37,619 bases of DNA from Oscillospiraceae bacterium (GTDB lineage: Bacteria > Bacillota_A > Clostridia > Oscillospirales > Oscillospiraceae): positions 1-37,619 of the forward strand of contig JAFVPA010000054.1 of NCBI GenBank assembly GCA_017505505.1, written 5' to 3'. A model generated the notes under the pieces. That model did not search any database and was not told the DNA's origin. It was given only the letters and a program-made list of their open reading frames with translations. The position numbers were made by a program, and so were the translations under genes. Shown here piece after piece: positions 1 through 37,619 of the stretch (the first letter of the stretch is position 1; each line of letters begins with the position of its first letter).

Positions 1-413
1 CGGACGCGGAAAACAGCCTGGAAGGTGTTGGCCCGGGGGCGCAGGTGGGGAATGGAGCGCAGGAACTCCATGGAGTGCTTCTTGGGCTGCAGGGGATAAT
101 CGCCGGAGGAGGGGCCTTCCACGGTAACGGTGGAGGCCTGGATCTCGAAGGGCTGCTTGGCGTTGGGGGTCAGCACCAGGGTACCCTTGACGATCAGAGC
201 GGCACCGACGTTGATCTTGGAGATCTCCTGGAAGTTTTCGATGGAGTCGTTATAGACCACCTGGACGGGGGTAAAGTAAGTACCGTCATTGAGGACGATG
301 AAACCAAACTGCTTGGAGGGGCGCTTGTTGCGGACCCAGCCGCCGATCTCGATCTCCTTATCGACGTATTTTTCGGTATTCTTGAACAGTTCACGAACAG
401 TGATCAATTCCAT
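1..413 (-). CDS. asnS: Asparagine-tRNA ligase, N-terminal part (cut by window edge)
   Basis: Class IIb aminoacyl-tRNA synthetase that charges tRNA-Asn in the cytoplasm. About 137 residues are visible, beginning MELITVRELF and running off the left edge. The visible part is the N-terminal OB-fold anticodon-binding domain (IGGWVRNKR, FIVLNDGT near residues 22-45) followed by the linker and the start of the catalytic domain (LRSIPHLRPRANTFQAVFRV), which is typical of AsnS. The ATG at 413 is preceded by a GAGAGGAA ribosome binding site and a good promoter. I see no T-box leader, although many Firmicute synthetase genes have one. AspS is less likely because of the HLRPRANTFQA signature. The 3' part lies outside the window. 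Confidence 0.93.
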   Translation of the reverse strand, partial: MELITVRELFKNTEKYVDKEIEIGGWVRNKRPSKQFGFIVLNDGTYFTPVQVVYNDSIENFQEISKINVGAALIVKGTLVLTPNAKQPFEIQASTVTVEGPSSGDYPLQPKKHSMEFLRSIPHLRPRANTFQAVFRV

Positions 414-448
414 TTGGGATTCCTCTCTTCTTGCTGAAAATATAGATA

Positions 449-477
449 AGTATACGCCAATTTGGATGATTTTACAA
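449..477 (-). promoter_or_regulatory. Sigma-A promoter for asnS
   Basis: On the minus strand: -35 TTGTAA, 17-bp spacer, -10 TATACT. The -10 lies about 35 bp ahead of the asnS start. The leader is too short for a T-box riboswitch. Confidence 0.7.
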
Positions 478-556
478 GAGGGAAATGCTATTTTTGTGAA
501 AAATATTGAATGCAGAAAGGATTGGGAGAATTTGGAGGGAAAAATATAAGAAAATC

Positions 557-589
557 TTAATATACACCGATCCTGTTTTGTGCTACAAT
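557..589 (+). promoter_or_regulatory. Promoter with extended -10 for the LtaS-like gene
   Basis: An extended -10 (TGCTACAAT, hexamer 584-589) with a weak -35 (TTATAT-like TTAATA at 557-562) at 21-bp spacing; the TG element probably compensates for the poor -35. It lies about 60 bp ahead of the ATG at 651. Confidence 0.5.
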
Positions 590-650
590 AAATCAAAATA
601 GGGCGGATATCGCCTGGTGTACAGTATGATAAAAAAGGAGCAATTCCCCA

Positions 651-2573
651 ATGGGAAATTATATTGGCAAATATCTGCGGCCGGAACCGGCAAGAAAAAG
701 CGTCCCGTTTGCGCTGGTTTTTCTCAGCTTTTTTTTGGTGGAGGTATTTGCGTTTTTCTTTCTGTCTTTGACAAGTGATTTTTCAAAAGAACAGCTCTGG
801 CCGCTGGCCTTTGGCGGCTTGTGGGCGGGGATTTTGAGCAGCTTTCTGCGGTTGCTGCCCAATGCCACGGCACGCTTGGCCTATGGGCTGAGCTATTTTG
901 GTTCCCTGATATATGCTGGATTTCAGACGGGATATTACATTTTATTCTCCGGTATGATGTGGCTGTCGGATTTTCGATATGCATCGGAGGGGGCTGATTA
1001 TGCAGATGTGCTCCTGTCCTATCCGCAGGAGTGGTGGCTGGGCTTGCTGGGGCTGATTTGTCAGGGTGTTCTTATTCTGCGGCGGTTTCCCCGCTGGGGC
1101 GTTGGACTGCCATGGAAACTGCTGTCGGCGGTGCTGATGGCGGTATTGTCCTTACAGGCCTTGGCAATGCCGGAAACGGTATTTGAACAGGATGAAGGTG
1201 TCAAGTATGCCGGCAGTGACTATGGCCGTTCCCGGTCGGCAGAGGCGGCCTATGACAATATGTTCAATACCCACCGGCTGTATCAGGTCTGCGGCCTGTA
1301 TCAGACCCTGGCCAAGGATATCTATGCCAATGCCATCTATCCCCTGACACCGGCCCACGCACTGGCCCAGGCCCAGGCGGAAGCGGAGATTGACACCTGG
1401 TTTCAAAACAGGGAGAAGCCCTCTCAGAACGCCATGACGGGCCTGCTGGAAGGAAAAAATGTGGTGCTGGTGCTGATGGAATCCATGGACGACTGGATGA
1501 TCGGGGAGCATACCCCCACCATTGGGAAGCTTATGTCTGAGGGCATCAACTTTACCAATTTCTATACTCCGGTCTATGGTGGTATCCGCACCTTCAATAC
1601 GGAGTTTTGCATCAATACCGGCTCTTTTCTGTCCAGCCAGGGCGGGTATGCGTTTGATTATGTAACCAATACCTTCGACCAGTCTCTGGCCAGCCGTTTA
1701 CGGGCGGAAGGGTACTCTGCCAAGACCTTCCACTATAATGATCCGTCCTTCTACAGCCGGGGCGAGTTCTCTCCTGCCATGGGTTATGAGGAATATGTCT
1801 GCTATGCGGACCATATTGAAGAGACGGATGAAAAAACGGTAAAGAACCTGCTGTACGACGACAATCTGTTGTTTGACAATGAAGCGCTGAATGCCGAATT
1901 CTTTCGGGAGGGGCAGCCGAAGCTGAACTTCGTCATCACCCGGTCGGCCCATTTGAGTTACAAGTACAACGAAGTCCTGAGTTATTGGGGACTGAAAAAA
2001 TACCCGGAATACCGGGGCCTGACGGGCAATGAGGAAACGGATTGCGCCTATCTGAAGGCGAAGCTGGTGGACGATTTCTTTGCCCGCCTGCTGGAAGAAC
2101 TGGAAGAAAAGGGACAGCTGAACGATACGGTGATCATTGGCGTGACAGACCATTATACCTATGGGTATAAGGATTTGGAATCCCTTTATACGCTGTCTGG
2201 GGTAGAGGAAGACCTGCTGTTGGAAAAGACACCCTGCTTTATCTGGTCTGCGAACCTGGAAGCTATGGAGGTAGACAAGGTGTTGAATACCTCCGATTTG
2301 CTGCCCACCATGCTGAATCTGCTGGGCGTTGAGAGCGGGTACGACTATATCGGCCGGGATGCCTTTGACGACAGCTATGACGGCTTCGTACCCTTCTCCA
2401 ACGGAAGCTGGATCTATGGGGATATGGCTTATGATGCAAAGACAAAGTCCTGCCATTCCGTCAGCGGAAGCCAACAGCTTTTGACGGCGGATTTCCAGCA
2501 GGAAATGGCCAAACAGGTACAGTCGTTTGTACGGGTCAACAATCTGATTTTGGAGACGGACTATTACAGATAA
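651..2573 (+). CDS. LtaS-like membrane phosphoglycerol transferase / sulfatase-fold protein
   Basis: Member of the LTA synthase/alkaline phosphatase superfamily, which moves phosphoglycerol-type groups from lipids onto envelope polymers or glycolipids outside the cell. The N-terminal 170 residues hold about five hydrophobic membrane segments, followed by a linker and a sulfatase-fold domain (about 265-600). Visible active-site elements are E277 in VLVLMESM (metal), T314 in GIRTFNTEF (likely the threonine nucleophile, as in LtaS KTSDSEF), and D500/H501 in VTDHYTYGY (metal). Length of 640 residues matches the family. AGGAG at 636-640 supports the start. The next gene begins 11 bp downstream with its ribosome binding site directly after this stop codon, so the two are probably cotranscribed. 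The acceptor cannot be told from sequence. Confidence 0.85.
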   Translation: MGNYIGKYLRPEPARKSVPFALVFLSFFLVEVFAFFFLSLTSDFSKEQLWPLAFGGLWAGILSSFLRLLPNATARLAYGLSYFGSLIYAGFQTGYYILFSGMMWLSDFRYASEGADYADVLLSYPQEWWLGLLGLICQGVLILRRFPRWGVGLPWKLLSAVLMAVLSLQALAMPETVFEQDEGVKYAGSDYGRSRSAEAAYDNMFNTHRLYQVCGLYQTLAKDIYANAIYPLTPAHALAQAQAEAEIDTWFQNREKPSQNAMTGLLEGKNVVLVLMESMDDWMIGEHTPTIGKLMSEGINFTNFYTPVYGGIRTFNTEFCINTGSFLSSQGGYAFDYVTNTFDQSLASRLRAEGYSAKTFHYNDPSFYSRGEFSPAMGYEEYVCYADHIEETDEKTVKNLLYDDNLLFDNEALNAEFFREGQPKLNFVITRSAHLSYKYNEVLSYWGLKKYPEYRGLTGNEETDCAYLKAKLVDDFFARLLEELEEKGQLNDTVIIGVTDHYTYGYKDLESLYTLSGVEEDLLLEKTPCFIWSANLEAMEVDKVLNTSDLLPTMLNLLGVESGYDYIGRDAFDDSYDGFVPFSNGSWIYGDMAYDAKTKSCHSVSGSQQLLTADFQQEMAKQVQSFVRVNNLILETDYYR

Positions 2574-2584
2574 GGAGGAAAAAC

Positions 2585-3370
2585 ATGGATGGCGTAAACA
2601 AAACGCTCTATATTCCCCTGTACGGAAAAGCCTATGTCAGCCGGAAGGGAATCCTGCTGCATGACAGAAAAGCCGAAGAAATCTGGAAAAAGGAAGGCTT
2701 CCCGCTGAAGGGTAAGTCTGCTTCCAAATGGCTGGCCTACAATATGGGTATGCGGGCCAAAGTGTTCGACACCTGGACGGAGGAAAAACTGAAAGCTGAT
2801 CCGGATGCGGTCGTTCTGCATATCGGATGCGGACTGGATGCCAGATCCGAGCGGGTGGACCGGGCCGGGCGGGAATGGTTTGATATCGATTTCCCGGAGG
2901 TCATTGCGGAGCGGCGAACCTATTTCCGGGAAGGGGAGGGCTACCATATGCTCCCGGCGGATATGCGGCAGGAGGATTGGAAGGCTGCTGTCTCCTCAAA
3001 GCGGGCTATCGTGGTGATGGAAGGTGTCAGCATGTATTTCCGCCCGGAAGAACTGGTGGGGCTTCTGCGGCAGCTTGGCGTGCATTTTGAACAGGTAGAA
3101 CTGCTCATGGACTGCTATACGACCTTTGGCGCAAAGGCTTCGAAGTATAAGAATCCCATCAACGATGTGGGTGTGACGACCGTCTATGGTATGGATGATC
3201 CGGTGCGTCTGGCGCAGGATACAGGCTTTTCCTATGTGGCAGAGCATTCTCTGACGCCTGATGCCATGATCGCGCAGTTGCGCAAAAGTGAGAGAAGAAT
3301 CTTCAAGCATCTCTTTGCAGGAAGCTTTGCCCGGAAGATCTACCGCCTGTACGAATTCGAGAAAGCATGA
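2585..3370 (+). CDS. Class I SAM-dependent methyltransferase, leucine carboxyl methyltransferase (LCM/PPM1) family
   Basis: Predicted cytoplasmic O-methyltransferase of the family that in eukaryotes methylates the PP2A C-terminus; bacterial members act on small molecules such as polyketides, but most are uncharacterised. The SAM-binding motif I is VLHIGCGLDARSERV (about residues 76-90), followed by WFDIDFPEVIAERR (acidic residues that hold SAM) and an IVVMEGVSMYF motif near 140, all typical of LCM enzymes. GGAGG lies immediately after the upstream stop codon and 6 bases before the ATG. A hairpin follows the stop. The substrate is unknown; pairing with an LtaS-like transferase hints at an envelope substrate, but that is only context. 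Confidence 0.82.
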   Translation: MDGVNKTLYIPLYGKAYVSRKGILLHDRKAEEIWKKEGFPLKGKSASKWLAYNMGMRAKVFDTWTEEKLKADPDAVVLHIGCGLDARSERVDRAGREWFDIDFPEVIAERRTYFREGEGYHMLPADMRQEDWKAAVSSKRAIVVMEGVSMYFRPEELVGLLRQLGVHFEQVELLMDCYTTFGAKASKYKNPINDVGVTTVYGMDDPVRLAQDTGFSYVAEHSLTPDAMIAQLRKSERRIFKHLFAGSFARKIYRLYEFEKA

Positions 3371-3375
3371 AGAAA

Positions 3376-3400
3376 CCCCGGTATCTTTTCGATACCGGGG
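3376..3400. terminator. Bidirectional terminator between the methyltransferase and atpC
   Basis: Perfect 10-bp stem (CCCCGGTATC / GATACCGGGG) with a 5-base loop between convergent genes. It is followed by AATTT on the plus strand and TTTCT on the minus strand, so it probably ends both transcripts. Confidence 0.75.
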
Positions 3401-3407
3401 AATTTCG

Positions 3408-5342
<1,935 letters not shown>

Positions 5343-5350
5343 TAATAAAT

Positions 5351-6202
5351 TTAAGAGCCGGCGACGATCTCAGTGATCTCCTGGGTGATGGCTGCCTGGC
5401 GGGCCCGGTTGAACTTCAGGCTCAGGTCGGCGATCATTTCGTCGGCGTTCTGGGTGGCAGAGTCCATGGCGGACCGGCGGGCTGCCTGCTCGGCGGCACG
5501 GCTCTCGCACAGGGCACCATAAAGGATACCGCCCAGATATTCAGGAACGATGGCAGCGAAGACTTCTTCGGCCTCGTGCTCGTAGATGGTATCGCAGCGG
5601 CGCTTGTCCGCAGCATCAGTCTTGGGCTCGGGCTTCTTCAGAGGCAGCAGCGGCAGGGTGGCTGGAACCTGGGACAGGACGGAGACGAAGTTGGTGTATG
5701 CCACATGTACTTCATCGAATTCGCCGTTCAGGAAGGCCTTGCTCAGCTGCTTGGAGATGGAGAAGCAGTCACCGATGGAAACATCAGCGGCTTCCGCATA
5801 AGCCTCGGTGAGGGCAGGGATATTCTTGGACTTGAAGAAATCCACAGCCTTCTTGCCGATGGGAAGAACCACTGCGTCCTTGTCCTGAATCTCGGCCAGG
5901 ACCATCTTGAGGATGTTGCTGTTATAGCCGCCAGCCAGGCCACGGTCACCGGCGATGACGATATACATCACTTTTTTGACTTCCCGCTGTTTCAGGTAAG
6001 GGGAGGAGAAGTCTTTGTTGGCCCGGGTAATATCCTGGATGGTGGAATAAAGAATTTCAAAATAGGGACGGGAGTTGGAGATCTGGGCCTGGGCCCGGCG
6101 AAGCTTGGAGGCAGCCACCATTTCCATGGCCTTGGTGATCTGCTTGGTGCTCTCCATGCTTCGGATGCGGTTTTTTATCTCCTTGGTGGAAACGCCAGCC
6201 AT
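5351..6202 (-). CDS. atpG: F-type ATP synthase gamma subunit
   Basis: Rotating central shaft of F1. The 283 residues start MAGVSTKEIKNRIRSMESTKQITKAMEMV, the conserved N-terminal coiled-coil helix. The matching C-terminal helix ends with NADEMIADLSLKFNRARQAAITQEITEIVAGS, also a family signature. The ribosome binding site is GGAGG, with 15 bp between the atpA stop and this start. The downstream side toward atpD holds the REP-like palindrome. Confidence 0.97.
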   Translation of the reverse strand: MAGVSTKEIKNRIRSMESTKQITKAMEMVAASKLRRAQAQISNSRPYFEILYSTIQDITRANKDFSSPYLKQREVKKVMYIVIAGDRGLAGGYNSNILKMVLAEIQDKDAVVLPIGKKAVDFFKSKNIPALTEAYAEAADVSIGDCFSISKQLSKAFLNGEFDEVHVAYTNFVSVLSQVPATLPLLPLKKPEPKTDAADKRRCDTIYEHEAEEVFAAIVPEYLGGILYGALCESRAAEQAARRSAMDSATQNADEMIADLSLKFNRARQAAITQEITEIVAGS

Positions 6203-6217
6203 GGGTAACCTCCTCCC

Positions 6218-7911
<1,694 letters not shown>

Positions 7912-8451
7912 TTAGAGTACGGTTTTGTTCAGCAGATCCCGGATGTTGTCCATACGGTTGGACACGGTATCATCCAGGCGCTTACCGTCATAGTCCAGGC
8001 GGACACCGCCCAAGACTGCGGGGTCGATCCGGTTACGCAGGGCAATTTCCTTGCCTGTGATCCGGGAAAGCTTCGCTCTGAGCTTGTCGGCCTGCTCAGA
8101 GGAAAGAGCCACGGCGGAGACAGCCGTTACGCGAAGAATGCCGTTGTCCTGATCATAGTGCTCGGTATAGGCATCGCAGCAGTCGGAGAAGTAGCGCATA
8201 TAGCCCTTTTCCGTCAGGATCTTCAGGAAGTTCAGAAGATACGGATGCACGGAGCCACGGAAGCTGTCGTCCAGAATCTGGCAGCGTTCCGCCTTGGTCA
8301 GGTTGGGGGAGGAGAGAAGTCGGACAAACTCCGGCTCCTGCTGGAAGCTTTGCTGCAGCACAGCCAGCTGCTCTCCAATGATCTTGGTCAAAGATTCGTC
8401 CTTGGCCAGTTCGTACAGCGATTCGCCGTAAACACTTCCGACTTCTGTCAT
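7912..8451 (-). CDS. atpH: F-type ATP synthase delta subunit
   Basis: Peripheral-stalk subunit that ties F1 to subunit b (the OSCP homologue). The 179 residues show the N-terminal helical domain (VYGESLYELAKDE) and the conserved C-terminal stretch LSRITGKEIALRNRIDPAVLGGVRLDYDGKRLDDTVSNRMDNIRDLL, which is diagnostic. Its ATG overlaps the atpF stop by 4 bp, indicating translational coupling. Confidence 0.96.
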   Translation of the reverse strand: MTEVGSVYGESLYELAKDESLTKIIGEQLAVLQQSFQQEPEFVRLLSSPNLTKAERCQILDDSFRGSVHPYLLNFLKILTEKGYMRYFSDCCDAYTEHYDQDNGILRVTAVSAVALSSEQADKLRAKLSRITGKEIALRNRIDPAVLGGVRLDYDGKRLDDTVSNRMDNIRDLLNKTVL

Positions 8452-8954
8452 ACGCCGTCACCCAATCCATCGATGAAGCGGTCGATCAGGTCGGACTGGT
8501 CAGCGGTATTCAGCTCCCGCTCTACGACCTTGCCGGCGATGGCCATGGCCAAACCGGAGATTTCGTTTTTGGCATCGTTGATGGCCTTTTTCTTTTCCAT
8601 CTCGATGTCGGAAGAAGCTTTGGATTTGATCTGAGCCGCCTGCTGCTGAGCCTGGCTGATGATCTCCTCACTGCGCAGTGTAGCGGTTTTCTGCGCATTC
8701 AGCAGAATACCCTCTGCTTTTTCCTTGGCTTCTTTCATGTTCTGCTCGTAGGTTGCCTTGATGGTGTTGGCTTCTGCATGGGCAGCTTTGGCATCTGAGA
8801 TCTCCTTGTCGGCTGCCTCACGGCGCTGGTCAAGGATGGCAAGAATCTTATCCCAGAAGAACTTTTTGAATACGAACAGCTGGATAAACAGGTTACAGAT
8901 CTGAGCAATCAGAGTTACAGGGTTTACCGCCACAAGGGACTGGTAAAAATCCAT
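8448..8954 (-). CDS. atpF: F-type ATP synthase subunit b
   Basis: Peripheral-stalk subunit with one N-terminal membrane helix (about residues 10-32, NPVTLIAQICNLFIQLFVF) and a long charged coiled coil (about 35-140, rich in A, E, K, Q) that dimerises and contacts delta. Normal length at 168 residues. A GGAGG site precedes the ATG, 45 bp downstream of atpE. Confidence 0.96.
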   Translation of the reverse strand: MDFYQSLVAVNPVTLIAQICNLFIQLFVFKKFFWDKILAILDQRREAADKEISDAKAAHAEANTIKATYEQNMKEAKEKAEGILLNAQKTATLRSEEIISQAQQQAAQIKSKASSDIEMEKKKAINDAKNEISGLAMAIAGKVVERELNTADQSDLIDRFIDGLGDGV

Positions 8955-8999
8955 TACATTGCCTCCTTCCGGTCAATATATTTTCGTACTGAACGGAAA

Positions 9000-9281
<282 letters not shown>

Positions 9282-9330
9282 TTAGTTCCTCCTAAAAATT
9301 AAATACGTGTTTATTCAAATGGCCAAGCTG

Positions 9331-10209
9331 TTAGTCGCCAGCGGCCTGTTTGATGAAGAGAGTGGTCAGGGTGCAGAAAATGAAGGCCTGAATGCAGCCG
9401 CCGAACCAGTCGAAGTACAGGCTGGGCAGTGCGGGAATGCCTACGGTCAGCCAGGGGAAGGTGGCACCCAGGTTGGTGATAACGCCCAGGACACCCAGAA
9501 CGGCAGCGATGATGCCGATGATCAGAGGCAGCTTCTTACCGGACTTCTTACCAACGAAGAACAGCGCGATACCTGCAACAGCCATAACGATACCGACGTA
9601 CAGGGAAGAACCCAGCAAACCAAACAGTGCATTGTTGCCTACAGTCAGGGCGGCATAGATCAGGGCGCTGATAACAGTACCGGAGAGGATGTTGCCGAAG
9701 TGACGGCAGGCCATGGAGATGGGCGTGAACAGCTCAGACATGACATTGATGGGTGCCATGACGAAGATAGGGTCCAGGAAGCCTTTCAGATAGCCGCCGA
9801 TGCCGGAGGACTTGATTTTATGGTAGGTGATCAGCACGAAGACCACCAGGGCCCAAGCCAGTTCCGTCATCAGGTCAGCGGTGGGGCTCCACAGACCCAG
9901 CAGGCCCACCAGATTGGAAACAACAGATGTAACGAAGATGGTGCCGACCAAAGGAATGTAATGGTCGAATTCCTTGCCCATGTTGCCGCGGACAAAGTTC
10001 AGCAGGGCAGTGGCAGCCATTTCCGCGACAGCCTGTTTCCGGGAGATGTTGGTGACCTTCAGTCCGCTGCCCAGCCAGATCAGCAGGGCGGAAATGACGA
10101 TCAGCAGCAGCCAGGAGACAGTCAGCGTCTGTGTCAGCTGAACGTTGCCGAACAGGGGGACGCCTGTGAATTCCTTGACGATACCGGCGCCATTGATTGC
10201 AATATCCAT
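9331..10209 (-). CDS. atpB: F-type ATP synthase subunit a
   Basis: Membrane stator subunit that forms the ion half-channels against the c-ring. It has 292 residues with about six hydrophobic helices. The essential stator arginine is R169 in SMACRHFGNILSGTVI, equivalent to E. coli R210 in MRLFGNMYAGE. The conserved helix near the C-terminus (YFDWFGGCIQAFIFCTLTTLFI) is intact. It lies 52 bp ahead of atpE, standard order. Confidence 0.97.
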   Translation of the reverse strand: MDIAINGAGIVKEFTGVPLFGNVQLTQTLTVSWLLLIVISALLIWLGSGLKVTNISRKQAVAEMAATALLNFVRGNMGKEFDHYIPLVGTIFVTSVVSNLVGLLGLWSPTADLMTELAWALVVFVLITYHKIKSSGIGGYLKGFLDPIFVMAPINVMSELFTPISMACRHFGNILSGTVISALIYAALTVGNNALFGLLGSSLYVGIVMAVAGIALFFVGKKSGKKLPLIIGIIAAVLGVLGVITNLGATFPWLTVGIPALPSLYFDWFGGCIQAFIFCTLTTLFIKQAAGD

Positions 10210-10243
10210 ACAAAAACCTCACTTTTCAAGTATTCGGTCAGCA

Positions 10244-10702
10244 TTACTGTTCGGGGCTGTCGGAAGACAGCGGTACTTCTCCGGAAGACGGCTCCTGCTT
10301 GGGATTCAGTTTTCCGGTGAACTGCAGATAGAGGATCACCATATGGGGGAAGAGGATCGGAGCAGCACCGGCCACAAAGTGGATGGGCTTGATCAGAAAG
10401 GAAGCTACCACCCAGCCGGCCTGAAGGACCATGCGGATATTGTAGCTGAGCTGGAACCGGGCCTTCATTTTCCGTTTGCTTTCGATCTCCAGAGCACTCT
10501 GCACCGTCAGACACAGAATGGTGAAATTCAGGACGGCCACGGCGGTACCGCAGGCTGCGCCCAGAAGAATGCGGCCAAGTTCAAATTTACCGATGCCGAA
10601 CTGACTCAGCAGAAACAGACCGGCGATCATAATACCGTCACAGACCAGTGTTCCGATGGTGATGCGGGTGATCTCTTTACGGGATGCGCTTTGTAGTTTC
10701 AT
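10244..10702 (-). CDS. atpI: AtpI-like ATP synthase assembly protein
   Basis: A 152-residue membrane protein with about four hydrophobic segments (near residues 16-36, 45-68, 90-110, 112-128) and a polar proline/serine-rich C-terminal tail. It sits directly before atpB, where atpI is normally found; AtpI proteins help assemble the c-ring. Sequence similarity in this family is low, so the call rests on topology and position. The AAAGGAA site lies 8 bases before the ATG. Confidence 0.75.
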   Translation of the reverse strand: MKLQSASRKEITRITIGTLVCDGIMIAGLFLLSQFGIGKFELGRILLGAACGTAVAVLNFTILCLTVQSALEIESKRKMKARFQLSYNIRMVLQAGWVVASFLIKPIHFVAGAAPILFPHMVILYLQFTGKLNPKQEPSSGEVPLSSDSPEQ

Positions 10703-10725
10703 GGGGATGTTCCTTTGCTGTTGGG

Positions 10726-10986
10726 TTAGGAATGGTCATTATAGCTTGTGGGGAGAGGTGTTTTGCCTCCGGAGATCTCTTCGGCGGCCTTGCGCATGGA
10801 GCGCAGGCAGGATTTTGTAGTGCTGATGGAAGTCAGTACACCCAATACACCGAAGACCAGAATGAGCCACATTCCCAGCTGAAACTTCTGCTGCAGCCAG
10901 ACGGCCAGGATCAGAAAGAATAGGGTAGGGAAAATGATGGAGAAACCAAACTGGCCGACCCACATCAACAGGTTCAATATCTTCAT
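10726..10986 (-). CDS. atpZ: AtpZ/AtpI-type small membrane protein, first gene of the atp operon
   Basis: An 86-residue protein with two hydrophobic segments (about 5-25 and 32-50) and a charged C-terminal tail. I chose the ATG at 10986 because CCGGAGG lies just upstream; an in-frame start 42 codons earlier would have to lie ahead of the promoter. Small two-helix proteins of this kind (pfam 'ATPase gene 1', AtpZ) often open clostridial atp operons and are thought to assist assembly or divalent-ion handling. The next gene follows after 23 bp. The specific name is by position and topology. Confidence 0.65.
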   Translation of the reverse strand: MKILNLLMWVGQFGFSIIFPTLFFLILAVWLQQKFQLGMWLILVFGVLGVLTSISTTKSCLRSMRKAAEEISGGKTPLPTSYNDHS

Positions 10987-11034
10987 AATTCCTCCGGGGA
11001 AAACGATTAAAAATGACCATAACAATTCCAAAAT

Positions 11035-11063
11035 ATTATACCGTAGATTTATGGAAGATGCAA
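11035..11063 (-). promoter_or_regulatory. Main sigma-A promoter of the ATP synthase operon
   Basis: On the minus strand: -35 TTGCAT, 17-bp spacer, perfect -10 TATAAT. It ends about 50 bp ahead of the atpZ start. A second possible -35 (TTGACA, 11107-11112) lies upstream with only a poor -10 (CAAAAT). Confidence 0.75.
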
Positions 11064-11175
11064 GGTTTACAAATTCACTAATTATTTTGCAATTTTTTGG
11101 AGAAGTTGTCAATAGGCAAAGGCTTTCATTTGTCTAATCTTTTCCAGTATCTTTGTAAAAGATTCGTGAAGGGGC

Positions 11176-11204
11176 TTTTCATTTGTGAGAAAATCATGTA
11201 AAAT
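11176..11204 (+). promoter_or_regulatory. Possible promoter for the recD2-comFC-mreB gene group
   Basis: TTTTCA, 17-bp spacer, TAAAAT, about 50 bp ahead of the ATG at 11254. It is the best plus-strand match in the gap between the divergent atp operon and this group, but neither hexamer is strong. Confidence 0.4.
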
Positions 11205-11253
11205 AGGCACCAAAGGATGGTTTCCAGCATACCGTATCCTGAGGTGGTATCCC

Positions 11254-11601
11254 ATGATCGGATATTTTGTGCTGGGAACATTGGCAGCCTTTGGGCTTCT
11301 CTGTGCGCTGTGGGCCGCGTTTGGATGGCTTCTGCCAGGACTGAAGGGCTGTGCACTGGTGTGTGTCGGTGTGCCGGAACCGGAAATCTTAGCCAGGTCT
11401 AAGTGGCTAAGAGAAATGGGCTTGCTGGATGTACCACTGCTGATCGTAGCGGATGTGGGGACGGAGAATGTCCCGGGGACAGAAATATGCAGCCGGGAGG
11501 AACTGCTTTCCCGGCTGGAATGGGAGCGGAATCGGGTTCATGGAACAGGAAATGGAGATCGTACAGGGCACAATCAGTGCCGTGGTCTATCAGAATTATG
11601 A
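11254..11601 (+). CDS. Small membrane-anchored protein of unknown function
   Basis: A 115-residue protein that I do not recognise. Residues 1-30 (MIGYFVLGTLAAFGLLCALWAAFGWLLPG) form one hydrophobic segment, followed by a compact alpha/beta-looking domain (CALVCVGVPEPEILARSKWL, VPLLIVADVG) and a charged tail. GAGGTGG sits 6 bases ahead of the ATG at 11254. The 3' end overlaps the start of recD2 by about 60 bases in another frame, so translation may be coupled. The membrane anchor argues against a DNA-repair role despite the recD2 neighbour. Confidence 0.6.
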   Translation: MIGYFVLGTLAAFGLLCALWAAFGWLLPGLKGCALVCVGVPEPEILARSKWLREMGLLDVPLLIVADVGTENVPGTEICSREELLSRLEWERNRVHGTGNGDRTGHNQCRGLSEL

Positions 11602-13750
11602 AAACGGCTATGCGGTGCTGCGCTTAAATGTGGGAGGCGGCCAGTCTGTCACGGTGGTGGGAACGATACCCCTGCCAGCAGTGGGAGAACGTCTCATGGT
11701 CACGGGAAAGTGGAGCAATCATTCCAGCTACGGACGGCAGTTTGAGGCGGAATTCCTGGAACGTCTCATGCCTCAGACGGCCATGGAGATCATGGGGTAT
11801 TTGAGCAGCCGTGTTATTAAGGGCATCGGCCCCCGGTTGGCGGCCCGGATCGTGGAGCATTTTGGCTCCGAGACCCTGCTCATTATGGAGCGGGAACCGG
11901 AGCGGCTGGCGGAGGTTTCCGGCATTTCCCGGGAAAAAGCCCGTGCCATCGGTGAAGAATTTAAGCTCCAGGTTGGCATGCGCCAGCTGATGGAATTTTT
12001 TGCTTTGCACCATCTGCCTGCGGAACTGGCGGTGCGTACCTATAAATTATATGGAGACAGCACCATTGAGCTGCTGTATGACGACCCTTATCTGCTGATG
12101 GATGAAGGGCTGGAAGCCCCCTTTGGGGCGGTGGACCGGTTTGCCATCGAACTGGGGGTTTCTGCGGATGATCCCCGGCGGGTGGAGGCGGGGATCCTGT
12201 TTGAACTGAGCTACAATCTGACGGCAGGACACAGCTTCCTGCCGGAGGAAAAGCTGATCCCCGCCACGGCCCAGCTTTTGAGTGTGGAAGCCGATGCGGT
12301 GCAGCAGGGTGTTGCCCGGCTTCTGGAAGCAGACCGGCTGGTCCGGGATAAGTTGGCGGAGATCACGGTGATTTATCTGCCTCAGCTCTACGAAGCGGAG
12401 GAATACTGTACCCGCATTCTGCTGGACTTTGCGAAAAATACCTTCCCGGCACCCCGGGGACTGGATAAGATGATCCGCAGTATCGCGAAAGAAAGCGGCA
12501 TTGCCTATTCTCAGGAACAGGAACAGGCCATCCGGGAGGCGGCCACCTCCGGGCTGCTGCTGATCACCGGTGGCCCCGGTACCGGTAAGACCACCATTTT
12601 GAACGGAATCCTGGAGCTTCTGGGACAGATGCAGTTGAAATGTCTGCTGGCAGCCCCCACAGGCCGGGCGGCCAAACGGCTGACGGAAGTGACGGGGGAG
12701 GATGCCTCCACCATCCACCGTCTGCTGGAAGCGGGCATCGACCAGAATACGGGCAAGATGTTCTTTGCGCGGGATGAGGATACGCCCTTAAAATGCGATG
12801 CTGTCATCGTGGACGAGATGTCCATGGTGGACGTGGAGCTGCTGCATTCCCTTTTGCAGGCGGTGCCCCATGGAAAACGGCTGATTTTAGTTGGTGACCC
12901 GGACCAGCTGCCTCCGGTAGGCCCCGGCTTTCCCTTCAGTGATATGCTGCGCAGCAATCAGCTGCCCACGGTGCGGCTGACGGAAATTTTCCGGCAGGCT
13001 CAGGAGAGCCTGATCGTCATGAATGCCCACCGGGTGAACCGGGGTGAGATGCCGGAGCTGCGGAATGTGAAAAGCGATTTCTTCTTCATGCGCCGGCAGA
13101 ACGAAGAAGGTGTAGCCTCTTTGATACGGGACCTGTGTACCACCCGGCTGCCGAAAAATATGGGTATCCCCCCGGAGCAGATTCAGGTGCTGTCCCCCAC
13201 CCGGAAGGGCGGTGTTGGCACCATGAGCCTGAACAAAATGCTGCAGGCTGCGCTGAACCCGGCTTCCCCGGACAAAAAAGAGCGTCAGTTCGGAGAGTAT
13301 ATCTTCCGGGAAGGGGACCGGGTCATGCAGATCCGGAACAACTATGATATTCTATGGAAACGGACCGACGGCAGCGAAGTGGGAGCCGGTATTTTCAACG
13401 GGGACGTAGGCACCATCCAGTCTATCGATCCCGGCACGGAAACGCTGACCATCCGGTTCGATGACCGGGAGGCAGACTACGATTTTACCCAGCTGAATGA
13501 ACTGGAGCCGGCCTATGCCATGACGGTCCACAAGAGCCAGGGCAGCGAATACCGGGCGGTGATCCTGACGGCCTGGAACGGTTCGCCCTACTTACTCAGC
13601 CGCAGCATCCTCTATACCGCCATCACCCGGGCACGGGAGCTGCTGATCATCGTGGGCCGGGAGGAAACGGTGGGGGTTATGGTGGAGAACGCCAAGAAAA
13701 ACCGCCGCTATACGGGCCTGAAATTGAGGCTGCAGGGGAAGGTCGGATGA
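11540..13750 (+). CDS. recD2: RecD2-type ATP-dependent 5'-3' DNA helicase
   Basis: SF1B helicase that acts in DNA repair without RecBC. I take the ATG at 11540 (736 residues, normal for RecD2); an ATG at 11552 is possible. Domains: N-terminal OB-like region (1-75), helix-hairpin-helix modules (about 90-185, VIKGIGPRLAARIVEHFG and VSGISREKARAIG), then the helicase core with Walker A GGPGTGKTT (344-352), Walker B VIVDEMSMVD (D425/E426), GDPDQLPPVGPG, and the C-terminal motifs AYAMTVHKSQGSEY and LYTAITRARELLIIVG. The stop overlaps the comFC start by 4 bp. Confidence 0.95.
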   Translation: MEQEMEIVQGTISAVVYQNYENGYAVLRLNVGGGQSVTVVGTIPLPAVGERLMVTGKWSNHSSYGRQFEAEFLERLMPQTAMEIMGYLSSRVIKGIGPRLAARIVEHFGSETLLIMEREPERLAEVSGISREKARAIGEEFKLQVGMRQLMEFFALHHLPAELAVRTYKLYGDSTIELLYDDPYLLMDEGLEAPFGAVDRFAIELGVSADDPRRVEAGILFELSYNLTAGHSFLPEEKLIPATAQLLSVEADAVQQGVARLLEADRLVRDKLAEITVIYLPQLYEAEEYCTRILLDFAKNTFPAPRGLDKMIRSIAKESGIAYSQEQEQAIREAATSGLLLITGGPGTGKTTILNGILELLGQMQLKCLLAAPTGRAAKRLTEVTGEDASTIHRLLEAGIDQNTGKMFFARDEDTPLKCDAVIVDEMSMVDVELLHSLLQAVPHGKRLILVGDPDQLPPVGPGFPFSDMLRSNQLPTVRLTEIFRQAQESLIVMNAHRVNRGEMPELRNVKSDFFFMRRQNEEGVASLIRDLCTTRLPKNMGIPPEQIQVLSPTRKGGVGTMSLNKMLQAALNPASPDKKERQFGEYIFREGDRVMQIRNNYDILWKRTDGSEVGAGIFNGDVGTIQSIDPGTETLTIRFDDREADYDFTQLNELEPAYAMTVHKSQGSEYRAVILTAWNGSPYLLSRSILYTAITRARELLIIVGREETVGVMVENAKKNRRYTGLKLRLQGKVG

Positions 13751-14397
13751 AGCTGTACCAGTATCTGATGAGCATCCTGTTCCCGCCGAAATGTGTCCTG
13801 TGCGGGAAACTGCTGAAAAACGGCGAGCTGGACCTGTGCCGGGAGTGCCGGGTGGAAGCTCCGGAGTATCCAAACCGGAAAGAAAAGCTGCAATTTCTTG
13901 ACAGTTTCACTGCGGTTTGGTATTATGAAGGAAGCGTAAGAAAAAGTTTGCTGCGTTACAAATTCTACAACGCCCGCAGCTTTGCGTCCGCCTATGGGCG
14001 GCTGCTGGCCATGAAGCTTTTGCGGGAGCATCCGGAGGGATTCGATGTTCTGACCTGGGTCCCGATCAGCCGCCTGCGGAAATTCCGCCGTGGCTATGAC
14101 CAGGTGGAGCTGATCGCAAAGGCTGTAGGCCGGGAACTGGGCATGGACCCGGTGCCTGCATTACAAAAAGTTCGTCATAACCGCCCCCAGTCCGGCATCC
14201 ACGGCGCAGAGAAACGCCGGGCCAATGTGCTGGGCGCTTACCGGGAAATTGACCGGGAGGCAATTGCGGGGAAGCGGGTCCTTCTGCTGGATGACATCCT
14301 GACAACGGGAGCCACCGCGGGAGAAGCGGCCCGGGTCCTGCTGACTGCCGGGGCGAAGGAAGTACATTGCGCCGCTGTGGCGGCGGCACGAAAGTAA
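13747..14397 (+). CDS. comFC: ComFC-family phosphoribosyltransferase-like protein
   Basis: Cytoplasmic protein associated with DNA uptake and transformation in competent bacteria. The 216 residues begin with a four-cysteine zinc motif (C16, C19, C31, C34) and end with a PRPP-binding fold, with the signature VLLLDDILTTGATAGEAARVLL near residue 180. FRRGYDQVELIAKAVGRELG is typical of ComFC. The GTG/ATG start overlaps the recD2 stop by 4 bp (ATGA). Whether the organism is naturally competent cannot be judged, and the family is also common in non-competent species. Confidence 0.9.
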   Translation: MKLYQYLMSILFPPKCVLCGKLLKNGELDLCRECRVEAPEYPNRKEKLQFLDSFTAVWYYEGSVRKSLLRYKFYNARSFASAYGRLLAMKLLREHPEGFDVLTWVPISRLRKFRRGYDQVELIAKAVGRELGMDPVPALQKVRHNRPQSGIHGAEKRRANVLGAYREIDREAIAGKRVLLLDDILTTGATAGEAARVLLTAGAKEVHCAAVAAARK

Positions 14398-14406
14398 AGG
14401 TGTAAT

Positions 14407-15453
14407 ATGTCTCTGTTTTCTATGTTTAGTAATGACCTGGGCGTGGACCTGGGTACCTGTAATGTTCTGATCTACGCCGACGGCAAGGGCCTGGTGGTCC
14501 GGGAGCCTTCCGTTGTGGCGGTGGACAGGAACACCGGTAAAATTTTGCAGGTTGGTGCCGCAGCCCGGAACATGCTGGGCCGTACCCCCGGTAATGTGGT
14601 GGCCATGCATCCTCTGAAGGACGGCATCGTCTCCGACCATGAAATGACCGTCCGTATGCTGCAGGAGATGTTCAAAACTGCCACCAAGGCCGGTTTGTTC
14701 ACCCCCAAGCCCCGCGTGGTCATCTCCGTTCCCTCCGGTGTTTCCGAGGTTGAGGAACGTTCTGTCATCAATGCGGCCATCGAAGCCGGTGCCCGAAGAG
14801 TATTCCTGATCGAAGAGCCTCTGGCCGCCGGCCTGGGCGCGGGCCTGGATATCCGGGGTGCCAACGGTCACCTGGTGGTGGATATCGGCGGCGGTACCAC
14901 GGATATCGCGGTCCTCAGCATGAACGGTGTTGCCGTGTCCTCTTCTTTGAAGATCGCCGGTAACTACTTTGACGAAATGATCGCCCGGTATGTCCGCCGC
15001 CAGCACGGTGTGGTCATCGGCCAGGTCACTGCGGAACAGATCAAGATCCAGATCGGCCAGGTCTATCCCCGGGACGAGGAGCGCAGCATGAACGTCAAGG
15101 GCCGTGACTTCAAGACCGGTATGCCCAAGATGGTCACCCTGACTTCTACCGAGGTCTATGAGATTCTCCGCCGCCCCGCACGACAGATCGCAGATGAAGT
15201 TCTGTCCGTTCTGGAAGAGACCAGCCCGGAGCTGGTTTCCGACATCTCCGAAAATGGCATCACCCTTACCGGCGGCTGCAGCCAGATCTGGGGTATGGAC
15301 ATGCTGCTGATGGAACGCACCGGCATTGCCTGTGTTCTGGCCGACGATCCCGACTCCTGCACCGCTTACGGCGCAGGCAAGAGCCTGGCCTGGATCAACA
15401 ATATGCAGGAAGGTCCCATCAACATTGCCAGAAAGCGTGCCATGCGCGGCTGA
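14407..15453 (+). CDS. mreB: MreB/Mbl-family rod-shape actin homologue
   Basis: Bacterial actin that polymerises under the membrane and directs side-wall peptidoglycan synthesis. The 348 residues show the phosphate-1 loop DLGVDLGTCNVLIY (11-24), the second phosphate motif VVDIGGGTTDIAVLS (about 157-171), the IEEPLAAGLGAGLDI segment and the adenosine motif ITLTGGCSQIWGMD. Length and motifs are normal. AAAGGTG precedes the ATG, 9 bp after comFC. No mreC or mreD is adjacent, which is common for Mbl-type paralogues. Confidence 0.95.
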   Translation: MSLFSMFSNDLGVDLGTCNVLIYADGKGLVVREPSVVAVDRNTGKILQVGAAARNMLGRTPGNVVAMHPLKDGIVSDHEMTVRMLQEMFKTATKAGLFTPKPRVVISVPSGVSEVEERSVINAAIEAGARRVFLIEEPLAAGLGAGLDIRGANGHLVVDIGGGTTDIAVLSMNGVAVSSSLKIAGNYFDEMIARYVRRQHGVVIGQVTAEQIKIQIGQVYPRDEERSMNVKGRDFKTGMPKMVTLTSTEVYEILRRPARQIADEVLSVLEETSPELVSDISENGITLTGGCSQIWGMDMLLMERTGIACVLADDPDSCTAYGAGKSLAWINNMQEGPINIARKRAMRG

Positions 15454-15462
15454 TACGAAGAA

Positions 15463-15495
15463 AATGACCGTGATCCGGATAAGATCACGGTCATT
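15463..15495. terminator. Terminator after mreB, shared with the convergent regulator gene
   Basis: Perfect 13-bp stem (AATGACCGTGATC / GATCACGGTCATT) with a 7-base loop, followed by ATTTTATG on the plus strand. It overlaps the stop of the minus-strand regulator gene and can serve both directions. Confidence 0.8.
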
Positions 15496-15685
15496 ATTTT
15501 ATGTAAAGCAGTTCTTCGTTCAGAGAAATCTCTCCGTTGGCTTCCTCATATTCCCGGACACATTCCTGAGCCAGAAATTCCAATTGGGCATTCAGGGAGC
15601 GTTTGTTCCGTTTGGCAATTTGTGTGATTTTGTAAAGCAATTCGGGTTCAAAGCGGATACCGGTTTGGATCTTATTTGTCGCCAT
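15494..15685 (-). CDS. Arc/MetJ-type ribbon-helix-helix DNA-binding protein
   Basis: A 63-residue protein with the ribbon-helix-helix pattern: a short beta strand (IQTGIRFEPELLYKITQ), then helix A, a turn (RNKRSLNAQLEFL) and helix B (QECVREYEEANG). The GIRFEPELL-NKRSLNAQLE spacing is characteristic of the family. I chose the ATG at 15685 because GAGGTG precedes it. It is divergent from an XRE-family gene across 93 bp that contain three copies of GTGTTATCA. It probably regulates itself and its neighbour. No toxin gene is adjacent. Confidence 0.8.
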   Translation of the reverse strand: MATNKIQTGIRFEPELLYKITQIAKRNKRSLNAQLEFLAQECVREYEEANGEISLNEELLYIK

Positions 15686-15759
15686 GATAACACCTCGCAA
15701 ATAATGTGTTATCAGTATAACGCAAAAGGGTTAAGATTTATACAAACAAAGTGTTATCA
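15685..15759. promoter_or_regulatory. Repeated GTGTTATCA operator-like sites between divergent regulators
   Basis: A perfect 9-bp inverted repeat, TGATAACAC (15685-15693) and GTGTTATCA (15706-15714) with a 12-bp spacer, covers the start of the ribbon-helix-helix gene and the area just below a TATACT -10. A third copy, GTGTTATCA (15751-15759), sits just ahead of the XRE gene's ribosome binding site. The layout suggests an operator that controls both genes. Confidence 0.65.
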
Positions 15760-15778
15760 TATCTTTGGAGGTGGTACT

Positions 15779-16003
15779 ATGCGTAACCAACAATATATTC
15801 AGAATTTATGCCAAAACATCCGGACCCTTCAGGAACGGAAAGGACTGTCGACGGAGGAAATGGCCGCAGAACTGGGGCTCTCCCGGGAGCTGTTTTCCTG
15901 CATCGAAAACGGTGAACTGCCTGACGGACTGACTGTTGAGACACTTGTACGTCTGGAGGGAAAGTTTGGCATCTCTCTGAAAGACCTTTTCCTGCCTCTG
16001 TAA
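15779..16003 (+). CDS. XRE-family helix-turn-helix transcriptional regulator
   Basis: A 74-residue Cro/C1-type DNA-binding protein. Helices 2-3 of the motif are visible in LSTEEMAAELGLSRELFSCIENGELPDGLTVETLVRLEGKFGISLKDL (about residues 22-70), which is essentially the whole protein, so no sensor or effector domain is present. GGAGGTGG lies 4-12 bases ahead of the ATG at 15779. It faces the ribbon-helix-helix gene across shared GTGTTATCA repeats. The targets beyond this pair are unknown. Confidence 0.85.
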   Translation: MRNQQYIQNLCQNIRTLQERKGLSTEEMAAELGLSRELFSCIENGELPDGLTVETLVRLEGKFGISLKDLFLPL

Positions 16004-16007
16004 ACAG

Positions 16008-16037
16008 CATCCCCACCGGAAAATTCCGGTGGGGATG
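16008..16037. terminator. Terminator after the XRE regulator
   Basis: GC-rich stem CATCCCCACCGG / CCGGTGGGGATG (extendable by AA/TT), followed by TCTTCT. It lies between convergent genes and may also end the minus-strand operon. Confidence 0.75.
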
Positions 16038-16041
16038 TCTT

Positions 16042-16525
16042 CTAGCTTCGTATCTTCCTGATCACAAACCATAAGATAAGCTCAAAGGCCAGCAGGATAC
16101 TGCTCCAAAGGATAGAAAAGTCCGGGATCATGGGGAAGGGGGGAACTTGCCTGGTACTGGTTGATCCGGGTCGTGGAGTGGAAGTTTACAAACAGGCTGT
16201 AGTCTTCTTCATTGTGCTGGATATAATTTCCGTTGACTCCGGTCATTTCCAGAAAGCGGTAGCGGTCAAAGAGAAAATGCTTCCGGGCGGTGATAAGGCG
16301 GACGGTTTTTTCATCCTTTTGAACCAATCGGGAGTAAAGTCCGGACTGGCTGGCTTCGTCCAGCAGCGTTTCTCCGGCATAGTCAGAGAAGGCCTCTTCC
16401 AGCGTGGAGCAGGGATACTCCGGCAAGCTTAAAACAGTGGAAAAGATGCCCAGATTGAAAATGAAAAGAAGGATCATCACAGGCCAGACCCGGGTGAAAA
16501 GGCCTGCGCCCCAATGCTCGTCCAT
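16042..16525 (-). pseudogene. Frameshifted small membrane protein, last gene of the DUF2500-like operon
   Basis: The intact frame from the ATG at 16525 gives an N-terminal membrane helix (about residues 13-35, VWPVMILLFIFNLGIFSTVL) and a soluble middle, but then runs into a hydrophilic tail that ends at 16082. A run of six G at 16138-16143 lies just before that. Removing one G restores a frame that ends at 16042 and gives a normal second membrane helix plus a basic stop-transfer end (ILLAFELILWFVIRKIRS). The frame-corrected protein would have about 160 residues. Either the gene is truly broken or the homopolymer was miscounted. I do not recognise the family. Confidence 0.65.
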
Positions 16526-16543
16526 AGTGTGCTCCTTTCCGTT

Positions 16544-16759
16544 TTACTCGCCCCGGAGTTTGTCGATCAGAGCCTGTTCCAAAAACGCCAGAACTGCACC
16601 GGCGATAAGATAGAAGGTGACGGTATCCCGTATGCGCAGCGTGCGAAGCAGCCACTGGTCGGCACCCGTGACCAGAGTGATGGTCAGAAGTACAGCCAGA
16701 TTGATGATCCACAGCAGGATGAATTTTAAAGGCAGCTTGGGAATGTACATGGACTTCAC
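16544..16759 (-). CDS. Small two-helix membrane protein of unknown function
   Basis: A 71-residue protein with two hydrophobic segments (about 11-30 and 47-60) separated by a short polar loop. The start is a GTG at 16759 that overlaps the stop of the gene before it (GTGA), so translation is coupled. A downstream ATG 3 codons later is an alternative. It sits 18 bp ahead of the frameshifted membrane gene. No family recognised. Confidence 0.6.
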   Translation of the reverse strand: MKSMYIPKLPLKFILLWIINLAVLLTITLVTGADQWLLRTLRIRDTVTFYLIAGAVLAFLEQALIDKLRGE

Positions 16760-17076
16760 CCCAATTCGATGATGAAGGATACCAGGGACTCTCCCTGCCA
16801 GGTGATGGTGAGGGCGGTATCCTCTTTTAATTTTCCGTAATCTTCTTCGGTTGCTTTCAGCTCCAGCTCTTCGCCGCTTTCCAACTTGAATTTTACAAGA
16901 AACGCCCAGCTGGAGTCGGACTTGGTCAGGCTGTAGCAGGTATCCACCCGCCGGGAAAGCACGGTGGCGGAAGCGGTCTGCTCCGGGCCTTCCTGGTTCA
17001 GCTTTTTTGCATTCCTCATGTTAAACAAGGCACCGGCAACGCTGTTGCCTAAGGTACAGGGACAAATTCCACTCAT
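16756..17076 (-). CDS. DUF2500-like protein, paralogue 3
   Basis: A 106-residue protein of unknown function. Its second half has the pattern WAFLVKFKLESGEELELKA-(x)-YGKLKEDTALTITWQGESLVSFI, which matches the DUF2500 family (E. coli YhhM-like): a strand-rich domain ending in 'W/Y-G-x-x-L/F-V-S-F'. Unlike its two siblings it has no N-terminal membrane helix but a cysteine-containing start (MSGICPCTLG). ATGA overlap with the neighbour upstream. Its stop overlaps the next start as GTGA. Confidence 0.6.
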   Translation of the reverse strand: MSGICPCTLGNSVAGALFNMRNAKKLNQEGPEQTASATVLSRRVDTCYSLTKSDSSWAFLVKFKLESGEELELKATEEDYGKLKEDTALTITWQGESLVSFIIELG

Positions 17077-17414
17077 ACAGTTACCTCCAAATCGGGAATG
17101 AATTCACAGAGGGTATCCTTGCACCAGGTCAGCTGCCCAGTGAGGCCCTCTTTCAATTCTTTGAATTGTTCTTCAAAAACGTAAAGCTCAATTTCTTCGC
17201 CGTCTGTCAGCCGGAAGGTCACCAGATAGTTCCATGTGGAGACGGACACGCCCAACTGCATCCGGCCGGGATATTTGGCGGGGTCCGCCCGCCGGGAGAC
17301 TACCATGGCGGGGCCGGTCAGCACTTTGCCGCCGGTTGTGCGCAGGACCATGAATACAAAGGCAGCAAAGGGGATGCCAAGCATGATCAGAAGCTCTAAT
17401 TTCTCAATATTCAT
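17073..17414 (-). CDS. DUF2500-like membrane-anchored protein, paralogue 2
   Basis: A 113-residue protein with an N-terminal hydrophobic helix (about 7-25, LLIMLGIPFAAFVFMVL) and a DUF2500-like domain: AMVVSRRAD, TWNYLVTFRLTDGEEIELYVFEEQFKELKEGLTGQLTWCKDTLCEFI. It overlaps both neighbours by 4 bp (ATGA at each end), so the three paralogues are translated as a coupled unit. The domain likely sits on the outer or inner face of the membrane; the side is unclear. Confidence 0.65.
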   Translation of the reverse strand: MNIEKLELLIMLGIPFAAFVFMVLRTTGGKVLTGPAMVVSRRADPAKYPGRMQLGVSVSTWNYLVTFRLTDGEEIELYVFEEQFKELKEGLTGQLTWCKDTLCEFIPDLEVTV

Positions 17415-17746
17415 GGCTGATCCTCCGTTTCAAAGCTGACAAAGTAGCGACCTTTCCAGGTAAGGGCCCCGGTCATACCCTCCCGGAGGGCACCGTATTC
17501 CACATCATGGGCATACAGTTCCAGTTCCCGGCCATCTTCCAGCCGGAAGGCTACCACGTAGTTGTATCCAAGCCCTGAGGAACGTCCGGTGCGGTCTGCG
17601 CCGGTTGTCACTTGACGTGCGGTGACTTGGGCTTTTGCGGTGCGTTCCGGTTCTGTCGTTTTCTTTTCCCGGAAGGGGAAGATGCGCAGCCAGAAGATCA
17701 GAAGCCCTCCGGCAAGCACAAAGAGGAAAAGGGTAATGGTCTTCAT
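17411..17746 (-). CDS. DUF2500-like membrane-anchored protein, paralogue 1
   Basis: A 111-residue protein, first gene of the operon. Residues 3-22 (TITLFLFVLAGGLLIFWLRI) form a membrane helix, then a basic stretch, then the domain VTARQVTT...YNYVVAFRLEDGRELELYAHDVEYGALREGMTGALTWKGRYFVSFE. The match to the DUF2500 pattern is clearest here. I chose the ATG at 17746 because AGGAGGT lies 7 bases upstream. No function is known for the family. Confidence 0.7.
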   Translation of the reverse strand: MKTITLFLFVLAGGLLIFWLRIFPFREKKTTEPERTAKAQVTARQVTTGADRTGRSSGLGYNYVVAFRLEDGRELELYAHDVEYGALREGMTGALTWKGRYFVSFETEDQP

Positions 17747-17786
17747 AAAAATGACCTCCTGTTCCATATTGGTTTGAATATGCCTT

Positions 17787-17857
17787 GTAGGGTGGGGGCT
17801 TGCCCCCCACCGTTTGCAGGCAGGTCATGGTCGCGGTGGGGCAAGCCCCCACCCTAC
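17787..17857. repeat. GC-rich inverted repeat ahead of the DUF2500-like operon
   Basis: A 71-bp near-perfect palindrome: arm 17787-17812 (starts GTAGGGTGGGGGCTTG) and its reverse complement 17834-17857, differing only by two extra C in the left arm, around a 21-bp centre. It lies between the paralogue operon and the ribbon-helix-helix gene. It could act as a terminator-like hairpin on the minus strand but has no U-run; a dispersed repeat unit is as likely. Confidence 0.8.
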
Positions 17858-17860
17858 CGA

Positions 17861-18112
17861 TCAATCATCCTTCAAAAAGTCCAGTTCGAAGGGCTTATCC
17901 AGTTCATTGGAAACATAACCGCCGTTTTTCCTGCGCTGTTTGACACATTCTGTCAGCAGGTATTCGATCTGGCCGTTGACGCTGCGGAAATCGTCTTCGG
18001 CCCACTCTGCAATGGCGTTGTAGAGTTTGGCGGAAAGCCGCAGAGGCACCTGCTTTTTCTGATTGTCGGGAGCCAAGCGCAGGGGCCCTTCCTTTTTCTG
18101 TGCAGCTGCCAT
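17861..18112 (-). CDS. Arc-like ribbon-helix-helix DNA-binding protein paired with SPFH gene
   Basis: An 83-residue protein. After a basic N-terminus, VPLRLSAKLYNAIAEWAEDDFRSVNGQIEYLLTECVKQRRK (about residues 21-61) is a ribbon-helix-helix motif; R/S-x-N-x-Q-I-E-x-L-L is the usual core. The start lies 2 bp after the SPFH stop codon, so the pair is translationally coupled. The pair may be autoregulated through TGATATCA repeats in the promoter (see there). A role as an antitoxin is not supported: no toxin-like gene is adjacent. Confidence 0.75.
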   Translation of the reverse strand: MAAAQKKEGPLRLAPDNQKKQVPLRLSAKLYNAIAEWAEDDFRSVNGQIEYLLTECVKQRRKNGGYVSNELDKPFELDFLKDD

Positions 18113-18114
18113 AC

Positions 18115-19093
18115 TTAGTACAGGGAGCCGGAGTTGACGATGGGCTGGGCATCCTTATTTCCGCAGAGGACCACCAGCAGATTGGAGACCATGGCGGCCT
18201 TCCGCTCCTCATCCAGGTCAACGATATGATTTTCGTTCAGACGGTCCAGGGCCATTTCCACCATGCCAACGGCACCGTCCACGATCAGCTTCCGGGCGTC
18301 CACAATGGCGCTGGCCTGCTGGCGCTGGAGCATTACGGCGGCGATTTCGGGGGCGTAGGCCAGATAGGTGATCCGGGCATCCACGATCTCCAGACCGGCG
18401 TCTTCCACCCGGGACTGGATCTCATCCTTGATCCGGGCCACCACCACTTCCGTGGAGCCCCGGAGGCTGCCGTCATCGGCCTTGCCGTCACCGGTGGTGT
18501 CCACATTGGGCGCGGCATCGTAGGGGTAGATCTGGACGATGTTGCGCAGGGCGCTGTCGCACTGTAGCGACAGGAAGGCCTTGTAGTTGTCCACATTGAA
18601 GGCGGCCTTGGCGGTATCCACCACCCGCCACATGACGGCGATGCCGATCTCCACGGGATTGCCCAGGCAGTCGTTGATCTTCTGTTTGTTGTTACTTAAG
18701 GTCATGATCTTCAGGGACATTTTCTTTCCCTCCAGCTCAGGCCGGGCAGCCTTTACGTCGCCGCTCTGGTTCAGCATGGTTCCGGCGGCGGGGTTCACGG
18801 CGGAGCAGAAGGGATTGACCCAGTAGAAGCCTTCGCCCTTCAGGGTGGATGTACTTGCCGAAGAGGGTCAGGACCAGGGCTTCCTGAGGCTTCAGGATCT
18901 TCAGACCGCTGAGCAGGAACAGGCAGACTGCGGCGATGAGAAACAGCACAACGGCAGCAAAACCCAGGAAACCATTGTCCGGGCTGGCGCTGATACAAAG
19001 CCCGGCACCAATGAGTCCGCCAAGGATACCACCCAGAAGGATCAGCAGCATGGCCATACCGTTACGGTTTTTGTTGAGAACGTTTTCTGTCAT
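18115..19093 (-). pseudogene. SPFH (stomatin/prohibitin) domain protein with an apparent frameshift
   Basis: Membrane-scaffold protein. From the ATG at 19093 (AAAGGAGG site) the first part gives two hydrophobic helices (about 14-38 and 43-63) and the SPFH entry LKILKPQEALVLTLFGKYI. The reading frame then has to change near 18841-18850, after which the second frame gives LKGEGFYWVNPF, the SPFH core (MSLKIMTLSNNKQKINDCLGNPVEIGIAVMWRVVD) and the C-terminal helices, stop at 18115. The total of 979 bases is one more than a multiple of three. Whether the lesion is real or a sequencing error cannot be told; repaired length would be about 325 residues, normal for the family. Confidence 0.75.
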
Positions 19094-19131
19094 AGAAATA
19101 CCCTCCTTTGGTACTATTTTCTTCTATCTAA

Positions 19132-19160
19132 ATGATATCAAAATGATATCGAAATGTCAA
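19132..19160 (-). promoter_or_regulatory. SPFH-operon promoter with two TGATATCA operator-like repeats
   Basis: Minus strand: -35 TTGACA (19155-19160), 17-bp spacer, -10 TATCAT (19132-19137). The palindrome TGATATCA (19133-19140) and a 7-of-8 copy (from 19144) are spaced 11 bp apart, one helical turn, and cover the spacer and -10. Such tandem short palindromes fit a ribbon-helix-helix repressor; the operon encodes one. Confidence 0.7.
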
Positions 19161-19193
19161 TTGGAGGATAGAACAAAACAGGTGTGGAAAATT

Positions 19194-19370
19194 TATGGGA
19201 TATTCTGAAAATGGACTCGGATGAAGGTGCTCTTTATATAAAAGAATGTAGGGCGGGGATAGATCCCTGCTCTACATGGATTCTCTGTTTTCCGGGGGTG
19301 ATTAAGGTTCGGTCTGTTCATAAAATTATAGAAGAAAGTCTTTGTTTTTTAAGTTTTTATAAAGGTTCCA
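19194..19370. repeat. Gene-free stretch with a TGTAGGG-type hairpin
   Basis: No gene is supported here. The only structure is an inverted repeat at 19247-19276 (TGTAGGGCGGGGAT, 2-base loop, ATCCCTGCTCTACA; 12 of 14 pairs). It shares the TGTAGGG start with the palindrome at 17787, so both may belong to one dispersed repeat family. Confidence 0.55.
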
Positions 19371-19398
19371 AAAGAAAACCGCCGGGAATTCCCGGCGG
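19371..19398 (-). terminator. Terminator after the split gene's C-terminal half
   Basis: Perfect GC-rich palindrome CCGCCGGGAA/TTCCCGGCGG (19379-19398) followed on the minus strand by TTTTCTTTTG. It ends transcripts that come from the right through the split gene. Confidence 0.8.
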
Positions 19399-19403
19399 CT
19401 GGG

Positions 19404-19775
19404 TCAGCAGGTCTGATAGGGGGGATCGCAGTCGTTCTGGCTGTCACAATTTCTGGGAGAAAACTCCTGGGCGGGGAAGGGGATGCGGCTGAACATCTCG
19501 CAGGGGTCCTCGCCGCCGCCGGGAGTCTCGCAGCATTCCTTGCAGGGAATGGCATAGTCCAGCACTGGCACTACCAGCTGTGCATCCCGTTCCAGACGAA
19601 CGATGGAGAACTGTCCTAACGTCACAAACAGCTGCCGCTGCCCACCGGAGATCACCAGCGGTTCATCAAACATCTGCCGGATGGCCTCCGGCACCTGAAT
19701 GCTGATATTGTCACAGCCGCAGTTATCCGGCTCCTTAATTTTGGAAGCCAACACCATGGGATCCAGGACCTCCAC
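19404..19775 (-). pseudogene. C-terminal half of a conserved protein split by the 11.6-kb insertion
   Basis: This frame codes for about 123 residues, including VEVLDPMVLASKIKEPDN, SIQVPEAIRQMFDEPLVI, LFVTLGQFSIVRLERDAQLV and a cysteine-rich end (IPCKECCETPGGGEDPCEMFSRIPFP). I remember this combination as the C-terminal half of a clostridial protein of roughly 270-300 residues with no firm function; the N-terminal half lies at 31344-31820. Both halves are on the minus strand in the right order. The codon for VE at the left border (GTGGAG) is the same codon phase as in the N-terminal half. An ATG at 19757 after GGAGG could give a 117-residue product, but the spacing looks accidental. Confidence 0.7.
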
Positions 19776-19792
19776 TATGGACACCAAATAGG
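19769..19792. repeat. Left junction of the island (attL-like)
   Basis: Direct repeat CCTCCAC (19769-19775), then TAT, then the 14-bp arm GGACACCAAATAGG (19779-19792). The same direct repeat and the reverse complement of the arm are found at the right junction (31343-31367). Counting the flanking bases, 17 of 18 bases match (CTRTGGACACCAAATAGG). Confidence 0.8.
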
Positions 19793-19830
19793 CAGGTAGA
19801 AAAGTTGGAGACTTTCCCCGATTGTCAAGA

Positions 19831-20640
19831 TCAATCAGAATATTCCGAACTCCAGAGTCGGTCTTCCAGCAGCGTTTCTTTTTTTGCGGTGTTTTCGCTG
19901 CTGCCTGATTCCAGCCAGGAAAGCAGCTTCGGGAGTTGGGCATCCCAATAATTCCATTCGTGGATCGCACCTTCTTCCCAGTTAGAGGTTATGGGAATAT
20001 TCCGTGAATCACAGAGTGAACAGAAGGTTTTATTTCCCTCTGCCAGGAAATCTTCAGTACCGCAGTAGTGGTATATTTCCGGTAACTCCATGGCATCGGA
20101 TAACAGTGACAGTAGGTTTTCTTCTTCGGGCACCTGGGTACCGCCGAAGCACAAAAGCCAGTCCCGGTGGAACATGGGGGCATTGCTGACCATCTGCTGG
20201 ATGTCCAACACGCCGGAAAGAAGGCCTACCTTGCTGAAACGCCCCGGTTCTTTCAGTGCAATCTTGCAGGCACCATAGGCACCCATGGAATTACCGGCAA
20301 TATAGCGGAATTTGGCATCCTGGGTGATGGGGAATACAGCTTCGCAAAATGCAGGAATCTCCTGACTGACATGGGTATAGTAGGCATCACCGTAAGCCAT
20401 ATCGCAGTAAAAGCTCCGGGCTGCGTTAGGCAGAACAATAGCTAGTTGCTGGGCATCGGCATAGCGTTCCAGGGATGTTCTTAACAGCCAGCTGTCGGCG
20501 CTGTCTGTTAAACCATGGAGCAGATATACCACGGGATACCGCTGAAGGTTTCCCTTCGCAGCGCCGGAGGGCAGCAAAACCGTAACCTGCGCGTCCCGGC
20601 CCAGACATTCCGAGAAAAACGTACAGTTCAGTTTAATCAT
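19831..20640 (-). CDS. Esterase D-family alpha/beta hydrolase (tributyrin/feruloyl-type esterase)
   Basis: Putative carboxylesterase, cytoplasmic since no signal peptide is seen. The 269 residues show the alpha/beta-hydrolase order: YPVVYLLHGL (36-44, oxyanion region), nucleophile S118 in GNSMGAYGA, acid D197 in CGTEDFLAE, and base H227 in AIHEWNYWDAQLP. This is the EstA/S-formylglutathione-hydrolase-like group. I chose the ATG at 20640 (MIKLNCTFF) with AGGAGGT 7 bases upstream rather than the GTG three codons earlier. It is the leftmost gene of the island and is divergent from the sugar importer, so it may deacetylate plant glycans or sugars; this is inference. Confidence 0.88.
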   Translation of the reverse strand: MIKLNCTFFSECLGRDAQVTVLLPSGAAKGNLQRYPVVYLLHGLTDSADSWLLRTSLERYADAQQLAIVLPNAARSFYCDMAYGDAYYTHVSQEIPAFCEAVFPITQDAKFRYIAGNSMGAYGACKIALKEPGRFSKVGLLSGVLDIQQMVSNAPMFHRDWLLCFGGTQVPEEENLLSLLSDAMELPEIYHYCGTEDFLAEGNKTFCSLCDSRNIPITSNWEEGAIHEWNYWDAQLPKLLSWLESGSSENTAKKETLLEDRLWSSEYSD

Positions 20641-20658
20641 ATTTTTCACCTCCTAGTT

Positions 20659-20687
20659 ATTGTATTGGATGGCATATCAATTGTCAA
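20659..20687 (-). promoter_or_regulatory. Sigma-A promoter of the esterase gene
   Basis: TTGACA, 17-bp spacer, TACAAT on the minus strand, ending about 18 bp ahead of the esterase start. A near-consensus promoter with a very short leader. Confidence 0.8.
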
Positions 20688-20756
20688 TCGCTTCCCCATG
20701 GCACAATCGCCAATTATGGTATATGTATTTTGGAGATTTGTCCGATTTTCAGCATT

Positions 20757-20772
20757 AATTAAACCTTTAATT
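20757..20772. promoter_or_regulatory. AATTAAA-CC-TTTAATT palindrome upstream of the sugar operon promoter
   Basis: Perfect 7-bp inverted repeat with a 2-bp centre, ending at the -35 of the importer operon. A possible activator or repressor site; AT-rich, so it could also be a chance UP-element-like sequence. Confidence 0.4.
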
Positions 20773-20799
20773 GACAAAAACGCCAAAAACGTGTTATAT
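20771..20799 (+). promoter_or_regulatory. Sigma-A promoter of the alpha-galactoside operon
   Basis: Perfect -35 TTGACA, 17-bp spacer, -10 TTATAT (TATATT is one base further). It lies 60 bp ahead of the binding-protein start. Confidence 0.8.
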
Positions 20800-20810
20800 T
20801 TAATAGGTAA

Positions 20811-20820
20811 ATCGTACGAT
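20811..20820. promoter_or_regulatory. Operator-like palindrome ATCGTACGAT
   Basis: Perfect 10-bp palindrome located just below the -10, around +6 to +15 of the expected transcript. The position fits a repressor site (LacI- or other sugar-responsive type). No regulator gene lies in this window. Confidence 0.45.
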
Positions 20821-20858
20821 ATTTTTATGGATTTACAAAAAAATTAGGAGGAAATATA

Positions 20859-22130
20859 ATGAAAAAGTTAGTAGCACTGCTGCTGGCCATGGCTATGGTT
20901 TTTGCCCTGGCTGCCTGCGGCAACTCCGGCGCTTCTAAGAAAGAAGTCCTGGAAACCCATGCTCCCGAAGATGTAACTCTGTCTGTTTGGGTCAGCGGCG
21001 CCGGCGCTCAGGTTGAGGCCATGCAGGCTGCCGTGAAGGCTTTCGAAGCAGAAACCGGCTATACCGTCGAGTTCTCCGCCCCCGGCGAATCCTATGAGGA
21101 ACTGATGAAGACCAAGATGGCTGCAAATGATATGCCCGATGTCTTCGACACTCATGGCTGGTCCGCTACCCGTTACGCTGACTATCTGATGCCCACCAAC
21201 GAGATGTCCTTCGCTTCCCGTCTGGATCCCCAGATCACTTCCGTTATCACTGCTGCTGACGGCAATATGTATGTTCTGCCCTTCGATGTGGATATCACCG
21301 GCATGGTCTACAATGTGGATGTCTGTGAGGAAGCAGGTGTCAATGTTGACGAGATCAAGACTTGGGCTGACTTTGAAGCAGCCTGTGAGAAGGTTAAGGC
21401 CATCGGCAAGATTCCTGTCCATATGGGCGGCGCCAACAACTTTACCGTTGGCTGGTTCTATGACCGTGTTGCTCCTTCCTACTACCTGACCGATCCCAAC
21501 AACAACCAGATCGAGAACCTGCGCAGCGGTAAGTTCGACGAGTCCCTGTGGGTGGAAATCTCCACCATGCTGGATTCTTGGGTTACCAAGGGTTACCTGA
21601 ATGCTGACTGTGTCTCCGGTGAATATACCGCTGACGTGGCAGCCCTTGCTACCAACGAGGCTGCATTCCTGTTCTACGGCAACATCGCCGTTACCCTGGG
21701 CCTTGGCATTAACCCCGAAGCAAACCTGGGCATGATGCCCCTGCCCGCAAAGACCGCTTCCGATGAGACATCCCTGATTGCTGGTGAAAACGTGGCTCTG
21801 GGTGTTTGGAATGAGTCCAGCTATAAGGCTGAGGCCATCCAGCTGCTGGAGTACCTGGCTCAGCCCGAGGTCGCCAAGACCATCGCTGCTGCTACCGGCA
21901 ACAAGTCTGCTCTGACCGATGTGGAACTGGATCTGGGCGCAATCCAGACCTATCTGGACAAGCATGCCAACGTTAAGACCTTCCCCTACTTCGACCGTGA
22001 CTATCTGCCCAGCGGTCTGTGGGATGTGCTGTGTGCTACCGGTCAGGAAGTCCTGGCTCAGAAACCCGGTGCAATTGAAAATGCTGCTGCACAGGTCAAG
22101 ACAACCTTCGACGAGAAGTTCGGTGGCTGA
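20859..22130 (+). CDS. Sugar ABC transporter substrate-binding lipoprotein (alpha-galactoside type)
   Basis: Extracellular binding protein of the CUT1 family (MsmE/RafE-like). The 423 residues begin with a lipoprotein signal peptide ending LAAC, with the lipidated cysteine at residue 20. The mature part has the family pattern (LSVWVSG near 42, MKTKMAANDMPDVFDTHGW, LPFDVDITGMVYNVD, a WADFEAACEKVKAIGKIPVHMGG motif). AGGAGG sits 7 bases before the ATG. It is the first gene of the operon; the next hairpin probably makes this gene the most abundant product. The GH36 gene downstream points to raffinose, melibiose or stachyose as ligand. Confidence 0.9.
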   Translation: MKKLVALLLAMAMVFALAACGNSGASKKEVLETHAPEDVTLSVWVSGAGAQVEAMQAAVKAFEAETGYTVEFSAPGESYEELMKTKMAANDMPDVFDTHGWSATRYADYLMPTNEMSFASRLDPQITSVITAADGNMYVLPFDVDITGMVYNVDVCEEAGVNVDEIKTWADFEAACEKVKAIGKIPVHMGGANNFTVGWFYDRVAPSYYLTDPNNNQIENLRSGKFDESLWVEISTMLDSWVTKGYLNADCVSGEYTADVAALATNEAAFLFYGNIAVTLGLGINPEANLGMMPLPAKTASDETSLIAGENVALGVWNESSYKAEAIQLLEYLAQPEVAKTIAAATGNKSALTDVELDLGAIQTYLDKHANVKTFPYFDRDYLPSGLWDVLCATGQEVLAQKPGAIENAAAQVKTTFDEKFGG

Positions 22131-22184
22131 TACGACTCTGTTCTCAAAACAGCCCGGTTCCAATAGCAAGATCCAATAAGACAT

Positions 22185-22212
22185 GGACAGGGACAATAAA
22201 GCGTCCCTGTCC
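22185..22212 (+). terminator. Attenuating hairpin between binding protein and permease genes
   Basis: Perfect 10-bp stem GGACAGGGAC / GTCCCTGTCC with an 8-base loop, followed by TGTTTTGC. Such partial terminators are common after binding-protein genes and would reduce permease transcription. The rest of the 141-bp gap holds nothing else I can name. Confidence 0.7.
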
Positions 22213-22271
22213 TGTTTTGCTTATTATGAAAGAGTCGGCACAGCATGGCTGTACCGATCGGAGGTGTAACA

Positions 22272-23141
22272 ATGCACAAACGGAATAGAAGCATCAATCT
22301 TTTCTATGTCCCGGCACTGATCCTGTTTGTGATTTTCGTGGTGTATCCCTTCACCAAGGGTATTTTCCTGTCTTTCACAAATTGGAACGGTTATTCCAAG
22401 TCCTATAAAATGGTGGGTATCGACAACTATATCCGGATGCTGTCCGATCCCAATGTCCGCACCGCCATTGTCAATACTTTGATTTATGGCGCGGGATCTA
22501 CTCTGATCCAGAACGTTTTGGGCCTGTTCCTGGCACTGCTGCTGAACTCCAAGTTCTACGGCCGTTCCGTACTGCGTACCGTGGTGTACCTGCCTGTTAT
22601 GATTGCTCCCTTGATCATGGGCTACATCATGTACTTCTTCTTCACCTTCAATAATGGTGCCATCAACGACATTCTTGCGCTGTTCGGCAAGGCTCCTGTT
22701 GACTGGCTGGCTGACGGTAAACGGGCTGTGGTGATTTTAACAATCGTAAACTCCCTGCAGTTTGTGGGCATTTCCATGGTTCTGTACCTTGCAGGTCTGC
22801 AGAATATCTCTTCCATGTACTATGATGCAGCTGCCATTGATGGTGTCAATGCTGTTCAGAAGTTCCTGTATGTTACTGTGCCTCTGCTGATGCCTTCCGT
22901 TACCTCTTCCGTGACCATCAACCTGATCGGTGGTCTGAAGCTGTTTGACGTGATTTCTGCGCTGACCGGCGGCGGTCCCGGCTATGATACTAACTCCATG
23001 TCTACTCTGATCCACCGTCTGTACTTCGGCAGTGAGCGTGCAGGCTACGCTTCCGCAGTGGGCCTGGTATTCTTCGTGTTCATTATGATTGTTAGTAACT
23101 TTGTTGTCAATGCATTGCAGAGAAAGCAGGTGGAGATGTGA
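22272..23141 (+). CDS. ABC sugar transporter permease, first (MalF/MsmF-like)
   Basis: Membrane component of the importer, 289 residues with six hydrophobic helices. The cytoplasmic EAA-type loop is YYDAAAIDGVNAVQKFLYVTVPLLMP (about residues 187-212), which docks onto the ATPase. I chose the ATG at 22272 (MHKRNRSINLFYVP) because GGAGGTG lies 5 bases upstream; an in-frame ATG at 22245 has no such site. It overlaps the next permease start by 4 bp (GTGA). Confidence 0.92.
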   Translation: MHKRNRSINLFYVPALILFVIFVVYPFTKGIFLSFTNWNGYSKSYKMVGIDNYIRMLSDPNVRTAIVNTLIYGAGSTLIQNVLGLFLALLLNSKFYGRSVLRTVVYLPVMIAPLIMGYIMYFFFTFNNGAINDILALFGKAPVDWLADGKRAVVILTIVNSLQFVGISMVLYLAGLQNISSMYYDAAAIDGVNAVQKFLYVTVPLLMPSVTSSVTINLIGGLKLFDVISALTGGGPGYDTNSMSTLIHRLYFGSERAGYASAVGLVFFVFIMIVSNFVVNALQRKQVEM

Positions 23142-23962
23142 AAAACAAGACTTTACGCAATACTCTTTTGCTATCCCCGCTGCTGCTGGCCATTATGGCG
23201 GTTTATCTGTCTCCTTTCTACATTACTACCGCCATTGCCTTCAAGAATCCTACTGACCAGAGTTCTTATTGGAAATTCCCCGCCAATCCTACCTGGGAAA
23301 ACTTCGCAACGGCTATCCAGAATGCGGGTATCGTGGAATCTCTGGGCCGAACTGCCATTATCACCTTCTTCGTGCTGGTGATCTGCGTTATTACCAGTGC
23401 GTTGGGTGCCTATCCTCTGGCAAGACGCCAGACAAAGGTCAACAAGGGAATCCAGGCTTTTGTCCTGGGTGTTATGATGGTTCCTCCTCTGAGTATTCTG
23501 GTGCCCCTGTACTCCATCATTGTCAGTATGGGCGGTGTCAATCAGTACTGGGCTATCATCCTGGTTATGACTACCTATCAGCTTCCCCAGGCTATGTTCC
23601 TGTACATCAACTTTATCAATGCCATTCCTGTGGCACTGGACGAAGCAGCCACCATCGATGGCTGTGGCCCCATGCGGACATTCTTCCATATTATTATGCC
23701 TCAGCTGAAACCCGTTACCGCTTCTGTCATTATTCTGGCCTGCATGAACTGCTGGAATGACTATCAGTTCTCCCGCTACATCCTGCAGTCTACCGATATG
23801 AATACCGTGACACTGTCCATTTCCTCCTTCTTCTCTCAGACCTACAGCAACCTCTATGCCGCATCCGCCTCTGCTCTGCTGGCAGTTCTGCCTGTGGTTA
23901 TCGTCTTCCTGTTCCTGCAGAAGTACTTTGTCCAGGGCATGATTGACAGCGCCGTCAAATAA
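23138..23962 (+). CDS. ABC sugar transporter permease, second (MalG/MsmG-like)
   Basis: Second membrane component, 274 residues, six helices, GTG start overlapping the preceding stop. The EAA loop is VALDEAATIDGCGPMRTFFHIIMPQLKP (about 168-195). No ATP-binding gene follows, so the pair probably works with a shared ATPase of the MsmK/UgpC type encoded elsewhere, as is usual for CUT1 transporters of Firmicutes. The GH36 gene starts 16 bp later. Confidence 0.92.
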   Translation: MKNKTLRNTLLLSPLLLAIMAVYLSPFYITTAIAFKNPTDQSSYWKFPANPTWENFATAIQNAGIVESLGRTAIITFFVLVICVITSALGAYPLARRQTKVNKGIQAFVLGVMMVPPLSILVPLYSIIVSMGGVNQYWAIILVMTTYQLPQAMFLYINFINAIPVALDEAATIDGCGPMRTFFHIIMPQLKPVTASVIILACMNCWNDYQFSRYILQSTDMNTVTLSISSFFSQTYSNLYAASASALLAVLPVVIVFLFLQKYFVQGMIDSAVK

Positions 23963-23978
23963 GAAAAGGAGTGCTTTT

Positions 23979-26183
23979 ATGGACCTGATTACCCTGCATA
24001 CAAAAAATACCACCTACCAGATGGGTGTTAACGAGAATGGCTTCCTGCTGCACCTGTATTATGGTCCCCGGACGGAAGGCGATATGAGCAATCTGCTGAC
24101 CTATTTCTTCCGCTGCGGCCATGGCAACCCCTATGACCGGGGCACCGACCGTCTGTTCTCCTGTGACTTTGCACCCCAGGAATATTCCTGCTATGGTTCC
24201 GGTGACTACAGAAACCATGCTTTCCGTGTTCGCAGTGCAGACGGCACAGCCGGTGCTGATCTGCGTTACAAGTCTCACAGCATTACCGATGGCAAGTATA
24301 CTATCCCCGGTCTGCCTGCATCCTATGGCGATGCCAAGACCTGCGAGGTGGTTCTGGAAGATCCCCGTCTGGCTTTGGAAGTGGTTCTGAAGTATGGTAT
24401 CTTCTATGAAGAGAATATCATCACCAGAAGTGTGGAAGTTCGGAACAACGGCAGCGATGCTTTGTACCTGAATAAGGTTATGAGTGCTTCCTTCGACTTT
24501 GTTACCGGCCAGTATGACCTGATCCACTTCTATGGCCGTCATTTCAATGAAATGAATTTCGAGCGCACCTTTGTGGGCCATGAGGCAATCTCTATCGGCA
24601 GCCGCCGTGGTGTTTCCGGCCATCAGCATAATCCCTTTGCCATTCTGTGTGACCGGGATGCCGGTGAGGAGCATGGTTCCTGCTATGGCATGAGCCTGAT
24701 GTTCAGCGGCAACTATGTAATCCAGGCAGAACAGGACCAGTACAGCCAGACCCGGTTCCAGGCTGGTATCTCCGACGAGATGCTGGATTACCGGCTCCTG
24801 TCCGGTGAGAAGTTCTATGCTCCTGAAGTCATCATGACCTATTCTTCCGAGGGCTTGGGCAAGCTTTCCCGGAACTACCACCGTTTCATCCGCCATAATG
24901 TCTGCCGGGGTAAGTATAAGCTCCAGCGCCGTCCCATCCTGGTCAATAACTGGGAAGCTACCTATTTCAGCTTTACCGGCGATAAGCTGCTGGAAATCTG
25001 TGACGAGGCAGCGAAGCTGGGTATCGAAATGTTTGTTCTGGACGACGGCTGGTTTGGTAACCGCGGCTGTCTGCAGCCCGGTGAGGCAAGCTTCGGCGAT
25101 GACAGAGGTCTGGGTGACTGGGTTGTTAACGAAGAAAAGATGGGCGGCCCCATCAAGAACATTGTTGACAAGGTCAATGCAAAGGGCCTGAAATTTGGTC
25201 TGTGGATCGAGCCGGAAATGGTTAATGAGGACAGTAATCTCTACAGAACTCATCCCGACTGGGCACTGAAGATCCCCGGTAAGCCCCCTGTTCTGGGCCG
25301 CTCCCAGCTGGTGCTGGACTTTACCCGGGATGAAGTGGTGCAGAATATCTTTGATCAGATAACTGCAGTGGTGGATACTGCGAATATTGAGTACATCAAG
25401 ATGGACATGAACCGCAGCATCTGCGAGGCCTATTCTGCAGCAGCCGGTCATCAGAACTTCGGTGAGATCACTTATAAGTATGTCCTGGGCGTCTATAAGT
25501 TCCTGGATATGCTGATGGAGCGGTATCCCGATATGCTCATCGAGGGCTGCAGCAGCGGTGGCGCCCGTTATGATGCCGGTATGATGTACTATACGCCTCA
25601 AATCTGGACCAGCGACAACTCTGATGCCATCGAGCGTCTGAATATCCAGTGCAGCGCTTCCTACGGCTATCCTGTTTCCGTTGTTGGTTCCCATGTTTCC
25701 GCAGTGCCTAACCATCAGAATCATCGGATCACCGATATTGATACCCGCGGCGTGGTTGCCATGTCCGGCAACTTTGGTTATGAGCTGGATCTGACAAAGC
25801 TCAGCCAGGAAGACAAGGATAAGATCAAGGAGCAGATCGTCCGCTTCAAAGCAGACTGGGATATCATTCATAACGGTGATTACTACCGCGTTACTCCCGG
25901 CGGAGAGAACCGGGAGTATGTAGCATGGAATATGGTTTCCACCGATAAGAAGCAGGCTCTGCTGAATCTGGTCACCACCAATACCCATGGTAATCCTTTG
26001 GCCATCTACGGTAAACTCAAAGGACTGGAGCCCAACACCATGTATCGCTGTGTGGAAACCGGCGCTGTGTTCAGCGGCACAGAACTGATGTACATCGGTA
26101 TGCCCATTGCTACAACCCAGGAAGAATTTGACACCCTTACTGAGTATGTTGCCTTCCAGCGCCATTTCCTGGCACAGGAATAA
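23979..26183 (+). CDS. aga: GH36 alpha-galactosidase
   Basis: Hydrolyses terminal alpha-1,6-galactose from raffinose-family sugars and melibiose by a retaining mechanism, probably in the cytoplasm since no signal peptide is seen. The 734-residue length matches AgaA of Geobacillus. Catalytic residues: nucleophile D476 in YIKMDMNR, acid/base D546 in IWTSDNSDAIERL. Other signatures: FVLDDGWFGNR, GLWIEPEMVNEDSNLYRTHPDW and GCSSGGARYDAGM. I chose the ATG at 23979 (AAAAGGAGTG upstream) over the earlier in-frame ATG at 23943, which lies inside the permease gene. Confidence 0.95.
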   Translation: MDLITLHTKNTTYQMGVNENGFLLHLYYGPRTEGDMSNLLTYFFRCGHGNPYDRGTDRLFSCDFAPQEYSCYGSGDYRNHAFRVRSADGTAGADLRYKSHSITDGKYTIPGLPASYGDAKTCEVVLEDPRLALEVVLKYGIFYEENIITRSVEVRNNGSDALYLNKVMSASFDFVTGQYDLIHFYGRHFNEMNFERTFVGHEAISIGSRRGVSGHQHNPFAILCDRDAGEEHGSCYGMSLMFSGNYVIQAEQDQYSQTRFQAGISDEMLDYRLLSGEKFYAPEVIMTYSSEGLGKLSRNYHRFIRHNVCRGKYKLQRRPILVNNWEATYFSFTGDKLLEICDEAAKLGIEMFVLDDGWFGNRGCLQPGEASFGDDRGLGDWVVNEEKMGGPIKNIVDKVNAKGLKFGLWIEPEMVNEDSNLYRTHPDWALKIPGKPPVLGRSQLVLDFTRDEVVQNIFDQITAVVDTANIEYIKMDMNRSICEAYSAAAGHQNFGEITYKYVLGVYKFLDMLMERYPDMLIEGCSSGGARYDAGMMYYTPQIWTSDNSDAIERLNIQCSASYGYPVSVVGSHVSAVPNHQNHRITDIDTRGVVAMSGNFGYELDLTKLSQEDKDKIKEQIVRFKADWDIIHNGDYYRVTPGGENREYVAWNMVSTDKKQALLNLVTTNTHGNPLAIYGKLKGLEPNTMYRCVETGAVFSGTELMYIGMPIATTQEEFDTLTEYVAFQRHFLAQE

Positions 26184-26212
26184 CAGGAACATATCCGAAA
26201 CAGAATGAAGAA

Positions 26213-26242
26213 CGGCAGGATCTCAACAATGGGATCCTGCCG
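26213..26242 (+). terminator. Terminator of the alpha-galactoside operon
   Basis: Perfect 10-bp stem CGGCAGGATC / GATCCTGCCG with a 10-base loop, followed by TGTTTTGTT. It begins 30 bp after the GH36 stop. Confidence 0.85.
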
Positions 26243-26384
26243 TGTTTTGTTGGTATAGGTGAAATATAGTGACCATTCGTGTGGACTGCCCTGTGTGTAT
26301 GATGATTTCTTTGGCACTGCGAAAAAGGTGATGACTGAAGAATAGCGGGCAAGAAAGTTTCTGGAAGGATAATCTGACACAAAT

Positions 26385-26418
26385 GAATCCTCCACTTTCA
26401 GGAGAAAGCGGGGGATTC
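26385..26418 (-). terminator. Possible terminator after the serine recombinase
   Basis: A 15-bp stem with two mismatches (arms 26385-26399 and 26404-26418, loop AGGA), 31 bp beyond the recombinase stop. The following ATTTG is weak as a U-run. The rest of 26243-26449 holds no gene I can support. Confidence 0.45.
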
Positions 26419-26449
26419 TGCTCCCTAAAGAAAAGAAAGCAGGTAAAAA

Positions 26450-27961
26450 TTATGTGTGCTCCAGATCCTCAAACTTCTTCAGTACAATCCGAACATTACC
26501 ATCCCGATTCACGGAAATGTGATCTATCACACGGTGCATATCGGTATTGGTGACGGTATCCAGTTCCAGCAATCTGAGGATTTCCTCGGTATAGCGGCGA
26601 ATTACCTGCTCAGCATTATTGAGGATTCTGGCAGACTGCTCGATCTGCTCCAGATCCATATCCACAGCTTTCAGCTCTTCCAGGATGGCAGGAAGCTTGT
26701 TTTTTAGTTCTGGCAGGGTGATCAAATTATTGGCATACATTTCCTGGTAGCGGTCCTTTTTGGAAAGGAGCTTTTTTCTTTTCTGCTCAATATCCCGTTT
26801 GGTTTGGGCGGGAGTATCCGTTTTGGGGATCTTCTGCTCCAGACTGGCCAGGACGCTGTCAATGAAGGCTTCTTTGTCAGCAATCAGAGAAGTGAAGTAT
26901 TGCTTCAGCTCCCGGATCAGATCCGGCTCGTTGAGGACAACGTTGTTGTCGCAGCGCATGGCAGTATACTGATCATTGGTAACGCAACGCCAGTAAACCC
27001 TGGTGTTTACATAGGTATAGGTCTTTCTGGTGAAGGAGCGACCACAATGCTCACATTTTATGAGCGTAGAAAATACGTGCTTACTACTGTAGCGGGCTTC
27101 CCGGAAAGGCTCACCGGAGTCATATTTGATCCTGCGGGAAGCCATAATTTTCTGTGCCTTTTCAAAGACTTCCGGAGAAACAATGGCCCATTCCGGGCGG
27201 TCATGTTGAAACTGCTCTTCTACAGGAACGTTGACCTGTTTACCTGTAAGGAAATCCTCAATCTCGTATTTGTGATTGATAAGTGTACCCCTGTAAATGG
27301 GATTCACAAGAATTCTGCGTACTCCCCGGGCGTTCCAGTCATTGCCATACTTGGTCTTGTCCCCATCGCGGTTCAGTGTGAGGCTGATGGTACGGCAGCC
27401 CAAGCCTTGTTCGTTGTATAGAGCAAAGATTTTACGGACAATTCTGCTCTCCTCTGGGTTGATGGCAAGCGTGAAGTTGTCGATTCGGTCATAGCCAAAA
27501 AGCTTTTGGGGTACCCGCCCTTTCTCTGCGTTCAATCGCTTCCCAAATTTTGTACGCTTACTCAAATTGGCTGATTCCTCTTGGGCCATGGCGGAGAAAA
27601 GGGTGAGGATGAACTCAGAATCCCCCATGGAATCCATATTGGCATTGAGGAAAATCACATTGATCCCAATGGCCTTCAGTTCACGGATACTGACCAAAAA
27701 ATCTACAGTATTTCTTGCAAGTCTGCTGATGTCCTTAACCACAACAGTCTGAAAAAAACCACAACGGGCATCCCGCATAAGCCGGTTGAACGCATCCCGC
27801 CGTTTCAGGGAAGTTCCGGTGATGCCTTCATCTGCATATAGCCGGAATAACTCATGTCCGTTGCGTTTGGCATACTCGATAAAAAACTCTTTCTGATGAG
27901 CCAGGCTACTTAGCTGTTCGTCTTTGTCCGTACTGACCCGGCAGTAGGCAGCAACCTTCAT
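26450..27961 (-). CDS. Large serine recombinase (integrase/excisionase family)
   Basis: Site-specific recombinase that cuts and rejoins DNA through a serine. The 503 residues have the resolvase catalytic domain (1-150) with nucleophile S10 in YCRVSTDKDEQ, the recombinase domain (about 160-290), a zinc ribbon with C303, C306, C326 and C337, and a C-terminal coiled-coil region (about 345-440). I chose the ATG at 27961 since AAAGGAG lies upstream; the frame is open further but without a ribosome binding site. It is the only recombinase in the island and the natural candidate for its integration and excision. Placement in the middle of the island is unusual. Confidence 0.93.
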   Translation of the reverse strand: MKVAAYCRVSTDKDEQLSSLAHQKEFFIEYAKRNGHELFRLYADEGITGTSLKRRDAFNRLMRDARCGFFQTVVVKDISRLARNTVDFLVSIRELKAIGINVIFLNANMDSMGDSEFILTLFSAMAQEESANLSKRTKFGKRLNAEKGRVPQKLFGYDRIDNFTLAINPEESRIVRKIFALYNEQGLGCRTISLTLNRDGDKTKYGNDWNARGVRRILVNPIYRGTLINHKYEIEDFLTGKQVNVPVEEQFQHDRPEWAIVSPEVFEKAQKIMASRRIKYDSGEPFREARYSSKHVFSTLIKCEHCGRSFTRKTYTYVNTRVYWRCVTNDQYTAMRCDNNVVLNEPDLIRELKQYFTSLIADKEAFIDSVLASLEQKIPKTDTPAQTKRDIEQKRKKLLSKKDRYQEMYANNLITLPELKNKLPAILEELKAVDMDLEQIEQSARILNNAEQVIRRYTEEILRLLELDTVTNTDMHRVIDHISVNRDGNVRIVLKKFEDLEHT

Positions 27962-27991
27962 TCTTTTTGTCTCCTTTCGTTCGAATATATG

Positions 27992-28023
27992 AAAAAAGAG
28001 GCAGGAGATTATACTCCCGCCTC
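27992..28023 (-). terminator. Terminator between the 46-residue ORF and the recombinase
   Basis: Stem GAGGCGGGAG / CTCCTGCCTC with one G-U pair and a 6-base loop, followed on the minus strand by TTTTTTC. It lies after the small gene and before the recombinase start, so recombinase expression from the upstream promoter would need read-through. Confidence 0.75.
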
Positions 28024-28037
28024 CTTGGTATGGATGA

Positions 28038-28178
28038 TTAACCTGCAGCGGGTAAATGCTCCGGATAAGCAAACTCTGCCAGAAGCTTATCGAGCAGGAT
28101 TTTCTTCAGTGCTGACTCGAAGGCAGCAGGAGAGTTGGGGTTTATAAAGGTATAAGTTAAGGATGGTGATTTCTTCAT
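28038..28178 (-). CDS. 46-residue protein encoded upstream of the serine recombinase
   Basis: Very short protein (MKKSPSLTYTFINPNSPAAF..., 46 residues) with a conserved-looking N-terminus and a helical C-terminal half (LKKILLDKLLAEF). AAGGAGG lies 8 bases ahead of the ATG at 28178, which I prefer to an earlier in-frame ATG. I recall similar small proteins next to clostridial recombinases but no known function. It could be a recombination directionality factor, since these are small and sit next to the integrase gene, but no sequence signature supports that. Confidence 0.6.
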   Translation of the reverse strand: MKKSPSLTYTFINPNSPAAFESALKKILLDKLLAEFAYPEHLPAAG

Positions 28179-28220
28179 GGTGCATACCTCCTTCTCAAGA
28201 TAGTGTATTAGCTGCACCAC

Positions 28221-28540
28221 AAATTCATGTGGGAATGGGCTAATGATTTTTCATGGTTTTATATTCAGGGGGCTGCGGTAGAATTTGGGGAAGAATCTCC
28301 CTTCGCCTGAAAAATTAATTCGATAAAGGAAGTGGTACGAATTGTTTTTGGTTTGGCACCATGATATGCGGAACTGCGAGATAATTCTATTGATTTGAGC
28401 GACCAATGCTATCAAATATTCGGTTTGGTTATATGGATCTTTCGGAAACAATAGAATAATTCAAACATGTGATGTATTTTCAGAATAATCAGGGTTTTGC
28501 GCCGGTTGAGAGAATAATTGGCAGTTAATGTACACAAGAA
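28221..28540. other. Gene-free stretch between the small ORF and the EutH-like gene
   Basis: About 320 bp, AT-richer than its surroundings, without a supported gene. A minus-strand open frame at 28251-28451 lacks a ribosome binding site and family features. The minus-strand -10-like TACACT near 28205 may serve the 46-residue gene. GAATAAT recurs several times (28453, 28482, 28513 regions); I see no recognisable insertion ends. Confidence 0.5.
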
Positions 28541-28578
28541 CTCAAAAGAAACCGCAGCCAAATCATGGCTGCGGTTTC
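28541..28578 (-). terminator. Terminator overlapping the end of the EutH-like gene
   Basis: Perfect 13-bp stem (GAAACCGCAGCCA / TGGCTGCGGTTTC, loop AATCA) followed on the minus strand by TTTTGAG. The stop codon of the permease gene lies in the loop region, so the last codons form part of the hairpin. Confidence 0.8.
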
Positions 28579-29639
28579 TCGTTTCTTGTTAGTATCAGAG
28601 CTAGAATGACTCCTGTAATTCCTCCTAGCAGCTTTGCTGTGATCATAGCTGTCACCAGTTCCGGCTCTGTGCTGATGGTGAACCCCAGATGGGCTGCAAA
28701 CAGGGAAGCACTGCTGACTACAAAGGCTCCGCAGACTACTTTGCCGCGTTTATCCATCCTGGGAATCATGGCCAGGGCAGGGACAACACTGACCATACCG
28801 ATGAGAAGCCCTGTGGTGCTGACGCTGTTCAGGCCGGTATGCTTGCCGATCCAGGCAAAAGGCTTTTTCAGCAACCTCTGAAGAAGTTCGGCAAGAGGCA
28901 TACTGCCCAGCATGACAATGGCAATGGAACAGACCACTTCCATGGCATCTGTCAGTGCATCCATGCCAGGGATCCATGCTCTTCCGGTCATGTACTGGAG
29001 GGCACCGAGCATCAGTCCGAAAATGGCCAGTTTTTCAATACCCTTTGCGAAATACTGAAAGCCTAGGATCAGCGATTCCGGTCGTTTCAGCAGACCGACA
29101 ATGAGAAGGAAAGACTCCAGAAGAATGGGAAGCAGATTCCACAGCAATGGTACTAAAGACAGGTTACAGAGCAATCCTCCGGCTATCAGCCCAACCGGCA
29201 TGGCAATCAGACCGAACAGGATTCCTTTTGTAAAATAAGGCCTGTCTTCAGCACCTACGGCACCCAACCCCACGGGAATGGTAAACACAATGGTACATCC
29301 GAAGATGGCGGATACAATAATGCCTGCATACCGTCCGATACCAGGATCTTTGCACAGATCCATGGCCATCTGATAGCCGCCCATATCGATAGCCAGAATG
29401 CTACCGAACATACCGGGATCCAGTCTCATCAGTCCAAAGAGGGGAACAATGATTTTCCCAAGCCAATGGGACAGTACCGGTGCCAGACAGATGATCCCAG
29501 CCATAGACAATGCGATAGATCCCAGAAGATGAAAGGCTTCCTCAAATCTCTCTCCAAAACCAAAACGATTTCCAAGCAGATGGTCCAGTCCTCCTGTGAG
29601 GGCACCAATTGCCATAATATTTAAAATAATCTGACTCAT
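28563..29639 (-). CDS. eutH: EutH-like ethanolamine permease
   Basis: Integral membrane protein, 358 residues, about ten hydrophobic segments, with the EutH-like features LDHLLGNRFGFGERFEEAFHLLG near the N-terminus, LFGLMRLDPGMFGSILAIDMGGYQMA (about 68-93) and PRMDKRGKVVCGAFVVSSASLFAAHLGF near the C-terminus. EutH moves ethanolamine into the cell. No other eut gene lies in the window, so the substrate here is uncertain; a stand-alone copy may supply a remote pathway or another small amine. GGAGATAT precedes the ATG. It has its own promoter and terminator inside the island. Confidence 0.88.
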   Translation of the reverse strand: MSQIILNIMAIGALTGGLDHLLGNRFGFGERFEEAFHLLGSIALSMAGIICLAPVLSHWLGKIIVPLFGLMRLDPGMFGSILAIDMGGYQMAMDLCKDPGIGRYAGIIVSAIFGCTIVFTIPVGLGAVGAEDRPYFTKGILFGLIAMPVGLIAGGLLCNLSLVPLLWNLLPILLESFLLIVGLLKRPESLILGFQYFAKGIEKLAIFGLMLGALQYMTGRAWIPGMDALTDAMEVVCSIAIVMLGSMPLAELLQRLLKKPFAWIGKHTGLNSVSTTGLLIGMVSVVPALAMIPRMDKRGKVVCGAFVVSSASLFAAHLGFTISTEPELVTAMITAKLLGGITGVILALILTRNEKPQP

Positions 29640-29671
29640 ATTTGATATCTCCGGTTATGAAAGCTGCAGAT

Positions 29672-29700
29672 ATTATAAATACTGCTTCCAGCAAAGTCAA
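29672..29700 (-). promoter_or_regulatory. Sigma-A promoter of the EutH-like gene
   Basis: Minus strand: TTGACT, 17-bp spacer, perfect TATAAT, about 33 bp ahead of the start codon. Confidence 0.8.
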
Positions 29701-29711
29701 TCCACATAAAA

Positions 29712-29742
29712 ACAGACTCTTTCCCAATTGAAAAGAGTCTGT
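29712..29742 (-). terminator. Terminator after the HipA-like gene
   Basis: Stem ACAGACTCTTT / AAAGAGTCTGT with a 9-base loop, followed on the minus strand by TTTTTATG; it starts 6 bases after the HipA-like stop codon. Confidence 0.85.
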
Positions 29743-29748
29743 AAAACA

Positions 29749-30879
29749 CTATGCTAGGGCGGATTCCAATTCCCTCAAACGAAGGAAGAACATTTGACGC
29801 CAGCCTTCCATATCACCAAAGATATCTGGATCGATTTCCTGCTTCATTCTCAAACCAATAGCCTTCACAGCCTCAATGGCAGCTTCCCGTTGGGTCAGTT
29901 TTCTGGGATATGTGGTCTGACAGTTGGCACCGTCAAGAGTATCGTAGGTTTGGAAGCTCATATTGAAATCCATAAGAGGATAGAGGGAAACAGGCTGGTT
30001 TGTTTCGTTGTCAATGAGGAATCCCCAGTTCTCCGGGTGGCGATCTGTGTTTCCAATCAGATAATCCAGAATGTTCATGCCATAGTAAGTGACAGGATCC
30101 AGTCGGAGGCATTCTTCGATGGTATCCAAATCGTTGTTGATGGCATAGATATCAAAGGCCATCTTGGAGACTATAGACTGCTTTGCGGAGGTAATGATTC
30201 TGCTCTTGCTGACAGGTTCTCCATCATATTGATGTGCTTCGTAAGTTACCTGCGGAATATCGAAACACTGACAAATTTTGCTGGCCAGCAGCTCCCTCTG
30301 AACTACTTCTGCGCTCCCATCCTTTAGCAGATAAAAGCCGTCTTCTGTTCGGATCCAGGCTTTTGGGAAGCATCCCTTAGTGGACAGGTCAGGGGCCAGC
30401 TCTCTATTGGTGACAGTCAGATGCTTTCCCTTCAGGGGAAGGGGGACAATGGCATCGTTGAGGGGGTGTTCATAAAGATTCAGTTCTGCAAATGTAACAT
30501 TTTCTCCGGACTGTCTGACCCAGTACACATCGTTCAGAGAAACACAGTGGTAGGAAAGCGAAATCTGCGCACGATCTCGGTCGGTAACTGCCTGGGAAAC
30601 ACCGAGACTGTTCATGATCTCCTTGGCATAAGTTCTGTCCAAAGATAGAACCCGGGAAGCACACCAGTAATAGAACACATTGAGATTATTGATCAGAACA
30701 TCAAAATCATTGTCCTCTTCCAAATATAGGCTGTAGGGCATAAACTGCGCATTGGATACTTTAGCCTGTCCCATCGTGGAGACAGTGGCAACGACAGTTT
30801 CCTTGTGCAGGATCTCATAGGTGATGATCGTTCTGGAGGTATGAAATTGTAAAGAAGCATTGCTTGATTGCTGGTCCAT
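29749..30879 (-). CDS. HipA-like kinase domain protein
   Basis: Cytoplasmic serine/threonine kinase-fold protein. HipA proteins phosphorylate cell targets and can cause growth arrest. The 376 residues show the C-terminal kinase motifs: likely ATP lysine K186 in FYLLKDG, catalytic loop IGNTDRHPENWGF (D279, N284) and metal motif LMDFNMSF (D304). The ATG at 30879 has AAGAGATGAT upstream; a longer frame lacks support. No HipB-type helix-turn-helix antitoxin gene is adjacent, which is unlike classic hipBA modules. It lies near the right end of the island and has its own promoter. Confidence 0.85.
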   Translation of the reverse strand: MDQQSSNASLQFHTSRTIITYEILHKETVVATVSTMGQAKVSNAQFMPYSLYLEEDNDFDVLINNLNVFYYWCASRVLSLDRTYAKEIMNSLGVSQAVTDRDRAQISLSYHCVSLNDVYWVRQSGENVTFAELNLYEHPLNDAIVPLPLKGKHLTVTNRELAPDLSTKGCFPKAWIRTEDGFYLLKDGSAEVVQRELLASKICQCFDIPQVTYEAHQYDGEPVSKSRIITSAKQSIVSKMAFDIYAINNDLDTIEECLRLDPVTYYGMNILDYLIGNTDRHPENWGFLIDNETNQPVSLYPLMDFNMSFQTYDTLDGANCQTTYPRKLTQREAAIEAVKAIGLRMKQEIDPDIFGDMEGWRQMFFLRLRELESALA

Positions 30880-30913
30880 GGGATCATCTCTTCTTTCAAG
30901 TAGTGTTACCGCT

Positions 30914-30942
30914 ATTCTAGCATGGAAAAAAGCGAATTTCAA
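30914..30942 (-). promoter_or_regulatory. Sigma-A promoter of the HipA-like gene
   Basis: Minus strand: TTGAAA, 17-bp spacer, TAGAAT, ending about 35 bp ahead of the start. Confidence 0.7.
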
Positions 30943-30986
30943 GGGAATCTACCTAAAGGCCTCCATAGTATGATGGTAATAAATGT

Positions 30987-31015
30987 TTGCCGAAATGCAG
31001 TGTTGGCAATATACT
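30987..31015 (+). promoter_or_regulatory. Promoter for the zinc-ribbon protein gene
   Basis: Plus strand: TTGCCG, 17-bp spacer, TATACT. It lies about 60 bp ahead of the proposed start at 31075. Confidence 0.6.
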
Positions 31016-31074
31016 GATAGGTAATAGACAGGGAAAACCAATGCTATATTAGGAAATATAAGGAAGATGCAGGA

Positions 31075-31287
31075 TTGGAACAGGAGGTAGAAGTAATCAA
31101 TACAGAACGATATAGCTATTGCATGGAGCAATGTAAAAAATGTGGAGACATTATTGAATCTGCTTATATACATGATTTCGAAACTTGCTCCTGCGGTTAC
31201 TGTTCAGTTGACGGCGGACATTACTACCTTAAGCGATGGGCAAAGTCTCTGGATGATTTTATCGATTTGAGTGAATTTCGGGAATAA
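31075..31287 (+). CDS. Small zinc-ribbon protein (DUF7695-like)
   Basis: A protein of about 70 residues with CKKCGDIIES (two Cys), HDFETCSCGYCSVDGG (further Cys and His) and a charged C-terminal end LDDFIDLSEFRE. The 'QCKKCGDIIES...CSCG...VDGGHYYLKR' order matches a small zinc-binding family of unknown role seen in Firmicutes and in mobile elements. The start is unclear: a TTG at 31075 has AGGA upstream, while the frame is open back to 31021 without a good start. The gene ends 25 bp before the island's terminator. Function unknown. Confidence 0.65.
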   Translation: MEQEVEVINTERYSYCMEQCKKCGDIIESAYIHDFETCSCGYCSVDGGHYYLKRWAKSLDDFIDLSEFRE

Positions 31288-31312
31288 TCAGAATCATTGA
31301 TAACATAGCAAA

Positions 31313-31340
31313 AGCCGGATGCATTCATACGCATCCGGCT
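31313..31340 (-). terminator. Terminator just inside the island's right end
   Basis: Perfect 10-bp stem AGCCGGATGC / GCATCCGGCT with an 8-base loop, followed on the minus strand by TTTTGC. It starts 3 bases after the stop codon of the N-terminal half gene, so the island supplies both stop codon and terminator to the gene it interrupts. Confidence 0.8.
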
Positions 31341-31342
31341 TA

Positions 31343-31367
31343 CCTATTTGGTGTCCACAGCCTCCAC
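31343..31367. repeat. Right junction of the island (attR-like)
   Basis: Arm CCTATTTGGTGTCC (31343-31356), ACAG, then the direct repeat CCTCCAC (31361-31367). The arm is the exact reverse complement of the left arm at 19779-19792. TAG, the stop codon of the N-terminal half, lies inside the arm. Confidence 0.8.
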
Positions 31368-31820
31368 CACAGCAGTGGGAAGATTTGCGAAGAGGGTAGA
31401 AGGACCGTCATAGGTGCCCAGGCGGGTATCGCTGCGGTAGATGTGGGCCCGGCTGTCTTCGCCGCAGAGGACGGCCCGTTTGGTAAATACGGCTAAGCCG
31501 TACAGCGTAGTGGGGCGGGTGCTGCCCACGATGGCATCGGCCAGGACACGGTAGTAGAAGGTCAGGTCGATGCAGTAATGGTTGCGGTCAAAGGCTACGG
31601 GCTCTACATCTATATATGTAGTGATGAGCTCTGCATTGCGGACCCGGGCGCTGCCGGCGGTGTCCAGCGTGGACTGGGAACCGGTGGTCAGGTAAACCCG
31701 CAGGTCTTCGATGCAGTCTTTGTCCCGACAGGAGTCGGTGATCTTCCGGGTATGAATGGACATGCACTGCTTCAGGTCATTGATATCGCAGCGCAAAGCG
31801 TCCGTTTTTTGCTCTGACAT
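31344..31820 (-). pseudogene. N-terminal half of a conserved protein split by the 11.6-kb insertion
   Basis: Frame of 158 residues from the ATG at 31820 (GGGAGGTA upstream) to a TAG that lies inside the island's end. The sequence has IHTRKITDSCRDKDCIEDLRVYLTT, IDVEPVAFDRNHYCIDLTFYYRVLADAIVG and LYGLAVFTKRAVLCGE, which I remember as the N-terminal part of a clostridial protein of about 270-300 residues whose C-terminal part is like 19404-19775 here. Five residues (AVDTK) at the end come from the island. Function of the family is not known to me; a spore-surface link has crossed my mind but is unsupported. It may be translated as a truncated product. Confidence 0.72.
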
Positions 31821-32168
31821 GGAAATACCTCCCGAATTAGAAGATAAGCGTGATGCTTATAGGACAGTTTATGCGCAAGGACCGGGGAAGTGCATAAAAA
31901 GCCCGCAGGGAGTGGCTTCGGACACAGAATATAGGGTGGCTGCATTGGGGCAAAACGCCGAAAGTTTTTTCGGTAAAAATTCCCGGTTTGATTTTCCGGG
32001 ATGAAAGCTGTCGGATTATGTAAAGAAGGGTTAGAGAAATTTCGGAAGCATTGGGCCCCTGTTTTCCAACATTGGGATAGGAAAGTCCGGGAAAAGCCAA
32101 CTTTCTGATGAAGCAGGCAGGGGAGAAAGAGAAAAGAAAAAAGAAAACTTTTCTGCCAGGAAAACTGT
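31821..32168. promoter_or_regulatory. Intergenic region between split gene and nrdD; possible sigma-K-like site
   Basis: No gene is supported in this 348-bp stretch. On the minus strand, AC, 16 bp, CATAAACT (31866-31891) resembles the sigma-K form AC-N16/17-CATAnnnT and would serve the N-terminal half gene. The motif is short and could be chance. A hairpin ATAAGC/GCTTAT overlaps 31853-31869, upstream of that gene's ribosome binding site. Confidence 0.3.
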
Positions 32169-32216
32169 ACACAATATTTTGTGGCTGGGGCTTGACAAAA
32201 ACACAATATCTTGTAT
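32169..32216 (+). promoter_or_regulatory. Tandem NrdR boxes controlling nrdD
   Basis: Two 16-bp sites, ACACAATATTTTGTGG (32169-32184) and ACACAATATCTTGTAT (32201-32216), both close to the NrdR consensus ACACWATATATWGTGT. Their starts are 32 bp apart, about three helical turns, as is usual for NrdR. The first lies upstream of the -35, the second covers the spacer and -10, so binding would block transcription. Confidence 0.85.
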
Positions 32217-32219
32217 AAT
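32192..32219 (+). promoter_or_regulatory. Promoter of nrdD
   Basis: Perfect -35 TTGACA and perfect -10 TATAAT with a 16-bp spacer, overlapped by the second NrdR box. Confidence 0.85.
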
Positions 32220-32271
32220 AGCTCCTGCACGAGAAAATCATGACGTTATAGAGTCCAAGGAGGAGACGCCT

Positions 32272-34452
32272 ATGAAGATCATCAAGAGAAACGGCGCGGA
32301 AGTCGTTTTCGATATCGAAAAAATCATGATGGCTGTTACCAAGGCCAACGAAGCCGTGGAGGAGAAGGTCCGCATGACCCCGCTGCAGATCCAGCGAATC
32401 TCCCAGAGCGTGGAGATCGCCTGTGAGGAAATGGGCCGCAGCCCTTCCGTAGAGGAGATCCAGGACCTGGTGGAAAAGTCTATCATGGCCCATGGTGCCT
32501 TTGAAGTTGCCAAGGAATATATTACATACCGCTATATCCGTTCTCTGGCCCGGCAGTCCAATACTACCGACGACCGGATCCTGAGCCTTATTGAATGCAA
32601 CAACGAAGAGGTCAAGCAGGAGAACGCCAACAAGAACCCTACCATCAACGCGGTCCAGCGTGACTATATGGCAGGTGAGGTGTCCAAGGATATCACTGCC
32701 CGCATTCTGCTGCCCAAGGAGATTGTAAATGCTCATGAGCAGGGCATCATCCATTTCCATGATTCTGACTACTATGCCCAGCATATGCACAACTGTGATC
32801 TCGTGAATCTGGAGGATATGCTGCAGAACGGTACCGTTATTTCCGGTACCCTCATTGAGAAGCCCCATTCCTTCTCCACCGCCTGCAACATTGCCACTCA
32901 GATCATTGCCCAGGTGGCCTCCAACCAGTATGGTGGCCAGTCCATCAGCCTTACTCACCTGGCCCCCTTTGTCCAGGTCAGCCGGGAGAAGATCCGCAAG
33001 GCTGTGGAAAATGAGATGAAGATCTTCGGCGTCCAGGCTACGGAAGAAGCCATCTCTCAGGTGGTGGAAGACCGCCTGCGGGAGGAGGTCCGCCGCGGTG
33101 TTCAGACCATCCAGTACCAGGTGGTGACCCTGATGACCACCAACGGACAGGCTCCCTTCATCACGGTATTTATGTATCTGAACGAGGCCCGCAGCGAGCA
33201 GGAGAAGAAGGATCTGGCCATGATCATCGAGGAGACCCTGCGTCAGCGTTATGAGGGTGTCAAGAATGAGAAGGGCGTATGGATCACCCCTGCTTTCCCA
33301 AAACTGATCTACGTTCTGGAAGAGGACAACGTCCGGGAGGGTACCCCTTACTGGTACCTGACCCGCCTGGCGGCCCAGTGCACAGCCAAGCGGATGGTCC
33401 CTGACTACATCTCTGAAAAGAAGATGCTGGAGCTGAAGGTGGACAAGAACGGCGAAGGCCACTGCTATACCTGCATGGGCTGCCGCTCCTTCCTGACGCC
33501 TTATGTGGACCCCGAAACCAACCAGCCCAAGTACTATGGCCGGTTCAACCAGGGTGTTATCACCATCAATCTGGTGGATGTGGCCCTGTCCTCCGGCCGG
33601 GACTATGAAAAGTTCTGGAAGATCTTCGACGAGCGTCTGGAGCTGTGCCATCAGGGTCTGCTGTGCCGCCACGAGCGGCTGAAGGGCACCCTGTCCGATG
33701 CGGCGCCTATCCTGTGGCAGTATGGCGCGCTGGCAAGACTCCCCAAGGGTGAGCCCATCGATAAGCTGCTCTTCGGCGGCTACTCCACCATCTCCCTGGG
33801 CTATGCAGGCCTGTATGAATGTGTCAAGTACATGACCGGAAAGTCCCATACTGATGAAGAGGCCAAGCCCTTTGCTCTGAAGGTCATGCAGCATATGAAT
33901 GATGCATGCAAGACCTGGAAGGCCATGCACAACATCGACTTCTCCCTGTACGGCACTCCGCTGGAATCCACCACCTATAAGTTTGCCAAGTGCCTGCAGA
34001 ACCGCTTCGGTATGATCCCCGGTATCACGGACAAGAGCTATATCACCAACTCCTACCATGTCCATGTGTCCGAGCCCATCGATGCCTTCACCAAGCTGCA
34101 GTTTGAATCCGAATTCCAGCAGCTGTCTCCCGGCGGCGCCATCTCCTATGTGGAGGTGCCCAATATGCAGCAGAACATTGATGCTGTGCTGGAAGTCATG
34201 CAATTCATTTACGACAACATCATGTATGCCGAGCTGAATACCAAGTCCGACTACTGCCAGGAATGCGGCTTCGACGGTGAGATCGAAGTGAAGGAAGACG
34301 CGGACGGCAAGCTGGTTTGGGTTTGCCCCCAGTGCGGCAACACCGACCAGAACAAGATGAATGTGGCCCGCCGTACCTGCGGCTACATCGGCACCCAGTT
34401 CTGGAACCAGGGCCGGACCCAGGAGATCAAGGACCGGGTACTGCACCTGTAA
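32272..34452 (+). CDS. nrdD: Anaerobic (class III) ribonucleoside-triphosphate reductase
   Basis: Oxygen-sensitive glycyl-radical enzyme that makes deoxyribonucleotides under anaerobic conditions. The 726 residues start with an ATP-cone (1-90: MKIIKRNGAEVVFDIEKIMMAV) for allosteric control; the active-site region contains HCYTCMGCRSFLTP; a zinc site CQECGF...CPQCGN and the glycyl-radical motif RTCGYIGTQFW follow at the C-terminus, with G704 the predicted radical. GGAGGAG precedes the ATG at 32272. Its activase NrdG is not within the window. Regulation by NrdR is strongly suggested. Confidence 0.97.
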   Translation: MKIIKRNGAEVVFDIEKIMMAVTKANEAVEEKVRMTPLQIQRISQSVEIACEEMGRSPSVEEIQDLVEKSIMAHGAFEVAKEYITYRYIRSLARQSNTTDDRILSLIECNNEEVKQENANKNPTINAVQRDYMAGEVSKDITARILLPKEIVNAHEQGIIHFHDSDYYAQHMHNCDLVNLEDMLQNGTVISGTLIEKPHSFSTACNIATQIIAQVASNQYGGQSISLTHLAPFVQVSREKIRKAVENEMKIFGVQATEEAISQVVEDRLREEVRRGVQTIQYQVVTLMTTNGQAPFITVFMYLNEARSEQEKKDLAMIIEETLRQRYEGVKNEKGVWITPAFPKLIYVLEEDNVREGTPYWYLTRLAAQCTAKRMVPDYISEKKMLELKVDKNGEGHCYTCMGCRSFLTPYVDPETNQPKYYGRFNQGVITINLVDVALSSGRDYEKFWKIFDERLELCHQGLLCRHERLKGTLSDAAPILWQYGALARLPKGEPIDKLLFGGYSTISLGYAGLYECVKYMTGKSHTDEEAKPFALKVMQHMNDACKTWKAMHNIDFSLYGTPLESTTYKFAKCLQNRFGMIPGITDKSYITNSYHVHVSEPIDAFTKLQFESEFQQLSPGGAISYVEVPNMQQNIDAVLEVMQFIYDNIMYAELNTKSDYCQECGFDGEIEVKEDADGKLVWVCPQCGNTDQNKMNVARRTCGYIGTQFWNQGRTQEIKDRVLHL

Positions 34453-34459
34453 GGTTACA

Positions 34460-34491
34460 AAAAGACGCATCCTGACTGGGATGCGTCTTTT
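34460..34491 (+). terminator. Terminator of nrdD
   Basis: Perfect 13-bp stem AAAAGACGCATCC / GGATGCGTCTTTT with a 6-base loop and a following TCTGTTTTGTT run. Confidence 0.9.
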
Positions 34492-34506
34492 CTGTTTTGT
34501 TGGGAC

Positions 34507-34535
34507 TGTACATTTCCCGTAAAATGTGTTATAAT
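34507..34535 (+). promoter_or_regulatory. Promoter for the short ORF and YdcF-like gene
   Basis: Extended -10 TGTTATAAT (hexamer 34530-34535, perfect), with TGTACA (4 of 6) at the -35 and a 17-bp spacer. Confidence 0.7.
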
Positions 34536-34564
34536 CCATCCAAAAACCAAAGGAGGGAAGCAAA

Positions 34565-34636
34565 GTGCAAGCTTGGCAATGCTGTTTTTGGCGTTTGGAA
34601 GCACAGAAGGCTTCCTATATGGAAATGAAAAGTTGA
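34565..34636 (+). CDS. Possible 23-residue leader peptide or small protein
   Basis: A short frame starting GTG at 34565, AAAGGAGGG ending 5 bases upstream, 23 codons, stop at 34634-34636. It has two tryptophan and two adjacent cysteine codons among the first nine (residues W4, C6, C7, W9). A promoter precedes it and a terminator hairpin follows within 10 bases, so it could be a transcription-attenuation leader for the YdcF-like gene, or simply an independent small protein. There is no homologue I recognise. Confidence 0.45.
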   Translation: MQAWQCCFWRLEAQKASYMEMKS

Positions 34637-34644
34637 CATAACCT

Positions 34645-34666
34645 AAGCGGCCGTTTATGGCCGCTT
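34645..34666 (+). terminator. Hairpin between the short ORF and the YdcF-like gene
   Basis: Stem AAGCGGCC / GGCCGCTT with a 6-base loop, followed by TCTTTGTTGCTTT. It would end or attenuate the transcript before the YdcF-like gene, whose ribosome binding site begins 14 bp further on. Confidence 0.7.
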
Positions 34667-34692
34667 TCTTTGTTGCTTTGGAGGTGTGATCT

Positions 34693-35790
34693 TTGATTCG
34701 AAGAATGATTTGCTTGTGTTTGGCGCTGTGCCTAGTGGCTGCTATGCCAATGACAGCCTGGGCAGCGGGAGACACGAAGGTGGAAGCCTATGCAAAACAA
34801 CTGATCCAATATTATTACCATCATCAGGATGCTGCGGAGGATGTGATCTGGGACATCCTGCGGCAGATGGAAGAAGTGGACCGGCATCAGGCGGCGGTCT
34901 GGCGCAATATCATGGCGGACTGGGCCTGGGTCAATAACGGAATGCCCGTGGGCGAGGGCGTGCTGCCGGATGGATTGCCGGAGGATGAATCCCTGTGCAT
35001 CGTAGTGCTGGGCTATGGCCTGGCGGAGGACGGTTCCATGAAACCGGAGCTGGTGGACCGGCTGGTAGTGGCGCTGGCCTCGGCGCTGAAGTATCCAAGG
35101 GCTTCTATTGCGGTCAGCGGCGGACAGACCTCCGAGATGGAGGGTGTGACAGAAGCAGGACGAATGGCGGCCTGGCTGAAAAAGAAGGGCATCGAGGAAA
35201 AGCGTATCATCGTGGAGAACCAGTCTTTGAGTACTACGGCCAATGCGGTGAATGTTTATAAGATGCTGAACAAGTCCTATCCCCAGGTGCGCAGTGTGGC
35301 GATTGTCACCAGTGATTACCATATTGCCTGGGGCAGTGCCATGTTTACGGCGGTATCCAACTATAAATTCGGCTACGATGCGGGCAATCCCATCGATGTG
35401 GTGGCGGCCGCGGCCTGCGATACGGGCAGCACCTATAACAGTATGGCACAGCAGGCCTGGGGCGTCAGTATTATCGCGGGTCTGGAATTTGAGGAAAACA
35501 CCAAAGCCCCGGAACTTTATTATGTGGAACGGCCCACAGAGCCGGAAACGGTACCCACGGAAGCTATGGCAGAGGAAACCCAGGGGGAACCCCATATTTT
35601 CTGGCAGCCCAGAGAAGAATCGGGCAGTGAACCTGCGCAGGCGGGTGAGCCGGAGGAAGAGAAGCGGCCTGTATTTCCCATTCTGCTGGGAGGCGCGGCA
35701 CTGGCTGCCGTGTATATTCTGACGCCGAAACGTCCGGGAAAGAATAAACGCCGTCAAAAGCCAAAAATGAACTGGGACGGTGAGGAATAA
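34693..35790 (+). CDS. YdcF-like (DUF218) secreted or membrane-anchored protein
   Basis: A 365-residue protein with a signal peptide (MIRRMICLCLALCLVAAMPMTAWA, cleavage about residue 24), a DUF218 Rossmann-like domain (about 95-245: LCIVVLGYG, IAVSGGQTSEMEGVTEAGRMAAWL, NQSLSTTANAVNVYKML, VAIVTSDYHIAW) and a C-terminal membrane segment (about 317-335) with a basic tail. DUF218 proteins include SanA/YdcF and are linked to envelope synthesis, but the reaction is not established. TTG start at 34693 with GGAGGTG 6 bases upstream; an ATG four codons later is possible. It follows a possible leader peptide. Confidence 0.85.
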   Translation: MIRRMICLCLALCLVAAMPMTAWAAGDTKVEAYAKQLIQYYYHHQDAAEDVIWDILRQMEEVDRHQAAVWRNIMADWAWVNNGMPVGEGVLPDGLPEDESLCIVVLGYGLAEDGSMKPELVDRLVVALASALKYPRASIAVSGGQTSEMEGVTEAGRMAAWLKKKGIEEKRIIVENQSLSTTANAVNVYKMLNKSYPQVRSVAIVTSDYHIAWGSAMFTAVSNYKFGYDAGNPIDVVAAAACDTGSTYNSMAQQAWGVSIIAGLEFEENTKAPELYYVERPTEPETVPTEAMAEETQGEPHIFWQPREESGSEPAQAGEPEEEKRPVFPILLGGAALAAVYILTPKRPGKNKRRQKPKMNWDGEE

Positions 35791-35799
35791 TAGCATTAA

Positions 35800-35823
35800 A
35801 GGGGAGGCATTTGCGCCTCCCCT
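35800..35823. terminator. Bidirectional terminator between the YdcF-like gene and tmcAL
   Basis: Perfect 9-bp stem AGGGGAGGC / GCCTCCCCT with a 6-base loop between converging genes. It overlaps the first base of the tmcAL stop and is followed by moderately T-rich sequence on both sides. Confidence 0.75.
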
Positions 35824-36970
35824 AATGTTTGTGATAGTAGATCCTTCGGACTTCTTCCACACCCGGCGGCTCAATGCTGTCGGTACAGAATAGGCCGTAC
35901 AGGTCCCCGCAGCGTTTTTCCAGTTCCCAATAGGGATGCTCAAAGGCCTCGCCTGCATTCAGCAGGGAGGTCTTCTTTTTTGCGGTTCTTAACAGATCCC
36001 GGCCTTTCTCGCTGAAGGCCAGCACCCGGGTGTAGGGGACGTCCGCTTCCAGCATCTCTTTGGTGATGCCAAGGAAAGCACACATCACCATCCGGTCAAT
36101 GCGGCTGCGGGTGTAGCGCTTGGATTTAGTGGCGGCGATGATATCCTCCAAAATGGTTTCCCGGCGGCTGGCATGCATCAGCTTGCGCCACAGGCCCTCG
36201 CTGCCGTAGGGGAGGGCTTCAAATTCCGCATCCGTCATGGTGCGAAGCTTCATCAGAACTGCCCGTTCGCCGGCGGCTATGGAATGGAGGGGAGCGTTTT
36301 CAAAGATGGGGCGCACTGTTTTGGGGACACAGCTTTTCCAGTTGTGAGCGATGAGCATGAGGTTCCGGACCGCAGTGGCGGAAGGGTTTTCAACGTCCGC
36401 CGCCTCCGCGTGATAGCTGCCAGCCCGGTGGATGGGGAAGGGGATCATGGAAGCCTTCTGGGCCAGGATGGCCTTACAGTATTCCACGGCCAGAATGTCG
36501 TTGGGCTGGCTCAGAACATCACCGGTCAGTCCCATTCGCTGCAGGGCGGCCTGCCGGGCGGCAGGAAAGGACTTTCCGGTATCCAGTTCCACACGGAGCA
36601 GGGGAGGAAAAGTCTCGCTGAGCAGAGCCTGCGCCGCTTCCGTCAGGGCTTCCCGGTCTGCGGTTTCCGCACCGAAGCAGAGGCAGTCACACAGGGAAGA
36701 AAGAATCCTTACACCCCCGGCGGCGAAACCCTCGGCAGAGGACAGGGCAGTGGTGACGGGAAGTTCCAAAACCAGGTCGGCACCGCTGAGGATGGCGGCC
36801 TTGGCCCGGTGGGTTTTATCAATGATGGCCGGGGCGCCACGCTGGACAAAATTGCCGCTCATGGCACAGACGATGGACGTTTCCTCGCCAAATTCGGCCT
36901 TTATCCGGTCAATTTGTTTTTTGTGGCCCAGGTGGAGGGGATTGTATTCGCAAATGATACCAACGGTCAT
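35822..36970 (-). CDS. tmcAL: tRNA(Met) cytidine acetate ligase
   Basis: Enzyme that uses ATP and acetate to make N4-acetylcytidine at the wobble position of elongator tRNA-Met (YlbM family). The 382 residues begin with the nucleotidyltransferase motif IICEYNPLHLGHKKQI (HxGH at about 14-17) followed by MSGNFVQRGAPAIIDKTHRAKAAILSGADLVLELP, which is diagnostic. C-terminal helical region is normal. AAAGGAGG precedes the ATG. It is divergent from ackA; the pairing is interesting because both use acetate, but they are probably independent genes. Confidence 0.93.
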   Translation of the reverse strand: MTVGIICEYNPLHLGHKKQIDRIKAEFGEETSIVCAMSGNFVQRGAPAIIDKTHRAKAAILSGADLVLELPVTTALSSAEGFAAGGVRILSSLCDCLCFGAETADREALTEAAQALLSETFPPLLRVELDTGKSFPAARQAALQRMGLTGDVLSQPNDILAVEYCKAILAQKASMIPFPIHRAGSYHAEAADVENPSATAVRNLMLIAHNWKSCVPKTVRPIFENAPLHSIAAGERAVLMKLRTMTDAEFEALPYGSEGLWRKLMHASRRETILEDIIAATKSKRYTRSRIDRMVMCAFLGITKEMLEADVPYTRVLAFSEKGRDLLRTAKKKTSLLNAGEAFEHPYWELEKRCGDLYGLFCTDSIEPPGVEEVRRIYYHKH

Positions 36971-37012
36971 AAAAATTAAGCCTCCTTTTTATAAAAAATT
37001 TCCAAAGGGGGG

Positions 37013-37041
37013 TTGAGAAATCGGGAAATATGAACTATAAT
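37013..37041 (+). promoter_or_regulatory. Promoter of ackA
   Basis: TTGAGA, 17-bp spacer, perfect TATAAT, 78 bp ahead of the ackA start. Confidence 0.8.
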
Positions 37042-37050
37042 ATCTACAAG

Positions 37051-37074
37051 TATGATTATGGTTATCATATCATA
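37051..37074. promoter_or_regulatory. Operator-like inverted repeat below the ackA promoter
   Basis: TATGAT and ATCATA flank an inner ATGAT-7-ATCAT repeat (37052-37068), placed just downstream of the -10. It could be a regulator site for ackA, but AT-rich symmetry of this length also arises by chance. Confidence 0.4.
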
Positions 37075-37118
37075 AAGTCCCCAAATCACAAAACAATATT
37101 TTTAGGAGGCAGATTCCA

Positions 37119-37619
37119 ATGAACATTCTTGTTATCAACGCCGGCTCTTCTTCCCTGAAGTATCAGCTCATGAACCCCGAGACCGGTGACGTTTCCGCCA
37201 AGGGCCTGTGCGAGCGTATCGGCATCGACGGTCGTCTGACCCACAATGCAAACGGTGTCAAGACCGTTAAGGAAATCGCTATGCCCACCCACGGCGAAGC
37301 CATCGCTTCCGTTATGGACGCTCTGGTTGATGCTGAGGTTGGTGTTATCAAGTCCGTTGCTGAGATCGACGCTGTCGGTCACCGCGTTGTCCACGGCGGC
37401 AACAAGTTCGCTGACTCCTGCCTGATCAACGAAGATGTCATCAAGGGCATCGAAGAGTGCATCCCCCTGGGCCCCCTGCATAACCCCGCTAACCTGCTGG
37501 GCATCACCGCCTGCCAGAAGCTTATGCCCACCACTCCCCAGGTCGCCGTCTTCGATACCGCTTTCCATATGACCATGCCCGCCAAGGCTTACCGTTACGC
37601 TATCCCCACCGAGTACTAC
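37119..37619 (+). CDS. ackA: Acetate kinase, N-terminal part (cut by window edge)
   Basis: Makes ATP from acetyl phosphate and ADP, the last step of acetate fermentation. 167 residues are visible, starting [18 protein letters not shown], the ASKHA-fold phosphate loop. Further signatures are [14 protein letters not shown] (about 86-99) and the adjacent [14 protein letters not shown] and [15 protein letters not shown] blocks, all intact. AGGAGG at 37104-37109 lies 9 bases before the ATG. The 3' part lies beyond the window. No pta gene is visible upstream. Confidence 0.97.

Follow-up and report, generated by a model that had tools for sequence, protein, structure and literature searches.

A metabolic island splitting a putative sporulation gene in gut Oscillospiraceae and its predicted excision by a large serine recombinase

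Developmentally timed excisions have been found in print for a handful of elements, in Bacillus and Clostridium strains, and most of these elements are prophage-like. In the skin element, which interrupts sigK in B. subtilis and C. difficile, excision by a large serine recombinase (LSR) rejoins a mother-cell gene; the skin directionality factor CD1234 (72 aa) is described as being under SigE and SpoIIID, and the C. difficile skin recombinase CD1231 as SigA-driven (PMC5025042). The gin element is reported to split gerE in Bacillus cereus ATCC10987 and to encode the LSR GirC together with the small factor GirX (PMC5595907), and the yin element was described, as of November 2023, as confined to a single strain (PMC10747680). 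Here, we describe an island in an Oscillospiraceae bacterium (contig JAFVPA010000054.1; the whole analysed stretch of 37,619 nucleotides is referred to as the window). Judged from its sequence, the island is likely to be a skin/gin-like gene-intervening element that is excised in the mother cell after SigE and carries its metabolic genes as passengers. Nearly all of the material consisted of MAGs.

The split gene and the ends of the island

The host gene, which comprises 274 residues when joined, is split in the window near codon 153 by 11,592 bp. The features of the gene and of the island ends are as follows (basis in brackets):

31865..31894, minus strand: SigK-type promoter of the split gene, GCAC-N16-CATAAACT (pattern match)
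31844..31863, minus strand: conserved inverted repeat (CCTATAAGC..GCTTAT) just past the −10 box, possible 5' leader hairpin (sequence conservation)
31344..31820, minus strand: 5' (N-terminal) half of the split gene (full-length homologues)
31343..31367, no strand: right end, 15-bp inverted-repeat arm CCTATTTGGTGTCCA and CCTCCAC core repeat (sequence)
31315..31338, minus strand: hairpin resembling a terminator, immediately behind the 5' half, CCGGATGC..GCATCCGG then CTTTTGC (by eye)
19769..19792, no strand: left end, CCTCCAC core repeat and inverted-repeat arm TGGACACCAAATAGG (sequence)
19404..19775, minus strand: 3' (C-terminal) half of the split gene (full-length homologues)

An earlier note on this DNA had proposed that the two halves are one gene from which the island can be cut out exactly in frame. 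This was borne out: removal of 19776–31367 left an open frame of 274 residues across TAVVEVLDPMV, the predicted empty junction being GTGGTGGAG followed by GTCCTGGAT. Both CCTCCAC copies and both 14-bp arms lie where the note had placed them; the island ends form a perfect inverted repeat, in fact 15 bp long, around a GA core. When the end windows were shuffled 1000 times, an inverted repeat of at least 14 bp never arose (0 of 1000); the 7-bp direct repeat is weak on its own because 231 of 1000 shuffles reached a direct match of at least 7 bp. The palindrome at the circle joint is matched at 16 of 20 positions, with the centre TC corresponding to GA on the gene strand. The island ends are the att sites of an LSR. 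In the 5' half, gene sequence continues until the core at about 31361 and is followed by an in-frame stop in the att arm (after ..AVDTK).

The comparison with full-length homologues and the search for an empty site, both called for in the note, gave the same picture. The joined product matched intact single proteins end to end, with 85% identity and 100% coverage for the best of the matches listed (the best 120 of 5679 proteins at E ≤ 1e-3). Among the matches listed for the window and for the split locus L072, no intact allele was closer than 85% and 89%, respectively. The gene was uninterrupted in 71 of 80 fetched genome loci. In one of these (L001, 85% identical), the intact gene occupies the predicted empty site, with a divergent nrdD upstream and SPFH genes downstream. 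nrdD was found upstream in 35 of the 68 intact loci with enough upstream sequence, SPFH downstream in 9 of 63 with enough downstream sequence, and both in 6 of 60 with room on either side.

The host gene product belongs to no Pfam or NCBIfam family and gave no usable fold match, so that its sporulation role rests on the promoter. Upstream of the gene, all 73 loci counted had the SigK-type pattern AC-N15-18-CATANNNT, compared with 20 of 609 control upstreams and 47 of 1460 shuffles; this and the SigE-type pattern described below had been defined on the same sequences on which they were counted. The 73 are fetched loci, eight of which are split or end at the split site. The inverted repeat after the −10 box was found in 60 of the 73 loci and in 2 of 609 controls. 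SpoIVA was detected in all 26 genomes chosen. From its promoter, the host gene is probably a conserved late mother-cell sporulation gene.

The recombinase operon, its cargo and recurrent splitting at one site

The island carries the following genes:

26450..27961, minus strand: LSR, 503 aa, with Resolvase, Recombinase and zinc-ribbon domains (Pfam)
28038..28178, minus strand: 46-aa ORF of the '..YTFINPN..LKKILLDKLL' type, candidate recombination directionality factor (conserved before LSRs)
28202..28230, minus strand: SigE-type promoter of the small ORF and LSR, ACAT-N17-AATACACT, outside the strict form of the pattern (pattern match)
19831..20649, minus strand: cargo, putative esterase (PF00756; Pfam)
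20859..22130, plus strand: cargo, extracellular solute-binding protein of a probable sugar ABC transporter (profile matches)
22245..23141, plus strand: cargo, ABC permease (Pfam)
23138..23962, plus strand: cargo, ABC permease (Pfam)
23976..26183, plus strand: cargo, alpha-galactosidase, GH36 (Pfam; start chosen at 23976, ORF listed from TTG 23943)
28563..29639, minus strand: cargo, EutH-family protein (Pfam)
29749..30882, minus strand: cargo, HipA/PI3-4-kinase-like protein, weak, below Pfam cut-offs (Pfam)
31075..31287, plus strand: cargo, DUF7695 protein (Pfam)

All three domains by which an LSR is recognized are thus present in the recombinase. Among the 10 island ORFs examined (Pfam), neither conjugation genes, as in an integrative conjugative element (ICE), nor phage structural or replication genes, as in a prophage, were found.

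A small ORF of the same type precedes all 19 full-length LSRs of the clade examined and was not found before the two truncated ones. Leading the recombinase operon, it is a candidate directionality factor and may represent a new family of such factors. SigE and SigK share the −10 box and differ in the −35 box, which has C for SigK and T for SigE in the accounts of PMC517825 and PMC3789822. Patterns of both types were counted in 16 of the 19 full-length-LSR elements (G007, G008 and G009 were dropped as near copies of G003): a SigE-type promoter precedes the small ORF in 14 of 16 (54 of 1719 controls) and a SigK-type promoter in 0 of 16. The strict SigE-type pattern was found in 12 of 16, the window (−35 ACAT), G006, L081 and G293 lacking it. 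By eye, the −35 box is GCAC for the host gene and GCAT or TCAT before the small ORF in 10 of 16 elements. As controls from the same genomes, dpaA upstreams were SigK-type in 5 of 7 cases (with −10 C or A), and spoIVA upstreams were SigK-type in 0 of 26 and SigE-type in 19 of 26, the latter only after widening of a first, narrower pattern that gave 5 of 26; under the widened pattern, 115 or 295 of 1684 controls match.

Of the 400 genomes in a family sample, 323 bear the gene, and in 15 of these it is split near codon 153. Seven loci from outside the sample (L072, L073, L076, L078, L079, L080 and L081) show the same split, L080 and L081 with only the 3' half. The 15 split genomes come from 27 re-queried ones; two others are split near residue 48, seven are single frames with inserted residues, and three (G028, G043, G250) were assigned to no class. 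Among the 15, G066 is split over two contigs, G096 has only the 3' half, and the exact split point of G148 was not read because of masked bases at its 5' junction. The cargo at the site ranges from 3.7 kb to a 59-kb conjugative-like element; the relative in G006 contains ParA, ParB, T2SSE and TraG-like domains.

In all 11 family-sample genomes with an LSR at least 46% identical to that of the window, a limit chosen after the result was seen, the LSR adjoins a half of the host gene, and the att arms match among such elements. This strongly supports the claim of the earlier note that the serine recombinase inserted the island. Its idea of a sugar-use island acting as a gene switch has to be reversed: the switch would be the recombinase with its att sites, and the sugar genes count as one cargo among several that can be exchanged. 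The 21 LSRs at the host-gene site formed one group in the tree (support 80/73), and a sister LSR clade splits spoIIID, which encodes a mother-cell regulator, in 7 of 7 genomes. For G239, the recombinase in the tree and in the dN/dS analysis was the best match, which is a second LSR within the island. Another LSR abuts the 3' half, and on this one the G239 dN/dS and tree place are uninformative.

There is about an even chance that a whole clade of such elements in gut Oscillospiraceae is specialized on mother-cell sporulation genes (the host gene and spoIIID) as pads for swappable cassettes. SigE would turn on the small factor and the recombinase, the mother cell would lose the cassette and assemble late spore genes just before SigK needs them, and the germ line would retain it, which would amount to routine soma-only genome editing, domesticated and passed on across several species. 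The cassettes named for this clade are those for alpha-galactoside use, amino-sugar use, arginine synthesis and ICE cargo.

Predicted excision, selection and alternative explanations

In the proposed mechanism, a circular element with metabolic genes was integrated near codon 153 when the LSR recombined attP with attB, a step supported by sequence (att anatomy, empty site, association of LSR and site). In the mother cell of a sporulating culture, the small ORF and the LSR would be transcribed by SigE, the small protein may act as directionality factor, and attL × attR recombination would remove the island and rejoin the gene in frame, from which SigK would then express the full protein. The forespore would retain the island, and therefore the germ line would lose nothing. 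The sugar genes would be passenger cargo, presumably for vegetative growth. Removal by the recombinase, which the earlier note had offered as a possibility, gained indirect support from selection, the SigE/SigK-type promoters, the spoIIID-splitting relatives and one assembly fork at the core.

This fork was found in MAG G005, which derives from a goat cecum sample. Its contig L075, which carries the 5' half, stops two bases beyond codon 153 and overlaps exactly 141 nt with L077, a contig continuing into the 3' half. The overlap is presumably an assembly-graph fork (final k of 141). Its position is exactly that of the core, which is what a mixture of empty and occupied DNA would produce; a strain difference could also be the cause. 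Neither an occupied branch nor an LSR was found in this MAG. The fork would equally fit an element that excises stochastically or for transfer, ICE- or yin-like, and rejoins the gene in a subpopulation without sporulation control. In C. botulinum, yin is described as excised at every time point tested (PMC10747680), and the 59-kb ICE-like relative sits at the same site with a 75% identical LSR. We regard this explanation as unlikely, given the SigE-type promoter ahead of the small ORF and LSR, the nature of the targets (a gene with a SigK-type promoter and spoIIID) and the inheritance of islands across several species.

One such inherited, collinear island of about 5.5 kb is shared by a four-species lineage. 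Its dN/dS values were 0.03–0.09 for the 5' half (3 pairs), 0.014–0.12 for the 3' half (6 pairs) and 0.10–0.15 for the LSR (6 pairs), which indicates purifying selection on the LSR as well as on the two halves; L080 entered the analysis without a 5' half, which is missing from its fetched locus. In a second collinear lineage (G211/G154/G075), the halves gave 0.019–0.075 (3 pairs each). The halves of G148/G066 are constrained (0.083, 0.145) though their LSR lacks the zinc-ribbon part, and constraint is weaker in G239/G189 (0.295, 0.188), which are split by another LSR type. No stop was found inside either half in six split loci (L080 3' half only) or seven further split genomes.

These data bear on the explanation that an ordinary mobile island inactivated a dispensable gene whose halves are decaying remnants, with no programmed excision. 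LSR elements do enter genes, and 77 of the 400 family-sample genomes have no detected copy of the host gene; the intact frames of the halves, a dN/dS that has stayed far below 1 since insertion in the two inherited lineages, the SigK-type promoter retained in the eight split or site-ending loci and the constraint on the LSR itself make this explanation quite improbable. A further explanation is that the split gene works unexcised as two polypeptides, the 5' half stopping in the att arm and the 3' half starting at an internal ATG. This would agree with GGAGG and then ATG ahead of the 3' half in the window and with the conserved halves beside a truncated LSR in G148/G066. It would also agree with the in-frame stops seen by eye in full-length-LSR elements, where 15 of the 16 5' halves that could be read have one at most six codons on (G075 has none there). 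The explanation is very improbable, since the model that AlphaFold gives for an intact homologue (mean pLDDT of 71.5) has one beta region built from strands of both halves, with the split point inside strand 149–154, the 5' transcript of the window appears to stop at the terminator, and the constraint on the LSR would be left unexplained.

Comparison with known systems

As in skin/gin-type elements, one gene is rejoined in frame on removal of the island, which encodes an LSR and is bounded by att sites. In heterocysts, which are a terminal cell type, the LSR XisF excises the fdxN element from a gene; excision in a terminal cell type is also predicted for the window. XisF was also the best NCBIfam match of the window LSR, which at 125.4 bits against a cut-off of 375 is not a member of that family. 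SCC cassettes (CcrA/B/C) combine an LSR with interchangeable cargo at one chromosomal site (see also PMC5595907). Swappable cassettes at a single site are shared with the elements described here, whereas the window element lies in the middle of its target gene, which has a SigK-type promoter. The window LSR (66.8–123.9 bits against cut-offs of 700–900) does not belong to the Ccr recombinases.

Insertion into a sporulation gene, an LSR, att repeats and a known or candidate directionality factor are shared with yin in yabG of C. botulinum (PMC10747680) and with SPbeta in spsM (PMC4191935), which differ in being described as prophage or prophage-like. With skin, the window element shares LSR excision that rejoins a mother-cell gene and a small directionality factor, both predicted for the window. 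In contrast, skin is described as prophage-like with sigK as target, and CD1231 as SigA-driven (PMC5025042), whereas the window LSR operon has a SigE-type promoter. The 72-aa CD1234, by its description, also appears to be of a different type from the candidate of 46–51 aa.

The recurrent splits extend this picture. Among gut spore-formers that are largely uncultured, one place in one gene was split repeatedly; the inserts are metabolic cassettes and an ICE-like element and not phages, the promoters follow a matching SigE/SigK-type logic, and there are islands that are inherited and under selection. The splits are natural replicates for testing how mobile elements join a developmental programme, and sporulation genes that look 'broken' in gut MAGs may in fact work. 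The closest likeness is to gin, described as a non-phage element in a mother-cell sporulation gene with an LSR and a small factor (a candidate in the window), a short direct repeat inside an inverted-repeat att site and sporulation-phase expression (PMC5595907), for which the window offers a promoter pattern. According to the same source, gin differs in its size of 28.6 kb, its three recombinases, and its host gene and clade. The window element, described here from its sequence, is distinguished from gin by metabolic cassettes, a single LSR clade and recurrence in many genomes.

The interrupted gene and the ends of the island

The conserved 274-residue host gene on the minus strand is interrupted after codon 153, and 11,592 bp separate its two halves in the window.

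31344-31820, minus strand, 5' half of the host gene
19404-19775, minus strand, 3' half of the host gene

The earlier note took both halves for one protein, and the joined halves indeed read as an open frame and align end to end with intact proteins. At E<=1e-3, 5679 proteins match the joined product (best 85% among 120 listed); no near-identical intact allele was found among the matches listed. The empty site sought for comparison was identified in L001, an uncultured Oscillospiraceae MAG and the closest genome locus by host gene, where an unoccupied site has the same neighbours as in the window. The island differs in G+C content (0.485 vs 0.547 outside) and encodes an esterase, a probable sugar ABC transporter, a GH36 alpha-galactosidase, EutH, a weakly matching HipA-like kinase, a DUF7695 protein, the large serine recombinase (LSR), and a small ORF of 46 aa.

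The inverted repeats at the island ends, previously described as perfect over 14 bp, are perfect, with a length of 15 bp. At the circle joint, they form a palindrome (16 of 20 positions) with the centre TC (GA on the gene strand) within the 7-bp direct repeat, a layout likewise described for the attP of serine recombinases in the Discussion of PMC5595907. At the empty site, this symmetry is absent (6 of 15 positions). Related elements carry the same kind of arms (CAAATAGG / CCTATTTGG and variants); among 20 5' ends, 10 contained the string AATAG, and among 22 3' ends, 15 contained CCTA, with one masked end and LSRs of other types included in the counts. The att arm of the window supplies an in-frame stop to the 5' half; elements with a full-length LSR show the same, judged by eye, in 15 of 16 readable 5' halves.

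Recurrence of insertions and their cargo

With the joined gene as query, 80 genome loci were obtained, 71 intact and nine not. In seven non-intact loci (L071, L072, L073, L076, L078, L079, L080), an LSR 61-75% identical to that of the window adjoins a half; the remaining two, L075 and L077, belong to a single MAG (G005, below). In addition to these loci, a viral contig, L081, has an LSR of 57% identity next to a 3' half. In a 400-genome sample of one family, the host gene was present in 323 genomes and not found in 77. The 27 genomes queried again (26 with two host-gene matches, plus G096) comprised 15 splits near residue 153, two near residue 48, and seven single frames; the other three were not assigned. 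A search of this sample for the LSR gave 18 hits at E<=1e-130, 11 of which adjoin a host-gene half (G002, corresponding to L071, and 10 others) and seven do not.

The remaining four of the 15 splits near residue 153 carry other LSRs. In G148 (L150) and G066 (L151), a shortened LSR, 51-52% identical to the window LSR, adjoins arginine-synthesis-like genes within the host gene (Pfam for two, the rest by eye); it stops after the Recombinase domain at about 290 aa and is still constrained (dN/dS 0.11). The LSRs of G239 (L148) and G189 (L149) belong to a different subfamily (about 25% identical) and border the 3' half at the same position. Separate LSR lineages thus arrived at one place, and the G239/G189 case is convergent targeting by another subfamily. 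A branch of the LSR tree (80/73; 81% of 200 bootstrap trees) separates the 21 LSRs of the host-gene site from the rest; seven other LSRs adjoin this group (100/99 together), and the LSRs of the window and G006 form a pair (84/96).

Cargo at the host gene ranges from about 3.7 kb to about 59 kb. The smallest (G211, G154, G075; about 3.7 kb) encodes a glucosamine-6-phosphate isomerase and, by eye, a nagA-like gene, the 5.5-kb cargo of the L072 group includes a sigma-70-type gene, and that of G006 (about 59 kb) encodes ParA, ParB, T2SSE, and TraG-like proteins. The sigma-70-type gene on the inherited 5.5-kb island (L072 10464-11192; Sigma70_r2, r4_2 slightly below the cut-off) is followed by an apparent membrane partner. 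A second place of interruption near residue 48 was observed in L153 (G367), with an insert of about 6.5 kb and another LSR type, and in L167 (G225). Elsewhere, a homologue of the host gene contains a single in-frame TGA (G061 C4:59880-60635).

Two contigs of the goat cecum MAG G005 overlap at the insertion site. L075, which carries the 5' half, stops two bases past codon 153, and its final 141 nt recur unchanged at the start of L077, which continues into the 3' half. At a fork, a de Bruijn assembler leaves two contigs with exactly one k-mer length in common at the contig end. The overlap hints at such a fork at the insertion core, perhaps because empty and occupied chromosomes coexist, whether through strain difference or excision. 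It is only a hint, because neither an occupied branch nor an LSR (E<=1e-60) was found in this MAG.

Constraint on the separated halves

The predicted fold argues modestly against the halves being two separate proteins, as it takes strands from both halves and the break lies within the strand 149-154 (pLDDT 71.5). On the other side, the halves are maintained in G148 and G066 although the LSR is shortened, which counts against programmed excision. That the gene died upon insertion is hardly compatible with the open halves and low dN/dS values. The loci L072, L078, L079, and L080 represent four species-level genomes that carry the same collinear island (about 5.5 kb); in the three genomes compared segment by segment, island and flanks are similar to about the same degree. 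Neither half has lost its open frame, and dN/dS, computed twice with slightly different end points, is 0.03-0.09 for the 5' half (three pairs), 0.014-0.12 for the 3' half (six pairs), and 0.10-0.15 for the LSR (six pairs). The dS of the LSR (0.33-0.47) exceeds that of the halves (0.09-0.26), which we take as weaker constraint on LSR codons; element exchange may also be responsible. In the collinear islands of G211, G154, and G075, dN/dS of the halves is 0.019-0.075 at dS 0.56-0.95. The values for the halves are 0.083 and 0.145 in G148/G066 and 0.295 and 0.188 in G239/G189.

Promoters, a candidate directionality factor, and relation to known elements

The SigK-type pattern AC-N15-18-CATANNNT, mostly GCAC-N16-CATAAACT, lies upstream of the host gene in all 73 loci (including the window and seven loci split or ending at the site), compared to 20 of 609 other upstream regions and 47 of 1460 shuffles; a SigE-like pattern was found in 4 of 73. 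PMC3789822 assigns the −35 element AC to SigK and ATA to SigE in Clostridioides difficile, and according to PMC517825, one base (C for SigK, T for SigE) distinguishes both in Bacillus subtilis. Directly after the SigK-type −10 box of the host gene, an inverted repeat is conserved in 60 of 73 loci (window 31844-31863) and may form a hairpin in the 5' leader. Ahead of the small ORF and LSR, the SigE-type pattern [CAT]AT-N16-18-[CA]ATANNNT occurs in 14 of 16 elements vs 54 of 1719 controls (L081 and G293 lack it, the window and G006 also lack its strict form). Judged by eye, its −35 reads GCAT or TCAT in 10 of the 16 elements; a SigK-type or SigA-type pattern was present in none of the 16. As controls from the same genomes, dpaA upstream regions showed the SigK-type in 5 of 7 and those of spoIVA the SigK-type in 0 and, after widening of the pattern, the SigE-type in 19 of 26. 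Because the patterns were noticed before being counted, these counts are supportive rather than independent tests.

In the clade examined, each of the 19 full-length LSRs has a small ORF in front of it, about 35-51 aa long and of the kind '(Y)TF.(N/D)PN...L..IL..KL'; 18 of these ORFs matched the pattern, and that of G075 was identified by eye. No such ORF was found ahead of the two LSRs without the zinc-ribbon part (G148, checked with Pfam, and G066). Since known directionality factors operate with full-length LSRs, according to PMC5025042 and PMC5595907, this distribution is suggestive of a candidate directionality factor. By the pattern applied, a similar ORF accompanies five of the seven LSRs that adjoin the host-gene group in the tree as a sister clade (L111-L117, about 45% identical; genomes G362, G024, G285, G346, G191, G063, G152). 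Directly behind the LSR, all seven genomes match residues about 34-79 of the SpoIIID model; residues about 3-41 lie elsewhere in six (four genomes have them on the LSR's own contig, at a distance of about 9 to 35 kb, and two on another), and the SpoIIID-model search did not find the 5' part for G285. SpoIIID is whole in three comparison genomes; the fragments, and one of the whole copies, score below the curated cut-off. The apparent split of spoIIID, on which our literature search found no paper, fits recombinases living in mother-cell genes. Separately, dpaA is apparently in pieces in G402 C12 (L225; three pieces) and G316 C10 (L228, L229), with LSRs close by, and in G038 C17/C19 (L230, L231), where none was found nearby. 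In G316 C13 (L226, L227), spoIVA is apparently split (model 2-405 and 399-492, about 46 kb between), and an LSR lies close to the 3' part.

Sequence comparison supports site-specific insertion by an LSR clade into a gene that can be restored in frame, with an empty site, conserved att anatomy, and constraint after insertion. SigE-timed expression of the candidate factor and LSR would lead to excision of the island in the mother cell, and the rejoined gene would be expressed under SigK; as SigE precedes SigK, it would be ready just in time, and the spore would retain the cargo. The anatomy of the island places it with the sporulation gene-intervening elements skin (in sigK) and gin (in gerE), with sporulation-specific excision as a prediction. 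Window-type elements differ from these by metabolic cassettes as cargo and the repeated use of one gene as target.
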